In this document: in pieces, positions 1-64,000 of the stretch
How the letters are laid out: every line of letters begins with the position of its first letter
Numbering within the stretch: the stretch's first letter is position 1
Source of the DNA: Candidatus Chlorohelix allophototropha
Lineage (GTDB): Bacteria > Chloroflexota > Chloroflexia > Chloroheliales > Chloroheliaceae
Direction: 5' to 3'
DNA length: 64,000 nt
Assembly (NCBI RefSeq): GCF_030389965.1
Contig: NZ_CP128400.1
Location: 1,550,001 to 1,614,000, forward strand
Program-made: the position numbers and the translations under genes
The notes under the pieces: model-generated
Databases searched by the model: none
Seen by the model: the letters and a program-made list of their open reading frames with translations, nothing else
What the model was told of the DNA's origin: nothing

Positions 1-2133
1 GCTTTACTCCTCGCCCGACAGGTACTCGGAAGTGATCGTGGTACCCCCGAAATGCAAAACATTGCATCCAAAATCTTTCAAGGTGCAATGGCTTTCTTGA
101 AACGTCAATACACCACTATTGCATACCTTGCTGTAGTTGCAGCCGTTGCTTTAGGTGTGTTACTGGCAGTGCTACAAACTTCTAGCCCTACTTCTGGTAC
201 TTCAATCGGGGGAGTAGAACTAGGAATTAAAACCTCCGTAGCTTTTTTAGTTGGGGCGCTTTGTTCGGGTCTTTCTGGCTTTATCGGTATGTACATAGCA
301 GTTCAGGCTAACCTGCGTACTGCTGCTGCGGCTCGGCGTAGTTTGGCCGATGCGCTGACTATGTCGCTACGTGGTGGGGCGGTTTCCGGCTTTCTAGTAG
401 TAGCCCTGAGTCTGATGGGTGTTACCACCATTTTGCTGGCTTACGGCGGTTTCAGCTTTGGCGATGGTTTCAAGGATGAGGCAACCGTTAATAATATCCT
501 GACCAGCATTGTGGGCTTCGGTTTTGGAGCTAGCTTTGTGGCATTGTTTGCGCAGCTTGGCGGCGGTATCTATACCAAAGCGGCAGACGTGGGCGCAGAC
601 TTAGTGGGTAAAGTTGAAGCGGGTATTCCTGAAGACGATCCGCGCAACCCGGCAGTAATTGCCGACTTGGTGGGTGACAACGTGGGTGACTGTGCCGGTC
701 GTGGCGCTGACCTCTTTGAATCCACTGCTGCCGAGAACATCGGCGCTATCATATTGGGTGCGGTATTGTACAAAGTCAGCCCTAATCACGATGCGGCATG
801 GGTTATGTTCCCGCTGGTAATTATGGCGCTTGGTATCATTGCTTCGCTTATCGGTGTGCTGGTAGTTCGTCCCAGCAAGCAGATGCACGATGCGATGAGC
901 GACCTGAATATGGGTTACTACACCACCGCTTTCTTCTGTCTAATCGGGTTAGTGGGTGTCTCCTTCTGGATGTTTGGCAACACCGGGTACGCTGATGCAA
1001 GCTGGAAATTCGCTATTTGCGGTATTTTCGGCATCTTAACCAGCTTCGCGTTTGTGCTCTTTACCCAGTATTACACGGCGGGAGCGTGGCGACCCGTTAG
1101 GGAAATTGCTGAAGCTTCCAAAACAGGTCCTGCTACGGTAGTTATTGCCGGTACGGCGGTTGGCTTTGAAACCACTGCGCCTAGCACTTTGGTAATTGGC
1201 GCGGCTTTGCTCGGCTCTTACTTCGTGGGCGACTCGATTCCCGGTTTGCCATTGGGCGGTATCTTTGGTACGGCAGTAGCAACAATGGGTATGCTGATGT
1301 CCGCCGCTTACATTTTGGCAATGGATACCTTTGGACCTATTACCGACAATGCGGGCGGTATCACTGAAATGAGCGACTCTCCTAAAGAGGTTCGCGAAAT
1401 TACAGACGCGCTGGATTCGGTTGGCAATACCACCAAAGCTTTAACCAAAGGTTATGCGGTTGGTTCGGCTGCTTTAGCTGCCTTCCTGCTCTTCTCGGCT
1501 TATCTCGAAGCGGCAAAACTGATGTCACCAGCTTCCACTGCTCTGAAACCGGAACCGCTGGTAAACTTGGCTAACCCGGTAGTGTTTGTGGGCGGTTTCA
1601 TCGGCGCGGCTCTAATCTTCCTGTTTAGCTCAATGACGGTACGTGCTGTCGGTAAAGCGGCAGGTAGTATGATCGAAGAAGTACGCCGCCAGTTCCGCAG
1701 CGACCCCGGTATTATGGCTGGAACCAGCGAACCTGATTACGCCCGTTGCGTGGATATTTCCACTAGGGGCGCGCTCAAGGCGATGATTATGCCCGGTTTA
1801 CTGGCAGTCGGTACGCCGATTGTAGTTGGTTTGACGCTGCGAGCACAGGGCGCTGCCGGTATGCTGATGATCGGTACTATTGTGGGCGTGCTGATGGCGA
1901 ACTACCTGAACAACGCGGGTGGCGCGTGGGATAACGCCAAGAAGTACATTGAGGCAGGTAATTTGAAGGACGCTACAGGCAAGATTCTTGGTAAGAAGAG
2001 CGAAGCGCATGCTGCCGCCGTAGTAGGCGATACTGTGGGCGACCCCTTCAAGGATACCAGCGGACCTTCCTTGCACGTGCTTATCAAACTGCTGTCCACC
2101 ATTACGTTGGTGCTAGTACCGCTGTTCATCTAA
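1..2133 (+). CDS. hppA: Membrane-bound proton-pumping pyrophosphatase, 5' end outside window
   Basis: Hydrolyses PPi to pump H+ across the membrane. The reading frame is open from base 1, and residues before the first Met (ending GSDRGTPEM) match the family's conserved stretch after helix 1, so the true start lies upstream and the ATG at 52 is internal. Visible motifs are the PPi-binding run DVGADLVGKVE, the following DDPRNPAVIADLVGDNVGD segment, and the C-terminal GDPFKDTSGPSLH. The GNTTKALTKG segment has Lys and Thr in the K-x-x-T arrangement known for K+-independent H+-pumping members rather than the A-x-x-A of K+-dependent ones. About 14-16 hydrophobic segments are expected and many are visible. 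A strong hairpin terminator follows the stop. Confidence 0.97.
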   Translation, partial: ALLLARQVLGSDRGTPEMQNIASKIFQGAMAFLKRQYTTIAYLAVVAAVALGVLLAVLQTSSPTSGTSIGGVELGIKTSVAFLVGALCSGLSGFIGMYIAVQANLRTAAAARRSLADALTMSLRGGAVSGFLVVALSLMGVTTILLAYGGFSFGDGFKDEATVNNILTSIVGFGFGASFVALFAQLGGGIYTKAADVGADLVGKVEAGIPEDDPRNPAVIADLVGDNVGDCAGRGADLFESTAAENIGAIILGAVLYKVSPNHDAAWVMFPLVIMALGIIASLIGVLVVRPSKQMHDAMSDLNMGYYTTAFFCLIGLVGVSFWMFGNTGYADASWKFAICGIFGILTSFAFVLFTQYYTAGAWRPVREIAEASKTGPATVVIAGTAVGFETTAPSTLVIGAALLGSYFVGDSIPGLPLGGIFGTAVATMGMLMSAAYILAMDTFGPITDNAGGITEMSDSPKEVREITDALDSVGNTTKALTKGYAVGSAALAAFLLFSAYLEAAKLMSPASTALKPEPLVNLANPVVFVGGFIGAALIFLFSSMTVRAVGKAAGSMIEEVRRQFRSDPGIMAGTSEPDYARCVDISTRGALKAMIMPGLLAVGTPIVVGLTLRAQGAAGMLMIGTIVGVLMANYLNNAGGAWDNAKKYIEAGNLKDATGKILGKKSEAHAAAVVGDTVGDPFKDTSGPSLHVLIKLLSTITLVLVPLFI

Positions 2134-2149
2134 GCTTTAAAATAATAAG

Positions 2150-2181
2150 CGGGCGACTTTTTACAGGTCGCCCGTTTTTTT
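2150..2181. terminator. Intrinsic terminator between convergent hppA and M16 gene
   Basis: Perfect 8-bp stem (2150-2157 with 2167-2174, arm CGGGCGAC) and a 9-nt loop, followed by seven T on the + strand. It ends hppA and sits just past the 3' end of the convergent protease gene. Confidence 0.9.
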
Positions 2182-2183
2182 AT

Positions 2184-3455
2184 CTAGAATTTTAACAAAT
2201 TCAAAAACCGCTCGTCCTGATCCTTATAAGGACCTACCACTGATAAACGCAGGTTTTCATCGGTGAACATCTCTTTTGCCAGTTCCTGAATTTGTTCGGC
2301 TGTAACGGCTTCAATACGTTCGACCACTTCCTCGACCGTCAGAATCCGATCGAGTAACAATTCCTGATTACCAGCCCAAGAAGCGACGGCGCGGGTGTCT
2401 TCTAGTCCCAATAACATCCGACCTTTATTGTATTCTTTAGCTTTTAGTAATTCAGCATCAGATACTCGCTCATCTCGGATTTTTCGCATCTCTCCTAAAA
2501 TTGCTGTAATAGTTTCATCGGTATTGTCCGGGTCAACTCCACTGTAAACAATCCAAGCTCCGGTATCGCTCATCTGGCTGGCATAGCTATCTACGGTGTA
2601 GCATAAGCCCCGCTCTTCCCGAATTTCCTGAAATAAGCGGCTACTCATGCCACTGCCCATGATGGTATCCAAAATTGATAAAATATAGCGGCGCGGGTCA
2701 ACATATGCGAGGGATGGCACTGCTACACAAAGGTTAGTTTGCTCAGTCTCTTTGAAGTAGATTTTCTGGCGCGGACCGCCATTGACAGCCACAGTCGGTT
2801 TAGCGGCAGGACGTTCACCCGCAGGCAATTGACCGAGGGTAGCCTCCACCATTTTCACTACTTCAGCATGCTCTATATTACCGGCGACACTCACAATCAT
2901 ATCCGCCGGAAGGTAATTTTTTTGTAGATAGCTCATTAAGTGTTCGCGTTTGATTCCACCTACGGTTTCATCATTTCCGGCGATGTCCCGCCCTGCCGGT
3001 TGATCCCCCCAGATGACATTGGCGATTATTTCGTTTGCCAGATCAGGTGGCGAGTCAAGCGTCATATGGATTTCTTCGATGATAACCTTGCGCTCTTTTT
3101 CAATCTCGTTCGGGTCGAATTTCGCGTTTAGCATCATATCGCTCAATACATCAAAGGCAAGGGGGAAATGAGCTTTTGGGACTTTAGCCCAGTAATTGGT
3201 CACTTCGCGTCCGGTGCTGGCGTTTAGAACCCCTCCAACCGCCTCGATTGCTTCACTTATTGCTTTAGCGGTTGGACGTTTGTTAGTTCCCTTGAAAACC
3301 ATGTGTTCTATGAAATGGCTAATTCCAGCTAATTTATCTTCTTCGTAACGGCTACCTACTCCGTAATATAAGATTGTGCTAACTGATTGGGTGTGTGGCA
3401 TAGAATTTGAGATGACTCGCACTCCATTATTCAGCGTAGTTTTTTCGTAACCCAT
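2184..3455 (-). CDS. M16 family zinc metallopeptidase (processing-peptidase-like)
   Basis: Zn peptidase of the pitrilysin/M16B family, 423 residues. The inverted zinc motif HFIEH (His47, Glu50, His51) and the third ligand candidate Glu127 at the usual spacing of about 76 residues are present. The C-terminal M16 half follows with an R-x-x-x-x-R-G-L-C-Y-like segment (EIREERGLCYT). The start at 3455 is preferred over a longer in-frame ORF (from 3506) because AGAAAGG lies six bases upstream of it. It stands alone, divergent from the phosphatase gene and convergent with hppA. Family members degrade small peptides or process proteins; the substrate cannot be told from sequence. Confidence 0.92.
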   Translation of the reverse strand: MGYEKTTLNNGVRVISNSMPHTQSVSTILYYGVGSRYEEDKLAGISHFIEHMVFKGTNKRPTAKAISEAIEAVGGVLNASTGREVTNYWAKVPKAHFPLAFDVLSDMMLNAKFDPNEIEKERKVIIEEIHMTLDSPPDLANEIIANVIWGDQPAGRDIAGNDETVGGIKREHLMSYLQKNYLPADMIVSVAGNIEHAEVVKMVEATLGQLPAGERPAAKPTVAVNGGPRQKIYFKETEQTNLCVAVPSLAYVDPRRYILSILDTIMGSGMSSRLFQEIREERGLCYTVDSYASQMSDTGAWIVYSGVDPDNTDETITAILGEMRKIRDERVSDAELLKAKEYNKGRMLLGLEDTRAVASWAGNQELLLDRILTVEEVVERIEAVTAEQIQELAKEMFTDENLRLSVVGPYKDQDERFLNLLKF

Positions 3456-3557
3456 TTTGAACCTTTCTTGAAAGAACTTCCTAAAAAATACACGTTCAGC
3501 AATCATATCATAATTGGCAATTTAGGGCTTTTTGAAACGATAGACAAGCCGCGAAAA

Positions 3558-3586
3558 TTGAGTTAAGCTCTGGTTCTATCTATATA
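3558..3586 (+). promoter_or_regulatory. Sigma70-type promoter of the phosphatase gene
   Basis: TTGAGT (3558-3563), 17-bp spacer, TATATA (3581-3586). The expected start site is about 19 bases before the ATG at 3612. Confidence 0.55.
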
Positions 3587-3611
3587 GATTTGAAAATAAA
3601 AGGATGGGGAA

Positions 3612-4325
3612 ATGCTACGCTATTTGGATATTGAGGGTGCTTTTAATTTTAGAGATATTGGCGGTTACCCGGTAGAAGCTGCGGGGCTTACAAGCTGGGG
3701 TAGGCTATTTAGATCAGGGTCACTTCATAATTTGTCTGAAACAAGTATAAATAGATTGCATGCGTTGGGTTTGAAAACGGTCATTGATTTGCGTACTACC
3801 CGTGAGATAACTGAGAGACCTGATATTGTGAATGGTTTTGATTATCACTCATTGCCGGTGATTGAAGGTCAACAGGAAAAAGAATTGGCTAAAAGCAATA
3901 AACTGACCGAGCATTATAAATATATGCTAGAAAATACTCAACCCCGTTTAAAAACAATATTTGAACATTTGGCTACTCTTGAAAATAGTCCTGTGCTGGT
4001 GCATTGTGCTGCCGGGAAAGACCGCACCGGTCTAGTTATCGCTTTGGTACTAGGCAATGCTGGTGTCGCGGATGAAACTATTATCGAGGATTACGCACTG
4101 AGTGATCGTTACCTTGATGGCTTTTACAAGGAAGCCTATGAAGAAGCACGCCAGAAGGGCTATGATATTGTACGCTATTCAAATGTACTCAATTCAAATA
4201 GCGAGAATATGGCTAATACGATAACCTATTTGCGAGAGCGTTATGGGGATTTTAAAGGCTATTTGAGCGCAATTGGTTTAAGTGACGAGACACTCGATAA
4301 GTTGCGCAATCTGATAATTAATTAA
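3612..4325 (+). CDS. Tyrosine-protein phosphatase family protein (Y_phosphatase3-like)
   Basis: Cysteine-based phosphatase, 237 residues. It opens with the family motif NFRDIGGY and carries the P-loop HCAAGKDRTG, with Cys132 as nucleophile and Arg138 binding phosphate (CX5R complete). A general-acid Asp cannot be assigned by eye. AAAAGGA precedes the ATG at good spacing, and a sigma70-like promoter lies just upstream. The YhhN-like gene follows after 17 bases, so the two are probably co-transcribed. The substrate may be phosphotyrosine or a phospholipid; the family includes both and sequence does not decide. Confidence 0.88.
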   Translation: MLRYLDIEGAFNFRDIGGYPVEAAGLTSWGRLFRSGSLHNLSETSINRLHALGLKTVIDLRTTREITERPDIVNGFDYHSLPVIEGQQEKELAKSNKLTEHYKYMLENTQPRLKTIFEHLATLENSPVLVHCAAGKDRTGLVIALVLGNAGVADETIIEDYALSDRYLDGFYKEAYEEARQKGYDIVRYSNVLNSNSENMANTITYLRERYGDFKGYLSAIGLSDETLDKLRNLIIN

Positions 4326-4342
4326 TCGCCTACGAGGATACT

Positions 4343-5062
4343 ATGGAAATCTGGCTAGGTTTGTTGGCTGCTGTTTGGGCATTATTACTATTTGGTGGCT
4401 TTGTTCTAGGCAGAGATAATCCTGAAAAAACTTACCGCATGCCTCTTAATACTCGGCTAAGTTCTTCATTTATGCTGATGGTAGCCGGTTGGAGTTGGGT
4501 ATTAGCGGTAGGTACTAAACCCGGTAATTATGCTTTTTTTATCGCTTTGGGTATGACGCTCGGATTTATAGGCGATTTGTGTATGGCAAGCGTTATACCA
4601 TTATCACAGCCTGCGCTAGGGGGGATTTGCGCTTTCGGAATCGGGCATGTCTTTTATATCGTAGCATTGCTTACTTTTGGGAATAGCAATGGTTTGGATT
4701 CTCCTATCCCGCGTTGGCTGGCTTTAATACTATGGTGGCTGATTGGTCTAGGAGGGTGGTATATCGTTGTGGGGTGCAAGGGTAAACCGGATGTTCTTCG
4801 ATTAGCCGCTTTGCCTTACGCGCTTTTGTTAAGCAGCACTGCCGGATTTGCCGGGGGGTTGGCTGTGCAATCCCCCGGTTTCATTTATTTGGCTGTCGGC
4901 GCTGCCCTTTTTCTTTTCAGTGATTTACTAATAGCTGCTCAACTATTTTCCGGTTTAAACTTTCGACATATCGGTGACGTTATTTGGCTAACCTACGGTC
5001 CGGCGCAATTTCTGATTGTATACAGCATTATTAATGCATTGTCGGTATCCAGTTTTAACTAA
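4343..5062 (+). CDS. YhhN family membrane protein, lysoplasmalogenase-like
   Basis: Polytopic membrane protein of 239 residues with about eight hydrophobic segments. Family hallmarks are the GDLCMASV..P turn near residue 80, a GH-x-F-Y segment (GHVFYIVALL), and the late FSDLLIAAQLF motif. In eukaryotes and some bacteria the family (TMEM86/YhhN) cleaves the vinyl-ether bond of lysoplasmalogens. That activity is inferred only by family. It lies 17 bases after the phosphatase gene in the same direction. Confidence 0.82.
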   Translation: MEIWLGLLAAVWALLLFGGFVLGRDNPEKTYRMPLNTRLSSSFMLMVAGWSWVLAVGTKPGNYAFFIALGMTLGFIGDLCMASVIPLSQPALGGICAFGIGHVFYIVALLTFGNSNGLDSPIPRWLALILWWLIGLGGWYIVVGCKGKPDVLRLAALPYALLLSSTAGFAGGLAVQSPGFIYLAVGAALFLFSDLLIAAQLFSGLNFRHIGDVIWLTYGPAQFLIVYSIINALSVSSFN

Positions 5063-5100
5063 AAAAGCCCCATTCTACGAGTTGGAGTAGAGTGAGGCTT
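5061..5100 (-). terminator. Intrinsic terminator for the SRPBCC-like gene, probably bidirectional
   Basis: 14-bp stem with one mismatch and one G-T pair (5065-5078 with 5087-5100). On the - strand it is followed by six T. It separates two convergent genes. Confidence 0.75.
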
Positions 5101-5134
5101 CTTCTCTATGGCAGTCGAAGAACGATATGTCGTC

Positions 5135-5626
5135 TTATGCCACACCAAGATTGAAATTTTCGCTAAGCGCAACTTCGCGCACTTTATAAAGTAGAAGTTC
5201 GCTCACACGGCGTATTTTCTGCTCCACGCCCATAACATTAAAATACCAAAGGGTCATCCCTTCAAATACAACCTCAACACTCAAATGTGTACCAGAATTA
5301 GTGGGCAGAATAGACCAGGTATGGTGTGCTTTAAATTCTTTGCATTGTGCTTCCCAGCTAAAATATGACTCTGGTTCAATTTCGGTCAGTCGCGAGGCGC
5401 GATTCCTGTCGTTAAGCGGGCTAAGCACTTGGAGGAATGAGCTAAAGGGTGAGAATTTGGATTCAACCTGATTCTTAGAAGAAATCCCCCCAATATTAGC
5501 AAGACGAAGCAAAGCCGACCAGACAACTTGAGTATCAGACTCAATATCCAGAGTGCTGACAACTTTTAAATTAAAATCAGCAGTATCTCGAAAGCGCTCA
5601 AGTCGGTAATTTGATTCTCTGCTCAT
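5135..5626 (-). CDS. Possible SRPBCC/START-like ligand-binding protein
   Basis: 163 residues. The start at 5626 (MSRESNYRLERF) is chosen because AGAGG precedes it; a longer in-frame version would add an unlikely hydrophobic tail. Predicted alternating strands (FNLKVVSTLDIES, VVWSALLRLANIGG), a central HHTWSILPTNSGTHLSVEVVFEG strand pair and a long C-terminal amphipathic helix fit the polyketide-cyclase-like SRPBCC fold, but no catalytic motif is visible and the assignment is by fold pattern only. Single gene with an extended -10 promoter upstream and a terminator downstream. Confidence 0.6.
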   Translation of the reverse strand: MSRESNYRLERFRDTADFNLKVVSTLDIESDTQVVWSALLRLANIGGISSKNQVESKFSPFSSFLQVLSPLNDRNRASRLTEIEPESYFSWEAQCKEFKAHHTWSILPTNSGTHLSVEVVFEGMTLWYFNVMGVEQKIRRVSELLLYKVREVALSENFNLGVA

Positions 5627-5682
5627 AAATAAAAACCTCTGCCGGACAAAAATTACAACTACACAACCTAATGGTAATATGA

Positions 5683-5691
5683 ATGATACCA
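5683..5691 (-). promoter_or_regulatory. Extended -10 promoter of the SRPBCC-like gene
   Basis: TGGTATCAT read on the - strand, about 57 bases upstream of the chosen start. No convincing -35 is present, as is common for TGn extended -10 promoters. Confidence 0.4.
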
Positions 5692-5765
5692 TTTCATTGT
5701 GAATAGTCTGCTATTACTTTTTTGCTATTAATTTTTAATATCAGTACTATCCTATGACCCGTACT

Positions 5766-5897
5766 TTAGAGGTTACAGGGCAGTTGCAAGAAACGTTTTT
5801 AAGCCAATAACCTGTTGCACTGACCGGGAGGAGTAAGAGAGAGGGTGAGTTCAAGGGGACACCCTTTCCGAACTTGCAACAGCCCTGATTAGAGGTT
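5766..5897. mobile_element. 114-bp MITE-like element with 16-bp terminal inverted repeats and 9-bp target duplication
   Basis: Element body 5775-5888. The left end ACAGGGCAGTTGCAAG and the inverse of the right end TCAGGGCTGTTGCAAG agree at 14 of 16 positions. Both sides carry the direct repeat TTAGAGGTT (5766-5774 and 5889-5897). The interior has no ORF and contains a small hairpin (AAGGG/CCCTT, near 5853-5866). The intact target duplication indicates insertion by transposition, presumably using a transposase supplied elsewhere. It lies directly upstream of the -35 of the PHP gene promoter. Confidence 0.85.
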
Positions 5898-5905
5898 TGC
5901 GATAA

Positions 5906-5935
5906 TTGCCCGCTTTTAACAGAGTAGTGTATAAT
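5906..5935 (+). promoter_or_regulatory. Sigma70-type promoter of the PHP-glycosyltransferase pair
   Basis: TTGCCC (5906-5911), 18-bp spacer, perfect TATAAT (5930-5935). The -35 begins eight bases after the target duplication of the MITE, so the insertion replaced whatever upstream sequence was there before. Confidence 0.55.
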
Positions 5936-5980
5936 TGAACTGTTCGCCGATAAATTGATTAATTACAAAGGATTGATAAC

Positions 5981-6763
5981 TTGAGCGGAGATAATATGGA
6001 GCAAATTGTAGCGCAACCCATTAGGGGTAAAGCTGATTTGCACCTCCACACCACTGCCAGCGATGGCATGGGAACTGTCGAAGAAGTGCTTGAATACGTT
6101 GAACATAAAACAGATCTCGATGTGATAGCCATTACAGATCATGATGAGATAAGGGGAGCTTGGGCAGCGCGAGAACTGGCTGCCAAAAATAACTACCGCT
6201 TCAAGATTTTAATGGGTCAGGAAATTACCAGCCGTCACGGGCATATCTTGATTTACGGCGTAGAAGAACCTTTTAAAATGTTCAAATCGCTGGAAGCGAC
6301 GGTAGAATGGGCGCATGAGCGCGGGGGAGTGGTTATTATCCCTCATCCCCTCAGCTATATGACTCTCAGTGTAGGCGAAAACCAGCTTCGTAAACTTTTC
6401 AACAAACAATTGCACGTTGATGGAATAGAAATAATCAATCCCAGTATTGCCGGGTATGTACGTCGCCACGAGGTAAAAACCATTAATGATGAAGAATGGG
6501 ATTTGGCGCAAATCGGCAGTAGCGATGCCCATTTTCCGCATCATATCGCCACCGCCTATACTTCTTTTCCGGGTAAAACAATTGAGGAGTTGCTTCAAGC
6601 TATCAAGGATCGTACCACTCAACCTCATGGGCGTTATCTGACTATCAAAGAACAGTTACAGGGCGCAGGTAAACAAAATCTGAGAAGTCTGGTTATCCTA
6701 CCCGCTGACAAAATGCGCAGAGCTATTGCTACCGTCTCTCGGCGATTGCCTAACAATAAGTAA
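5981..6763 (+). CDS. PHP domain metal-dependent phosphoesterase
   Basis: 260 residues with the four PHP motifs: the HLHTTASDG metal site at the N terminus, ITDHDEIRG, the central HPLS histidine, and the C-terminal SDAHFPHHI. Members hydrolyse phosphoesters such as nucleotides or sugar phosphates with a trinuclear metal centre. The start is ambiguous: TTG at 5981 has AAAGGA eight bases upstream, while ATG at 5996 has GGAG five bases upstream; the longer form is listed. The glycosyltransferase gene follows after 20 bases, so the pair is co-transcribed and may share a glycolipid or sugar-phosphate role, which is inference. Confidence 0.9.
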   Translation: MSGDNMEQIVAQPIRGKADLHLHTTASDGMGTVEEVLEYVEHKTDLDVIAITDHDEIRGAWAARELAAKNNYRFKILMGQEITSRHGHILIYGVEEPFKMFKSLEATVEWAHERGGVVIIPHPLSYMTLSVGENQLRKLFNKQLHVDGIEIINPSIAGYVRRHEVKTINDEEWDLAQIGSSDAHFPHHIATAYTSFPGKTIEELLQAIKDRTTQPHGRYLTIKEQLQGAGKQNLRSLVILPADKMRRAIATVSRRLPNNK

Positions 6764-6783
6764 AGGCGGGAAAGAATTTACTA

Positions 6784-8040
6784 ATGAAGATTTGCCTTGT
6801 TTCGCCTTACGATTATACACGGGAAGGCGGTGTTAACCAGCATATAATGCACCTCGCCGAAAACTTTCGGGTATTGGGACATACTGCCAAAATTATTGCA
6901 CCCACCTCAATTGACCCAGAAGAATTTTTGCATCCTGACCCAGATGTTTATCTGGTTGGTAATGTTGTACCCATCAAGGCAAATGGAAGTGTTGCCCGTA
7001 TAACTCTTTCTCTCAATCTAAGTAGCAAAATAAAGCAAATCTTGCTAGATGAGCAATTTGATGTGGTTCATGTGCATGAGCCGCTTATGCCTGCTTTGCC
7101 TCTAACAGTTTTGTTAAATTCCAACGCGGTAAATATTGGCACTTTCCACGCTTTTTCACAATCGCATATCGGCTATTATTATATGCGTCCATTCTTGCGC
7201 CCTTTTGTTAATAAGCTCGATGGTAGAATTGCCGTTTCAAAGCCTGCTCTTGAATTTATCCGACAGTATTTCAGGGGAAACTATGAAATTATTCCCAATG
7301 GCATTGACCTAAGCCGCTTTGAGGAAGAGAATGAACCTATTACTGAACTAACTGACGGCAAATTGAATATTCTGTTTGTTGGAAGGTTCAGCGAACGTCG
7401 CAAGGGTCTTAAATTTTTGTTGCGCGCCTATAACACCGTAAAAATGCAGATCCCAAATGCGCGACTGGTAATCGTTGGTAAGGGTGAAACTAAAGGCTAT
7501 CAAAATTACTTGAATCGAAACGGGATAAAAGATGTAGTTTTTACCGGATTTGTGCCGGATGAAATGCTACCACGCTACTATAGAAGTTGCCATGTATTTT
7601 GTGCGCCTTCTATCGGGGGCGAGAGTTTTGGAATTATTTTGCTGGAAGCAATGGCAAGTGGGTTGCCGGTAATCGCCAGCGATATTCCCGGTTATGCTAG
7701 TGTCCTACAGCATGGGTTGCAAGGATTGCTGGTTGAACCACGTAATCGTGAGGCGCTTGCTTTGTCGCTGGTGCATTTGCTGGCAGATAGTGATTTGCGT
7801 AGCAGGATGGGTGATGCCGGGCGTGCGCGTGCTTTGGAATACACTTGGGAAAAAGTAGCACAGCGTGTTCTTACCTTTTATGAACGCAGCGAGAACCGTC
7901 GCCGCGCCCGCATAAGACTCAAGCGCATTCGTAGAGCAACACGTCGCTACTATGGTTTTGGTTGGCTGCTAAAAAGAGGTAGTCGTCCTTCTTCATCTTA
8001 TCCGACCGATTCTATTCCTCCTAGAGAAGCTACCGGTTAA
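6784..8040 (+). CDS. GT4 glycosyltransferase, PimA-like
   Basis: 418-residue GT-B enzyme. The N-terminal domain opens MKICLVSPYDYTREGGVNQH, the arrangement seen in phosphatidylinositol mannosyltransferases (SPYD..GGV..H). The C-terminal domain has the nucleotide-sugar motif GGESFGIILLEAMASG, an E-x7-E pair. The last 45 residues are Arg-rich, which could help membrane attachment. The family transfers mannose or similar sugars from a nucleotide donor to a lipid or polyol acceptor at the inner face of the membrane; the acceptor here is unknown. Convergent with the PAP2-like gene, two bases apart. Confidence 0.88.
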   Translation: MKICLVSPYDYTREGGVNQHIMHLAENFRVLGHTAKIIAPTSIDPEEFLHPDPDVYLVGNVVPIKANGSVARITLSLNLSSKIKQILLDEQFDVVHVHEPLMPALPLTVLLNSNAVNIGTFHAFSQSHIGYYYMRPFLRPFVNKLDGRIAVSKPALEFIRQYFRGNYEIIPNGIDLSRFEEENEPITELTDGKLNILFVGRFSERRKGLKFLLRAYNTVKMQIPNARLVIVGKGETKGYQNYLNRNGIKDVVFTGFVPDEMLPRYYRSCHVFCAPSIGGESFGIILLEAMASGLPVIASDIPGYASVLQHGLQGLLVEPRNREALALSLVHLLADSDLRSRMGDAGRARALEYTWEKVAQRVLTFYERSENRRRARIRLKRIRRATRRYYGFGWLLKRGSRPSSSYPTDSIPPREATG

Positions 8041-8042
8041 AA

Positions 8043-8702
8043 TCAGAACCAGCCTATCGGTTTGAAAATATAGATAAGTTGGAAGAGCGAAAAGAAATAA
8101 CCAAAGACGCTGCCCCCTATTACTTGCGGGAGCGTATGCGCTTTTAGATAGACCCGCGCCCAACCTACCATTGGGAACAGCAAAAAGAAAGGCGCTATAA
8201 CCCCGCCGCTGGTTATAGTCAATATAGCTAGCGGAGACCCCACCCCTGTCATATGTACGCTGATTTTCCAGAAGAAATTAATCAGTAATACAATCAAAAG
8301 GTTGGCAGTGTAGCAGATCGCCAGAGCGGTAACATAACCATTACCATAGAAAACTAGCAAAAGCACCACGCCCACCAAATATGAGGTGATGGTCAGGATA
8401 AAGGGAATAGTACGTTGGCTGCGAATCGGAATGTGGATGCTGTTTACCTTGTTGCCAATACGCAACAACAGCACTAATACTATTGGAATAGTGACCCCAA
8501 AGGTAATCGCCAAAAACTGACCCAGCCAATAACGTTCGGACGGTATGTGACTTTCAGTATCATACAAGCCTAGAATCAGGTAAGTGGGTATAGCAAGAAT
8601 AGGAGGCGCGGCAAGGTTAGTAATATTGCGCGCCACGCGAGTAAGAGTGCCTGTATTTTCCTTTACTGACACATTGTTTTTCAGTCGGGTTTCACCCGGC
8701 AT
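8043..8702 (-). CDS. PAP2-like integral membrane protein
   Basis: 219 residues with about six transmembrane segments. The C-terminal part (HMTGVGSPLAILT, then ARVYLKAHTLPQVIGGS) resembles motifs 2 and 3 of the PAP2 phosphatase superfamily, with the His of KAHT as the likely nucleophile position, but motif 1 (KX6RP) is not clear, so activity is uncertain. The ATG at 8702 is preferred; an in-frame TTG at 8732 would overlap the upstream gene and has no ribosome site. It is last in the purH-prenyl synthase operon, which suggests a role in isoprenoid diphosphate handling. Confidence 0.65.
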   Translation of the reverse strand: MPGETRLKNNVSVKENTGTLTRVARNITNLAAPPILAIPTYLILGLYDTESHIPSERYWLGQFLAITFGVTIPIVLVLLLRIGNKVNSIHIPIRSQRTIPFILTITSYLVGVVLLLVFYGNGYVTALAICYTANLLIVLLINFFWKISVHMTGVGSPLAILTITSGGVIAPFFLLFPMVGWARVYLKAHTLPQVIGGSVFGYFFSLFQLIYIFKPIGWF

Positions 8703-8715
8703 GCTTGCTTCTTTC

Positions 8716-9798
8716 TCAGAAACTTCGCTCAACCAAGAAAGCGCACAAATCGTGCAATTGTTTTAAGGGCGGATTCTTTTCAATAGAATCCGGCATGGCT
8801 TCTGCTAGGGCTGCTTCTGCTTCTGATCGCAACTTCTCTGCCTGATTTTGCGAGAAAACTTTAGCGCCACAGCGCTCAAAAGCGTCCATTATAAATTGTT
8901 CTTCCGCTGGCTTAACAGGGTCAGTGCGCTGATAAATCTCCAGTAATTGCTCACGATCTGCATCGGTAGCATGTGTCAACGCATATATTACCGGCAGGCT
9001 TTTCTTACGCCGTCTGATATCGCTGCCGCTAGGTTTGCCCGTTTCGCTGGAAAGCCCCCAAATACCCAGGATATCATCTCTAATCTGAAATGCCAACCCG
9101 ATTTTCAAGCCAAAGGTAGCAAGATTAAACACTACGCTTTCATCAAGCGGTTCCGGTAAACCGGCGATTGCGCCACATTCAAGGGCACAACTGAAAATAG
9201 CTGCGGTTTTGCCACCGATCATATCAATATACATTTCTGGGGTTACTTCGAGGGTATCCTCAAAACTCATATCTTTGTGCTGACCCAACGACAACCGCAC
9301 TGACATATCAGATGTTGATTCCGCAATCCGTAAGGTGCGCTCTTGGGTTAGCCCTTTATTAGCGGCACGATGAAGCCGCCGGAAAGCCAATACATGCAAG
9401 CAATCGCCCACATTTATCGCTTTTGGCTTGCCCCAGAGTGCCCAAATGGTGGGACGCCCCCTTCGAGCGCGATCATCGTCCTCTATATCATCGTGGACTA
9501 GGCTATAGTTGTGAATCATTTCGAGGCAGGCAGCAACGGGAAGTGCAGGGGCAAGGGGCGCACCAAAGCCCAAAGGATGGCACGCTTGATAAGCGAGAAG
9601 GTACATTACAGGGCGTAATTTTTTGCCGCTATTGCCGCCCTCTATCTCTTTAAAATTCTCGTCAACCCAACCAAACTGGTAACTGATAGCGCCACGCATA
9701 AATTCGTCGAGCCTGATACCTAACTCTTCTTTGATTTCGGCATCGATTGCTGCGGCATAGCGGGTTAATGCTCTTGTAAATTCTTGATTCTGGCTCAT
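8716..9798 (-). CDS. Polyprenyl (geranylgeranyl/farnesyl type) diphosphate synthase
   Basis: 360 residues. The first Asp-rich motif reads LVHDDIEDDDRARRGRPT (DDxxDD) and the second reads FQIRDDILGIWG, in the DDxLG form common in actinobacterial and Chloroflexi IdsA-type enzymes. GKPSGSDIRRRKKSLP supplies the late diphosphate-binding lysines. It condenses isopentenyl diphosphate with allylic diphosphates in the cytoplasm. It follows purH by 18 bases and precedes the PAP2-like gene by 13, so the three are one operon. Confidence 0.93.
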   Translation of the reverse strand: MSQNQEFTRALTRYAAAIDAEIKEELGIRLDEFMRGAISYQFGWVDENFKEIEGGNSGKKLRPVMYLLAYQACHPLGFGAPLAPALPVAACLEMIHNYSLVHDDIEDDDRARRGRPTIWALWGKPKAINVGDCLHVLAFRRLHRAANKGLTQERTLRIAESTSDMSVRLSLGQHKDMSFEDTLEVTPEMYIDMIGGKTAAIFSCALECGAIAGLPEPLDESVVFNLATFGLKIGLAFQIRDDILGIWGLSSETGKPSGSDIRRRKKSLPVIYALTHATDADREQLLEIYQRTDPVKPAEEQFIMDAFERCGAKVFSQNQAEKLRSEAEAALAEAMPDSIEKNPPLKQLHDLCAFLVERSF

Positions 9799-9816
9799 AT
9801 TTTACGCAAATGTTTT

Positions 9817-11400
9817 CTAGTGTTTAAAATGTCGTCGTCCGGTAAATACCATTGTAATGTTATGCTTTTGTGCTACTTCGATTACATCCTGATCACTGAT
9901 TGAACCACCCGGTTGTATAATAGCTGTAACCCCACCATTCACGGCAGTTTCTACGCCATCTACCTTAGGGAAATAGGCATCGCTGGCAAGTACACAGCCA
10001 CTGGCGCGAGAACCTGCTTTTGAAAGCGCAATTTTAACCGAATCTACTCGACTGGGCTGCCCTGCTCCCATCCCTACGATGGAATGGTTCTTAGCCAGCA
10101 CGATAGCATTAGATTTGACGTGTTTGACCGCTCGCCATGCAAATTGCAGGTTGGTTATTTCTTCCAAAGTTGGTTCGCGCCCGGTCATAACCTGCATTGG
10201 AATATCGCGTTCGGCTAGCACATCACGGGTTTGGGCTAGGAAACCACCCAACACCGGACGTAATTCTAGGTTCATTACTATTTGATCTGAACCTACGCTT
10301 AAGTCGCCTGTTTCCAGAAGGCGCAAGTTTTTGCGTTTCTTGAAGACTTCAAGCGCTTCCGGTGTAAAACTCGGCGCAACTACCACTTCAAAAAAGGACG
10401 ATGAGATAGATGTGGCTAGTTCGGCGGTTATGGTGCGATTTACACCGATAATGCCCCCATACGCTGAGATGGCATCGCCTGCCAAAGCTAGTTCATAAGC
10501 GACTTGCAGATTGGAATTGCTGGCTAATCCGCATGGGTTACTATGCTTAACCACAGTAACGGTGGGAGCGGAAAAATCGCGTACAATGGCAAGTGCCGCG
10601 TCCGCATCGAGAATATTATTATAGGATAACTCTTTGCCCTGTAATTGTTTGGCGGTAGCGATGCTGGTAAACTTCTGATCTCCGCTACTGCGCCATCCAT
10701 AAAAAGCCGCTATTTGGTGTGGATTTTCCCCATAGCGCAAATCCTGCACTTTTTCGAGAGCGACGGTCATACGCTCTGGGAAGTGTTCCGTTTTAGTACG
10801 CAAATATTGGGCAATATAGGTATCGTAAGAAGCCGTATGCTGGAAGGCTTTGGCAGCAAGCTTCTGGCGAAAATCATTATCGGCAATTCCCTCTTGCGGC
10901 GGAGCAGCCAGCGCGGTTATCACTTCTTTGTAATCGTCTGGGCTTACCACTACCAGCACATTTTGGAAGTTTTTAGCGGCAGCACGTAATAAGGCAACCC
11001 CACCAATGTCAATATCTTCCAAAGCAATGTCAAGCGTAGTTTCGGCTTTGGCTACGGTCGAGGAGAAGGGGTAAAGGTTTACCACGACCAAATCGATCAG
11101 GGAGATGTGATGTTCAGAAAGATCAGAGAGGTGTTCCGCTTTGTCGCGCTTTGCGAGGATACCGCCGTGAATACCGGGGTGTAGCGTTTTAACCCGACCT
11201 TCTAGAATTTCAGGAAAGTTGGTTAATTCGGTTATTGAATGAACTTCTACTTCTGAATCAGATAGTACATTCTTGGTTCCGCCAGTAGAATATATTTCGA
11301 AGCCAGCATCTACCAGCCCTCTAGCAAACTCAACTATACCGGATTTATCTGATACACTGATAAGAGCACGACCACGACTTGGATTTTCTGGCATCTTCAA
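9817..11400 (-). CDS. purH: Bifunctional AICAR transformylase / IMP cyclohydrolase
   Basis: 527 residues, the normal length. The N-terminal MGS-like domain (ALISVSDKSGIVEFARGL) holds IMP cyclohydrolase. The AICAR transformylase half shows RYGENPHQ and the VKHSNPCGLA catalytic Lys-His motif. It performs the last two steps of IMP synthesis. AGGAAGGG precedes the start; a second in-frame ATG two codons later is also possible. First gene of an operon with the prenyl synthase and the PAP2-like protein. Confidence 0.98.
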   Translation of the reverse strand: MKMPENPSRGRALISVSDKSGIVEFARGLVDAGFEIYSTGGTKNVLSDSEVEVHSITELTNFPEILEGRVKTLHPGIHGGILAKRDKAEHLSDLSEHHISLIDLVVVNLYPFSSTVAKAETTLDIALEDIDIGGVALLRAAAKNFQNVLVVVSPDDYKEVITALAAPPQEGIADNDFRQKLAAKAFQHTASYDTYIAQYLRTKTEHFPERMTVALEKVQDLRYGENPHQIAAFYGWRSSGDQKFTSIATAKQLQGKELSYNNILDADAALAIVRDFSAPTVTVVKHSNPCGLASNSNLQVAYELALAGDAISAYGGIIGVNRTITAELATSISSSFFEVVVAPSFTPEALEVFKKRKNLRLLETGDLSVGSDQIVMNLELRPVLGGFLAQTRDVLAERDIPMQVMTGREPTLEEITNLQFAWRAVKHVKSNAIVLAKNHSIVGMGAGQPSRVDSVKIALSKAGSRASGCVLASDAYFPKVDGVETAVNGGVTAIIQPGGSISDQDVIEVAQKHNITMVFTGRRHFKH

Positions 11401-11609
11401 AGCCCTTCCTGTTTGCCTGATTACCCCTCTAAGCTAATTTTTCTATGCTAATTCTATTATCAGAGAGTAGCAGAAGCAGGGTATTTTGGCAACTAATCAG
11501 GCTACAAACATTACGGAAATCTAACGAATTATTGCAAAGGCTAATTCAATCCATAATGAAACACTATTGTTTATAGCCTTTTGGAAGTCGCAAAGAAAAA
11601 CATATTGAA

Positions 11610-11638
11610 TTGAATCGGTAATGGGTATAGGTTATAAT
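11610..11638 (+). promoter_or_regulatory. Promoter of the citrate synthase-serS operon, in the 368-bp divergent gap 11401-11768
   Basis: TTGAAT (11610-11615), 17-bp spacer, TATAAT (11633-11638), giving a leader of about 125 nt before citrate synthase. The rest of the gap is AT-rich. I found no clear purH promoter on the other strand and no riboswitch-like conserved core. Confidence 0.6.
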
Positions 11639-11768
11639 GAATATAAAGTAAATAACAAGTTAATTAGACCTTAATAAAAATATTTGGACTTAAATTCAAT
11701 GAAGAATACCCTCTTGAGGAGTATTGTTCTAAGCATTTTAGCTCATACTTAGAGGAAGGAAAAAGCCA

Positions 11769-12938
11769 ATGTCGGTTGAAAAAGTTGAGGCAGCCGGAGA
11801 CCCCAAAGCTGAAGAGGGGAAAGTCGAAAAAGGTCTAGAGGGTGTTGTTGCTCTAGAAAGCTCTATAAGTTCGATAATTGGCAGCACCCTTACCTACCGT
11901 GGCATTGAAATTGATGAGTTGGCAGAAAAAGCTACGTTTGAAGAAGTAGTTTACCTACTGTGGTTTGGCAAACTGCCCAATCGCGCGGAATTAGCTGACT
12001 TAGATAGTCGACTACGTGAAAATTCAGAATTACCCGAACCGGTATATCAACTTATAAAGAGTTTCCCCAAAGATATTATTCCAATGGACGGGTTGCGCTC
12101 GGCTGTTTCGGTGCTGGGGCATTACGATCCAGATACCGCCGCAAAGCCGGATGATTCCGAAGCAAATTTGCGGAAAGCTATTCGAATGACGGCTGCTTTC
12201 CCGATTATTGTTACTGCTATTGAGCGGGTTAAAAATGGTCTAGAGCCGATCAAGCCTCGCAAAGATTTAAGTATCGCCGGAAATTTCGTGTATATGCTTG
12301 ATGGGGTAGCGCCTGACCGAATTGCCATCCGCGCTATTGATACTGCACTGGTTCTACACGCCGACCATGAGTTGAACGCCAGCACCTTTTCGGCACGCGG
12401 CACTGTATCTACTCTCTCCGATATTTACAGCGCCATTGTAAGCGCAATTGGTACTTTGAAGGGTCCCTTGCATGGCGGTGCAAATGAAGCAGTTATGAAG
12501 ATGCTGCTAAAAATTGACGATGTGAGTAAAGCCCAACAGTGGATTAAGGATGCAATTGCTCATAAGGAAAAGATAATGGGCTTCGGTCATCGTGTTTATA
12601 AGAATGGTGACCCTCGCGCCAAGCATCTGCGTAAAATGAGCGAGGAGCTGGGTAAACTTAAGGGTGAGACACGCTGGTTTGAAATGTCTGCCATCATTGA
12701 TGATTATGTTTCGAACGAAAAAGGCTTGTTACCCAATGTTGACTTCTATTCCGCCAGCCTTTACTATGTGCTTGGCATTCCGATTGAAGCCTTTACTCCA
12801 GTATTTGCTTGTAGCCGTATCTCGGGGTGGATTGCCCATTGTTTCGAACAATATGCTGACAATCGTCTGATCCGTCCGCGTGCGCATTACAACGGGCCGA
12901 TCAATCAGCACTATATCCCCATTGAAGAAAGGGTGTAA
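11769..12938 (+). CDS. gltA: Citrate synthase (2-methylcitrate synthase-like length)
   Basis: 389 residues, the short bacterial form. Catalytic His in GPLHGGANEA, His in MGFGHRVYKNGDPR and Asp in NVDFYSASLYY are all present, as are LHADHELNAS and the C-terminal CoA-site region ISGWIAHCFEQ. It condenses oxaloacetate with acetyl-CoA; a methylcitrate synthase role cannot be excluded by sequence. GAGGAAGGA precedes the ATG. It overlaps serS by one base (TAATG). Confidence 0.93.
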   Translation: MSVEKVEAAGDPKAEEGKVEKGLEGVVALESSISSIIGSTLTYRGIEIDELAEKATFEEVVYLLWFGKLPNRAELADLDSRLRENSELPEPVYQLIKSFPKDIIPMDGLRSAVSVLGHYDPDTAAKPDDSEANLRKAIRMTAAFPIIVTAIERVKNGLEPIKPRKDLSIAGNFVYMLDGVAPDRIAIRAIDTALVLHADHELNASTFSARGTVSTLSDIYSAIVSAIGTLKGPLHGGANEAVMKMLLKIDDVSKAQQWIKDAIAHKEKIMGFGHRVYKNGDPRAKHLRKMSEELGKLKGETRWFEMSAIIDDYVSNEKGLLPNVDFYSASLYYVLGIPIEAFTPVFACSRISGWIAHCFEQYADNRLIRPRAHYNGPINQHYIPIEERV

Positions 12939-14203
12939 TGCTCGACCTAAAATTAATAAGGGAAAATCCAGAGGTAGTTCGTAGGGCTATTGAGGTTAAG
13001 CACGTCGATTTAAATCTGGATGAATTACTAGAAGCTGATCGTTACTCGCTTGATCTTGAAAAGAAAATAATGGCGTTGAACACCGAGTCCAACGCCAACG
13101 CTAAAAAATTCGGTAAAGCCACTCCTGAAGAGAGAGAAGCTTTAAAGGAGCGTGGTCGCGACATCAACGCTGAAATCACGACGCTAACTCCACAACTACA
13201 AGAAGCGCGTGATCGTTTAGGGGCATTGATGCTGGAAGTACCTAATATACCGGCAGAGTTTGCGCCCATCGGTGAAAGCGAAGATGATAATGTAGTTATC
13301 AAAAGCTGGGGAGAACCGCGCCACTTCGATTTTCAACCACTCGACCATGTGCAGATTCTAGAAAATCACAAATGGGCTGATTTTGAGCGCATCGCCACTA
13401 TATCCGGTAGCCGAAGTTATTCGCTACGGAATGAGGCGGTGTTACTTGAGTTTGCCTTGTTGCGATTTGCCCTTGAGAAAATGATGTCGAAGGGTTTTAC
13501 TTTAGCCAGTGTCCCTTCGATGGCACGTGAATACACTTTCATGGGTCAGGGCATGTTCCCTAAAGCTCGCGATCAAGTCTATTTCGTGCCTGAAGATGAC
13601 ATTTACCTGGCTGGTACATCTGAGGTAGTGCTAAATAGCTTACACAAGGATGAAATTCTAAGCGAAAGTGATTTGCCCATCCTCTACGGTGGCTTTTCTG
13701 CTTGTTTCAGGCGTGAAGCGGGTAGTAGTGGGCGTGATGTTCGCGGTCTTATCCGTGTTCACCAATTTAACAAGGTAGAGCAGTATGTGCTTTGCAAAAA
13801 TGACCCCGAAGAGTCGGCAGCATGGCACAAAAAATTGCTCAATACATCAGAAGAGATTTTGCAATCGCTGGAACTGCCCTATCAAGTTGTAGAATGTTGC
13901 ACCGGAGATATGGGACTGGGCAAATTTCGGATGAATGACATCAATTCATGGGTACCAAGTGAGGGCAAATATCGAGAAACGCATAGCTGCTCGTCTCTGC
14001 ACGATTGGCAAGCCCGCCGAACTAATCTGCGCTATCGGGGTGAGGATGGCAAGGTACGTTTCGCCCATACTCTAAATAATACTGCGCTGGCAACACCGCG
14101 TATCATGGTTCCGTTCTTGGAGAATCATCAGCAGGCAGACGGTTCAATCCGCCTTCCGGTGGCATTACAGCCATATATGGGTGGGCTACAAAAACTGGGT
14201 TAG
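12938..14203 (+). CDS. serS: Serine-tRNA ligase
   Basis: 421 residues, class II synthetase. The N-terminal 100 residues form the helical arm that binds tRNA-Ser. Motif 2 is FRREAGSSGRDVRGLIRVHQF, and motif 3 falls in the C-terminal LATPRIMVPFLENHQ segment, where the usual Gly-Arg (LAVGR) reads LATPR with Arg kept. The start codon overlaps the citrate synthase stop (TAATG), so translation is probably coupled. Confidence 0.97.
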   Translation: MLDLKLIRENPEVVRRAIEVKHVDLNLDELLEADRYSLDLEKKIMALNTESNANAKKFGKATPEEREALKERGRDINAEITTLTPQLQEARDRLGALMLEVPNIPAEFAPIGESEDDNVVIKSWGEPRHFDFQPLDHVQILENHKWADFERIATISGSRSYSLRNEAVLLEFALLRFALEKMMSKGFTLASVPSMAREYTFMGQGMFPKARDQVYFVPEDDIYLAGTSEVVLNSLHKDEILSESDLPILYGGFSACFRREAGSSGRDVRGLIRVHQFNKVEQYVLCKNDPEESAAWHKKLLNTSEEILQSLELPYQVVECCTGDMGLGKFRMNDINSWVPSEGKYRETHSCSSLHDWQARRTNLRYRGEDGKVRFAHTLNNTALATPRIMVPFLENHQQADGSIRLPVALQPYMGGLQKLG

Positions 14204-14224
14204 TTCCTCTTAAATACTGGTAAC

Positions 14225-14260
14225 AAAAACGGCGCTACCCAATAGAGTAACGCCGTTTTT
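14225..14260. terminator. Bidirectional intrinsic terminator
   Basis: 14-bp stem with one mismatch (14225-14238 with 14247-14260), A-rich on one side and five T on the other. It serves serS and the convergent CpXC gene. Confidence 0.88.
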
Positions 14261-14265
14261 GAGTC

Positions 14266-14967
14266 TTAGTTTGAAGCCATAAAGACTTCAATTTCATTCA
14301 TTATTTTATTCAAGGATTGAAGAGCGTCCGGTTGGATAGCACGCGCCTGCTCTGTTACTATTCCAATCAACTGTACGAGCATATCGTCAACAATCGTTTG
14401 GTTGTTTCGCAGCATAGTTATTCGGCTGAGGCTATCCGCAACTGGAACTTGTAGCAGATCCTGTAACAACGCTTGGCGTGCTTGAATCTCGCGCATTTCC
14501 TCTTCGGTTAGTTCATCACCCTCTTCGTCATCCTCGTCATCATCCTCTTCGTCGTACTCATAATCTTCAAGGCTTTCGCCACGTGCTGCCATAACCAAAG
14601 CCATCGGATCGTCGGTTACGATTGGCTCGAACATATAATCAGCTTGTTTTTCTTCCGGTACACTTGACAGGAAACCTTCAAGAATAGGACCGATCATTGA
14701 GCCGATCGTTTCTTCGTCCATTTCTTCAGCATTTGGAACGAATGCCAGCACCATTTCACGCTCCGACTCATGCAAAACAAGCGGTACAGGTATAAAACCC
14801 GAAGCGCTGCACTTGGGACAATGTGCAATATTAATACTGCCTTCTTTCAACGCCCAAAATGCTTCAGCATCGGCTTCGTCTGCGGAGTCAATAACCGTAT
14901 GACCGCTTGCTTGGAAAACTGTACCACACTCGGGGCAGGTTATTTCAAGGTCAAGCACTCTCGACAT
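14266..14967 (-). CDS. CpXC domain zinc-binding protein
   Basis: 233 residues. The N-terminal domain has two Cys pairs, CPECG (near residue 10) and CPKCS (near residue 52), the CpXC pattern that presumably binds zinc. A very acidic linker (near residues 133-160, mostly Asp/Glu) separates it from a helical C-terminal domain. The function of the family is unknown. Single-gene unit, convergent with serS and followed by a shared terminator. Confidence 0.82.
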   Translation of the reverse strand: MSRVLDLEITCPECGTVFQASGHTVIDSADEADAEAFWALKEGSINIAHCPKCSASGFIPVPLVLHESEREMVLAFVPNAEEMDEETIGSMIGPILEGFLSSVPEEKQADYMFEPIVTDDPMALVMAARGESLEDYEYDEEDDDEDDEEGDELTEEEMREIQARQALLQDLLQVPVADSLSRITMLRNNQTIVDDMLVQLIGIVTEQARAIQPDALQSLNKIMNEIEVFMASN

Positions 14968-15210
14968 AAGATAGTCTCACTTTCTGTAAATAATGCCCCA
15001 AAAAAATTCGGTGACTGACAATAGGCAGCCCCCGGCGCAATTGGCATCCTGAACATTATAAGATTTATAGGAATATATGTCTAGAAAAACACACCTAAAA
15101 ACAAACTTTCTTTTCTAAAAAACCACATACTTGCATTTCTATTTTTCTATATTAAAAAGTCAATATGATAATAATCTAATTCACAAAGTAGAAAAATTTC
15201 AAATATCCTA

Positions 15211-15216
15211 TATAAT
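15211..15216 (+). promoter_or_regulatory. Possible -10 of pfkA, in the 350-bp gap 14968-15317
   Basis: TATAAT with no good -35, about 100 bases before the pfkA ATG. The gap is very AT-rich from 15060 to 15240 with many A and T tracts. I see no gene in it. Confidence 0.35.
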
Positions 15217-15317
15217 CGAACTCATAATATGACTGGGAATGTCAAATAAACACCTCGATGTTGTGGTGATCTAATCCGAGAAAAAGCAAATTAAATAGCC
15301 TGAGGAGGAATGGACGA

Positions 15318-16301
15318 ATGGCGACACCTAACCAGAAACGGCTAGGGGTTCTGACCAGTGGGGGAGATTCGCCCGGTATGAACGCCGCAGTTCGCGCTGT
15401 GGTACGTACGGCAGTTGCCAGTGGTTGGGATGTAATAGGTATCCGGCGAGGATATAACGGGATTTTTACCCATAACTTTGTCAAAATGAATTCGCGGAGT
15501 GTTGCCAATATTATCGATAAAGGTGGAACTATTCTCGGTTCCAGCCGTTCAAATCGTTTTATGGACTCGGCAGGCAGAGCGGATGCTGTGAATATTCTGC
15601 GCGAAGCCGGTATAGACGGGATGATAATTATCGGGGGAAACGGTAGCCTGACCGGCGCGCTTGAACTTGAAAAGCTTGGTATGCCGGTAGTGGGCTTGCC
15701 AGCTTCGATTGATAATGATTTGGTGGGAACTGATATGGCAATCGGGGTTGATACCTGTCTTAATACCATAATGGAGGCGCTCGATAAAATTCGTGATACC
15801 GCCAGCAGTCATCATCGTGCCTTTATCATCGAAGTGATGGGAAGAAATTGTGGATACTTGGCGTTGATGGCTTCCCTGAATGGCGGCGCGGATGTGGTTA
15901 TAACGCCGGATAGAACCCCTACACTGGAGGAAGTATCTCAAATGCTTCGCCAGTCTCGTACCTTTGGCAGAAGCCATGCGATTATAGTGGTGGCGGAAGG
16001 CTCTAGCTTAAAATCTGATGAAATCGCCCACTACCTTACTAAAGAGATAATGGATTACTACGAAACTCGTCTAACTATTCTGGGGCATGTACAGAGAGGT
16101 GGCTCGCCTAGCGCATTCGACCGCATCATTGCTACTCGTCTAGGGGCAAGAGCAGTTCAGACCTTGTTGAGTGGTAAAAGTGGGGTAATGTGCGGGTTAG
16201 TGCAGGGAAGATTGTGCGAGACTCCGCTCAGCGAGGTAGTTGGGCGTGTGAAAGAAGTAGACGCTGAGATTTACGAGCTTATCAGAATCATGTCCCATTA
16301 A
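15318..16301 (+). CDS. pfkA: 6-phosphofructokinase, ATP-type
   Basis: 327 residues. GGDSPG (15-20) and catalytic Asp132 in SIDND are present, with MGRNCGYLA and HVQRGGSPSAFDR further on. Gly109 at the position that separates ATP (Gly) from PPi (Asp) users argues for ATP. Asn108 replaces the Asp of the usual GGDGS motif, a residue that helps bind Mg-ATP in E. coli. It phosphorylates fructose 6-phosphate in glycolysis. AGGAGG precedes the ATG at good spacing. Confidence 0.94.
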   Translation: MATPNQKRLGVLTSGGDSPGMNAAVRAVVRTAVASGWDVIGIRRGYNGIFTHNFVKMNSRSVANIIDKGGTILGSSRSNRFMDSAGRADAVNILREAGIDGMIIIGGNGSLTGALELEKLGMPVVGLPASIDNDLVGTDMAIGVDTCLNTIMEALDKIRDTASSHHRAFIIEVMGRNCGYLALMASLNGGADVVITPDRTPTLEEVSQMLRQSRTFGRSHAIIVVAEGSSLKSDEIAHYLTKEIMDYYETRLTILGHVQRGGSPSAFDRIIATRLGARAVQTLLSGKSGVMCGLVQGRLCETPLSEVVGRVKEVDAEIYELIRIMSH

Positions 16302-16562
16302 TTAGTTGAGCGTATAATCTTACATGTGCTACTACCCCCTAGGCTCGGCTTTGTGCATTAATAAGTTAATGACAAGCGGCAAAGGACAGTCGGTCGAGTA
16401 CAGATAGGCTGCGAGGGGCATGTTTCAAAATGAAATAACCCCATAAGTCCGTCACTTCGATATTCCATCTTTTGATGAAATCACAGGCGATCGAGGTGGC
16501 TTCCTGAGCAATCCGCGTTTATTTTGATTTGTAAAATTGTGCGAAGAAGCCATCGTAGTTTG
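16302..16562. other. Non-coding gap between pfkA and the IS110 transposase
   Basis: 261 bp with no convincing ORF and no clear terminator for pfkA. Part probably belongs to the non-coding transposase-downstream end of the IS110 element, but no inverted repeat or duplicated core that would fix the boundary could be found by eye. Confidence 0.4.
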
Positions 16563-17840
16563 TCAAGCCACCTGAGCAACCAATGGTAACTCTTTGGCCA
16601 CAAACTTAGCACCGATCCAGACTTTTTTCGGGTCGAAGGTGCTGTCGTTCTTTAACAAAGAGTAAGCTGTGATTAACATCTTACGCATAACCGCCATCAA
16701 TGCACTGCGCCCATTCATGCCACGCTTCCTTAATTCGCGGTAATAGTCCCCAAAGGCAGATACTTTAAGACGCAAACTGACTAATGCCGCCATGTATAAC
16801 AGGCGCCGCAACCGACCACTGCCACGCTTGGAAAGTTTCACCTTGCCTTTCCATTTTCCGCTTTCCTTCACGGTTAAATCTAGCCCAGCGTAGGCCACCA
16901 CCTGATTACAATTGGTAAAACGTCCAACTTCGCCTAGCTCTGCCCGTAACCCTGCGATGGTTTTTGGTCCAAATTCGGGGATTTCAGCCAACTTCTTGGC
17001 TGCTTCATCTTTTTGCAGTAGTTGAGCAATTTCACTTTCTAAAATCTCAAGGTTAGCCTGGGTATGTAGCAATTGGTCGCACAAAATCACTAAGCCCTGG
17101 GCACGGGCATTACTGGCAAGCCCACTACTGGCAGATTTTTTACTCAATGTAAGTAGCCGTTCAGCGGTTTTCAAACCATAATGACCGTTACTTAATTCAA
17201 TGAGTTTAGCACTTAGAATTCCTATAGGAACTTCTGCAATTGCTTGACGGCTAGGATATAAGGACAGGGCAGTGGGGCGGCAGGGGTCAGCAAAGACCTG
17301 AGTATATTCTGGAAATATAACAAAAAGTAAGGCGTGAATTTCATTTCGATAGCGACCAATTTCATCGGCTAGGTTGGAATGAAGCCGAACTAATTCGCGA
17401 TAGGTCGCCACCAAATCACCTGGCACATAAGCTGGTCGAGCCTCATCGCTTAGGACTACCCTGGCAATCGTTCCAGCATCCAAGGCATCAGTTTTAGCCC
17501 GTAAACCACGACGTTGTGCGAACTGATGGGTTTGGACCGGATGTAAAAGAATTAAATTATAACCCAATCTGGCTAGATAGTGATACAAGTTTTCCCAGTA
17601 ACGTCCAGTCGCTTCCAAGCCGATGGTGATTTGAGCTGGTATTACCCCTAAACTTTCGAGCTTAGTCAGCACAAAAGCATAACCTTGCGCGTCATTAGTA
17701 AATTCGAGAGGCTTGATGACTACTGTTTTGTCAGGGCGAAGTACACTTATACTACACTTCTCACAACCTACATCAATACCCACGGCAAACAGCCGACCTA
17801 TTGAGGCTTGCTTTGGGGTTTCAGATGGAGGAGTAATCAT
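16563..17840 (-). CDS. IS110 family transposase (DEDD recombinase)
   Basis: 425 residues from the ATG at 17840, chosen because AAGGTG lies six bases upstream; a longer in-frame reading from 17951 would run into the leader. The RuvC-like domain has the tetrad Asp23 (GIDVG), Glu76 (GLEATGRYW), Asp118 and Asp121 (KTDALDA). The C-terminal Tnp20 domain has EIPEFGPKTIAGL and the SKRGSGRLRR segment carrying the likely catalytic serine. IS110 recombinases use a DEDD/Ser active site guided by an element-encoded bridge RNA. The ORF looks intact, so the element may be active. Confidence 0.95.
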   Translation of the reverse strand: MITPPSETPKQASIGRLFAVGIDVGCEKCSISVLRPDKTVVIKPLEFTNDAQGYAFVLTKLESLGVIPAQITIGLEATGRYWENLYHYLARLGYNLILLHPVQTHQFAQRRGLRAKTDALDAGTIARVVLSDEARPAYVPGDLVATYRELVRLHSNLADEIGRYRNEIHALLFVIFPEYTQVFADPCRPTALSLYPSRQAIAEVPIGILSAKLIELSNGHYGLKTAERLLTLSKKSASSGLASNARAQGLVILCDQLLHTQANLEILESEIAQLLQKDEAAKKLAEIPEFGPKTIAGLRAELGEVGRFTNCNQVVAYAGLDLTVKESGKWKGKVKLSKRGSGRLRRLLYMAALVSLRLKVSAFGDYYRELRKRGMNGRSALMAVMRKMLITAYSLLKNDSTFDPKKVWIGAKFVAKELPLVAQVA

Positions 17841-18133
17841 TTTTTGCACCTTAGTCCAGCTAAAAGGGCTGCTACACAATACACTATTGAACTTACGGGA
17901 CACCCAACCATTCAGCGCGTGCGTAAGCTTATCGCGGATAGCCAGTCGCATAACTGCGCTGTAACAAGCCTAATTGCCGCTACTAGCGCTAATGGTCGGG
18001 GAACAGTCTTTGCAAGTCGGTCTTCTCCACTGCTATCCAGTTATGAAGCCGTAAGTCGAGACCTCGGTTCTCCCGTTACCATCAGTCTATTAGCTTTTGA
18101 GTACTTTGCTGTAGTCTAAGCTCTTCTTTGTTC
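17841..18133 (-). ncRNA. Candidate IS110 bridge RNA / transposase leader
   Basis: About 290 nt of non-coding sequence between a -10 box at 18140-18145 and the transposase start, read on the - strand. In the IS110 group the guide RNA is encoded in this 5' position. The leader can fold: CAGCGC (17956-17961) pairs with GCGCTG (17913-17918), enclosing a further TGCG/CGCA helix. Guide loops complementary to target and donor could not be assigned because the ends are unknown. Confidence 0.45.
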
Positions 18134-18139
18134 AAAACT

Positions 18140-18168
18140 ATTATATAAGCTGAGCTTAGGTGTAATAA
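18140..18168 (-). promoter_or_regulatory. Putative promoter of the IS110 leader
   Basis: On the - strand TTATTA (18163-18168), 17-bp spacer, TATAAT (18140-18145). The -35 is weak. An inverted repeat TAAGCTC/GAGCTTA (18117-18123 and 18153-18159) surrounds the -10. Confidence 0.4.
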
Positions 18169-18292
18169 AAGTAGTCTACCAGCCTTCTCAATTGTGACTG
18201 GTTGTACTGTTACCAATTATCAACTTTAATTTTGGTACAATGAAGAATTGGATTTTCTCCATTACAAGATGCGCTTGTAATTGAACCAACAA

Positions 18293-18324
18293 AAATCCGG
18301 CTTGTCCCTTGATAAGCCGGATTT
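18293..18324 (-). terminator. Intrinsic terminator of the repeat-containing PH-like gene
   Basis: 11-bp perfect stem (18293-18303 with 18314-18324), 10-nt loop, with T-rich sequence after it on the - strand. It lies 26 bases past the stop of the gene that ends at 18350. Confidence 0.8.
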
Positions 18325-18349
18325 AATTTCAATATTATGACCGTACGGC

Positions 18350-20293
18350 TTACTTTTTGCCTAACTTAATACGTTTTGGTTGGGCAGGATTGGCAAGCTC
18401 AGGCGGTAATTCGAATTCAGGAATCGAAATCTCCACAATTGTACGTTCTGGAACTACTTCAGGTTCGGGGGAAACAGGAACTTCCTTGACTAATTTGATG
18501 CGTTTGGGTTGTTCTGGGCTGGGAATTTCAGCAGCTATTTCCGGCTCTTGTGCAACCGTTTCCAGAATCAAAGGTTCTGGAATCAGTTGAGGCTCGGTAG
18601 CAACGGTAGCTTGCTTGCCGAGTTTAATTCGTTTGGGTTGTTCTGGCGCAGACTTTTCAACAGGAACTTCCGGAAGGTTTTCCAGTTCGTCTGTGCCTGC
18701 AATTTCCCCAATCAAAGGCAATTCCTCAAGCAAAGCTTGTGTTATATTCGGCATAAGTTCATCCACCGAATCGGATTCAGCTTGACGGTTTTTGAAAGGC
18801 ACATTAGGACGTGCGCCGGACTCAGTTTTTTCTCCCTCGGCTGTTCCCCGGATTGTAAGTCGATTCCTTTTTTGAGCCGGTTCTGTTGAGCTTGCTCCAC
18901 CGCCGCCACCCATCATACCCATAGGCATATATTTGCTAAGAAGGGGTTGCATTAATGGCATAATCGCTTTGCCTAGCAAGGGGTTTTTATCTAGATAACC
19001 ACCTTCAAAGATTCCCCGTAGTTGCATCAACGAAGAATGCTTCGTACTTTCATCACCTGCTATTAAGCCGGGTATGCTGGCAAGTATTGCAGCAGTCTGG
19101 CTGACATCCGCAATACTCTTGCTAAAGTTTTGCCGACCTTCAAATAAGCCATGGGCAAGACGGCTGACACTATAGATATTCGGAATCTCTCTAATAGGAG
19201 GGACAGGTGGTGGTGGGGGAATTATACTCTCGTTAGCAGCTAAGGCTCGGCTAGTAACGGGCGGAATATAATTGTTCTGGTTCTGATATGGTGACGGAAT
19301 CGTCGGTTTATCCACCTTATCCACCGATTTTGAATTATAGGTTGGTTGGGTTGGGGTTGGCGCTGGGTTGTTTTTTCGCTCAACCGGTCTACTACCCTGT
19401 TCGTAGGCATCCAATTTGCTCTTGCTAGTGTAACCTGCCATACCGCTTGTTCCGGATGATCTTGAATTGAGAGAGCGGTTTGAATTTGAACTAGCATTAC
19501 CTTGGTTGCTATTTCCAAGCTGGTAAGGGGAGGCATAGCCCCGCTTCATAGTGGCTACACCCCGATAAGGGCTTGCCGGAGGAGTTTGCTTTGTTTCCAT
19601 GCTGAGTAGCAAGCGCTCTTCCTCAAGTTCACCGGCTTCAATGTAAACGCCATTTGGCTGTTGTACATACATGGGGCGCATAGATACCGGAACTGAAGTT
19701 AAGCGAGCGGTAGATTCATCTATTTCAGCCTTAAAAGTGGTGAAAAATTCCTCTACAATATTATTCTCAGGAGGATTTTTGATTAGCAAGTTCATCATCT
19801 TCTGGCAAATTTGTACATCTTCAAGCGGTATCAAATCCAAGAAGATTACAATCGCACTTCCGGTTGGCTCGTTATCGTTTTTGGCTTTATTCTTTGCTTT
19901 GTCTCCATCTTCCGGTTTGGCGCGCAAGGAGATGCGGCGTTTATTTGCCGATATGGGAACGCGGTAAGAGAACTTTAGCACACCTTCAATTACGTTACGC
20001 CGCCCGAATCTTTCGATTACAATATTCGGCCAGATACATTTATCGATTGAATCTTTGGATCGCCCACGCGCCCACATAATGAGATTCTGATTGGTCAAAA
20101 TTGCGTAATCATGGAGGGTAAAACCTCCTAGACGCCCGCCTACCTCATCCATGATTATGCAATCGAAAACAGCCAGTATCTGTTCGTCGGAGGAAAGGAG
20201 ATTACGGTCAGCGGCTATTTGTAGAAAATCCGCCAGGTGTACACGCACCGTATTCCTGCCGACATAAATGTTTGAAGGCACCTGTATATCCAT
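18350..20293 (-). CDS. PH-like N-terminal domain protein with disordered middle and C-terminal 43-residue repeats
   Basis: 647 residues, family not recognised. Residues 1-210 look folded and resemble a bacterial PH-like domain (LAVFDCIIMDEVGGRLGGFTLHDYAILTN, then a basic strand region). Residues 225-370 are Pro/Ser/Asn-rich and probably disordered. A helical segment near 370-470 ends in a Met/Gly-rich MGMMGGGGG. The C terminus holds three copies of QPKRIKL(G/V)K at 552, 595 and 638, each exactly 43 residues apart with acidic-Pro-rich spacers. GAGGTG precedes the ATG. No signal peptide. It may tether a basic tail to an acidic partner or nucleic acid; this is a guess. Confidence 0.75.
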   Translation of the reverse strand: MDIQVPSNIYVGRNTVRVHLADFLQIAADRNLLSSDEQILAVFDCIIMDEVGGRLGGFTLHDYAILTNQNLIMWARGRSKDSIDKCIWPNIVIERFGRRNVIEGVLKFSYRVPISANKRRISLRAKPEDGDKAKNKAKNDNEPTGSAIVIFLDLIPLEDVQICQKMMNLLIKNPPENNIVEEFFTTFKAEIDESTARLTSVPVSMRPMYVQQPNGVYIEAGELEEERLLLSMETKQTPPASPYRGVATMKRGYASPYQLGNSNQGNASSNSNRSLNSRSSGTSGMAGYTSKSKLDAYEQGSRPVERKNNPAPTPTQPTYNSKSVDKVDKPTIPSPYQNQNNYIPPVTSRALAANESIIPPPPPVPPIREIPNIYSVSRLAHGLFEGRQNFSKSIADVSQTAAILASIPGLIAGDESTKHSSLMQLRGIFEGGYLDKNPLLGKAIMPLMQPLLSKYMPMGMMGGGGGASSTEPAQKRNRLTIRGTAEGEKTESGARPNVPFKNRQAESDSVDELMPNITQALLEELPLIGEIAGTDELENLPEVPVEKSAPEQPKRIKLGKQATVATEPQLIPEPLILETVAQEPEIAAEIPSPEQPKRIKLVKEVPVSPEPEVVPERTIVEISIPEFELPPELANPAQPKRIKLGKK

Positions 20294-20586
20294 CGATCAC
20301 CTCGTACCAGTATAAAATAGTATTACGAGCATATAATTTTGCTTATGCTATTATACATTACTTCACGCCTGCTCATGTAACTTTGATAACAGTTAACGCC
20401 AAGTTTTGAGGTGTTTCTCGCTGCCTGCGATTCAGTTAATCCAGAAAACTGGGTTAAGCCGCAAAGGTTTTGTAGGTATGCAGCGAGGAGGCAAGTTGAT
20501 AATTCAATCATATTCTTGTTATCTCCTCGTTCATATTTATGCAGTTAGTTTAGAGCGAAGTTCGTGATCTATAGCTAAAACCGATA

Positions 20587-20943
20587 TTAGAAAACCCCCG
20601 GTTTTTTTCGTTTGAAGAAGGCACGATAGGCTTTCACATCAAACCCACCGCTACTCGACAGCATTAGTTGTGTGCCGCCAGAGTTATCACCCGCTACACC
20701 GCGAATTTTGTCTAGGATACCGCCGCCGCTGTTTCTAGCCGGAATATAAGAAGGTATGGGCGTGGGTATATCCATAGGTACTGCTAGTTCCGCCGTTACG
20801 CTGATCAATTCCCAACCTTCTTCACCAAGAGGGGCGATTAACTCTTCTATAGTCTGCCCTTCTACTTTGTCAAATACCGAAAGCCAAGTCGCGCTACTAT
20901 CAACATAAGTATAACATGCTACCTTATATTGCCACTTTTTCAT
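20587..20943 (-). CDS. DUF4177-like small protein
   Basis: 118 residues. It opens MKKWQYKVACYTYVD and continues to EELIAPLGEEGWELISV, the W-x-Y-K-V ... G-x-E-G-W-E-L pattern of DUF4177, a small alpha-beta domain of unknown function. The middle is Gly/Ser-rich and the tail ends in a strand plus RKK. It follows the methionine/folate enzyme by 12 bases and is likely co-transcribed. The 293-bp gap after it (20294-20586) shows only an AT-rich stretch with a possible TATAAT at 20350-20355 on the - strand for the PH-like gene. Confidence 0.7.
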   Translation of the reverse strand: MKKWQYKVACYTYVDSSATWLSVFDKVEGQTIEELIAPLGEEGWELISVTAELAVPMDIPTPIPSYIPARNSGGGILDKIRGVAGDNSGGTQLMLSSSGGFDVKAYRAFFKRKKPGVF

Positions 20944-20955
20944 AACGGCTTCTCC

Positions 20956-22866
20956 TTATCCCTTGAGCATCCTGACAAGTTCGGCGCTGGCATCGTATTT
21001 TCCATGTGGCATCAAGTACACACCCTGCACCATGCTGCCCATTTGTTCGATCAGTTCTGCGGCAATCTTTAGCCCTTCTAACGAGGCTTTATCACCGGCG
21101 TCCCGCATACGTTCCAAGACACTCTTTGGAATGACGATGCCGGGTACTTCATTATGTATATATTCTGCCAGCTTATAATTATGAAGTAGCATTATACCTG
21201 CGATGATGGGTAATTTGATGTTGCCTAGCCTACCTAGAGTTTCTCGCAAAATTTCTACATCAAAAACTGGTTGGGTCATGATAAAGTGTGCACCCGCTTC
21301 AATTTTCTTGCGTAATCGTTCGATATGCACCTCTACATCATGGGCAGTAGGTTCAAAGGCGCAGCCGATATTGAAATTGGCAGGCGTACCGATGCTGGTT
21401 CCGTTCCAATCAGCGCCCTGATTAAAGCGATTCATCATCGCAACCAGCCCAATTGAGTCCACATCCCAAATTCCGCTTGCTCCGGGATAATCGCCTAAGC
21501 GCGGCGGGTCGCCGGTAAGCGCTAGTACGTTACGAATGCCGTTGGCGTGCGCACCCAGCAAGTCGCTCTGTAAAGCCATCAAATTGCGGTCGCGGCTGGT
21601 ATAGTGAATTATGGTCTCAATACCTACCGATTGCTTGATGAGGATTGCACAAGTCATACTACCCATGCGCACTTTCGCCATCGCGCTATCGGTGATATTA
21701 ACTACATCTGCGCCCAGTTCTGCCATGCGCGAAGCCGCTTGAAGCATCCGGGTAGGGTTAATTCCTTTAGGCGGAAGTAATTCCACACTTACCACGAATT
21801 CTTTGGAAGCTAGTTTTCGGGCAAGTTCGGTTGGCTCACAGTTGGTGGATTTATCCAGAGTGCGTTGCAGCGCGCCTCCGGTTGTTTGCTCTTGATTGTC
21901 GGGACCGGGGTCATGGTGGGGAGGGCTGAAAATATACTCACCAGAACTACCGGGTGCAAATTTCTTAACTTGTTCAGGCAACAGCGAGTCGATAGCATGG
22001 CGCATTGCGGTGATGTGTTCTGGGGTAGTACCACAGCACCCGCCCAGTATTTTCACACCTAAACCTAGAAATTCAGGCACCAATCTGGCGAAATATTCGG
22101 GAGTAGCCTGATAGAGCATGCGTCCTTCTGCTCGGATAGGTGCACCTGCATTTGGTTGGGCTGAGAAATTATGAAATTCAGGGGCAGAAGTGACCATTTG
22201 CTCTAGCACTGAAAGCGTGCCTTGCGGTCCGATATGGCAATTGACTCCCACCACATCTGCGCCACCCTCTCTCAGCATTTGCACTACCTGCGCGGGGGTA
22301 TTTCCCGAAAAAGTAGTGCCATCTTCAATGAAGGTCATTTGCGCCACTATAGGCATATTGGTGAGCTTACGCGCAATCTCAAGCGCTAGTTTCATTTCAG
22401 TAAAATCATAGAAGGTTTCGAAAATAAGTAAATCTACGCCACCTTCCATAAGCGCTTCGATTTGTTCGCAGAAAGCTTCCTGAATTTGCTCAGAAGTGAG
22501 ACCGCCGCCCGCTCCCGACACCTGCCCCAAGGGTCCAATTGAGCCTGCTACCATCACATTTTCGCCCGAAATATCGCGAGCTTCTTTAGCGATTTTCGCG
22601 CCTTTTAAGTTTAATTCGCGCACTCGATTTTCCAGATTGTGCCGAGCAAGACGATAGCGGTTGCCACCGAAGGTATTGGTTTCGATAATTTCAGCGCCCG
22701 CCGCAATATAATCACGGTGAATTTGCTGAATGAAATCAGATTGGGTAACGTTCAATTCCTCATAACATTGCTGGTATGGAACACCACGTGCAAAAATGAG
22801 GCTGCCCATCCCACCATCACACAGGATAGGACCTTTCTCAAGACGTTCAAGCAGGGGGTTATACAT
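20956..22866 (-). CDS. Bifunctional homocysteine S-methyltransferase / 5,10-methylenetetrahydrofolate reductase
   Basis: 636-residue fusion like B. subtilis YitJ. The N-terminal half (1 to about 300) is a Zn-dependent S-methyltransferase: DGGMGS start, Cys in VGVNCHIGP and the GGCCGTTPEH pair. The C-terminal half (about 345-630) is a MetF-like TIM barrel with SVELLPPKGINP, LALTGDPPR and FIMTQPVFD. It reduces methylene-THF and methylates homocysteine to methionine in the cytoplasm. The promoter is upstream; no SAM or cobalamin riboswitch core was seen in the leader. Confidence 0.95.
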   Translation of the reverse strand: MYNPLLERLEKGPILCDGGMGSLIFARGVPYQQCYEELNVTQSDFIQQIHRDYIAAGAEIIETNTFGGNRYRLARHNLENRVRELNLKGAKIAKEARDISGENVMVAGSIGPLGQVSGAGGGLTSEQIQEAFCEQIEALMEGGVDLLIFETFYDFTEMKLALEIARKLTNMPIVAQMTFIEDGTTFSGNTPAQVVQMLREGGADVVGVNCHIGPQGTLSVLEQMVTSAPEFHNFSAQPNAGAPIRAEGRMLYQATPEYFARLVPEFLGLGVKILGGCCGTTPEHITAMRHAIDSLLPEQVKKFAPGSSGEYIFSPPHHDPGPDNQEQTTGGALQRTLDKSTNCEPTELARKLASKEFVVSVELLPPKGINPTRMLQAASRMAELGADVVNITDSAMAKVRMGSMTCAILIKQSVGIETIIHYTSRDRNLMALQSDLLGAHANGIRNVLALTGDPPRLGDYPGASGIWDVDSIGLVAMMNRFNQGADWNGTSIGTPANFNIGCAFEPTAHDVEVHIERLRKKIEAGAHFIMTQPVFDVEILRETLGRLGNIKLPIIAGIMLLHNYKLAEYIHNEVPGIVIPKSVLERMRDAGDKASLEGLKIAAELIEQMGSMVQGVYLMPHGKYDASAELVRMLKG

Positions 22867-22939
22867 CTGGTCTCCTAATATTGGCAGGGCGCGAGAACCA
22901 ACCGCTCGCAGATTTGAATAATAGCTTGCCTGATTGCTG

Positions 22940-22968
22940 ATTATAGTGCTTGCCTAAAGCTGTTGCAA
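22940..22968 (-). promoter_or_regulatory. Promoter of the methionine/folate fusion gene
   Basis: On the - strand TTGCAA (22963-22968), 17-bp spacer, TATAAT (22940-22945). The leader to the ATG at 22866 is about 65 nt. Confidence 0.65.
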
Positions 22969-23074
22969 CTATTGTTAAAACTGGCAGCAGGGCTGATACC
23001 ATTGGCGAACTAGCACATACAAAAGAAACGGATCAAGCAGCAGATTTGAGTACAGCCAGACAGGCAACCATCTG

Positions 23075-23103
23075 TTGACTTAGGTGAAAAACGCTGCTAT
23101 AAT
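23075..23103 (+). promoter_or_regulatory. Consensus promoter of the tetR gene
   Basis: TTGACT (23075-23080), 17-bp spacer, TATAAT (23098-23103), with TGC before the -10 (extended). Start site expected near 23110, inside the operator at 23107-23122. Confidence 0.8.
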
Positions 23104-23106
23104 CCT

Positions 23107-23122
23107 CTACTGACATGTAGGT
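23107..23122. promoter_or_regulatory. TetR operator copy 1 (CTAC-N6-GTAGGT)
   Basis: CTACTGACATGTAGGT, an inverted repeat CTAC/GTAG just downstream of the -10. The same pattern recurs at 23831-23846 before the exporter gene, with TTAAC following both copies. A position covering the start site suits autorepression. Confidence 0.6.
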
Positions 23123-23156
23123 AGATTAACTTAGAACCTGCCAGATGAGATGGTAA

Positions 23157-23801
23157 GTGACAAATATGGTAACCAAAATAGATTTAAGGACAAACGATAC
23201 CAGAAAACGTATTATCAAGGAAGCCCAGCATCTTTATCAAATGGGTGGTTACAACCAGCTCAGTATGGATAAAATTGCTGAGGTACTTGGTCTTAAACGA
23301 CCCACCCTTTACTACCATTTCCCCGGTGGAAAGGAGCAATTACTGGTAGAAACTTTAAACATTCTGACTGATGAACTTATTACCGCGTGGGAAAATGCAA
23401 TTCGGACTGGTCGCGATACACGCAGCCGACTTAGAAATATTCTGGGTAGTGCGCCTTACTACTCCATGACTGAAAACAAACGGACTTTTCTGTACGAACT
23501 TTGGCAGCTAAGCGAAGAGGTTAAAACAGCGGTTAAGCAAAGTTATGAGAAAGTCTTCGATTTGCTTGCACAAGTCTTTAAGGAAGGGATGGAAAAAGGT
23601 GAAATCCGGGAGGTAGAGCTAGAAATCGCGATGCACAGCTTTTTTGCTATCTTTGACCAAGTTGAAAATATGGTTACGGTCAGAGAACTATTTCCTGAAC
23701 TTGGACACAATGCAAATACTTTTGAACTAGAGGTACTGATCGATAAGATATTTAATCTTTGGATGACTGGTCTGCTAGTACCTGTATCTCCCAGTTCTTA
23801 A
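23157..23801 (+). CDS. TetR/AcrR family transcriptional repressor
   Basis: About 214 residues. The N-terminal HTH reads LSMDKIAEVLGLKRPTLYYHFPGGKEQLL, a standard TetR DNA-binding unit, followed by an all-helical ligand-binding domain. The start is either GTG at 23157 or ATG at 23166; both have weak ribosome sites. It lies upstream of, and in the same direction as, the MMPL exporter, and a shared operator motif before both genes supports local control of export by an unknown ligand. Confidence 0.92.
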   Translation: MTNMVTKIDLRTNDTRKRIIKEAQHLYQMGGYNQLSMDKIAEVLGLKRPTLYYHFPGGKEQLLVETLNILTDELITAWENAIRTGRDTRSRLRNILGSAPYYSMTENKRTFLYELWQLSEEVKTAVKQSYEKVFDLLAQVFKEGMEKGEIREVELEIAMHSFFAIFDQVENMVTVRELFPELGHNANTFELEVLIDKIFNLWMTGLLVPVSPSS

Positions 23802-23817
23802 AACTAGTTTTCCTTTT

Positions 23818-23847
23818 TTGACTTTTTAGCCTACCTACGAGTAGGTT
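23818..23847 (+). promoter_or_regulatory. Promoter of the MMPL gene overlapped by TetR operator copy 2
   Basis: TTGACT (23818-23823), 18-bp spacer, weak TAGGTT (23842-23847). The operator CTACCTACGAGTAGGT (23831-23846) covers the spacer and -10, so binding would block polymerase. The leader to the TTG start at 23987 is about 130 nt. Confidence 0.55.
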
Positions 23848-23986
23848 TAACACTTAATAAACTCCCTAAAAACAATGGTGTTTGAAAAGATCTAGGCTAG
23901 GGAAAAGACCGAGCCAGATTTTGTTTGCCAATGCACGAATGTTTTTGATAAAAGTTTTAGTAAATCCAGTTCTAAGGAGAAAACAA

Positions 23987-26422
23987 TTGGGTAATTTTTT
24001 AGATAAGTCAGGTTCTTTCTTGTTTAGAAAGAAATGGTGGGTGGTTGGATTTTGGATATTGGTATTAGGAATAGTAGGAGCCGGGGCTGCTACTCTCTAC
24101 AAACCGCCCTCCAGCGCTATTTCCATTCCAGGTACACAGGCTCAGGTTACGATTGATCGTGTGGGTCAGTTGCTTCCTGGCACAGGTAACGGTTCCGGTC
24201 AGATTGTCTTTCACACTACTAGTAAACCGGTAAGCACATTTCAGAATGTGATTGATCCCGCTCTTTCCAAGGTTAAAGGAGTATCTGGAGTGGTGAGCGT
24301 GGTCAGCCCCTTTGTTAACCCATTGGCGATGTCTGCTGACGGTAAAACTGCCTATGCCATAGTGCAGTTTGAAAAGGGCACCGGTCAAATAGATAAGGCT
24401 ACCCTCGCAGGAATTGCCGGTATTACAAATAGCCTCAACTCTCCTGAGCTAGAAGTCGAGCGAGCCGGAAATCTTATCAGTCAACAACCCGAAGAATTAT
24501 TTGGACTGTCCGAAATAATCGGACTGGTTATAGCCCTAGTGGTTCTGATTATGACCTTTGGCGCTACCGTCTCAGCCGGTATGCCACTGTTGATTGCAAT
24601 AACAGGCGTGGCGATAAGCATAGCCGGGCTTTTTTCACTCAGCCAGGTCTTTGATATTAGCGCTACCACTCCGGCGCTGGGTTCGATGCTTGGGTTGGCT
24701 GTTGGTATCGACTACTCGCTTTTTATCATTTCAAAATACCGCACTCTCTTAATGGAAGGTTACAGCTATAATACAGCCGCCGGGCGCGCTATCGGCACCG
24801 CCGGTAACGCGGTGATTTTTGCCGCTAGTACGGTTATTATCGCCCTTGCGGCTTTGAGTGTGGTCAATATACCCTTTATGACCACTATGGGTCTGGCAGG
24901 AGCCGCCTCTATTGCGGTAGCCGCTCTGCTTTCCGTAACCCTGACTCCTGCCGTTCTCGGCATTGCCGGCACAAAAATATTTGGTGGTAAGACCGCCAAG
25001 AAAATAGCTGCTGCCCAGGAAAGAGGAATAGAAAGCCATCATACCATCAGTCACCATACCTTCTGGTACAAGTGGGGCGAGAAAATTACCAGACATCCAA
25101 TCCTAGCTATCGGTTTTAGCGTAATTTTAGTTGGGTTGCTGGCTTTCCCGGTGACTGACCTCACCTTGGGTCTTCCCAATGACCAGTATGCTGCTCCTTC
25201 TACCACTCAGCGAAAGGCTTACGACCTGTTAGCAAACGCCTTTGGTGTGGGTTACAATGCGCCCTTGGTCGTTCTGGTAGAAAATGTCCCTCCGGTAACA
25301 GAAACTGACCGTGCTGCTGTGCGAAGTACCGTGACTACTGAGTACCAGAAGCAAGTGGATGCTGCTAGCCAAGCTCAAAAAGCACAATTTGATAAGCAGG
25401 CTGCCGAGGCTACTACACCAGAATTACAAGCTAAACTACAGCAAGATATAGCAGCAGCGCAAACAGAAGGCAAAAAGCAGGAACAAGCTGCCCAAGCCAA
25501 GCTTGAAGCGCAGATAGCTCAGTATGCAAGTCTGGCACAGCTCTCTAAAATCGCGACCCAGCTAGGTAAAATCGCTAACGTAAAAATGGCGACCCCGGCT
25601 ATTGTAACTGCCGATGGTAGTAGCGGTCTTATTCAGATTATACCGGATAGTGCGCCTTCTGACCGGAAGACCTCGGATTTAATCACTTATATTCGTAACA
25701 ATCAGGCTGCTGCCAGTGGTAACCCTACGGTAAAGCTGGGAGTTACAGGTTATACCGCCCTGCAGGACGATATCAGTAATAAACTGTCAGATGCGTTACC
25801 GATCTATCTGCTTGTAGTGGTAGGGCTTTCACTGGTGTTGCTGATGATTGCGTTCCGTTCAATCCTTGTACCACTCAAAGCTACGTTAGGGTTCCTGTTA
25901 TCAGTAATGGCTATGTTTGGCTCTACGGTAGCTGTTTTCCAATGGGGTTGGTTCGGTCTTGCTTCTCCGGGACCTATTATCAGCTTTATACCAATCATCG
26001 GCACCGGTATTTTATTTGGTTTGGCAATGGATTATGAGTTTTTCTTGGTTTCAAGTATGCACGAAGTTTATTCTAAGACCCGCGACGCTAGACGTGCAGT
26101 GACTTCCGGATTTAGTTTAGGCGCGAAAGTGGTTACGGCAGCTGCCGCAATTATGGTTGCCGTATTCGGTGGTTTTGCCGGTAGCGCCGACACCAATATC
26201 AAACTGTTTGGTGTTAGCCTAGCAGTGGGTATTTTTGTGGATGCCTTTATCGTCCGGATGACATTGGTACCTGCAATAATGACACTTCTAGGTAAAGCGT
26301 CCTGGTGGATACCGGGCTGGTTGGATAAAGTATTACCTAACCTATCTATCGAAGGAGAAGTTGAGGAAGGTGATTTTGAGGAAGAGGAAGATAGTGAAAT
26401 TGAAAAGGCCAACATAGCATAG
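23987..26422 (+). CDS. MMPL/RND family exporter
   Basis: 811 residues from the TTG at 23987, chosen because AAGGAG lies seven bases upstream and the protein then begins just before the first membrane helix; an in-frame TTG at 23882 lacks a ribosome site. It has two RND-type halves, each with one helix, a large extracytoplasmic loop and a five-helix bundle containing the GLAVGIDYSLFIISKYR and GLAMDYEFFLVSSMHE proton-relay motifs. The second loop carries a roughly 75-residue Gln/Ala-rich coiled coil. The C-terminal tail is acidic. It probably exports lipids or drugs by proton motive force under the upstream TetR. Confidence 0.93.
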   Translation: MGNFLDKSGSFLFRKKWWVVGFWILVLGIVGAGAATLYKPPSSAISIPGTQAQVTIDRVGQLLPGTGNGSGQIVFHTTSKPVSTFQNVIDPALSKVKGVSGVVSVVSPFVNPLAMSADGKTAYAIVQFEKGTGQIDKATLAGIAGITNSLNSPELEVERAGNLISQQPEELFGLSEIIGLVIALVVLIMTFGATVSAGMPLLIAITGVAISIAGLFSLSQVFDISATTPALGSMLGLAVGIDYSLFIISKYRTLLMEGYSYNTAAGRAIGTAGNAVIFAASTVIIALAALSVVNIPFMTTMGLAGAASIAVAALLSVTLTPAVLGIAGTKIFGGKTAKKIAAAQERGIESHHTISHHTFWYKWGEKITRHPILAIGFSVILVGLLAFPVTDLTLGLPNDQYAAPSTTQRKAYDLLANAFGVGYNAPLVVLVENVPPVTETDRAAVRSTVTTEYQKQVDAASQAQKAQFDKQAAEATTPELQAKLQQDIAAAQTEGKKQEQAAQAKLEAQIAQYASLAQLSKIATQLGKIANVKMATPAIVTADGSSGLIQIIPDSAPSDRKTSDLITYIRNNQAAASGNPTVKLGVTGYTALQDDISNKLSDALPIYLLVVVGLSLVLLMIAFRSILVPLKATLGFLLSVMAMFGSTVAVFQWGWFGLASPGPIISFIPIIGTGILFGLAMDYEFFLVSSMHEVYSKTRDARRAVTSGFSLGAKVVTAAAAIMVAVFGGFAGSADTNIKLFGVSLAVGIFVDAFIVRMTLVPAIMTLLGKASWWIPGWLDKVLPNLSIEGEVEEGDFEEEEDSEIEKANIA

Positions 26423-26447
26423 CTCGGCGTTTACAGACGTTCACGGA

Positions 26448-26469
26448 ACCGTTGTAGGTTAACAACGGT
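26448..26469 (+). other. Hairpin after the MMPL gene
   Basis: 8-bp perfect stem ACCGTTGT/ACAACGGT with 6-nt loop but no T tract, so it is only a weak terminator candidate. Confidence 0.35.
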
Positions 26470-26640
26470 CTCCGCGGTCTGGTCTTTTAGGGCGTATTCT
26501 AAGCTATGGTGAAGACAACAGCATAAATAATATAAAGGTGTGACCGGACTCACTATAGTATTCCCAATTCAGTTTTCAATTACTTGGAATAGATGGTTGT
26601 GCTTCGATGCAACCTGTTTTTATGATTACCGTGTGGGCTA

Positions 26641-26649
26641 TGGTAAAAT
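26641..26649 (+). promoter_or_regulatory. Extended -10 promoter of the cystathionine gene cluster
   Basis: TGGTAAAAT, 56 bases upstream of the ATG at 26705, with no good -35. Confidence 0.4.
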
Positions 26650-26704
26650 AGGGCGAGTTTGGAAAGAATCAGATAAATTTCAGTAAGAAAGTAGAATTAT
26701 AAAG

Positions 26705-27859
26705 ATGAAGGGCGATTATAATAAAGCTGGATTTGAAACTCGTGCTATTCATGCCGGGCAACCCGCCGACCCCCAAACCGGAGCGGTATCTGTTCCAATT
26801 TACCAGACTTCTACCTATGCACAGGAGGAAGTAGGCAAGCATAAGGGCTACGAATATTCGCGTACTCATAACCCTACTCGTACCGCACTGGAACTGTGCG
26901 TTGCTTCGTTGGAAGGCGGCGAAAACGCGCATGCCCTTGCCTTTGCCAGTGGGCTAGGCGCAGAGACAACTCTATTGCTTAGTTTGCGTTCTGGCGACCA
27001 TGTGCTGCTCAGTGATGATGTTTACGGTGGCACTTATCGCTTGTTTGCAAAGGTCTTGAGCCAATATGGTATCCAGTTCGACCTTGCCGATCTGACAGAC
27101 CTTGAACGCGCTGCCGGGAAGATGCGTACTACCACTAAACTGGTGTGGCTGGAAACGCCCACCAACCCTTGGTTGAAGGTAATCGACATTGCTTCGGTGG
27201 CGGAGATGGCGCATAACGCCGGTTCGTTGTTGGTAGTAGATAATACTTTCGCCTCGCCCTATTTGCAACGCCCCTTGGAGTTTGGCGCAGATGTGGTCTT
27301 GCACAGTAGCACCAAGTATCTGGGCGGGCATAGCGATGCGGTAGGCGGTTTGCTGGTGATGCGTGATAAAGAACTACGTGACCGCATCGCCTTTTTCCAG
27401 AATGCGGCAGGCGCAGTGCCGGGTCCCTTCGATAGTTGGCTGATTATGCGCGGCATCAAAACTCTGCCAATACGCATGCGAGCGCATCAGGAAAATGCGC
27501 TGGCGATTGGTCATTTTCTTGAACAGCATCCCAAAGTTGAGCAAGTAATGTATCCCGGTTTGCCGAGCCATCCGCAGCACGAACTGGCGAAAAAGCAAAT
27601 GAACGGTTTTGGCGGAATGCTCTCTTTTATCACGAAGGGCGGAGAAGCGGAAGCGCGTGCCATCGTAGCGCGTACCAAAATCTTTACGCTGGCGGAAAGC
27701 CTCGGTGGAGTGGAATCCTTGATTGAATATCCCGGCGCAATGACCCATGCGAGTCTAGCAGGTAGCCCCATTGAAATGAACCCGGCGTTGGTTCGACTTT
27801 CGGTGGGTATTGAATCTACCGAAGATTTGCTGCACGATCTCGAACAGGCGTTGGGCTAA
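26705..27859 (+). CDS. Cystathionine gamma-synthase / gamma-lyase (PLP enzyme)
   Basis: 384 residues. The PLP lysine lies in HSSTKYLGGHSD. GYEYSRTHNPTRTALE and VVDNTFASPYLQRP are the other family hallmarks. The family includes MetB and gamma-lyases, which cannot be separated by eye. It acts in methionine/cysteine interconversion and fits with the homocysteine methyltransferase encoded 4 kb away. The following membrane-protein gene starts nine bases after the stop, so an operon running to pth (27.9-32.6 kb) is likely. Confidence 0.93.
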   Translation: MKGDYNKAGFETRAIHAGQPADPQTGAVSVPIYQTSTYAQEEVGKHKGYEYSRTHNPTRTALELCVASLEGGENAHALAFASGLGAETTLLLSLRSGDHVLLSDDVYGGTYRLFAKVLSQYGIQFDLADLTDLERAAGKMRTTTKLVWLETPTNPWLKVIDIASVAEMAHNAGSLLVVDNTFASPYLQRPLEFGADVVLHSSTKYLGGHSDAVGGLLVMRDKELRDRIAFFQNAAGAVPGPFDSWLIMRGIKTLPIRMRAHQENALAIGHFLEQHPKVEQVMYPGLPSHPQHELAKKQMNGFGGMLSFITKGGEAEARAIVARTKIFTLAESLGGVESLIEYPGAMTHASLAGSPIEMNPALVRLSVGIESTEDLLHDLEQALG

Positions 27860-27868
27860 TTCCGTAAA

Positions 27869-29911
27869 ATGACGGAGGACGCTCAGCACAACCACACTAA
27901 ACAATCTAGCGGACTAATTTTCCGATTGGCAACACTAGGGATGTTGTTGTTGGCGTTTGTGGCTCTGCTGATTCTTTCTACTGTGCCCCCGGAACTGGAA
28001 GTATCTTTGCTCGGTAGTAATAGTTCCAAAAGTAATTTGCAAGGTTTAAACCAATTTGTGTCTGTGCAACGCACCAGCTTTTCTGCCTTGCAAATTGACG
28101 AGTCAAGTGGAAAGACCTTCCAGCGAATTGCAAGTGATACTCCCGCCACAATTCGTCTTGCCGCTTTCAGCTATCATCAGGTTAGCTTGAAGCTGGTTTT
28201 TCAAGGCGATCCGGTGCAGGTTCAGGCAAACGGGCAACCACTTGCCGCTTTGCCCTCGACTCCCGCTTTTAAAGAATACCAACTCTATTTTACGCCCGTT
28301 CGGTTGGATAGCGAAGGCGGGCCTTTTCTGGTATTGAGCTTCACAGGTGACGCGCAAATTTCCGCCGCTACCCTCGATTTTTCCCGCCAATGGCAACCTT
28401 TCTTATCGGATTCGGCTTATTTATCGGCAATAGCTACTGGCTTGCTGACGCTCTTGGCAGTTTTAAGCCTGTTGCCCGGTAGGTTTAGAACCCCGCTATC
28501 AGGTTTAGTTGCGTTGGTAGGGGGGTTGGCATTGTCGGTCATCGGCTTAATGCTTACAGAGCGGACGCTGGCAGCAGGTTTTAGCGGTGAATTTAATGCG
28601 GTGGCGTTCTGGCTTCTAACTGGTTCAGCGCTGTATCTAACAATGTTTGGCTTGGTTTGGAGTGTGATAGCTGCACCAATTATAAACAAAGATGGGTACA
28701 CATTAGCGTTGTACCCTGTTTTGAAAACTCCTTGGCTTGCTTGGCAAGCACGTTATCCTACTGCTGCTGCTACAGTGGTGATAATTGTTGCCAATACTGG
28801 GTTAATGTTCTTGTTTTACGGTGTGTTGCTGGTTAATGACGGTGGCTGGGATGTGTTGGCGCGTTATTGGGATGGTCCAGGCTATTTGTTAGCCGCTAAA
28901 ACATTCTACGACCCGCACGATTCTATGCTGGCGTTGCCCGGTTTCTCCAAATATTCCAACATTTATTGGTCGGCACATTTCCCCGGTTATGTGTTGCTCA
29001 TTCGGGTGCTTGCGCCGTTATTGGGCTATATCGCCCCGATGTTTATAATAAACTTTGTGGCGACCCTTATTTTTGGGGTGGTTCTCTATCGCTTGCTAAA
29101 AGATTTCGGCTATTCTACCAAACCGTTGTGGTTGTCGGTATTGTTCCTTTTCTTGCCGTTGCGCTGGTTGCTATACCATAGCGTGGGAGCTAGTGAAGGC
29201 ATGGCATTGATGTTCATTGTGCTGTCTTTCTATGCTTTTAAAAAGCAACAATGGTGGTTGGCAGGGCTGTGGGGCGCAGGTTTGGTGGTGACTCGCGCCA
29301 ATGGTATTTTTATGCTAGGCGGCTATGGGCTATATCTCTTGTGGGAAGCCCGTATTGGATTTAAAATGGCACAAGCTAAAACTACAATGGCACGAATCTC
29401 AGGCTATATTGCGGCGATAAACTGGAGGGCGGTGGCAGGATTAACCCTGATGCCACTGGCATTGGTGGCGGTTTTCAGTTTGTACGCCGTGCGTTATGGC
29501 GACTTCTTTGCTTATATAAAAATCCCGGAAGATGTGAAGCATGTTTTCCCGGTGCCTTTACTCTCGTTGGCTGTCAGTGCCACACGCAGCGAAGGAAATT
29601 TTTATTATTATATAATCGAAGCGGCAGGTTTAGCGCTACTTTGGCGGCGCAAGCTATACGACCTGTTTTGGCTTGGCTTTATATTTTTCGTGCCAACCTT
29701 GTTTATGTTACATGATGATGTTTTGCGCTACTCTCTTCCGGCTTTTCCATTTGTATTGGTAGTGCCATATGCGTGGTTGCTAGAGGCAAAAATCGTGCGC
29801 TATTTCGCCCCTATAGCGCTGCTGGGAGTGCTAATATATAGCTGGTCACAATTGGGTTATAACAAATTGGAAGGGGAGAGTTGGCGACAGATGTTGGAGT
29901 TATTGAAATAA
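27869..29911 (+). CDS. Membrane glycosyltransferase-like protein (PIG-V/GT-C type)
   Basis: 680 residues. One N-terminal helix (near 17-39) anchors a beta-rich extracytoplasmic region (about 45-170), followed by roughly ten membrane helices. The segment RYWDGPGYLLAAKTFY and HFPGYVLLIRVLAPLLG, then GASEGMALMF and VVTRANGIFML, follow the W-D-G, F-P-x-Y, S-E-G/S and R-x-N-G pattern of PIG-V-like mannosyltransferases, so a polyprenol-phosphate sugar transferase is plausible. No ribosome site is evident; it starts nine bases after the PLP enzyme, suggesting coupling. Confidence 0.72.
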   Translation: MTEDAQHNHTKQSSGLIFRLATLGMLLLAFVALLILSTVPPELEVSLLGSNSSKSNLQGLNQFVSVQRTSFSALQIDESSGKTFQRIASDTPATIRLAAFSYHQVSLKLVFQGDPVQVQANGQPLAALPSTPAFKEYQLYFTPVRLDSEGGPFLVLSFTGDAQISAATLDFSRQWQPFLSDSAYLSAIATGLLTLLAVLSLLPGRFRTPLSGLVALVGGLALSVIGLMLTERTLAAGFSGEFNAVAFWLLTGSALYLTMFGLVWSVIAAPIINKDGYTLALYPVLKTPWLAWQARYPTAAATVVIIVANTGLMFLFYGVLLVNDGGWDVLARYWDGPGYLLAAKTFYDPHDSMLALPGFSKYSNIYWSAHFPGYVLLIRVLAPLLGYIAPMFIINFVATLIFGVVLYRLLKDFGYSTKPLWLSVLFLFLPLRWLLYHSVGASEGMALMFIVLSFYAFKKQQWWLAGLWGAGLVVTRANGIFMLGGYGLYLLWEARIGFKMAQAKTTMARISGYIAAINWRAVAGLTLMPLALVAVFSLYAVRYGDFFAYIKIPEDVKHVFPVPLLSLAVSATRSEGNFYYYIIEAAGLALLWRRKLYDLFWLGFIFFVPTLFMLHDDVLRYSLPAFPFVLVVPYAWLLEAKIVRYFAPIALLGVLIYSWSQLGYNKLEGESWRQMLELLK

Positions 29912-29914
29912 ACT

Positions 29915-30838
29915 ATGAGTAAAATATCAGACATATACTGGAAGACACGCGAGAAAAGCGGAATCATGTGGCGGCGCAGTGTGGGGCGTGTGGTGGACTG
30001 GCCCCCCTCGCCGGGTCGCTTTGTGATTGGCAATGCCGAAAGCGCGGTGGCAGTTTGTACGCTCAGTAGCACCGCACTAATTGACCAACTGAATCCGCAT
30101 TATGCTGCCATCATCGGGCGAGTTTATACCCCAAATCTGGGGATTGAGCGCATGATTATCAATGTGGTTTCAAACCCCCGCTTGCGTTATCTGGTGCTGT
30201 GTGGGCGCGAGTCTCCTGTTTTCAAGGTAGGCGAAGCAACTATAAAAGTATTCGAGAATGGTTTGGATGAGCATGGCAAAATCATCGGGGCGAGCGGCGC
30301 GATGGCAGAACTTAATAACCTGACGCCCGAAATGCTTGAGACTTTCCGCAATCAATTCAAGCTGATTGACCTGATTAACGAAGTAAACCCGAAGAAGGTA
30401 GACAAGGTACTTGCCGAATATTTTGCACTTAACACTCCACCTTATGCCCCACAGGGAGTTTTCGAGCGTCCTGATAATGAGAACAACTATATCACTATGC
30501 AAGCGCACCGCCGCCAATGGCTTGAATTTGACCCATCCGGCTATTTCTTTATCCATATAGACTGGGAACGGCATGAACTCGCGTTGGAACGTTATACCAC
30601 CGATAAACGTTTGACTCATGTTATTCGGGGGCGTGCTGCCGATGTGCTGTACCACACTGTAATTGCCGAGAAGCTACTCTCGCAGATGGAGCATGCCGCT
30701 TATTTGGGTGCGGAACTGGCTAAAGCCGAAACCGCCTTGTATAACGGGCTGAATTACGAACAAGACAAGAAAATCAAAATCTTGGATCGCTCAAGTGCAG
30801 CAGAAAGGCTTGAGGATGGCGGTACTCAATCCAGCTAA
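29915..30838 (+). CDS. DUF4346 protein with MtrA-like (tetrahydromethanopterin methyltransferase subunit A-like) domain
   Basis: 307 residues. Residues about 35-160 (GRFVIGNAESAVAVCTLSS, LGIERMIINVVSNPRLRYLVLCG, IIGASGAMAELNNLTPE) match the cobamide-binding MtrA fold. The His of methanogen MtrA, which follows the ILCG segment in a G-H context, is not obvious here (LCGRESPVFKVGEA), so cobamide ligation by His is doubtful. The C-terminal part (GYFFIHIDWERHELALERY, HAAYLGAELAKAE) is the DUF4346 region known from cyanobacteria and Chloroflexi. Function unknown; no methanopterin genes are nearby. It overlaps the next gene. Confidence 0.75.
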   Translation: MSKISDIYWKTREKSGIMWRRSVGRVVDWPPSPGRFVIGNAESAVAVCTLSSTALIDQLNPHYAAIIGRVYTPNLGIERMIINVVSNPRLRYLVLCGRESPVFKVGEATIKVFENGLDEHGKIIGASGAMAELNNLTPEMLETFRNQFKLIDLINEVNPKKVDKVLAEYFALNTPPYAPQGVFERPDNENNYITMQAHRRQWLEFDPSGYFFIHIDWERHELALERYTTDKRLTHVIRGRAADVLYHTVIAEKLLSQMEHAAYLGAELAKAETALYNGLNYEQDKKIKILDRSSAAERLEDGGTQSS

Positions 30839-32030
30839 GCCTCTGAATGTCGGTTTCGATGCCCGCATGGTTTTTTACCGTCAGGCAGGTATCGGACAAT
30901 ATATTCTGAACTTGCTAAGGGAAATGGCACAATTGCGCGACCCTCGATTTCGTTTGACTGTGTACCAGAGCCGCAAGGAGAAATCTACACCACAGCAATG
31001 GCTCGGCTTCGAAATGCACTCGCAGAAGTTATGGACACCACCGCACCACCGCTACGAGCAATATGCGCTACCTTTTGAAATCGCGTTGGGTAGCCCTCAA
31101 GTTTTGCATAGTCCGGATTTTATTCCGCCTTTATTCCGTCCGGTTTGGTATGGAATTCTCCCTACACGTGCCGCTTCTGTCATCACTATCCACGACCTCG
31201 CATTTAAGCAATTCCCGCACTTGCTAACCGAAGAAAGCGCCCGTTATTATGGTCAGATCGAGCGTGCCGCCCGCAGCGCACAGCGCATCATTGCCGTATC
31301 GCAAAGTACTGCAAAGGATGTAATAGCTTACCTGAAAGCCTCGCCTGAAAAGGTGCAAGTAGTGTATGAGGCTGCCAATCCGTTGCATCGTCCTCTTACC
31401 CCTCCCGAACTGGCAAAACTCGGAAAGTATGGGGCGCATATTGTAGCGGAAAAGCTGCGAAATAAAGGTGTGCGTGAGGATGAACAATTTATCCTATTTG
31501 TGAGTACCATCGAACCGCGCAAAAATCTGCCCACCTTGTTACAAGCGTACCGGGGCATGGTCGACCAATTGGGGGGAAGTGCGCCTCGCTTAGTATTGGC
31601 AGGGCGCGAAGGTTGGCTATTCCGCGACATTTATCATGAGGCGTTGGATTTAGGACTTGGCGACAAACTCATCTGGTTGGGAGGCGTATCGACCGAAGAG
31701 CTTTTGTGGTTGTATAATAGGGCAGCTTGTCTGGTAATGCCTAGCCTGTATGAAGGCTTTGGGTTACCGCCCCTCGAAGCATTGGCTTGCGGCACTCCGG
31801 TGCTGGTGGCAGATACCAGTAGTTTGCCCGAAGTGGTAGGGGCAGCAGGTGTAATTTTACCGCCCCAAGAACCGCTTGTTTGGAAAGATGCCTTGCTGGA
31901 ATTGTGGCAAAATCGCGAGATACGTAGGCGAGAAACACTGGAAAAAGGCATAGCGCAGGCAGCCCGCTTTTCGTGGCGCAAAGCGGCTCAAGAAACCCTT
32001 GAAATTTATTTGGAAGCGTACAAAGCATGA
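30816..32030 (+). CDS. GT4 family glycosyltransferase
   Basis: 404 residues from the ATG at 30816, chosen because AAAGG lies seven bases upstream; a GTG at 30795 is less likely. It overlaps the end of the DUF4346 gene by 23 bases. GT-B fold: N-terminal VGFDARMVFYRQAGIGQY, then a C-terminal domain with FVSTIEPRKNLPTLL and the E-x7-E motif in SLYEGFGLPPLEALACG, typical of mannosyl- or related transferases. The pth start overlaps its stop (ATGA). With the PIG-V-like protein two genes upstream it could build a surface glycan or glycolipid. Confidence 0.9.
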   Translation: MAVLNPAKPLNVGFDARMVFYRQAGIGQYILNLLREMAQLRDPRFRLTVYQSRKEKSTPQQWLGFEMHSQKLWTPPHHRYEQYALPFEIALGSPQVLHSPDFIPPLFRPVWYGILPTRAASVITIHDLAFKQFPHLLTEESARYYGQIERAARSAQRIIAVSQSTAKDVIAYLKASPEKVQVVYEAANPLHRPLTPPELAKLGKYGAHIVAEKLRNKGVREDEQFILFVSTIEPRKNLPTLLQAYRGMVDQLGGSAPRLVLAGREGWLFRDIYHEALDLGLGDKLIWLGGVSTEELLWLYNRAACLVMPSLYEGFGLPPLEALACGTPVLVADTSSLPEVVGAAGVILPPQEPLVWKDALLELWQNREIRRRETLEKGIAQAARFSWRKAAQETLEIYLEAYKA

Positions 32031-32590
32031 AACTGGTAGTAGGGCTGGGCAATCCCGGCTTTCAATATGAAAAGAACCGTCATAATGTAGGCTTTCAATG
32101 CCTCGATTTTTTTGCTGTGCAGCATAGTATTAGATTTGATAAAAAGAGTATGCATGCTATTTGGACTAAAACCAGTATCGGGGGGCAAGAGGTGGTGCTG
32201 GCAAAACCTCAAACTTACATGAATCTGAGTGGAACCAGCGTGCTACAGCTTGCGAACTTCTACAAGATAAATCCACGTGAGGATTTGCTGGCTATATCGG
32301 ATGACCTTGACCTACCTACCGGGAAAATCCGATTGCGTACCAATGGAAGTAGCGGCGGACAAAACGGTTTGAAGAATATCTTTGAAGTGTTTGGTACTCA
32401 GGAAATTCAGCGCATGCGCATAGGTATCGGGCGACCCCACTACGGTAAACCGCACGATTATGTTCTGAATGATTTCTCGGCGGAACAGGTTCCTATAATT
32501 ACCGATGCGTTGAAAAAGGCTGCTGAAGCTATCGAAACATGGTTGGCACAGGGAATTGCTAAAGCCATGAATATTTATAATAATTTGTAA
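32027..32590 (+). CDS. pth: Peptidyl-tRNA hydrolase
   Basis: 187 residues, the normal size. It starts MKLVVGLGNPG with catalytic Asn and has RHNVGF (catalytic His about 20), KPQTYMNLSG and the DDLDLP Asp region. It rescues tRNA from peptidyl-tRNA dropped by ribosomes. Start and upstream stop overlap as ATGA, so it is translationally coupled to the glycosyltransferase. Confidence 0.97.
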   Translation: MKLVVGLGNPGFQYEKNRHNVGFQCLDFFAVQHSIRFDKKSMHAIWTKTSIGGQEVVLAKPQTYMNLSGTSVLQLANFYKINPREDLLAISDDLDLPTGKIRLRTNGSSGGQNGLKNIFEVFGTQEIQRMRIGIGRPHYGKPHDYVLNDFSAEQVPIITDALKKAAEAIETWLAQGIAKAMNIYNNL

Positions 32591-32601
32591 AAAGTATCCT
32601 C

Positions 32602-32893
32602 CCCAACTTTTCTGATAGCAAAAGTCGAGGGTTTCGGCTAGAACGAAGTCACTTGAGTGAACCAGAGTGCTTGGGACGTTTGCTAATGGTGGCTTGTTTG
32701 GCTTATTTATGGATGGTTTAGCTCGGCATAATAGCGCTAGTGCAGGGTTGGGATAATCCATCGCACCGATCGTTGTGATTTGAGTTTATTTTCACTCGGT
32801 GTAGCCGTGTTAGAGTTAGACCATTTTACCAATCTTTCTATGCTTATTTCGGTTGCTTTTATCTCTTTTTCCTTATCCCTTCGCTGCTTATAA
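32602..32893 (+). pseudogene. C-terminal relic of an IS4-like DDE transposase
   Basis: From 32602 the frame reads FSDSKSRGF, then LSEPECLGRLLMVACLAYLWMV, ending at TAG (32716-32721 region). Past that stop it continues LGIIALVQGWDN, and after a +1 shift HRTDRCDLSLFSLG up to TAA at 32891. This is the conserved end of IS4-group transposases (F.D.KSRGF ... HRTDRCDLSLF). The N-terminal catalytic part is missing, so it is dead. Confidence 0.7.
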
Positions 32894-33179
32894 GCAGTTG
32901 CAAAAATATGTAAGCTCCCTATCCGGCTTTGAACCCCGCTTGTTAATTCCGCCAGAACTATTGGCGCGAGATACCAGCGCAATCAAACCCAGCACAAAGC
33001 TAAAACACTATGATGATTTGCTCGATGCAATAATTTGTGCTTATGTAGCATATTTCTATTGGTACTGGGGACAGGAAAAATGTCATATGTTTGGTGATTT
33101 AAATCACGGATATATTGTGACACCTATTACTCCAGAACTACGCTATAAAGCTATAGAGTTTAAGAGCGAGAATAGTTGA
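32857..33179 (+). pseudogene. C-terminal fragment of a DUF429 family protein
   Basis: About 107 residues with YDDLLDAIICAYVAYFYWYWG and GDLNHGYIVTP, the end of DUF429 (a predicted RNase H-like nuclease of roughly 250 residues). The N-terminal half and a proper start are absent, and the upstream sequence is the transposase relic, so the gene was probably truncated by that insertion. Confidence 0.6.
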
Positions 33180-33311
33180 TAAATAAACCGTTTCAGGTTA
33201 ATATAAGGTTGTAATCATCGGAAATTGTAAGGTTAGATGCCACGATTCAGGCACTTCTAGTTTAGCTATGTTATTTCCTAAGAGTGTCTGGCTTTAGGGT
33301 TAAAAGCATTT

Positions 33312-36242
33312 ATGTTGGTAGATAACGATAAACAAATTGAACATTTACGCGAGCGTATCGCTCAAGCATACGAGATATTGGCTACCAATGAACAAGCCGT
33401 TTTGTATGCGTCCTCGGCAGAAGAGCTTGATAACTATGAAGCGCGTTTGCTTTCAACACGGATGCGTATCAAAGAATGGAGTGAAGAGCTTGCTGATCTG
33501 GTGAAACAAAACCAGCCTCTTGCTGAGCCTACTCTGCCTGAAACAGCAGAGGAAGACACGCAATATGAAACCGCCGGAACTGCGTTTAACTTACGTGATT
33601 TAGCCAAAACCGGTTTGCTTCCTAACTTGGCCGATAACGATTTGCCGGAATTGCCTGAATTTATATTTCCTGAAGATGATACCGCTCCTGCACCTGCTAT
33701 TTCAAGCGAAACTAAGCCTAGCCCGGTTGAGATGGAAGCGCCGGAAGTCAACGAATCGCTTCAAGAACTCCAAGATATGTCTTCTCTCACAGCCTTAGAC
33801 GAACACACCTTTGGTAACGTTGATGGAGCAGAAGTCCTAACCGATTTCGGAATGGATCCACCGCTTTCAGATGAGGAGATAACCCCCAATCCCACCGAAA
33901 CAAAACACAATATCCGTATTTTAACGGAACATCTGGAGCAACAACCTACTCGCAAATCTGCGGAGACGGTGCGGATGGGTAAGGTAACGGCTTACCTGAA
34001 CCGCGCTCAAATGTATATCCGCTTAACCGATTATAGCAGCGCTTTTTCTGACTTGAATCGGGCGATCGATGTAATGCCGGAACGTAGTAACGGTTACCTT
34101 GAGCGTGCAAAGCTTTATTTCCAGTTAAAGGATTACCGTCGTGCTTTGGACGACCTCAATAAAACGATTGAGCTTGATGCTAATATTGCTGAGGCATTCT
34201 ACAAACGCGGTCGTTGCTATTTTATTCTCAAGGAATATCGAAAAGCGGTAGAAGATTATACTCGTACTATTGAGCTAAGCCCTAAAGATGTATATAGCTA
34301 TAATAATCGCTCTAAAGCGTATCTTTATCTTAACGACGATAAAAACGCTATCGCAGATGCTAGCAAGGCTATAGAACTTAATCCAAATGATCCTTATTCT
34401 TATAATAACCGGGGTAAAGCATATTTTTATCTTGAGGATTATCGGAATGCAATGACCGACCTCACCCGTGCTATTGAGCTTGCTCCCCATGAAGCTTATG
34501 GTTATAACAATCGTGGGCGTGCTTTTTTCTACCTAAATGATTATCACAATGCTATAAGAGACCTTACCCACTCTATCGATATAGTTTCAGATGATGCTGA
34601 TACTTTTGCTAACCGGGGTATGGCATACCTAAATATTGGTAACCACCAAAGCGCCATTGCCGATTTTACACAGGCGATTAAACTCCAGCCTCGCAATATA
34701 TACGCCTACTTTAACCGGGCGCGCTGCTATATGGATATGGGAGAATATAGCAAGGCGTTAGAAGATTTGTCTTTTGTTATAGAATCAAACCCGCATAATG
34801 TGCAGGCTTATTATTACCGTGCGCATGCCTCTTTCAAGTTAAAGGAATACTGGGATACTGTGGTTGACATGAATTTTGTGATTCAATCCAGTTCGCCTAA
34901 CGCCCCGAATCTAAGCGATAATTTGTTGATGCGCGGCACTGCCTACTATAATTTGCAAGATTATGAGCATGCCTTAGGGGATTTTACACGGGTGATTGAG
35001 CTTGACCCAATCGATTCTAATGCATACTATCGTAGAGCGCGTACTTCCTTCTATCTAAAGGATTACTCGCGTGCCTTGCAAGACTTCAATAAAGCTATCA
35101 CTCTCAACCCAAATGATGTTTATGCTTATAACAACCGTGCTAAAACCTCTTTTATGCTTGAGGAATTTATCTCGGCTATTACCGATGCCACCACTGCAAT
35201 CGAGTTGAGACCGGATGATCCTTTTGGCTATAACAATCGTGGTTATATGTATCTCCAGAATCAGGATTATCCCACTGCACTGGCTGATTTTAACAGGGCG
35301 TTGCGTCTTAACCCCAAAGACCCTGAAGTTTTGTCGAATCGTGCTATGGTTCTTCAGCGGTTGAATAAGTTGGAAGATTCCGTTTCTGACCTGACAAATG
35401 CTTTAGAAATTGACCCGAATAATTATGATCTTATCCTACGACGGGCGCGTATTTACATGCAACTCAAGCAATTCGATAATGCGCATCTGGATTTAAATAA
35501 AGTCATCAAGCTAAAGCCTAAAGAAGCCGAATTGTATAGCTTGCGGGGTTCGGCTTATTATAAGCCACAGGATATGGTTAGGGCTTTGAGCGATTTTAAT
35601 AAAGCCCTAGAGCTAAATCCGAATGACCCAGATACATTGTACAACCGCGGGGTATGTTATTTCCGTTTGAGTAGTTTCCAGGAAGCGGTCAAGGATTTAT
35701 CCCAATCTTTGGCTCTAAAAATAATTAACTCAGCGGCTTACAAATATAGAGGCAAAGCTTTCCTTAGTCTGGAAAACTATCGGGCTTCGATAACCGACCT
35801 TACCAGAGCTTTAGAGCTTGAACCGCAAGATTCCGAAATCGTTATCTCGCGTGGGATAGCCTATCTACATAATGGCGACTATGACTCCGCTATAGCAGAC
35901 TTTGATCAGGCTGTTAAAGAATATGCCAATGACCCTCAGATTTATTTTAATCGGAGTAAGGCTTATGCTTCTGTTTTTGAACTTGGTAAAGCCTTGCAGG
36001 ATATAGATAAGGCAATTGAACTAGAACCAAACAGCCTGCCCGCTTTGATGGCTAAAGCGCAAATCTGTATTCAGTTAGGACGTTTCTCTGAAGCAGTTCA
36101 AGTTTATTCACAGGTTTTAAAGCTTGATCCCGAAAATGCCGATGTATATGAAGGGCGCGCGCTTTGCTACGAAAAACTCCGCGACAAGAAGTCCGCACAA
36201 CGCGATGTTGCATTGGCTAAAAAATTCCGCAAAGGCAAATAA
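33312..36242 (+). CDS. Tetratricopeptide repeat protein with 22 TPRs
   Basis: 976 residues. The N-terminal 90 residues form a likely coiled coil, then an acidic, Pro-rich linker (about 90-215), then 22 consecutive 34-residue TPR units filling residues about 228-976 (for example YSYNNRGKAYFYLEDYRNAM). No signal peptide or membrane helix, so it is cytoplasmic. TPR solenoids bind partner proteins; no partner is suggested by the neighbours. No strong ribosome site is visible before the ATG. Confidence 0.93.
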   Translation: MLVDNDKQIEHLRERIAQAYEILATNEQAVLYASSAEELDNYEARLLSTRMRIKEWSEELADLVKQNQPLAEPTLPETAEEDTQYETAGTAFNLRDLAKTGLLPNLADNDLPELPEFIFPEDDTAPAPAISSETKPSPVEMEAPEVNESLQELQDMSSLTALDEHTFGNVDGAEVLTDFGMDPPLSDEEITPNPTETKHNIRILTEHLEQQPTRKSAETVRMGKVTAYLNRAQMYIRLTDYSSAFSDLNRAIDVMPERSNGYLERAKLYFQLKDYRRALDDLNKTIELDANIAEAFYKRGRCYFILKEYRKAVEDYTRTIELSPKDVYSYNNRSKAYLYLNDDKNAIADASKAIELNPNDPYSYNNRGKAYFYLEDYRNAMTDLTRAIELAPHEAYGYNNRGRAFFYLNDYHNAIRDLTHSIDIVSDDADTFANRGMAYLNIGNHQSAIADFTQAIKLQPRNIYAYFNRARCYMDMGEYSKALEDLSFVIESNPHNVQAYYYRAHASFKLKEYWDTVVDMNFVIQSSSPNAPNLSDNLLMRGTAYYNLQDYEHALGDFTRVIELDPIDSNAYYRRARTSFYLKDYSRALQDFNKAITLNPNDVYAYNNRAKTSFMLEEFISAITDATTAIELRPDDPFGYNNRGYMYLQNQDYPTALADFNRALRLNPKDPEVLSNRAMVLQRLNKLEDSVSDLTNALEIDPNNYDLILRRARIYMQLKQFDNAHLDLNKVIKLKPKEAELYSLRGSAYYKPQDMVRALSDFNKALELNPNDPDTLYNRGVCYFRLSSFQEAVKDLSQSLALKIINSAAYKYRGKAFLSLENYRASITDLTRALELEPQDSEIVISRGIAYLHNGDYDSAIADFDQAVKEYANDPQIYFNRSKAYASVFELGKALQDIDKAIELEPNSLPALMAKAQICIQLGRFSEAVQVYSQVLKLDPENADVYEGRALCYEKLRDKKSAQRDVALAKKFRKGK

Positions 36243-36244
36243 GC

Positions 36245-36272
36245 TTGACAAGCCCGGTAAAAATACTATACT
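36245..36272 (+). promoter_or_regulatory. Promoter of the superoxide dismutase gene
   Basis: TTGACA (36245-36250), 16-bp spacer, TATACT (36267-36272). It begins two bases after the stop of the TPR gene. Confidence 0.7.
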
Positions 36273-36383
36273 AAACACTCTGTAATACCAATTTGAGCTT
36301 AACCGGGTAAGAAGTTTGCTCGATTAATGAAATATGTAATTCTGCTTGAAGCATTACTTTAAATATTTAAGGAGGATTCCTAA

Positions 36384-36983
36384 ATGGCAATATTGACTGC
36401 ACAAGCCTATGCCGCCAAAGATTTTAATCTCGCCGGGCTTAATGGCATATCAGATAAAACACTTGAAATACACTTTGCACTCTACAAGGGTTACGTGACC
36501 AACACTAACACCCTTAATGAGCAAATTGCCGACCTGATCAACAACGGTAAAATCGGCACTCCTACCTACGCTGAATTGAAACGCCGCCTGGGTTTTGAAT
36601 ACAATGGAATGGTGTTGCACGAATACTACTTCGGTAACCTTAAGAATGGCGGTAGCGATGCTCCCAAGAGTGGCAAATTGATTGATGCCATCTCTGCTGG
36701 ATATGGCGATTACGAAACTTGGAAGAACGATTTTGTAAAAGTTGGAGCAATGCGCGGTGTGGGTTGGGCGGTAGCTTACCAAGACCCTAGCTCAGGGCGT
36801 ATTTCTAACCATTGGATTACTCTCCATGAAGATGGCAACCCGGCTGGTTACAAGCCGATTCTGGTTATGGACGTATGGGAACATGCTTTCCTGTTAGACT
36901 ATAAACCTGCCGAACGTCCCAAATATATTGAAGCCTTCTTCACCAATATCGACTGGTCTGCCGTAGAAGGTCGCTTACTGTAA
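36384..36983 (+). CDS. Fe/Mn superoxide dismutase family protein
   Basis: 199 residues. Metal ligands His30, His79, Asp163 and His167 (the last two in VMDVWEHAF) are all present. The segment before the last strands (MRGVGWAVAYQDPSSGRISNHWITLHEDGN) differs from the usual GSGWAWL...NQ pattern, so it is a divergent branch in which the usual second-shell Gln is not evident. Converts superoxide to peroxide and oxygen. AAGGAGG precedes the ATG at good spacing. Confidence 0.9.
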   Translation: MAILTAQAYAAKDFNLAGLNGISDKTLEIHFALYKGYVTNTNTLNEQIADLINNGKIGTPTYAELKRRLGFEYNGMVLHEYYFGNLKNGGSDAPKSGKLIDAISAGYGDYETWKNDFVKVGAMRGVGWAVAYQDPSSGRISNHWITLHEDGNPAGYKPILVMDVWEHAFLLDYKPAERPKYIEAFFTNIDWSAVEGRLL

Positions 36984-36986
36984 AGT

Positions 36987-37313
36987 ATGCCGTACGAGAA
37001 TCAGCCGCCACCGGAGAGTACTCTTGTTCCTGAAAACAGCGAGAACCGCCAGTCCGGGGCGGCTGTTTCTATTAATGAAGAATCCCATGCCGAGCATTAT
37101 GAATATACCCGGCGACATCTCCGCAAAGATGAACTTAATAATCGCTATAGTCAGGTAGTGCGTGAGATGGAAGAAGCCGGTTGGGAATTCGCCTCTATCA
37201 AGGCTACCTACGGTTATGTGCGAACCTTCTGGGAGCAAGAAGGGCGTGGACCGTTTCACGGTTGTTACCTGATTTTTCGTCGCAGAACCTCACGAGAATT
37301 GCCAAACCCCTGA
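36987..37313 (+). CDS. Small conserved protein, DUF4177-like
   Basis: 108 residues. Basic-acidic N-terminal tail, then NRYSQVVREMEEAGWEFASIKATYGYVRTFWEQ and a final strand CYLIFRRR, matching the W-E strand and arginine-rich end of DUF4177-type domains. It starts three bases after the superoxide dismutase stop and has no separate ribosome site, so it is probably translated by coupling. Function unknown; a second such protein is encoded at 20587-20943. Confidence 0.55.
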   Translation: MPYENQPPPESTLVPENSENRQSGAAVSINEESHAEHYEYTRRHLRKDELNNRYSQVVREMEEAGWEFASIKATYGYVRTFWEQEGRGPFHGCYLIFRRRTSRELPNP

Positions 37314-37573
37314 ATCTGATATAAAATAATCGCTAATAGTTTACTACTTCCTGCCTGAAAATTGCCACTAATTTCCTATTAAGGTTTTAAAGTTCTAACT
37401 GTTGTACAGTTAATTACAGCAAAAACCCTGTTCTAGGCAGCCACAAACACGCTAAAGTTCTTATGCAGTATAGAAAATCCATTTAATTGCCAGAACAGGA
37501 CAGGAACAAAACTCTAGCTGATTTTGAATAAGAAGTGACCCTCACGCTATCAGATTCTGTGAATTAATTTAAT

Positions 37574-37596
37574 CCTGTTCGAACACCTGGTAAAAT
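37574..37596 (+). promoter_or_regulatory. Promoter of the MFS gene with a palindrome in the spacer, in the 311-bp gap 37314-37624
   Basis: Extended -10 TGGTAAAAT (37588-37596) with weak -35 TTTAAT at 37568-37573. The spacer holds the perfect 10-bp palindrome TGTTCGAACA (37576-37585). Related GAACAGG/CCTGTTC elements sit upstream at 37427-37433 and 37493-37507. No gene is visible in the rest of the gap. Confidence 0.4.
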
Positions 37597-37624
37597 TAGT
37601 ACTCCCGAAAAAGAGAGGTACACT

Positions 37625-39106
37625 ATGCACGGTATCAGCACAGGCAGTTCGGGTATCAATTCACCACAACAATCAGAAGCGCCTTTTCGTTTTATGAATT
37701 ACATCTGGATTTCGTTATACTGGTTTGCGCTTTCATTTTTGTGGGGCGGTTTTCTGAGTATAGTATTGCCGGCTTTAAACAAGCCACTGGCAGAACCTAT
37801 TTTTGGCAATAACTATGAAACGGCGCGTGGCATCCTCAGTTCAATCGGATTAATTATCGCAATGTTCGTACAGCCTTTATCGGGTGCAATCAGTGATAAT
37901 TCCTCTCACCCGATGGGGCGGAGGCGACCTTTCATTATCGTGGGTACTCTTGGTGGGTTAGGTGCGTTAGCTCTTTGCGCGTTAGCTTTTAACTGGTGGA
38001 TTTTATTACTCGGTTATTGTATCTTGCAATTTACCGATAACACGGCACAAGGCGCATACCAAGGTTTGATGCCGGATACTGTGCCGGAAGGAAAACGAGG
38101 GCGAGCTTCCGCTTCTCTGGCAATAGCACAGCTTTCAGGGACGCTGTTCGGCGCGGTAGTGCCGGGTATTTTACAGGGAATGATGGGTGATATAGATGGC
38201 TCGCGCCTGATGTTGTTGCTGAACGCGGTGATATTTGTTATCGCTATGTCGCTGACTGTAATCTTTGTTAAGGAAAAGCCCTACCACCCAACGGTTAAAA
38301 TTTCGCCGATGCGTGCTGGTTTCAATATGTTTGGCGGGTTGCGAAAGTATCCAGACTTTTTAATCCTAATGGTGGCGCGTTTTCTGTTTCTAACTGCGCC
38401 TGCCTCGATTTCGCTTTTCGCTAAGTCTTTTCTGGAGCGCGAGGGTTTCATCAAGCCTAAAGTTAACGCTGCCGGTCTTCCGGTAGATGCCGATGGCTTA
38501 GTGTTGCTTGACCCTTCCAAGTATGTGATAGAAGCCGGTTTCACTTTGAGCATCTTGCTTGGTTTGGTGATTATCGGGGCGGTGGTGGCTTCGTTTCCTG
38601 CTTCGCTGCTCTCGGATAAAATCGGGCGCAAGAAGGTAATTTATCTGGCTTCTGTGTTCGGTCTGATAGGCGGTTTGGGGCTGTTCATTCCGCGTATCAT
38701 GATGGCTAATGCGGTACAAGAGAGCCTGAAGCTTTCCGGCTTTGTCGAGCAACAAGCCTACCTCGATACAGTACGCCCCGGCGCTACTATACTCGTAATC
38801 GTTTTCGGCGCATTTATAGGTACCTCATGGGGTTCGTTTATGTCGGTGGACTGGGCTTTCGCCACAGACCTAATACCGCTTTCGGAAGCCGGACGTTTTA
38901 TGGGATTGAGTAATCTTGCCACTGCCGGTTGCCAAGCGTTTGGCGCATTTGTGGGCGGGTTTATAGTAGATAGCAGTTTGGGCTATAGCGGTTTGTTCGT
39001 GGCAATAGCCTTGTACTATCTGATAAGTATCACTATCCTGACGCGCGTAAGGGAAACCCGTGGGCGTGGGGCGCATCCGCTGAATGAGGGTGAAGTGTTA
39101 GCCTGA
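37625..39106 (+). CDS. MFS transporter (glycoside/sugar-type)
   Basis: 493 residues with 12 predicted helices. Loop 2-3 has SDNSSHPMGRRRPFIIVG, the GPH/SLC45-like form of the MFS signature. A roughly 50-residue loop sits in the middle (residues about 275-305). It probably imports a sugar or similar solute by cation symport. GAGAGG precedes the ATG. It forms a single-gene unit between an operator-bearing promoter and a terminator. Confidence 0.88.
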   Translation: MHGISTGSSGINSPQQSEAPFRFMNYIWISLYWFALSFLWGGFLSIVLPALNKPLAEPIFGNNYETARGILSSIGLIIAMFVQPLSGAISDNSSHPMGRRRPFIIVGTLGGLGALALCALAFNWWILLLGYCILQFTDNTAQGAYQGLMPDTVPEGKRGRASASLAIAQLSGTLFGAVVPGILQGMMGDIDGSRLMLLLNAVIFVIAMSLTVIFVKEKPYHPTVKISPMRAGFNMFGGLRKYPDFLILMVARFLFLTAPASISLFAKSFLEREGFIKPKVNAAGLPVDADGLVLLDPSKYVIEAGFTLSILLGLVIIGAVVASFPASLLSDKIGRKKVIYLASVFGLIGGLGLFIPRIMMANAVQESLKLSGFVEQQAYLDTVRPGATILVIVFGAFIGTSWGSFMSVDWAFATDLIPLSEAGRFMGLSNLATAGCQAFGAFVGGFIVDSSLGYSGLFVAIALYYLISITILTRVRETRGRGAHPLNEGEVLA

Positions 39107-39116
39107 AATTAGAAAA

Positions 39117-39140
39117 GCGGGGTGTAAAAACCCCGCCCTT
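39117..39140 (+). terminator. Weak intrinsic terminator after the MFS gene
   Basis: 7-bp stem GCGGGGT/ACCCCGC (39117-39123 and 39130-39136) with a short, C-interrupted T tail. Confidence 0.6.
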
Positions 39141-39176
39141 TGCATAGGTATCTTACAATATTCCAGAGTTTGGTAT

Positions 39177-39650
39177 TTAGACTAACGTTTGAAGTTGCTG
39201 TTCAAAGCGGTCAAGCGCTTCGGTCAGCCCTGCCTCCATACCAGAACCAAGCATGCCATCACGATCCTCCACCGTTTGGAAGACCATTCTATCTGTCATC
39301 AATGTTTTGCCGTTGTTGTCTTCGAAAGTCACCGTTTCGAGCAAAACATGTCCCGGCATGCCTTCAAATTCAAATGTGAAGACCAACCTTTCCGGCGCTA
39401 CAATAGCATGATATACACCGTGGAAAGCGAATTCATCTTCTTCTTTTGCGCGTTGGACATATCGCCAAATGCCGCCCGTTCGCACCTCCATCTTGTCAAC
39501 GGTAGTGACATACTTGCTTGGTCCCCACCACTTCGGTATCACATCTGGATTAATATAAGTTTCGAAAACGAGGTTACGGGGCGCATCGAAAACCCGCGTA
39601 ATAACGATTTCCTGTTTTCCCGGTTCAGCAATAAGCTTTATTTTTGACAT
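39177..39650 (-). CDS. SRPBCC (AHSA1-like) protein
   Basis: 157 residues, AHSA1 branch of SRPBCC: EIVITRVFDAPRNLVFETYINPDVIPKWWGP at the N terminus and GMEAGLTEALDRFEQQL in the C-terminal helix. Small-molecule-binding fold of unknown ligand. It is the last of three genes transcribed with an ArsR regulator, a common bacterial arrangement, and is a paralogue of the gene just upstream. Confidence 0.88.
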   Translation of the reverse strand: MSKIKLIAEPGKQEIVITRVFDAPRNLVFETYINPDVIPKWWGPSKYVTTVDKMEVRTGGIWRYVQRAKEEDEFAFHGVYHAIVAPERLVFTFEFEGMPGHVLLETVTFEDNNGKTLMTDRMVFQTVEDRDGMLGSGMEAGLTEALDRFEQQLQTLV

Positions 39651-39670
39651 GGGGTTATGCTCCTTAATGG

Positions 39671-40171
39671 TTAATTGAAACTATCGGCGAGTTTGTCGAA
39701 GGATTCGTTCCAACCCGCTTCTGTCATTTCTCTCATCTCACCAGCCGGAATCCCACTATGACGCAGCGTTAACTTGGTCTTGCCTTCAAACTCTTCAAAA
39801 GTCGCCGTTACCAAAAATTCCTGTGGCCAGTCTCCCGGCATCCCGTAATACGATGCAGGAACTACGTTACCTTTCTCATCTGCAAAGTTGTCGGTGCAAA
39901 CTAAACGCGATGGTGGTACGATTTCTCGGTAAACACCGGTGCTCCAGTAGTCCTTGCCATCGGGACCTCGCATGCAGCAGTGATAAGAACCACCCACTCG
40001 CAAATCAATCTTGCATACAGGTGCGATGAAGCCTTTTGGTCCCCACCATTGCATCATAAGGTTTGGATCAGTCCATGCCTTGAAAACAAGTTCTCTCGGT
40101 GCGTCGAAAATGCGTGTGATTACAATTTCTTGTTCTCTCAAGGTTGAGGTAGCCGTATTTATGTCATCCAT
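39671..40171 (-). CDS. SRPBCC (AHSA1-like) protein
   Basis: 166 residues from the ATG at 40171, where AAGGAG precedes it by eight bases; longer in-frame starts lie inside the regulator gene. EIVITRIFDAPRELVFKAWTDPNLMMQWWGPKGF is the AHSA1 start; the C-terminal helix is EAGWNESFDKLADSF. It overlaps the ArsR stop by eight bases and is 20 bases before its paralogue. Confidence 0.88.
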   Translation of the reverse strand: MDDINTATSTLREQEIVITRIFDAPRELVFKAWTDPNLMMQWWGPKGFIAPVCKIDLRVGGSYHCCMRGPDGKDYWSTGVYREIVPPSRLVCTDNFADEKGNVVPASYYGMPGDWPQEFLVTATFEEFEGKTKLTLRHSGIPAGEMREMTEAGWNESFDKLADSFN

Positions 40172-40496
40172 CTTTATGCTCCTTATCTTTACCTTGTAAT
40201 TCTTGAAGATACTGATCAAGGCGATCAAGCCGCACTTCCCATAAATGGCGGTAAGATTCCAGCCAGCCATCAATCTCGGCTAACGGATCAGTTTGTAGTT
40301 CGTACCAGCGACGTTGGGCATCCTGACGCACGCGCACTAAACCCACTTCCCGTAGCACACGCAAATGCTTCGAGATACCGGGCTGACTCATCTCCAGCAA
40401 ATCTACCAACTCGCCAACTAGGCGAGGTTGTTCGCGGAGTAAGTCCAAAATACGTCTGCGCGTTGGGTCTGCCAATGCCTCAAAAGTTGTCATCAT
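40164..40496 (-). CDS. ArsR family transcriptional regulator
   Basis: 110 residues. Winged-helix HTH (FEALADPTRRRILDLLREQP ... SQPGISKHLRVLREVGLV). It has no Cys metal site, so it is the AHSA1-linked, non-metal type. The -10 of a good promoter ends seven bases before the ATG with no ribosome site between, so the mRNA is probably leaderless. It heads a three-gene operon with the two AHSA1 proteins and likely represses itself. Confidence 0.92.
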   Translation of the reverse strand: MMTTFEALADPTRRRILDLLREQPRLVGELVDLLEMSQPGISKHLRVLREVGLVRVRQDAQRRWYELQTDPLAEIDGWLESYRHLWEVRLDRLDQYLQELQGKDKEHKDG

Positions 40497-40502
40497 AGAA
40501 CA

Positions 40503-40532
40503 AATATACCATATTGGTTATATAACTGTCAA
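40503..40532 (-). promoter_or_regulatory. Promoter and candidate operator of the arsR-AHSA1 operon
   Basis: On the - strand TTGACA (40527-40532), 18-bp spacer, TATATT (40503-40508). An imperfect inverted repeat TATACCA/TGGTTATA (40505-40522) overlaps the -10 and spacer, a position suited to ArsR repression. Confidence 0.65.
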
Positions 40533-40593
40533 GGCATATAAAGAATCAAAAAAAGAGACCTATAAGGTCAATTAGAAAAACAAGAAAGAGAAT

Positions 40594-40631
40594 GGGCACA
40601 GCGTGAATGCCAGAAGTGATACGCTGCGCCC
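40594..40631 (-). terminator. Terminator of the ferredoxin-NADP reductase gene
   Basis: 10 paired bases with one mismatch (GGGC-A-CAGCGT with ACGCTG-C-GCCC, 40594-40604 and 40621-40631), then T/C-rich sequence on the - strand. Confidence 0.6.
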
Positions 40632-40641
40632 AATTTTGATT

Positions 40642-42036
40642 TTATTTGTTGATAACTTCCAGCATATCGGGTACGCGATAGAATTTAACACGTGGGCTGC
40701 CTTTTTGCTCACCACGCGCTATTTCGGCTTTGTTAATAACATGCCAATCAGCGTAAGTGACATATTTGATGCCACGTTCCTGCAACAGGTTTTCTATCAA
40801 GACAGGGTTGCGGTTTTCATCAGCGATACCGTCAAGTTCAGATACATCTTGTACCGCTGAAACGACTGTGGCAGCCGAATCTGGCTTGTTAGTACCAATG
40901 ATGCCGGAAGGCCCACGTTTCGCCCAACCCACTACATATTCGCCTGCAACTACTGCTCCGCCTGCGCTTTCGGTTACGCGCCCGGCGACATTGGGGATAA
41001 TGCCGCTTTTCGAGTCGAAAGGCACATCCGCCAACGGTGCGCCCTTGTAACCTACTGAGCGGAAAATCATACCCACTTCCAACGTTTCGTATTCGCCAGT
41101 ACCAACGGCTTTGATGCTGCCGTCCGCACCTTTTTCAAGTCGGTTTTTCTCAATCTTGACTGCCGCTACCTTACCATCCTTGCCGATAACTTCTACCGGA
41201 GAAACGAGATAGCGGAACTCAACCTTGCGATCACCTTTTACATGTGGATTGGTGGCATACTGACGCATAGTTTCTACGTTCTTGGTTGCACTCTTGTCGC
41301 TGGGTAAGGCAGCCGCGCTATGTTCGTCCAGTTCGAGGGCAGCCGGGTCAATAACCACGGTTACGTTCGGGAGTTCGCCAAATTCCTTGAGTTCGGGATG
41401 GGTGAAAGCTGCCTGAACCGGACCGCGCCGCCCTAATAAAATTACTTCTTTTACCTTGCTCTGGCGCAATTTTTCGATGGTGTAATCGGCAATATCGGTT
41501 TTTGCCAATTCGTCCGGTTCGGTAACAAGGATACGGGCTACGTCCATTGCCACGTTGCCGTTACCAACTACTGCGACTCGCTCGCAGGAAAGATCAAATT
41601 CAAGGTCACAATAATCAGGGTGGGCATTGTACCAGCCTACAAAGACGGTGGCAGGATAGCTATTTTCCAAATCCTCGCCCGGAATACCCATTTTACGATC
41701 GGATTGTGCCCCAACCGCATAGATAATCTGGTCGTAATATTTTTTTAGGTCGGCGTGGGTAACATCTTTACCTAAGGTTACGTTGCCAAAATAACGGAAG
41801 TTAGGGTTTTCCGCCGTTTTGTCGTAAATGCGGGTGACGGCTTTAATTGATTGGTGATCAGGAGCAACGCCTTCCCGCACCAACCCATAGGGTGTGGGGA
41901 ATCGGTTGAACATATCAACCTGTACAACTAAGCCGGATGTTTTGAAAAGCGCTTCGGTAGCATAAAACCCTGCGGGACCTGCCCCGATGATTGCCACGCG
42001 CAACGGACGTGACTCTGTACCTAGTTTTTGTTCCAC
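40642..42036 (-). CDS. FAD-dependent ferredoxin-NADP+ reductase (FprA/adrenodoxin reductase type)
   Basis: 464 residues. FAD motif RVAIIGAGPAGFYA at the N terminus, then NRFPTPYGLVREGVAPDH, the NADP motif VVGNGNVAMDVARIL and VILLGRRGP. The C terminus holds GWAKRGPSGIIGTNKPD, the FAD contact of this family. It moves electrons between NADPH and ferredoxin in the cytoplasm. The start is a GTG with GAGGA seven to eight bases upstream. Single-gene unit. Confidence 0.92.
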   Translation of the reverse strand: MEQKLGTESRPLRVAIIGAGPAGFYATEALFKTSGLVVQVDMFNRFPTPYGLVREGVAPDHQSIKAVTRIYDKTAENPNFRYFGNVTLGKDVTHADLKKYYDQIIYAVGAQSDRKMGIPGEDLENSYPATVFVGWYNAHPDYCDLEFDLSCERVAVVGNGNVAMDVARILVTEPDELAKTDIADYTIEKLRQSKVKEVILLGRRGPVQAAFTHPELKEFGELPNVTVVIDPAALELDEHSAAALPSDKSATKNVETMRQYATNPHVKGDRKVEFRYLVSPVEVIGKDGKVAAVKIEKNRLEKGADGSIKAVGTGEYETLEVGMIFRSVGYKGAPLADVPFDSKSGIIPNVAGRVTESAGGAVVAGEYVVGWAKRGPSGIIGTNKPDSAATVVSAVQDVSELDGIADENRNPVLIENLLQERGIKYVTYADWHVINKAEIARGEQKGSPRVKFYRVPDMLEVINK

Positions 42037-42104
42037 TAGCTATTCCTCAATTCTGTTCCTGGTGGTTGTAATTTTTAGTCAGTAAGTCCTCTATCGTTAT
42101 GGAT

Positions 42105-42113
42105 ATAATACCA
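42105..42113 (-). promoter_or_regulatory. Extended -10 promoter of the reductase gene, in the 335-bp gap 42037-42371
   Basis: TGGTATTAT on the - strand, giving a leader of about 60 nt. The gap also contains an 8-bp inverted repeat GCCAACCT/AGGTTGGC (42231-42238 and 42260-42267) just past the PH-like gene, without a T run. No gene is visible. Confidence 0.4.
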
Positions 42114-42371
42114 CATTGTGACAATTTGCACTTAAGGTTAGTGGAAGGAAAATAAGGATTTTCTGTCCCGAAAAAACTTGGTAATTGCACCTTGCTTTGA
42201 CAATAGGTGAGCCTACACATTCACGACCAAGCCAACCTTAGTCAGTTTGGGTGGCTTTGAGGTTGGCGTACCAGCCGTAATGTTACCAAGAATATAGCAT
42301 AATCCGTTATCTGAAAAGGCAACCGATCGCCAAGGTAAACTTCTCCCAAGCGATAGGGAAATTGCAACAGG

Positions 42372-42926
42372 CTAATTCTGGTTGTTGGTGCGCAAAATTT
42401 CGGTGGTAGGGTCGGGATACGTGGTGTAGAGGTCGATAGCGCGCAACAACTGGTTCATACGATGGTCGTAAATCATATGCTGCCGCACGGCGATTTTGCG
42501 CCCATTTTCCGCTTTTATCACCAACAAGCCACGCTTACCACCGGCAGTAGTTTGCGGCAACATAATATAATAGGTGAGCAGCAATTCAAGACCGGGCATA
42601 GTTTCACGTAACTCGTCCGCCTTATTTTGCGCTTCATAAACGTCCACTATTTCAAGCCACTTAATTTTGGTTTCGCCGTGCTTGCGACTATAAGCGGAGA
42701 GATATTGAGGTGTAATGGTTATACGCTGGCGGGTGTTGAATGAATACCAGATGTAGTAAATCAGACTTACTTCGAGCAACGCAACCAGCAGCGCAGGGAT
42801 AACCCACCAAAAATTATCGGCAACCTTGAGGAATAGGGCAAAGGTGGTTGCTGCACCCATAAGAGTAAAGAAACCTGCAAAAAGTACTCGTGCCAGCAGA
42901 GTTTCGCTGAAAGTGGTGGTTTCCAT
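42372..42926 (-). CDS. Membrane protein with PH-like domain
   Basis: 184 residues: two N-terminal transmembrane helices (near 14-35 and 40-62), then a roughly 100-residue strand-rich domain (RITITPQYLSAYSRKHGETKIKWLEIVDVYE) typical of bacterial PH-like domains, ending in a polar tail. Function unknown. It starts three bases after the peptidase stop, so it is in the DtxR-peptidase operon. Confidence 0.6.
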   Translation of the reverse strand: METTTFSETLLARVLFAGFFTLMGAATTFALFLKVADNFWWVIPALLVALLEVSLIYYIWYSFNTRQRITITPQYLSAYSRKHGETKIKWLEIVDVYEAQNKADELRETMPGLELLLTYYIMLPQTTAGGKRGLLVIKAENGRKIAVRQHMIYDHRMNQLLRAIDLYTTYPDPTTEILRTNNQN

Positions 42927-42929
42927 TGA

Positions 42930-44084
42930 TTATGCCACCGTAAGCTGGCCGTTTAGCCGGGTAATTTCCAACACAATTGCGGCGGCACGGTACAAATCGC
43001 GTACATCTAACCATTCGTTGACAGTGTGGATAGCGCGCATACCGGTTCCCAGATTGGCGCAGGACAAGCCCTTTTTGTTGAAAATGTTAGCATCGCAACC
43101 GCCCATCATTTCCATCGGCTGCACCTGATATTCCAGATTGCGGGCGGCACGTATCACTAACTGCACAATTGGCGAATCTTTGCTGAGGTTCATACTGTCA
43201 TAACTGCGTTCGATGTGAGATTCTACGCTGGCGCTGAGTACCTTACCCTCTACCTCAACCTGATAACGTGCCGCCGCTGCTTTAAAACATTCGTCCATGT
43301 GCGCTACTTGCTCATCGAGTTTGGCTTCGTTTAGGCTACGCGCTTCGCCATGCAATACCGTTTTATTGGGGATAATATTGGTGGGTCCGCCGCCATGTAT
43401 GAAGCCGATGTTGGCAGTGGTTTCGTGGTCAATTTTACCTAGCTTCATGTTAGCCAACGCTTCACCGGCAATTTTGATGGTGCTGATACCTTTGTCAGGA
43501 GCCATACCCGCATGCGCTGCTACCCCGTTAATTGTCCATTCCATATGGGCGCTGGCTGGTGCTTTGATAAATAGATAACCTACATCATCGCTGTCTAACA
43601 CAATGCCGTACTTTGAGTTCAAGCGAGTTGCATCTAGAAATTTTGCCCCTAGCAAGCCTACTTCCTCGCAAATAGTAAAGACCGCTTCAATTTCACCGTG
43701 CGGTATATTCTTTTCGATTAGAGTACGGATAACTTCTACGATGATGGCGCACCCACTCTTGTCGTCACCACCTAAAATAGTTGTGCCATCGGTGCGGATA
43801 ATGTTACCCTCGATAACAGGCTTGACCCTTTCGCCCGGTATAACCGTATCCATATGCGCTGCTAGAAAAAAAGCCGGAGCAGCGGGATTATTAGCAGGTA
43901 AACGACAAATCACATTCCCGGTGTTACCGCCCACGAACTCATCGGCAGCGTCAATCTCCACGCTTGCGCCCAATTCTTCCATAACTGCTTTAAGTTTCAA
44001 CGCCACTTCGCGCTCTTTGCGACTGTGGCTATCAGTGGTAATCAAATCCAAAAAATGTTCTTTAAGGCGGGCTTCATTTATCAT
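42930..44084 (-). CDS. M20 family peptidase (PepT-like)
   Basis: 384 residues from MINEARLKEHF; longer in-frame starts overlap the upstream regulator. Metal-site motifs AAHMDTVIPG, TTILGGDDKSGCAII, TICEEVGLLGAKFLD with the catalytic Glu pair, LDSDDVG, and the late C-terminal His region (GMRAIHTVNEW). A dimerisation domain lies between (about 180-295). Family members cleave di- or tripeptides; the exact substrate is unknown. It lies 41 bases after the DtxR gene. Confidence 0.9.
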   Translation of the reverse strand: MINEARLKEHFLDLITTDSHSRKEREVALKLKAVMEELGASVEIDAADEFVGGNTGNVICRLPANNPAAPAFFLAAHMDTVIPGERVKPVIEGNIIRTDGTTILGGDDKSGCAIIVEVIRTLIEKNIPHGEIEAVFTICEEVGLLGAKFLDATRLNSKYGIVLDSDDVGYLFIKAPASAHMEWTINGVAAHAGMAPDKGISTIKIAGEALANMKLGKIDHETTANIGFIHGGGPTNIIPNKTVLHGEARSLNEAKLDEQVAHMDECFKAAAARYQVEVEGKVLSASVESHIERSYDSMNLSKDSPIVQLVIRAARNLEYQVQPMEMMGGCDANIFNKKGLSCANLGTGMRAIHTVNEWLDVRDLYRAAAIVLEITRLNGQLTVA

Positions 44085-44125
44085 TGAAATTGGTTTCCTC
44101 GCTAGGACGTATTTATTATTGGTTT

Positions 44126-44833
44126 TTAGGCGGGCGTAACCCATATTTTGCTGGCAATTTTAATACCTATCGTCACTTCATGCCCCTCTTCGGTCATAGC
44201 CGAGAGAGTTTCACGAAAAGGCGAACTACTTTTGACGGTGAAGATTACGCCCGGCATCAAATGATGTTCTTGTAAATAGCGCAATAAACCCGGTTCATGT
44301 TCGGCTTCCTCGGTTATACGCAGTAGCACTACCTTCACGCCGATGGGCGTTTGGTCGAGCGGATGTGCTTCTTCCGGCAATATAAAGCCGCTGCCGGGTA
44401 TTGGATTACCATGTGGGCAGGTTTTAGGATTGCCTAGAAAGCGGGTCAGGGCTTTTTCCACACTTGGAGAAATAGCATGTTCAAGACGACAAGCTTCTTC
44501 ATGAGCGGCTTCCCAATCAAATTCTAGCACATCTACCAGCAAACGTTCTAGCAAACGATGGCGGCGCGAGAGTGAAAGCGCCACTTCTTCGCCCAATTCG
44601 GTCAGGCGAATACCTTTACTTTTCTCATCTACCATTACAAAGCCATGATCTTTGAGGCGGTTTATGGTAGCGTTTACAGTGGGTGGTGATACATTCATGC
44701 GCTCGGCAAGACGGGCGGCAATTACCGGTTTGCCTTCCTCAAGAGTCATATTATGAATTGACTCACAATATTCTTCTACTACTTCTGTGACCTTGGGGTC
44801 TTTATTCTGATCGCGTTGGGCGTTTAATGTCAT
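44126..44833 (-). CDS. DtxR/MntR family metal-dependent regulator
   Basis: 235 residues. N-terminal winged helix (VIAARLAERMNVSPPTVNATINRLKDHGFV), a dimerisation domain with the conserved RRHRLLERLL, LEFDWEAAHEEACRLEHAIS and CPHGNPIP metal-site segment, and a C-terminal FeoA/SH3-like domain. It senses Fe or Mn and represses uptake genes. The nearest candidates in its operon are a peptidase and a PH-like protein, with no metal transporter, so its targets lie elsewhere. Confidence 0.92.
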   Translation of the reverse strand: MTLNAQRDQNKDPKVTEVVEEYCESIHNMTLEEGKPVIAARLAERMNVSPPTVNATINRLKDHGFVMVDEKSKGIRLTELGEEVALSLSRRHRLLERLLVDVLEFDWEAAHEEACRLEHAISPSVEKALTRFLGNPKTCPHGNPIPGSGFILPEEAHPLDQTPIGVKVVLLRITEEAEHEPGLLRYLQEHHLMPGVIFTVKSSSPFRETLSAMTEEGHEVTIGIKIASKIWVTPA

Positions 44834-45034
44834 TGCTTTCTCCTGGGTAGCATGAGAGGTGCAGACCCAGCCTTATTTTATCAAATCTTGCAAGGTTTAT
44901 AAAGAAAAAAGGCGGTAGGTGGGTGTGCGTCCAAATCAGTGGTACGTGCTGTGTGGGTTAACAGTTTCGACAAGAGGCTGCTATCTGCTTTGTAGCCACC
45001 TATTTGTATATGATATTTAAAGTGCAAAATATAA

Positions 45035-45065
45035 AGAGCCGCTGCTGGATAGGAGCAGCGACTCT
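45035..45065 (-). terminator. Terminator of nrdJ
   Basis: 12-bp stem with one mismatch (AGAG-C-CGCTGCT, 45035-45046, with 45054-45065) and 7-nt loop, followed by T-rich sequence on the - strand. The rest of the 279-bp gap to the DtxR gene shows no gene. Confidence 0.75.
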
Positions 45066-45112
45066 GTACAGGCTATGAAGGCCGATGCGGAAGGAGGGTA
45101 GTCAATCCAAAA

Positions 45113-47395
45113 TTAAAGCTCTACTTCGCAGTAACCTGACGAGCAAGCTAATTCTTGGGCTGCCTTAGTAAAGTCTTCGCTCTCGTAGCGATAAATCTTC
45201 GAGAAATCAACTTCAGGGAAGACCGCCACGAGTTTTTCATATTCCTCTTTAGCGACTTCGATATAGGGTAATTGCGCGTATTGAGCATCGAAAGTTGGCA
45301 GGAAAGCCATACCGCCAATCTCATTACGATGTTCCCAAATCCAGTTTAACAAGCCTAATACTTCGTCAGGGCGATAGGTAATTGTGACAGAGGGGTTATG
45401 CTCAGTCCAGTTCAGCTTATTTTCGAGCCAATAATTGCACTGTTCGATGGCGTTGCGTCCGTTGCGGGTTATAGCGCCTGTCGGAGCTTTAACCGGGAAA
45501 TGGATAACCCAAGTGGTAGCATTCTCGACTGTCTGTCCGTTTTCTGGGTCTAATGGAACCCCTGCATCTTTAAGCACCTTGTATAGGGCGGAGTGTGCGC
45601 TCACTCGCACATTGCGGATGTAATAGGGCGCCCAACGAGCGTGCAAACCGGAGGAGCAATCGACCAATTGTGAAGTATTTCCGCTAGGTTTTACGCAAGT
45701 GACGGCAGCAGCTTGGTTGATACCAAGTTTTTCGGCGTATATACGATTAACTTCAACTGTATGCACCCGCAGCATGTTTTTAACTTCGGCGCTCTGAATT
45801 GCCTGAGAGTCCATTTGTCCGGTAATGTCTACACCCAACAAGCGCTCTTCCTCACAATTTTTCTTCCAAATCGGGCGTAATCCGGGGAAATTTGTAGCCA
45901 TTGACTGAATCGAGCCGATAATAGCGGCAAGCTCAACCTTTTCTCTGAGGGTTTCAGGCGTATCGGTTGACCTAGCAACTGCCGCGGAGAGGTTGCAGAA
46001 CTGGTAGGGGCGCAGCACGATTTCACCGCAAGGATTCGTTCCAAACATTATCAAATTGCCGTTCTCGTCGTATTTATTACGGCGCATCGGCATCATATTG
46101 TAGGTAGCCTCACGGTTGAAAATACCCGGTTCGCCACGTCCTGAACTGACCATATCCAGCACTTGGTGGGCTACATCTATTTGACTTAACCCACCTTTAG
46201 GCCATACTGCCGAGTTGTTGGCATTCCAGCGATAGCTATGCTCGCGCTCAAAATCGCCCGTTTTGCACTGGCGCATTTCTACATCATCAAAATCAAAGAG
46301 GGAAATCATAGCGGTGCGACGCACGCCGCCACTAACCGCGGCGTTACCCACTACGCACATAATGTCGTGGGCATCGGTAGGTCGCAAGAATGAACCCTGT
46401 CGTGAAAGCAGCTTGGAACGTACAAAATCGAGCATTACACGGAGAGGTTCAGGACCGGAAGCTCGCCCGCCTTTGGTACGCAGTGGCGTACCGGAAGGGC
46501 GCAACTCGGTAAGATCGAAGTTAATATCACCACCATCGAACCAAGTTTCCAGACCCACACGCAGCGCATCCGACCAACCTTCTGCCGAATCTGCGGCTAC
46601 GAAAGTATCACGCATTTTGCCAGTCTGTCGCTTAACGCGGGGGAACTGTTCTACATATTGTTTTTCTACCGAATATCCAACGCCGCATCCGCTCATTGAG
46701 ATTATAAGCGCTTCCACAAAGGAGTCGATGCTTTCAACGGGTTGGTAAGAGCAGTTGTAAATAGTGATATTCGAGCGGCGTGCCGCAGCGCCTGCCATTG
46801 CTAGCATACGCATGGAAGGCATTACTTTCATTTCCAGAATACCGCGTCGCACCCGCTCGTAAACCTCTGCCTCAAGACGTGAACCGCCCAATTCGTAGAG
46901 GAAATCTACGGTGCGATTGACCGTTTCTACCCATGTTTCGCGTCGTCCCAATTCGTAGTTGAAGCGGGAATATTTATCAAAAAACTGGAATTGCTGGAGT
47001 ACGGTCGGGAAGTATTGGGCTGATTCATCAAAGGCAGCCCGCACTTTTCCCGGTACGGGGCGTTCGGCGCGGGTACGGGCATGGTCAGCGCGATAAAGTA
47101 TATAACGTTTGGCGGCTTCAAACTCACCGGCTGCCTGCAAAACCATTTCAACAATATCTTGCACATTCTCTACAGTAACGGGCATGCTCTTTGCCATTAC
47201 GATATTGATAACCCGCCGCGCCAATTCAGGAATTGTAGTAGAAGGAGTACGCCCGAAGCTGGCAAAACAGCGCTCCATTGCATTCTCGATTAGTTCTATA
47301 TCAAATGGAACTATACGCCCATCTCGTTTTACAATAGTTTCAGGCAATTTCAAACCGTTATCGGTATCTGCTGGTCTATTCACGATGTCAGTCAT
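45113..47395 (-). CDS. nrdJ: Adenosylcobalamin-dependent ribonucleotide reductase, class II
   Basis: 760 residues. An N-terminal ATP cone (VKRDGRIVPFDIELIENAMERCF) is followed by the alpha-beta barrel: the disulphide Cys in TIYNCSYQPVESIDSF, SMSGCGVGYSV, and the radical Cys in FGTNPCGEIVLRPYQFCNLSA. The C terminus ends with a Cys pair in ACSSGYCEVEL that shuttles electrons. It resembles the monomeric triphosphate-reducing type. AGAGG precedes the ATG. Third gene after nrdR. Confidence 0.95.
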   Translation of the reverse strand: MTDIVNRPADTDNGLKLPETIVKRDGRIVPFDIELIENAMERCFASFGRTPSTTIPELARRVINIVMAKSMPVTVENVQDIVEMVLQAAGEFEAAKRYILYRADHARTRAERPVPGKVRAAFDESAQYFPTVLQQFQFFDKYSRFNYELGRRETWVETVNRTVDFLYELGGSRLEAEVYERVRRGILEMKVMPSMRMLAMAGAAARRSNITIYNCSYQPVESIDSFVEALIISMSGCGVGYSVEKQYVEQFPRVKRQTGKMRDTFVAADSAEGWSDALRVGLETWFDGGDINFDLTELRPSGTPLRTKGGRASGPEPLRVMLDFVRSKLLSRQGSFLRPTDAHDIMCVVGNAAVSGGVRRTAMISLFDFDDVEMRQCKTGDFEREHSYRWNANNSAVWPKGGLSQIDVAHQVLDMVSSGRGEPGIFNREATYNMMPMRRNKYDENGNLIMFGTNPCGEIVLRPYQFCNLSAAVARSTDTPETLREKVELAAIIGSIQSMATNFPGLRPIWKKNCEEERLLGVDITGQMDSQAIQSAEVKNMLRVHTVEVNRIYAEKLGINQAAAVTCVKPSGNTSQLVDCSSGLHARWAPYYIRNVRVSAHSALYKVLKDAGVPLDPENGQTVENATTWVIHFPVKAPTGAITRNGRNAIEQCNYWLENKLNWTEHNPSVTITYRPDEVLGLLNWIWEHRNEIGGMAFLPTFDAQYAQLPYIEVAKEEYEKLVAVFPEVDFSKIYRYESEDFTKAAQELACSSGYCEVEL

Positions 47396-47434
47396 ATGAC
47401 CTCTTCCTTTTAGTTATATCTATCTGTCTGTCTA

Positions 47435-47467
47435 AATATCGGCGAACTAGCCATACTTGCCGATATT
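47435..47467 (-). other. Hairpin between the small ORF and nrdJ
   Basis: 9-bp perfect inverted repeat AATATCGGC/GCCGATATT (47435-47443 and 47459-47467) with a 15-nt loop. It overlaps the stop of the small gene and lies 40 bases before nrdJ. There is no T run, so mRNA stabilisation is more likely than termination. Confidence 0.5.
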
Positions 47468-47690
47468 AGAACTCCTCTATAACATCAAGTGGCTGGCACT
47501 GTGCTAGTAGTTCTTCCAACCAATCAATTTCTTGTTCGGTAAGACGATGCTCTTCCAGTAAATTATCTGGCGCAAAAAGTCTTCCGAAACCTGCAAGCTC
47601 AAGCTCTAATTCATCGAGCCGCACTATTGCTCTGATAAGTCTCTTTTGCGTTGCATCTAGATGCTCAGCAAAAGAAAAGTCTGCTTCCAT
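47466..47690 (-). CDS. Small helical protein between nrdR and nrdJ
   Basis: 74 residues from the ATG at 47690, preceded by GGAG seven bases upstream. Acidic, Leu/Glu-rich and probably all helix (MEADFSFAEHLDATQKRLIR, then EEHRLTEQEIDWLEELLAQ). No known domain recognised. Its place inside the nrd operon suggests a link to ribonucleotide reduction, but no function can be given. Confidence 0.55.
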   Translation of the reverse strand: MEADFSFAEHLDATQKRLIRAIVRLDELELELAGFGRLFAPDNLLEEHRLTEQEIDWLEELLAQCQPLDVIEEF

Positions 47691-47838
47691 CCCCTTCTCC
47701 GGGCGCAATAAAAACCACAACCGGTGTAATAAAAACCGGAGTCTTTAATTGCGTTTTACTCAAATTAGATTCGGGAGAAGTCTGCCCAAGTAGAGAAACT
47801 GATTAATTGCGGGTTTCTATAATTTCTGGAGATTTCTA

Positions 47839-48303
47839 TTAGTTGAGCTTGTCTTCTTCGTTTAGCTTCTCTATCTCGCTACGCATAACGTTTAAATCCG
47901 CAAATTCGCGGTAAACGCTGGCAAAACGGATGTAGGCAAGTGAATCAGTCTGCCTCAACTTCTCCATCAAAATTTCGCCTATCTGACGACTGCTTACTTC
48001 AAGCTCGCCACTGCGAAATATTTCGCTTTCCACCTCATCAATTAGTTGTTCAATGCTTTCTGCTTTGACGGGGCGTTTGGTAAAGGCAGTGTAAACCCCT
48101 TTACTCAATTTTTGGCGATTATATTCTTGTCGGTTACCATCTTTTTTGATAACCAGAATATTTATAGGCTCTACCCGCTCATAGGTAGTGAAACGGTGCC
48201 CACATTTAAGACACTCACGGCGACGGCGAATACTTTCTCCTCCGCGCAGGTCACGTGAATCTATAACCTTGCTATCGTTTTGATGGCAATAGGGGCATTT
48301 CAC
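47839..48303 (-). CDS. nrdR: Transcriptional repressor NrdR
   Basis: 154 residues, the normal length. A zinc ribbon with Cys3, Cys6, Cys31 and Cys34 (CPYC ... CLKC) precedes an ATP cone (NILVIKKDGNRQEYNRQKLSKGV). It represses ribonucleotide reductase genes when dATP-bound. It heads the nrdR - small ORF - nrdJ cluster and has a box-like site in its own promoter. Confidence 0.97.
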   Translation of the reverse strand: MKCPYCHQNDSKVIDSRDLRGGESIRRRRECLKCGHRFTTYERVEPINILVIKKDGNRQEYNRQKLSKGVYTAFTKRPVKAESIEQLIDEVESEIFRSGELEVSSRQIGEILMEKLRQTDSLAYIRFASVYREFADLNVMRSEIEKLNEEDKLN

Positions 48304-48450
48304 CCGGCTTGTCAGCCTCCAAGTTTATGAGATTTAGTTTTCTCTATCCCCACATTAGAAGAAGGTTGCTCGTTAGTTATGCCGAGCCTGCAGAATATAG
48401 ATTGGAAATGTTTACTTTCCATAACTACTAATACCCTGCACCGTGCAAGT

Positions 48451-48479
48451 ATTATAATACCAAATATAGTGGTTGTCAA
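48451..48479 (-). promoter_or_regulatory. Perfect consensus promoter of nrdR
   Basis: On the - strand TTGACA (48474-48479), 17-bp spacer, TATAAT (48451-48456). The NrdR-box-like sequence fills the spacer. Confidence 0.85.
48459..48473. promoter_or_regulatory. NrdR-box-like site 1
   Basis: ACCAAATATAGTGGT, exactly inside the -35/-10 spacer of the nrdR promoter. It is an imperfect palindrome (ACCA/TGGT ends) similar to known NrdR boxes. Confidence 0.55.
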
Positions 48480-48531
48480 TATATTAAACCCCCAAATTAT
48501 CCACATTTAGTATGTCCAATGTGTATAACTT

Positions 48532-48546
48532 ACTAAATGTAGTGGT
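48532..48546. promoter_or_regulatory. NrdR-box-like site 2
   Basis: ACTAAATGTAGTGGT, 13 of 15 identical to site 1, in the same orientation and 73 bp away (about seven helical turns). It also forms one arm of a 10-bp inverted repeat ACATTTAGTA/TACTAAATGT (48503-48512 and 48531-48540). The whole divergent gap 48304-48712 (409 bp) is AT-rich and holds no gene; a TATAAT at 48656-48661 could serve the rightward gene. Confidence 0.45.
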
Positions 48547-48712
48547 ACTATTTGGCTACAAACCATATATAGCTATATCGGTTTAAAATAGTTTAGGGGT
48601 TGTTAAAAGGAAAAACCGCGAGTTTTATGCCAGCCCGATTTTGCCCACTTTCAGATATAATATAGACAACCATGTTCTTAATATTATTTTTCTTAGAAAG
48701 AAGCTCTGCAAA

Positions 48713-49351
48713 ATGACCACCAAAAACACCCTCCCCGGTTATGAAGAGGAAGCCAGAAGCGCCTTTCGCAGCTTGCTTCTGGAACGCCCTGAATTTATGG
48801 ATACGAATCGAAACCATATTCAGGATGTTGTCCCTTTTCTAGAAGAGGAGAGCGGGTTTCCTGAATGGTTGACGCATTATGAAGGTAATAATCGGGCGCT
48901 CTCTGGGGTTTGGACATCGGTTATTCGAGAAATTAAAAAAGATACGTCAGTCAAAGAAACCGAGTCAAAGATTGAGTTGCCAAAACCTGAAAAACGAACC
49001 CGTACTGTTACTCGTAAGCCTCAAAATGTGGAAAATGAAAATACAGCGATTGTACCTGCAATAGACAATTCTCCTACGTTACTAGAAGATCAAGCGATTC
49101 AATCCAGCCGTGCTTTGGCAGAGCAATTTGCTATCGTCAAACATCACGAACTGGCTATCAAGCAAGCGACACAATCTATTGAACAGGCTAATGAAGCGCT
49201 GGTTCGCGCCCGTCAAGATTTTGCACACGCTACCACCGCTTATACTAACGCTCTTGATGATCTAGCGCGTTTGCTGGCAAATTCGTTGGGTAATAAGGCG
49301 GGAGAGTTTAGCAAATTGTTGGCAAAAGCGGCTATCGGCAACCAGAAATAG
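48713..49351 (+). CDS. Unknown protein with C-terminal coiled coil
   Basis: 212 residues from the ATG at 48713 (MTTKNTLPGYEEEARSAF); a longer in-frame start at 48641 is less likely because it lies in the promoter region. The N-terminal helical part (LLLERPEFMDTNRNHIQDVVPFL) is followed by a basic, Pro/Thr-rich linker and a long Ala/Gln-rich coiled coil (ALAEQFAIVKHHELAIKQAT onward). No family recognised. Divergent from nrdR and convergent with the histidine kinase. Confidence 0.6.
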   Translation: MTTKNTLPGYEEEARSAFRSLLLERPEFMDTNRNHIQDVVPFLEEESGFPEWLTHYEGNNRALSGVWTSVIREIKKDTSVKETESKIELPKPEKRTRTVTRKPQNVENENTAIVPAIDNSPTLLEDQAIQSSRALAEQFAIVKHHELAIKQATQSIEQANEALVRARQDFAHATTAYTNALDDLARLLANSLGNKAGEFSKLLAKAAIGNQK

Positions 49352-49374
49352 ACGCTATTATTTGAGAATTAAAA

Positions 49375-49397
49375 AACTCCTCTCAACGAGAGGAGTT
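49375..49397 (-). terminator. Intrinsic terminator of the histidine kinase gene
   Basis: 10-bp perfect stem (AACTCCTCTC with GAGAGGAGTT), 3-nt loop, then T-rich sequence on the - strand (A run at 49371-49376). It also lies 23 bases beyond the convergent + strand gene and could serve both. Confidence 0.85.
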
Positions 49398-49420
49398 AAA
49401 ACAAGTTATATCTAGAATTT

Positions 49421-50545
49421 CTAGATAGGTAGGTTCACAACCACCCGGATTCCTTCAGAGGTATCGAGTTCTATTTTGCCGCCTACCTCTTCAATTATTT
49501 CCTTGCTAACCGATAGCCCTAGCGACATTCCTGCTTTTATATTCAAGCGTTGCTCAAATAAGCTACTTATTCCTTCTGGCCCTGAATTAGCAGAATTATA
49601 TAAGATAATAGTAATGCTATCAGAGATTCGTCCGGTTGTTACCGAGAGCTTTCCGCCTTTAGTGGTATTGGACAACACTTGAATAATAAGGTTTAATATT
49701 ATTTGCTCAAGCTGATAATCCATAACCCGCACTTGCGTTAGTTTTGGAGCAAGCTTTGCTTCTACCTGCACTTCAGATTCAGCCATAACCTCTTCTAGTG
49801 AAGCTAGTGTTTTCAGAACAACCACATTCACATCTGCGAGCGGTTTTGCACTGGTGGGCGTAGGGCGATAAAAGCTCCGCATTTGCCCGATTATACTTAC
49901 AATCCGGTTGATTTCAGCATCAGCCGCTTCAAGATACTTTTGTCTTTGCTCTATAGTGCGCTTGGGGTTTTTGCTCAATTCTAGGATAGTTCGAATGCTT
50001 TGCAGTGGATTATTTATTTCGTGTGCTATCGCTGAAACAATTCGCCCAATTGCCGCCATTCTTACAAAAGCCTTTTGGTTTTGCTCTATTGCATGTTTTT
50101 CACTGACATTGCGAATCACCGCGAGTGCGCCTGTCAGCGCTTGAGTACTACCGTATAGCGGCGTAACTCTTACACCCAATTTGATGTTTACATCGTCTTT
50201 TGAAGCAATGTAAACATCTTCCGCTGCAAAACTACGCCCTTTTTCTAGATTATCACGGAATAGTGGGGAGGGCTGACATGCATCACAAAAATCCCAAAGG
50301 CAAAGCTGACCCACTACTTCGTCTGCTTCGTAGCCTGTCAATTCTTGAGCAGCCCGGTTAAAGAGGGTAATATATCCGGTGTTATCCGTGACGATAATCC
50401 CCTGATCGAGGTTATCAAAAATTTCAGATTGCATTGCCAATTCCTGCGCCTTAGTTGCAGGGGTTAATTTATCTAAAGAATTAAGAGTGTTTTTATAATA
50501 AGGCTGTTTTTTTACCATCAGCATACTTGTCATGTAACCTGCCAC
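49421..50545 (-). CDS. PAS domain sensor histidine kinase with degenerate ATP-binding site
   Basis: About 374 residues counted from the GTG at 50545; ATGs at 50533, 50524 or 50518 are also possible and none has a good ribosome site. A PAS domain (about 45-150) carries Cys82, Cys87 and Cys90 (CLWDFCDAC). The H box is SAIAHEINNPLQ with His175, NtrB-like. In the ATPase domain the N box reads LNLIIQVLSN with Gln at the key Asn, G1 reads NSANSGPEG without its Asp, and G2 is GMSLGL. No membrane helix, so it is cytoplasmic. No response regulator is adjacent. Confidence 0.88.
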   Translation of the reverse strand: MAGYMTSMLMVKKQPYYKNTLNSLDKLTPATKAQELAMQSEIFDNLDQGIIVTDNTGYITLFNRAAQELTGYEADEVVGQLCLWDFCDACQPSPLFRDNLEKGRSFAAEDVYIASKDDVNIKLGVRVTPLYGSTQALTGALAVIRNVSEKHAIEQNQKAFVRMAAIGRIVSAIAHEINNPLQSIRTILELSKNPKRTIEQRQKYLEAADAEINRIVSIIGQMRSFYRPTPTSAKPLADVNVVVLKTLASLEEVMAESEVQVEAKLAPKLTQVRVMDYQLEQIILNLIIQVLSNTTKGGKLSVTTGRISDSITIILYNSANSGPEGISSLFEQRLNIKAGMSLGLSVSKEIIEEVGGKIELDTSEGIRVVVNLPI

Positions 50546-50831
50546 AAACTACTAAACTATGAGCTTTTAGAGCTAAAAATCATCTGCACCAGAATGTATG
50601 TAGGATTCCCTAGAACCATCTATATTAAAAAAACTTATTTCGCGAATACGGATTGTCCTGCTACTTATATTTTATCCCACTAATAGACTATAAATATTCA
50701 CGTTGGTAACAATTTTAGTGAAAAATTGGCAAATTTATTAATCTGATTCTTAACTAAACCTCTATTGAAATTTCTCTTGTATCTTGCTCGCCAGTGGAAT
50801 TGGGTAATAGCCTTGGTTACTAAACCGAAAT

Positions 50832-50860
50832 TTGCCGTAACTCAACTACTTTGTTACAAT
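50832..50860 (+). promoter_or_regulatory. Promoter of the glutaredoxin-like gene, in the 409-bp gap 50546-50954
   Basis: TTGCCG (50832-50837), 17-bp spacer, TACAAT (50855-50860) with TGT before it (extended). The leader is about 88 nt. The rest of the gap is AT-rich without a gene. Confidence 0.5.
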
Positions 50861-50954
50861 TTACACAAGAACTGCTTTGTCGGCAAACAAATGCGAACGA
50901 CATTAAATATTAAAACCCTATAACATTTTATTATCTAGCAAAGGGTATAGCATA

Positions 50955-51215
50955 ATGAATTCTAATGATAAGGTACTATTATATGGCGCAATGTGGTGTG
51001 GTGATTGTCGCCGTTCCAAAAAATTTCTCGATGAACGGCAAGTAGCCTATAGCTGGATTGACGTTGAGTCTGATGAGACAGCCATGCAAGAGATGCAGCA
51101 ACTGAACGGTGGTCGCCAAAGCATCCCAACGATTTTATTACCGGATGGCAAAATACTGATAGAACCGACCAATAGAGATTTGGCAGTTGCGTTGGGTTTA
51201 GGAAAGGTAGCCTAA
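50955..51215 (+). CDS. Glutaredoxin/mycoredoxin-like thiol oxidoreductase
   Basis: 86 residues, thioredoxin fold. Active-site CGDC (Cys15, Cys18) in YGAMWCGDCRRSKKFLDE, cis-Pro in RQSIPTILLPDG, and a C-terminal helix. CGDC is unlike the CPYC of classical glutaredoxins and resembles mycoredoxin-type CxxC proteins. Reduces mixed disulphides or acts as electron donor. AAAGGG precedes the ATG. Confidence 0.88.
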   Translation: MNSNDKVLLYGAMWCGDCRRSKKFLDERQVAYSWIDVESDETAMQEMQQLNGGRQSIPTILLPDGKILIEPTNRDLAVALGLGKVA

Positions 51216-51221
51216 AAAATT

Positions 51222-51249
51222 AGTCCCTTGCGAAGGCGAGGGGCTTTTT
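51222..51249. terminator. Terminator between the glutaredoxin-like and Cys-rich genes
   Basis: 10-bp stem with two G-T pairs (51222-51231 with 51236-51245), GAAG loop, then T run. An A run on the left lets it serve the convergent gene too. Confidence 0.8.
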
Positions 51250-51262
51250 GATTCCATCAAAA

Positions 51263-51691
51263 TTACTCGTAGCGGTCTTTTTTGTAGTCGCTGAGATAAG
51301 GCTTGCAGAGTTCACAGAGATTAATTTCGTCTCTAACCCTAGTTGTACCGCGAATGGTAATGATATCGAAGTGAAAGATATGGCGGGAAATATGGGTGGG
51401 GCAAAACTGCACTTCACAACGTCCACAAACTAGATAAAATTCGTGGTTACAGTTTTCCTTGCCGCAAAGGCGGGCGTAATTTCGCGCAAATCCTAGCGCA
51501 CGCTTTTCATCTTCGTAGGCAAAGCGTTCCACCACTGCCAGTTCATGGCGGTACTTGCGCATACATGATGGGCTTTTGCAGACTGCTTTATCTCGATGTC
51601 CGTGTCGTATGCAAAAGTGCTTGCCGCAATAGCTACACTGTTCTATTACTTCAGTTTTGCAGAAAAAACCCTTTTCGCATGCTAATGCCAT
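51263..51691 (-). CDS. Cysteine-rich zinc-binding-like protein, unknown
   Basis: 142 residues with 14 Cys and several His spaced as CSYCGKHFCIRH, CKSPSC, CGKENC, CGRCEVQFCPTH and CELC. The C-x2-C ... C-x2-H pattern looks like tandem treble-clef or AN1-type zinc fingers. No family could be named. AGG six bases before the ATG. Downstream of and co-directional with aroC (57-bp gap containing a 7-bp hairpin CAAGGTC/GACCTTG, 51718-51739). Confidence 0.7.
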   Translation of the reverse strand: MALACEKGFFCKTEVIEQCSYCGKHFCIRHGHRDKAVCKSPSCMRKYRHELAVVERFAYEDEKRALGFARNYARLCGKENCNHEFYLVCGRCEVQFCPTHISRHIFHFDIITIRGTTRVRDEINLCELCKPYLSDYKKDRYE

Positions 51692-51748
51692 CTAAAACCT
51701 GCTACCGGGTTGTGTTTCAAGGTCACTATTGCGACCTTGTACTTCCTA

Positions 51749-52825
51749 CTAATTGAATTCAAGCCGCGCTAACCGTTGACGCATCAAATGGTCTGCCAAT
51801 GTCAGGCACAGCATCGCTTCGATAACCGGAATGGCGCGTACAATGATAGTTGGGTCGTGCCTTCCGCGTACCTCGATGGTGGTTGCTTCTCCCTCGGTGT
51901 TTACCGTATTCTGCTGTCGGGCAATGGAGGAGGTGGGTTTCACCGCCAACCTTACCAGAATATCCTCTCCGGTGCTTATCCCGCCGAGAATACCGCCCGC
52001 CTTGTTTTCTATCGTGCCGATTTTCCCGCCCACGTTGATAAACGGGTCATTCGATTGTGAACCGTGCATTCGTGCCAACGCAAAGCCTGCGCCGAACTCG
52101 ATCCCTTTGATAGCGGGGATACTGAGCATTGCTTTGGCGATTTCTGCATCGAGCTTATCGAAAACGGGTTCGCCCAGACCGGGAGGCACGCCGATTGCCA
52201 CGACTTCCGCCACGCCGCCAAGCGAGTCAAGCTCTTTCTTAGCCTGTAACACTATTTCTACCATTTGGGGCGCAACATCAGGGTCAGGGCAGCGCACCAA
52301 ATTGCGCTCAATCTCATCGAAATCAATTTTCTGCGCTACGATGCCGCCAAGTTCTTTGGTGTAGGCAACCACTTTAACGCCATAATGCGCCAACAACTTC
52401 CGGGCAATTGCGCCCGCTGCCACTCGCCCAACCGTTTCGCGTGCGCTGCTGCGTCCACCTCCACGATGGTCGCGCACGCCGTATTTGGCAAGATAGCTGA
52501 AATCGGCGTGACCGGGACGGAACTTATCCTTGATTTCGTCATATTTGCTGCTGTCCGCATCCTCGTTATAAACCAGCATCGAAATGGGCGTTCCGGTAGT
52601 TTTGCCCTCGAATACGCCCGACATAATCTGAATCAGGTCTTTTTCCTGACGTGGGGTGGTCATCTGGCTCTGCCCGGTTTTGCGTCGGTTCAATTCGCTT
52701 TGAATCTCTTCCGCGTTTATTTCCAGTCCTGCCGGGCAACCGTCCACCACCACGCCCACCCCTGCCCCGTGAGATTCGCCCCAAGTGGTGATGCTAAACG
52801 CTTTACCAAATGTACTGCCTGCCAT
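51749..52825 (-). CDS. aroC: Chorismate synthase
   Basis: 358 residues. [19 protein letters not shown] at the N terminus, [37 protein letters not shown] and the C-terminal [17 protein letters not shown] are all family signatures. FMN-dependent last step from EPSP to chorismate. It follows gatA by 22 bases in the gatC-gatA-aroC cluster. Confidence 0.97.
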
Positions 52826-52847
52826 TTATTTAAAACCTTTTTCTTAA

Positions 52848-54308
52848 TTAAAGCGCCGGATGTTGTTTATACCATTCGGTAGCCTGTTCGTAGGCATGCG
52901 CGACTCTAAAAACTTTCTCTTCGCCTAGCACCGGTCCGAGAATTTGTAACCCCACCGGTAGCCCGTTGCTGAAACCGCAAGGAATAGACATGCCGGGCGT
53001 ACCCGCCATATTCGCCGGGATGGTGAAAATATCGTTTAGGTACATTGCCAACGGGTCGGAAACCTTGTCGCCGATTTTGAAGGCGACTGAGGGCGAAGTC
53101 GGAGCGATTATCGCGTCAAACTTTTCGAACACCTTGTCAAAATCACCTCGAATGAGGGTACGCACTTTCTGAGCTTTCAAGTAGTAGGCATCGTAATAGC
53201 CGCTACTTAGGGCGTAAGTGCCAATCATGATGCGCCGCTTTACTTCAGGTCCGAAGCCGTGACCGCGTGTTTTGAAATAGCCGTCCCACATTTCAACTGC
53301 TGCCGGGTCGCTGTAGCCGTACTTGATACCATCATAACGGGCGAGGTTTGCACTGGCTTCTGCCGGAGCGATGATGTAGTAAGTGCTGATGGCGTACTTA
53401 GTATGTGGCATCGAAACTTCTTCCACTGTTGCGCCCAACTCTTTCATCTTTTCCACTGCGGCGAGTACCGCTTGCTCTACACCCGGTTCAACTCCCCCGA
53501 TAAAGTATTCGCGAGGCAGCGCAAGTTTCATGCCGTTGAGGTTTGGCACAAGCGCTTTGGTGTAATCCGGCACAGGCGCATTAATCGAGGTGCTATCCTT
53601 TGGGTCATGCCCGGCAATCACATTCATTACCAGCGCGGCATCGGCAACGCTGCGGGTAAACGGACCAAGTTGATCCAGTGAACTGGCAAAAGCAATCAGA
53701 CCATAGCGGGAAACGCGCCCATAAGTAGGTTTTAAGCCTACCACACCGCATAAGGCTGCCGGTTGGCGGATGCTACCACCTGTATCCGAACCCACACTAA
53801 AGAAGCCTTCCCCCGCTGCTACCGAGGCGCTGCTACCACCGCTACTACCGCCCGGTACGGTATCAAGATTCCACGGGTTGCGGGTGGGGAAATAGCTGCT
53901 GTTTTCGGTGCTGCTGCCCATTGCAAACTCGTCCATATTGTTCTTGCCAAGCATAACCGCGCCCGATTCGTAGAGTTTGCGGGCAACGGTTGCATCGTAA
54001 ATCGGCACATAATTTTCTAGGATTTTGCTGCCGCAAGCAGTGCGTATTCCTTTGGTACTTAGCACATCTTTCAAGCTCATAGGAATGCCCAGCAATGGAT
54101 TGGCATCCTTCGCGCCATTTTGCAAGATTTTATCGGCGGCATCAGCCTGTTGCAACGCCAATTCCGGGGTCAAGGTCATAAAGGCTTTGACCCGACCATC
54201 CACTTCTTCTATACGCTTGATAACGGCGGTAGTAAGCTCGCGGCTGGTAATTTCCTTTTTGCGAAGGAGTGCGGCGGCTTCGGTTATGTTCAAAGAATGC
54301 AATTCCAT
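52848..54308 (-). CDS. gatA: Asp/Glu-tRNA amidotransferase subunit A
   Basis: 486 residues, full length. Amidase-signature triad: Lys80 ([10 protein letters not shown]), Ser155 (GGSSGGSS) and nucleophile Ser179 ([11 protein letters not shown]). The C-terminal [13 protein letters not shown] region is intact. It releases ammonia from glutamine so that GatB can amidate Glu-tRNA(Gln) or Asp-tRNA(Asn). gatC is 92 bases upstream; gatB is not in this window. Confidence 0.97.
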
Positions 54309-54400
54309 TTTTATCTCGATTTCCGTTTAGCCTGATGTTCTTTTTAATAAGCTGGAATAACGGCTATGTCTATTGCCCCTTCTACTTTGAAGGGTTTAAA

Positions 54401-54697
54401 TTACTCTTCTTCGGTAAAAACAGCCCTAATGCGGAAGAAATCTGCCTCGCGCATCGGTGCATTCGACAGCACTTCCGAGATTGAGGCGGATTCGCGCACT
54501 TCGTCGGGGCGCATCAAGTTTTGCACCGCAATTACCTGAGCGGTAGGCGAGATTTGGTCAGTATCTAACTCTTTTAGAATTTCAAAATAGGTAAGAATCG
54601 GCGCAAGCTCTTCGCGCATTTTCTCTTTTTCGGCTTCGGTAAGTTGTAACCGCGCCAGGTGCGCCACGTTTTCTATTTGTTCGAGGGATAACTTCAT
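54401..54697 (-). CDS. gatC: Asp/Glu-tRNA amidotransferase subunit C
   Basis: 98 residues. The N-terminal helix IENVAHLARLQLTEAEKEKMREELAPILTYFE and the central LMRPDEVRES motif are typical. It bridges GatA and GatB. AGGAG precedes the ATG and a strong promoter lies about 45 bases upstream. Confidence 0.95.
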   Translation of the reverse strand: MKLSLEQIENVAHLARLQLTEAEKEKMREELAPILTYFEILKELDTDQISPTAQVIAVQNLMRPDEVRESASISEVLSNAPMREADFFRIRAVFTEEE

Positions 54698-54741
54698 TGG
54701 CTAACTCCTGTGCTGGATATTCAAGAATTTTAATCTGCCAG

Positions 54742-54770
54742 ATTATAACACCCCCTATAACCGCTTGCAA
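54742..54770 (-). promoter_or_regulatory. Promoter of the gatC-gatA-aroC operon
   Basis: On the - strand TTGCAA (54765-54770), 17-bp spacer, TATAAT (54742-54747). A TATAAT on the + strand at 54777-54782 may serve the divergent oxidoreductase gene but has a weak -35. Confidence 0.65.
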
Positions 54771-54832
54771 AAAGTATATAATTGAAACATCACGTTCTTA
54801 GTTACAAGTTTACATAATATACAGGAGATAAA

Positions 54833-55933
54833 ATGGCGCAAACAGAAGAATACAGCGCACCTGTTAAGCTAGGCTTGATTGGGGCGGGGCTGGCTTTCAA
54901 ACGCTTGCATCTGCCAGCCCTAACTGCGCTTAAGGGGTATTTCAGAATTACCGCCGTTTGCGATATTGCACCGGAAACCCTCTCCGAATCAACCCGCTTG
55001 GCGGCTGATTTGAACAAAGCCAATTTTGGTGAAGAAAGTGAAATCCGCACCTATTCCGGTTATCGCGAATTGTTACAGGATAACGAGGTTGAGGCGGTGT
55101 TGATTTCGCTGCCGATTCATCTTAATGCCGAGGTGATGCAGGATGCCGCGCTGGCGGGTAAGCATCTCATCTGCGAAAAGCCGCTTGCTTCCAATTTGGC
55201 GCAAGGGCGCAAGCTTGCTCCGGTTCTGGAGAGCCTTGCCGCCACCAAAGGGTTGGCAATTGAGATTGCCGAGAATTACCACTATCGCCCTGAATTGGCA
55301 ATAGCGCGGCGTTGGGCGTTTGAAGAAAAGTTACTAGGAGAGGTAGTGATAATTACCGCTCAAAACTTTGTGCGAATGGATACCAGTCAGGGCTATGCCG
55401 CTACCGCTTGGCGGATTGATAATCAGTATCGAGGCGGTATTTTAATGGATGGTGGTATTCACTATATTGCAATGTTGCGGCGGCTGGCGGGAGAGGTGGA
55501 ACAGGTGCATGCTTTTGCCCGTCATATGCACAAAACCGCCACCAGTTCGCCCGATACGATTTCAATAAATCTGCGCTTTCGCAGTGGTACGCTCGGCAAC
55601 ATGATTTATACCGGCGCAAGCCCTAATCTGTTGCCACCCCGCGACCAACCGGATTGTATTATTTACGGGACGCAGGGGCAAATCCAGCTTTCCAAGAAAA
55701 ACGATGCGCGTTTGCTATTGCAAGCTTTTGATGCGTGGCAGCCTACCGGATTTAAAGAGGCACAATATTGGGCGGCTGAGACCAGCAGCTATTATGAAGA
55801 ATTCCTGAACTTTTATGAAGCGATTCGCTTTGGTAAGCCGGTGCTGGCTTCTCCCACCGAGTGCCTACACGACCTTGAATTGATGTGCGCTGCGCTCGAT
55901 TCTGCGGAAGAACGCGCCGTTAAGCTGCTTTAG
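54833..55933 (+). CDS. Gfo/Idh/MocA family NAD(P)-dependent oxidoreductase
   Basis: 366 residues. The Rossmann motif GLIGAGLAFKRLHLPAL opens the protein, and the CEKPLA motif carries the active-site Lys-Pro. The C-terminal beta-sheet domain has GGIHYIAMLRRLAGEVE. It likely oxidises or reduces a sugar or cyclitol, but the substrate is unknown. AGGAG precedes the ATG. Its stop overlaps the convergent metallopeptidase gene by four bases. Confidence 0.92.
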   Translation: MAQTEEYSAPVKLGLIGAGLAFKRLHLPALTALKGYFRITAVCDIAPETLSESTRLAADLNKANFGEESEIRTYSGYRELLQDNEVEAVLISLPIHLNAEVMQDAALAGKHLICEKPLASNLAQGRKLAPVLESLAATKGLAIEIAENYHYRPELAIARRWAFEEKLLGEVVIITAQNFVRMDTSQGYAATAWRIDNQYRGGILMDGGIHYIAMLRRLAGEVEQVHAFARHMHKTATSSPDTISINLRFRSGTLGNMIYTGASPNLLPPRDQPDCIIYGTQGQIQLSKKNDARLLLQAFDAWQPTGFKEAQYWAAETSSYYEEFLNFYEAIRFGKPVLASPTECLHDLELMCAALDSAEERAVKLL

Positions 55934-56427
55934 AAATCGTGTTTGAGGTACAAGTGGCGGCGAATACGCACCAATTCGGGTGGTACAGCGTAGTGGTTAG
56001 CTATTGCTTTGAGGATGGGCAACACCGGGCGTAAGACCGCCGCTTCCGGAACGAGTAGATAAGCTGCTACAGTGGTGGCTTCTGTCTCAAGCTGATTATA
56101 AACGAAGCGTCCTTCTTCGCAGGCATTTAACTGGTTGGGATGCCAGCATGCCACATGCCCAACTTCGTGCATCGCTACATAGCGAGTCAATTCGGTTGTT
56201 AGGCTATGGTTGAGCGCGATAATGATTTTGCGCTCTACATCGAGAGTAAAACCACAGGTGGATTCGGGCAGTTCCATGAAGCGCAGATCAAATTTATTAA
56301 GAAGCGGGCTAGTATCAATTGCTTCGGTGGGTTCGCGGTGCAACTCAAAGTGTTCTATCAAATTCAATGACAGCCGTGCGGCTTTTTCGGTTGGAAATTG
56401 CGGATTAAAACTATCGAACCATTGCAT
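55930..56427 (-). CDS. ImmA/IrrE family metallo-endopeptidase
   Basis: 165 residues. HEVGH (His87, Glu88, His91) and the downstream third ligand Glu116 (LETEATTVAAYLLVPE) form the zinc site. Members cut partner repressors in response to stress (ImmA in ICEBs1, IrrE in Deinococcus). It lies 41 bases after an XRE regulator, the likely substrate. Confidence 0.92.
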   Translation of the reverse strand: MQWFDSFNPQFPTEKAARLSLNLIEHFELHREPTEAIDTSPLLNKFDLRFMELPESTCGFTLDVERKIIIALNHSLTTELTRYVAMHEVGHVACWHPNQLNACEEGRFVYNQLETEATTVAAYLLVPEAAVLRPVLPILKAIANHYAVPPELVRIRRHLYLKHDF

Positions 56428-56468
56428 TTGCTCTTACCCCCAAATGCCCTCTGGCGTGACCGGGCTGT

Positions 56469-56954
56469 TCAGACTACTATTATGCGGTTAGGTGCATTTA
56501 TATTGCAACTTTTGGCGAAGTGAGGTCTTTCTGTGGTATCTTCTACACCCCCTTCTCTATGATTTCGCAATTGGCGATATTCTTCGCGTAGAATGGTTTT
56601 AACGATTTCACGGGTCTTGTAGGGCATTTTACCGATCTGGCTGAGATAGAAGCCCAACTCCGGGTCGTCCAGTTCTGGCAGTTCGTCGCCATCTTCCGGC
56701 AAATAACCCGCCAACGTCAGTAATCTTTCAGAGGACAACCCGATGGTTTGTGCTAACGCTCGGTATGTGGCAGCGTCTGCCAATACTTTCCGGTGCAGTA
56801 TGCGCGATAGGGTGGTGCGATGCACGTTTACTTGTTGCGCCAGCCAACCTATGCCGCGTCCTTCTCGCGTCAGATAATCTTGAATCAACTGGGAAATCGC
56901 TTCTTTTCGTTCTTCGTTAGTCATTTCAATATTGGGGAAATATTGTGGCGACAT
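56469..56954 (-). CDS. XRE-type HTH transcriptional regulator
   Basis: 161 residues. HTH in IGWLAQQVNVHRTTLSRILHRKVLADAATYRALAQTIGLS, then an acidic Pro-rich linker (GDELPELDDPELGFYLS) and a helical tail with MPYKTREIVKTILREEYRQLRN. The tail is followed by about 35 less ordered residues. Paired with the ImmA/IrrE protease gene downstream. No integrase or phage genes are nearby. Confidence 0.85.
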   Translation of the reverse strand: MSPQYFPNIEMTNEERKEAISQLIQDYLTREGRGIGWLAQQVNVHRTTLSRILHRKVLADAATYRALAQTIGLSSERLLTLAGYLPEDGDELPELDDPELGFYLSQIGKMPYKTREIVKTILREEYRQLRNHREGGVEDTTERPHFAKSCNINAPNRIIVV

Positions 56955-57169
56955 TTGTGCTACTTTCCTTTCTGCGGGCGGAATGATTCACCTCATGGTA
57001 ATTAACGAAGTGACCTTGAGTCGGTTTCACCCTTCAATACATCGAACTTTTTTATTGTAGCAACAAACTTATAGAATTAGCAATAATGTTCGCATTTCCA
57101 ACAGAACGATTCAGAAAATAACAAATCTAGGTGTGCTGCTCTGGAAAAAGTCACAGATAAGCACGGTAA

Positions 57170-57289
57170 AAAGGGCGGTTCTACCGCGCTTGTATCGTTC
57201 TAACTTTGCCTAAAATGGTAGGTGAAACTAACCCCACTGAAATCGCTCGTTGGATTCGCTTACGCCGAGATTGGTTGTGTAAAAGTTAA
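57170..57289 (+). pseudogene. Short relic of an ISAs1-like transposase N terminus, in the 433-bp gap 56955-57387
   Basis: A 39-codon open stretch reads KGRFYRACIVLTLPKMVGETN then PTEIARWIRLRRDWLCKS before a stop. This resembles the LLLAKM.GE....IAEW...R..WL region of ISAs1-family transposases. The remainder of the element is gone. The rest of the gap holds no gene. Confidence 0.5.
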
Positions 57290-57387
57290 ACCTAAAGAGT
57301 AAGCACTTACCCTGTGGGAATACTTATGTGTATGTATGCGAAAATGTGAGCTTTCTGAATCGCCCTGCCTGAATTGCTAATAGATTT

Positions 57388-58695
57388 TTATTCTTCTACC
57401 AGACGCATATTAGCATCCAGCGATTGGAATTTGTTCAGGATGTTAGAATAGCCTCGCTCTACATACTGGATACCACGCACTTTTGACACGCCCTTTGCCA
57501 CTGCTGCTGCAATCAGGTAACTGAATCCGGCGCGAAGGTCAGGGATAGTAATATCGGCGGCGTGCAAGGGTGTAGAGCCTTTTATCACACAGCTATGGGC
57601 GTGATCGAGACTTTTAAAGCGACACGATTTTTCTCCAAGGCAGGTTTTGTAAAGCTGAATTTCTGCCCCCATCCGCTTCAGGTCTTCGGTGTAGCCAAAG
57701 CGTTTTTCATAAACGGTTTCATGCACTACCGAAAGTCCTTCAATTTGGGTCATCAACATTACCAATGGCTGCTGCCAGTCGGTCATGAAGCCGGGATGCA
57801 CATCGGTTTCGAGCGCAATCGGTTTGAGCGCACCACCAGGATGGTAAAAGCGAATTCCTTTATCTAATACTTCAAAGTTTGCCCCTATTTGCCGTAATTT
57901 GTTAAGGAAGGTGAGCATGTGGTGTTGCTCTGCTCCTTCCACAATTACATCGCCTCCGGTTATGACACCCGCTACTGCGAAACTGGCGGCTTCGATGCGA
58001 TCGTTGATGACGGTGTGTGCCGCCCCATATAATTCATCTACACCCTCGATTTCGATGGTGCGATCAGTATCCACGAAGATAATTGCGCCCATTTTCTGGA
58101 GCATCATTACCAGATCAATCACTTCCGGTTCAATGGCAGCATTTTTAATTACAGTTCGTCCTTGCGCCAATACGCTACTGAGCAAAATGTTTTCGGTTGC
58201 TCCTACACTTGGATAGGGCAATTCTATCATCGTGCCGTGCAATTTATCGGCAACAGCGTAATAGCGTCCTTCTTGGTAAACGATTTGCGCCCCAAGTTTT
58301 TCCAATGCCTGTACGTGAAAATCCACCGGTCGCTCCCCAATATCGCAGCCACCCAACATCGGAATTATCGCTTTGCCGTAGCGATGCAGTAATGGGCCTA
58401 ATAATAGTATGGGGATGCGGTTAATGCCGCTAAAGGCAAGAGGAACTTCGGGGGTTAGTATTTTGGGGGTGGACAGTTTCAGGGTAGTAGTATCTTGCCA
58501 TTTATAGTTCAAGCCGATGCTTTTACACACATTGAGAGTTACATCGGTATCACCGATACGCGGAACATTGCTTAATACTACATCTTCTCCCGTCAAGAGA
58601 CTTGCTACAATCTGTTTAGTAGCGGCGTTTTTAGCACCGGCTACCCGCACACGCCCCTTGAGTGGCTTACCACCTTCTATTACGTAATAACTCAT
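57388..58695 (-). CDS. murA: UDP-N-acetylglucosamine 1-carboxyvinyltransferase
   Basis: 435 residues from MSYYVIEGGK; AGAGG precedes this ATG, while a longer in-frame start lacks a ribosome site. Lys22-Asn23 (AKNAATK), catalytic Cys117 in GGCDIGERPVD, the DRIEAASFA segment and the Asp of GFMTDWQQPL are present. It transfers enolpyruvate in the first committed step of peptidoglycan synthesis. The Cys marks sensitivity to fosfomycin in the family. Terminator upstream, so it is a separate unit from infB. Confidence 0.93.
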   Translation of the reverse strand: MSYYVIEGGKPLKGRVRVAGAKNAATKQIVASLLTGEDVVLSNVPRIGDTDVTLNVCKSIGLNYKWQDTTTLKLSTPKILTPEVPLAFSGINRIPILLLGPLLHRYGKAIIPMLGGCDIGERPVDFHVQALEKLGAQIVYQEGRYYAVADKLHGTMIELPYPSVGATENILLSSVLAQGRTVIKNAAIEPEVIDLVMMLQKMGAIIFVDTDRTIEIEGVDELYGAAHTVINDRIEAASFAVAGVITGGDVIVEGAEQHHMLTFLNKLRQIGANFEVLDKGIRFYHPGGALKPIALETDVHPGFMTDWQQPLVMLMTQIEGLSVVHETVYEKRFGYTEDLKRMGAEIQLYKTCLGEKSCRFKSLDHAHSCVIKGSTPLHAADITIPDLRAGFSYLIAAAVAKGVSKVRGIQYVERGYSNILNKFQSLDANMRLVEE

Positions 58696-58810
58696 GACAC
58701 CTCTTTTTAATGTCGACGCATTCCTCACTTATAGTGACTCAGGAAAAACGCGCGTTAGCTTCTATTCAGCTTAGTTGCCATTTTACCATAAATAAATAAT
58801 ATGCTAAAAC

Positions 58811-58846
58811 AAAAAATCCTCTAACCCAGTAGCTAGAGGATTTTTT
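58811..58846. terminator. Intrinsic terminator of infB, bidirectional
   Basis: 13-bp stem (58811-58823 with 58834-58846), 10-nt loop, with T runs on both strands. Confidence 0.9.
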
Positions 58847-58882
58847 TCTATCAGAAGAGGGGCAAACCTCGCCACTATTGGC

Positions 58883-61696
58883 TTAATTGAGTAGGGTTTT
58901 GACCTGCTCTTTGTGGTAGAACTCCAAAGAGTCACCTTCTTGGAAGTCGTTGAAATCTTCTAGACCGATACCACATTCGTAGCCTGCTGCCACTTCTCGC
59001 ACGTCGTCCTTGAAGCGTTTGAGTGAAGATACGCCGCCATCATACATAACAGTACCATTGCGCAATACCCGTACTTTGTCGCCTCGTAACAATTTGCCAT
59101 CGGTGACAAACAAACCGGCGAAAGCATCGCTCTTGCCAACTTTAAAGACCTGACGCACTTCGGCATAACCATCGGTGACATCTTGGAAGGTTGGTTCGAG
59201 CATACCCTCCATTGCCAGCTTCACTTCATCAATCAAGTTGTAAATGATGTTGTAGAAGCGGATGTCCACTTTGGATTTATCGGAGGCACGCTTGGCTGCC
59301 ACGTCAGGGCGCACATTGAAGCCGATAATGATAGCGCTGCGGTCTGCTGCTGCTAACATAACGTCCGACTCTGTGATTGCGCCTGTACCGGAGAACAGGA
59401 TTTTAATTTTGACCTTCTCGTTGGAAAGTTTTTCCAGCGATGTTCGAATAGCTTCAACCGAACCTTGCACGTCTGCTTTGAGAATGACGCGCAGTTCCTT
59501 GACTTTACCTGCTTGAATCTGACTGAATAGATCATCCAAGGTAATAGCCTGCGTGGCTTCTTGGCTCTCCTGCGATTTCTCACGAGAACGCATCTCTACC
59601 AAATCACGGGCAGTCTTTTCATCGCCCACTGCTATTAGAATATCGCCCGCGATAGGAACACCTTCCAGCCCTAGAATCTCGGCAGGGGTACTTGGCTCGG
59701 CGCGTTTTATGCGGCGACCTTTGTCATCCATCAATGCCTTGACGCGACCCATTACAGTCCCTACTACCACGTAATCTTTAACGTTGAGGGTTCCGTTTTG
59801 CACTAGGACGGTAGCGATAGGTCCACGATTTTTGTCCAACTCTGCTTCGATAATCGTTCCAATGGCATCTTTATTGGGATTTGCTTTCCATTCCGCCAAT
59901 TCAGATACAATCAAAATCATTTCAAGCAGGTCGTCGATACCGATTTTATTTTTAGCAGATACCTTTACGAAAGGCGTTTCACCGCCCCATTCTTCCGGTA
60001 TTAACCCAGCTTCGTTCAACTGGCTCATTACCCGATCGATATTTGCGCCTTCACGGTCAATTTTGTTTATAGCAACAATAATCGAAACACCTGCCGCTTT
60101 AGCATGGCTTAATGCTTCTAACGTTTGTGGCATCACACCGTCGTCCGCCGCTACTACCAGAATGGCAATGTCGGTAACCTGAGCACCACGTGCGCGCATT
60201 TGGGTAAAGGCTTCGTGACCGGGAGTATCCAAGAAGGTGATTTTTTTACCGTTAATTTCAACTTGGTACGCACCGATATGTTGAGTAATACCACCGGCTT
60301 CACCTGCCGCTACGTTGGTAGAACGTATTGCATCGAGCAATTTGGTTTTACCGTGATCAACGTGACCCATGATTGTTACCACCGGCGGACGCAATTCGGC
60401 TTCAGGGTCTTGCGTTATCTCGTCCTTGGTAGGAATATGCAGTTCTTGGGAGTCATCCTTAATCGGCACAACTTCACGGGTTTCAAAGCCAAGTTCGCCT
60501 GATACAATCGCGGCGGTATCATAATCAATCACCTGATTGATGCTCGCCATAACGCCGTTTTTAATAAGCTCACGTATGATGTCGCTAGGTCCTACACCCA
60601 ATTCATCAGCTAATTCTTTTACGGTCAGGGTAGGAGGAAGTTCATAGATTTCTACCATACGGCGAATACCGGTTCTGGATTGTTTAGGCGCAGTTGTAGC
60701 GTTCATTACGCCGGCTCTTCCGCCCACACCAAACCTAGCTCCACGGTCTGCTTCTTTACTGCCACGTCGTGCGCCGCTACCATCACGTTCTAATTGGGTT
60801 TCACGCGCTTTTTCGCGAGCTTGGTCACGCTCCCGGTCAGTTGTTCGACGGTCACCTCGGCTTGGTTCAAAGGCTGGAGGTGCTACAGGTCCTCTACCAC
60901 CGGGACCACCGCTGGGACCGGGTCTGCCACCGGGACTACCACCGGGACCGGGTCTACCACCGCCACCGCTGTAACCGCCGCCACCACTTGGGGGTCTGCC
61001 ACCACCGCCACCGCCGCTGTAACCGCCGCCACCACTTGGGGGTCTGCCACCGCCGCCGCCGCCGCTGTAACCGCCGCCACCACTTGGGGGTCTGCCACCA
61101 CCGCCACCGCCGCTGTAACCGCCGCCACCACTTGGGGGTCTGTTACCACCGCCGCCGCCGCTGTAACCGCCGCCACCACTTGGGGGTCTGCCACCACCGC
61201 CACCGCCGCTGTAACCACCGCCACCACTTGGGGGTCTGTTACCACCGCCGCCGCTATAACCGCCGCCACTTGGGGGTCTGTTACCACCGCCGCCGCTATA
61301 ACCGCCGCCACTTGGGGGTCTGTTACCACCGCCGCCGCTATAACCGCCGCCACTTGGGGGTCTGTTACCACCGCCGCCGCTATAACCGCCGCCACTTGGG
61401 GGTCTGTTACCACCGCCGCCGTAGTTGCCGCTACTGGGAGGTCTGCCGCCACCGTAGTTGCCGCCGCCGCTACCACCACCGGAAGGTCTGTCACCACCGC
61501 TACTGTAGCCGCTGCCTTCCCCACTTGGGGGTCTGTTAGTGCTACTGTCGCCTTCACCGGGAGGTCTACCACCACTACCGTCGCCACCTTCGGTGGGAGG
61601 TCTTTCTCCACCGCCGCTGGATCTGGGGGGCGCCGGATTATTAGACTGGCTGTTGGACCCACCTGATTCGTTTTCGCTATTATCCCTATTTGACAT
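58883..61696 (-). CDS. infB: Translation initiation factor IF-2 with glycine-rich N-terminal extension
   Basis: 937 residues. Residues 1-280 are Gly/Pro/Ser/Arg-rich low complexity. Residues 281-335 are charged (RDRRTTDRERDQAREKARE). An IF2-N helical domain lies near 345-395 (VKELADELGVGPSDIIRELIKNGV). The GTPase domain starts near 435 with IMGHVDHGKTKLLD, DTPGHEAF and NKIDREGAN, followed by domains II, III and the C-terminal fMet-tRNA-binding barrel. It delivers fMet-tRNA to the 30S subunit. Last gene of the nusA-rnpM-infB operon; rbfA does not follow. Confidence 0.97.
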   Translation of the reverse strand: MSNRDNSENESGGSNSQSNNPAPPRSSGGGERPPTEGGDGSGGRPPGEGDSSTNRPPSGEGSGYSSGGDRPSGGGSGGGNYGGGRPPSSGNYGGGGNRPPSGGGYSGGGGNRPPSGGGYSGGGGNRPPSGGGYSGGGGNRPPSGGGYSGGGGNRPPSGGGGYSGGGGGGRPPSGGGGYSGGGGGNRPPSGGGGYSGGGGGGRPPSGGGGYSGGGGGGRPPSGGGGYSGGGGGGRPPSGGGGYSGGGGRPGPGGSPGGRPGPSGGPGGRGPVAPPAFEPSRGDRRTTDRERDQAREKARETQLERDGSGARRGSKEADRGARFGVGGRAGVMNATTAPKQSRTGIRRMVEIYELPPTLTVKELADELGVGPSDIIRELIKNGVMASINQVIDYDTAAIVSGELGFETREVVPIKDDSQELHIPTKDEITQDPEAELRPPVVTIMGHVDHGKTKLLDAIRSTNVAAGEAGGITQHIGAYQVEINGKKITFLDTPGHEAFTQMRARGAQVTDIAILVVAADDGVMPQTLEALSHAKAAGVSIIVAINKIDREGANIDRVMSQLNEAGLIPEEWGGETPFVKVSAKNKIGIDDLLEMILIVSELAEWKANPNKDAIGTIIEAELDKNRGPIATVLVQNGTLNVKDYVVVGTVMGRVKALMDDKGRRIKRAEPSTPAEILGLEGVPIAGDILIAVGDEKTARDLVEMRSREKSQESQEATQAITLDDLFSQIQAGKVKELRVILKADVQGSVEAIRTSLEKLSNEKVKIKILFSGTGAITESDVMLAAADRSAIIIGFNVRPDVAAKRASDKSKVDIRFYNIIYNLIDEVKLAMEGMLEPTFQDVTDGYAEVRQVFKVGKSDAFAGLFVTDGKLLRGDKVRVLRNGTVMYDGGVSSLKRFKDDVREVAAGYECGIGLEDFNDFQEGDSLEFYHKEQVKTLLN
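60960..61439. repeat. Tandem repeat array inside infB coding the (N)RPPSGGG(G)YSGGGG units
   Basis: The core gggggtctg (coding RPP on the - strand) occurs at 60990, 61038, 61086, 61134, 61182, 61230, 61272, 61314, 61356 and 61398: six units in 48-bp register and four in 42-bp register, all in frame. The four 42-bp units look identical at the base level, which points to recent unequal exchange or slippage. Confidence 0.95.
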
Positions 61697-61739
61697 TTAG
61701 TTTAAATTTCCTCCTATATTTTGCCTGACCCCATTTTAT

Positions 61740-62078
61740 CTACTCCACCTCGACTGCGCTCCTTTCAGGCAAAGCCTCACCGAATTCTCCTAGATGCTGG
61801 CGTGTTTCAAGGTCTATAGTAACTTTAAGGGCGTTTTCCACAGCCTTCTTTTCCAACCCTTTTTTCCAGCATTCACTAACGCTGCAAAGATAAGCGCCGC
61901 GCCCCGCTTTTTTTCCGGTAGGATCAATTTCTACCTTACCTTCCGGGGTACGTACTAACCGAGTGAAACCACGTTTGGCATCGGTGCTACGACAGGCAAT
62001 ACAAGTACGCTGCGGCACATGTTTGGGGCGTGGCCCTTTTGGTTTTTTCCCTTTAGAGGGTGCTGCGCTTATTACCAT
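61740..62078 (-). CDS. rnpM: RnpM/YlxR family RNA-binding protein
   Basis: 112 residues. The family pattern RTCIACRSTDAKRGFTRLVR, VEIDPTGKKAGRGAYLCSVSECW is complete. The N terminus is Lys/Pro-rich. The family binds RNase P RNA in B. subtilis. Between nusA (4 bases away) and infB (43 bases) as in many bacteria. Confidence 0.93.
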   Translation of the reverse strand: MVISAAPSKGKKPKGPRPKHVPQRTCIACRSTDAKRGFTRLVRTPEGKVEIDPTGKKAGRGAYLCSVSECWKKGLEKKAVENALKVTIDLETRQHLGEFGEALPERSAVEVE

Positions 62079-62082
62079 AGAA

Positions 62083-63720
62083 CTATCCGTTTACCTTGAA
62101 ACTATCAATTAGTTCACCGTCAAAAAATATGTCAAGATGGTCGCCATTTACTTCCAATTCAACTTGCTGACCTACATATTCTTCTGATAATGGTCCGTAG
62201 GTCTCGTTACGGAATACCACCATGCGATCTTTGCGCACCTTGCGGGTCTCACGCTCTAAATCTGAATCGGTAATATCCTCATCGCCTTCTTCTTCCGGAA
62301 TACCGCCGTTATACTCTTCAGCGCGGAAGGCTCGTACCAGTTCATCACCAAACATTACCAGTAAGCGTTGCCCGTTATCGAACAAAGTTACATTCTGGTT
62401 AGCAAATTGTGGTGCCAACGGTCCTAAAGTCACCCCATTGTACGTGAAAGTACCATCCTTGCGCACCTTGCGAGCTTCCCCACCGGAAGGTTTTGCCAAG
62501 CTCTCATCTTCGACTTCCTCAGCGTTGAAGCTAATACCGGCAGCAGCAGCGGCTCTGGCGAACGAATTCGCCATATTGTTTTCCATACGTTGTTCTTCGC
62601 GGCTGAGCGCAGCCCGCGCTAGTTTCGCAAAGTCGTCATCTTCAAGGCTGCCACGAGAATAGCTACCACTGGCAGCGGCTGATGCGGCTGTGACGGGCTT
62701 AATATCAATACGCCATCCGGTTAATTTTGCGGCAAGGCGTGCGTTTTGTCCTTCTTTACCGATTGCTAGGGATAGCTGGTTCTGTGGAACCAGTACCAAA
62801 GCGCTTTTTTCATCCTCATCAAGGTCAACACGTACAACCTGAGCAGGGCTTAGCGCGTTAGCAATATACTTTGACATATCGGTATCCCACGGTAAAACAT
62901 CTATTTTCTCGCCGTAAAGCTCGTTCACAATGTTTTGGATACGTACGCCCCGCATACCTACGCAACTACCTACCGGGTCAACTCCTTCTTGACGAGCGGC
63001 GACCGCTACTTTAGAGCGTAAACCCGGTTCACGGGCAATGGATTTAATTTCTACAGTTCCATTAAAAATTTCCGGCACTTCGATTTCAAAAAGACGACGC
63101 AATAGGTTGCGGTGTGTGCGTGAGACAATCAATTGTGCGCCACGATGGTTCTTTTGCACCTCAACCAGAAAGACCTTTATGCGCTGAGAAACGCGATAAC
63201 GCTCGGTGGGAACTTGCTCTGAAGGTGGCATCAAGGCTTCGGCGCGTGGTTCGAGTTCGATAGTAATACCCTTCGCATCAACCCGCTGGATAGTTCCGTT
63301 TACAATATCGCCTTCACGATCGGCAAAAGTTTCATATATATGATCGCGCTCCGCTTCTCGGAAGCCCTGCAATAACACTTGCTTGGTGGTTTGAGCAGCA
63401 ATGCGCCCGAAATCTTTGGGCGTATCATCTACTTCGTAAATATCGCCTACCTTAAGGTTGGTACGTGAGTTTAAGCCGCGCACTTCATTAATACCAATTT
63501 CGAGGCGGTCATCCTCCACCTCTTCCACGATGTTGCGCTGGATAAAAACGCGCACATCACCGCTGCTCAAATCTACCCGGATATTCTGGGATGCGGCGGC
63601 ATTATTTACTCTTTTGTAAGCGGCTTTGAGCGCATTCTCCAGAATACCAACTACGATCTCTTTAGAGAGACCTCTATCTGCCGCTATCTGGGCTATAGCT
63701 GCTCTAAAATCGCTTTTCAT
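62083..63720 (-). CDS. nusA: Transcription termination/antitermination factor NusA with tandem C-terminal module
   Basis: 545 residues from MKSDFRAAI; AGGAG precedes this ATG, and a longer in-frame start (63762) is unlikely. N-terminal polymerase-binding domain (1-125), S1 (about 135-200), and KH domains up to about 350 (VGSCVGMRGVRIQNI, IGKEGQNARLAAKLTGW). After an Ala-rich, acidic linker come two similar units starting RKVRKD at residues 417 and 493 (TFTYNGVTLGPL and VVFRNETYGPL), which replace the usual acidic repeats. The unit looks like a small beta-barrel. It modulates pausing and termination. Confidence 0.95.
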   Translation of the reverse strand: MKSDFRAAIAQIAADRGLSKEIVVGILENALKAAYKRVNNAAASQNIRVDLSSGDVRVFIQRNIVEEVEDDRLEIGINEVRGLNSRTNLKVGDIYEVDDTPKDFGRIAAQTTKQVLLQGFREAERDHIYETFADREGDIVNGTIQRVDAKGITIELEPRAEALMPPSEQVPTERYRVSQRIKVFLVEVQKNHRGAQLIVSRTHRNLLRRLFEIEVPEIFNGTVEIKSIAREPGLRSKVAVAARQEGVDPVGSCVGMRGVRIQNIVNELYGEKIDVLPWDTDMSKYIANALSPAQVVRVDLDEDEKSALVLVPQNQLSLAIGKEGQNARLAAKLTGWRIDIKPVTAASAAASGSYSRGSLEDDDFAKLARAALSREEQRMENNMANSFARAAAAAGISFNAEEVEDESLAKPSGGEARKVRKDGTFTYNGVTLGPLAPQFANQNVTLFDNGQRLLVMFGDELVRAFRAEEYNGGIPEEEGDEDITDSDLERETRKVRKDRMVVFRNETYGPLSEEYVGQQVELEVNGDHLDIFFDGELIDSFKVNG

Positions 63721-63768
63721 ACTCGAAGCTCCTTGTCCATATTCAATTTTTAGTCTTTTCAAAATAAC

Positions 63769-63796
63769 AGCCCAAACCTGAAAATCAGGGTGGGCT
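63769..63796 (-). promoter_or_regulatory. Hairpin upstream of nusA, terminator-like
   Basis: On the - strand AGCCCA/TGGGCT and CCTGA/TCAGG stack around a 3-nt loop and are followed by GTTATTTT, 40 bases before the start of nusA. This could attenuate the operon. Confidence 0.45.
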
Positions 63797-63925
63797 ATCG
63801 GGAACGAACTAGCTTGACTTTCAAACTCACCGCAACCGCTGCTTAAAGCGGGACGGGAGCAGCATTATCTTAATCGTTAATACGCATTTCAAACAGTCCT
63901 CGATAGTCAAAAGTTAGCTAACAAT

Positions 63926-63951
63926 AAAAAAGCGGGTTAGCAAAAGCCCAC
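63926..63951 (-). terminator. Terminator-like hairpin in the nusA leader
   Basis: On the - strand GTGGG (63947-63951) pairs with CCCGC (63932-63936), then six T (63931-63926). The stem is short (5 bp). A further hairpin GCTGCT/AGCAGC lies at 63838-63863. Confidence 0.4.
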
Positions 63952-63978
63952 CTTTAGTTAGACTTCTATTCAGGCTAA

Positions 63979-63987
63979 ATTATACCA
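63979..63987 (-). promoter_or_regulatory. Extended -10 promoter upstream of nusA
   Basis: TGGTATAAT on the - strand at the right edge of the window; any -35 is outside it. It would give a leader of about 250 nt that includes the hairpins above. rimP, which usually precedes nusA, is not seen in the remaining bases. Confidence 0.5.
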
Positions 63988-64000
63988 CCACGCTCATCCC

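Follow-up and report, generated by a model that had tools for sequence, protein, structure and literature searches.

A 112-bp non-coding element upstream of a PHP-domain hydrolase gene in 'Candidatus Chlorohelix allophototropha' L227-S17 is a non-autonomous miniature transposon (MITE), very probably moved in trans by a DDE transposase of the ISAs1 family. The element is real and of an ordinary kind; the family to which it belongs is itself undescribed. It was studied within a window, the whole stretch of 64,000 nucleotides analysed here (G000:C2:1550001-1614000), in a host genome of 6,086,194 bases on five contigs; the closed genome of this strain has been described with contigs that include 2.96, 2.45, 0.375 and 0.241 Mb (PMC10972752).

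Structure and surroundings of the element

As the original prediction had claimed, a short element with matching terminal repeats lies between two copies of TTAGAGGTT. The features of the region, with the evidence for each in brackets, are as follows.

5766..5774, no strand: left target-site duplication, TTAGAGGTT (sequence reading; target-duplication scan of copies)
5776..5887, plus strand: MITE, 112 bp, a shortened variant (own-genome copies; alignment of copies)
5776..5790, plus strand: left terminal repeat, CAGGGCAGTTGCAAG, an ISAs1-type end (end comparisons)
5835..5871, plus strand: GC-rich core module, common to a second MITE family with different ends (own-genome matches)
5873..5887, minus strand: right terminal repeat, CTTGCAACAGCCCTG, reading CAGGGCTGTTGCAAG on the minus strand (end comparisons)
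5889..5897, no strand: right target-site duplication, TTAGAGGTT (sequence reading; target-duplication scan of copies)
5906..5935, plus strand: candidate sigma-70-type promoter of the PHP gene, TTGCCC-18-TATAAT, with TATAAT at 5930-5935 (consensus match only)
5997..6763, plus strand: PHP-domain metal-dependent hydrolase gene (ATG at 5997 after GCGGAG; reading frame open from a TTG at 5981)

The 15-bp terminal repeats, CAGGGC[A/T]GTTGCAAG, match at 14 of 15 positions, and a single spare A stands between each copy of TTAGAGGTT and the element end; the 114 bp and 14/16 matches given originally are correct if these flanking A residues are counted, while our own bounds are 112 bp and 14/15. No ORF of at least 60 aa overlaps 5776-5887, in agreement with the claim that the element has no coding capacity. 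Its GC content is 52%, against 32% in the flanks, and alignment of copies indicates that, compared with a roughly 145-bp element, the GC-rich core of the window copy is ∼34 bp shorter. At a site free of the insertion, one copy of TTAGAGGTT would be expected to run directly into TGCGATAATTGCCC.

A duplication of just 9 bp raises the question of whether inverted and direct repeats could have fallen into this arrangement by chance. Direct repeats of an exact 9-mer, spaced 69-320 bp and enclosing ends that match at 13 or more of 15 positions, however, occur once in the real window and in none of 40 order-1 resampled windows; this result and the roughly 20 homologous copies described below already refute chance, whose probability we regard as negligible.

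The element separates two divergent genes, a 185-aa ORF (minus strand) and the PHP gene (plus strand), whose product contains a CehA/McbA-like PHP domain (76.6 bits, slightly short of the cut-off, which is 80). It had been said to abut the -35 of the PHP gene promoter, which is right as to proximity and slightly generous as to distance: the best inferred -35 (TTGCCC at 5906) lies 8 bp from the target duplication, with the element 18 bp away, and sigma-70-like sites are no commoner here than expected by chance (2 found vs. 1.3 expected). By its position, a regulatory effect of the element on the PHP gene is possible.

Related copies in the host genome

Other copies were to be sought by BLAST in the same genome, and the lack of any second copy or related IS ends had been named as grounds for rejecting the prediction. 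Searched with the 132 bp that include the duplications, the genome returned 13 long relatives along with numerous matches to the core alone, so that these grounds fall away. A profile built from 18 copies recovered further copies, and scanning of the fetched loci for paired ends gave at least 22 plausible elements of 101-227 bp; the end pattern itself occurs 34 times in forward and 36 times in reverse orientation (control pattern, 7 and 0). Target duplications of 9-13 bp, mostly 10 bp, are significant at 18 of the 22 paired-end elements (scores within the highest ∼1% of a null from permuted flanks); in six elements they are perfect, flush 10-bp duplications (TTTTCTTAAT, GTAATGTAAT, CTGAAAGCTA, AATACTACAG, AACAATATTA and TAATTTCCAG), from which we infer that a 10-bp duplication adjoining CAGGG is the rule for the family. 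The window copy departs from this rule, with 9 bp and one spare base per side, and the duplication at L035 leaves two spare bases beside the element. The duplicated targets are AT-rich (31% GC). Most copies are ∼145 bp long; a second subclass of ∼227 bp (L034 and L035) combines these ends and 10-bp duplications with an unrelated interior, and thus shares only its ends with the other copies, as mobilisation in trans predicts.

In being shorter than 500 bp, non-coding, intergenic and multicopy, with terminal inverted repeats within the 4-30 bp range and direct repeats formed by the target duplication, the window element resembles known prokaryotic MITEs (PMC10969869), whereas these are typically AT-rich and the window element is richer in GC than its flanks. 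An alternative is that the repeats are REP-like or structured regulatory sequences (RNA hairpins or terminator-like elements) kept for their function rather than transposons. The potential to fold into a long hairpin (z -2.8 on one strand and -4.0 on the other) would suit such a role, as would the location of the copies: by a simple ORF-based estimate, 12 of 22 are flanked by divergent genes and not one by convergent genes. The hairpin, however, is mostly made up of the terminal repeats, the element has no match in Rfam, and the promoter-side bias of the 22 copies may reflect the choice of AT-rich targets; above all, 18 of the 22 copies have target duplications, which require transposition and make a purely functional repeat very improbable.

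The claim that transposition was recent was not supported. Identity of the other copies to the window copy is only ∼78-85%, and the perfect 9-bp duplication, which cannot date the event, speaks against a very old insertion but does not prove a recent one. Across the family, intact target duplications differ by few bases while the element copies differ by ∼15-20%; divergence of the elements probably preceded many of the insertions.

Elsewhere, no copy of the MITE was found at the DNA level in 60 relatives, only four of them from the same taxonomic family, and these same-family genomes gave only scattered one-mismatch matches and no MITE. The exact paired-end pattern had no match across 84,980 species, and a plasmid collection gave no match. 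A scan for CAGGGCWGTTGCAAGAAA gave 18 matches, none with a recognisable element or target duplication; the seven inspected closely were all in or near ordinary genes.

Probable parent transposase

A 10-bp duplication combined with a CAGGG start is a pairing that we took to be ISAs1-like, and it prompted a test for this family. Members of the ISAs1 family have inverted repeats of 14-22 bp starting with CAGGG and direct repeats of 10 bp (PMC11946415). PF13808, an ISAs1-associated domain, was found in 16 of 61 relatives, and among the PF13808 loci of class-level Chloroflexota relatives at least nine ISs combine perfect CAGGG ends with flush 10-bp duplications. The ends at L263, L264 and L275 read [C/T]AGGGCTGTTGCAAAG: CAGGGCTGTTGCAAAG at L264 and L275, agreeing with the MITE end through CAGGGCTGTTGCAA, and TAGGGCTGTTGCAAAG at both ends of L263, where agreement is one base shorter. 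The transposases of L263 and L264 score 220 and 200 bits against NCBIfam transpos_ISAs1 (NF033564). The original prediction had looked to the ends to name a parent, and the IS ends of relatives and the duplication length point to the ISAs1 family; with ∼20 related copies and duplications at 18 of 22, ISAs1-type ends in related bacteria also bear out its proposal of a miniature transposon moved in trans.

With ISAs1 insertion sequences (such as L263, L264, L275, L259 and L280 in Chloroflexota relatives; Frankia copies, PMC11946415), the element has in common CAGGG-starting inverted repeats and the 10-bp duplication, the latter flush in the MITE family and not in the window copy; it differs from them in having no transposase gene, and the common sequence is confined to the terminal ∼15 bp. 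At 112 bp, non-coding, and with no NF033564/PF13808 transposase, it is not an ISAs1 insertion sequence proper. Several observations count against an ISAs1 origin: the searches described below found no intact ISAs1 transposase in the host and only a relic of another subtype, identity of the ends extends over only ∼14 bp, and the window copy has a 9-bp duplication plus spacer in place of a flush 10-bp one. In prokaryotic type II MITEs, likeness to the parent is limited to the terminal repeats (PMC10969869); the window element differs from these in that its parent is apparently absent from the genome.

PF13808 has no matches in the host genome, and a tblastn-type search with the L263 transposase found no intact ISAs1 transposase there, only one relic, the sole ISAs1 trace found in this genome. 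The relic (C2:1670928-1671236; broader locus L286:1207-1626, G000:C2:1670817-1671236) is decayed and internally deleted; its C-terminal piece matches transpos_ISAs1 with E 9e-8, a score under the family cut-off, since no more than 38 residues are left. Its preserved left end, CAGGGGTTATGCG, is of another subtype, and it was set aside as a source of the MITEs. Ends common to an autonomous element of the same genome are usual for MITEs and not obligatory; here, no near-perfect CAGGGC end pair bracketing a transposase gene was found. Since no intact ISAs1 gene was found and the only relic is of another subtype, the CAGGGC family is apparently orphaned in its host.

The MITEs might instead belong to another resident IS family, of the IS4 superfamily or other. 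The genome has 56 PF01609 (DDE_Tnp_1) matches, some with duplications of similar length, and five IS240-type matches; transposases were examined by family, our inventory covering some of the families, and ends were read for multicopy groups. Yet the ends read for the PF01609 and PF13610 transposases include none like CAGGGC..GTTGCAAG, and no gene is bracketed by a near-perfect end pair, so that we consider another resident parent unlikely. Sharp ends beside L066, L070 and L094 were rejected as parental: they belong to class-B or other MITEs that IS4-type and IS3-type elements interrupt or adjoin.

We therefore retain an ISAs1-family transposase as the probable mover, on the basis of the ends and the duplication length. 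Such an enzyme would recognise CAGGGC[A/T]GTTGCAAG ends and duplicate ∼10 bp of AT-rich target, seen in the window copy as 9 bp and a spare A per side; insertion between the two divergent genes would have put the element in place of the DNA formerly upstream of the presumed promoter of the PHP gene. The source of the enzyme may have been lost from the lineage or never have been long resident, and the family would now be immobile in this host.

IS4-type elements were also seen in contact with repeats. One, at L067, L070 and L071 (G000:C2:2352505, C2:1984232 and C4:218170), has a 461-aa frame, CATGGTCGTCAATTTAAG ends and, on its flanks, direct repeats of 20 bp with the pattern GGG-N14-CCC (GGGCGTATTCAAATACGCCC, GGGCGGTTCGCGAACCGCCC and GGGCACTGGTTTTAGCACCC), longer than is usual for IS4; at L070 it splits a class-B CAGGGC MITE. 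Others, at L076 (G000:C2:1790717) and L073 (G000:C2:1792027), with 444- and 519-aa frames and CATAGG ends, lie within GC-rich repeats at GGG...CCC palindromes, which suggests that these repeats act as landing sites.

A core shared between two MITE families

The sole unusual feature is the presence of one core in two end systems. The 37 bp at 5835-5871 match, at ∼95%, a second interspersed repeat (L015-L017), part of a MITE-like family of ∼157 bp whose complete copies measure ∼155-167 bp, have GTAACTATTCA ends and are flanked by 8-bp repeats (ATTGCTTT at L015, AAACTAAC at L017, GAATAATT at L021 and AAATACCC at L030); its copies in G000:C2 are L015, L017, L021, L030 and L006:1215-1369. GTAA ends with 8-bp duplications presumably fit IS66, the candidate for this second family. 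Core-only matches cluster at 1.7-2.4 Mb of C2, some in arrays spaced ∼100 bp (C2:2231330-2231705 and 2268422-2268793).

Nested insertion, recombination between repeats or an independently mobile core may account for the sharing. These MITEs could be modular or chimeric, with a core mobilised within both ISAs1-type ends (CAGGGC, 10-bp duplication) and IS66-like GTAACTATTCA ends (8-bp duplication), and so jumping between transposase systems, a tentative reading that we hold to be plausible but somewhat short of probable.

These results name a probable parent family for an undescribed MITE family, seemingly an orphan in its host, which is the one Chloroflexota phototroph in culture to have a type I reaction centre. 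The core common to two MITE families offers a test case for how MITEs acquire their interiors and, as the copies lie largely between divergent genes, they may have changed promoters in this genome.
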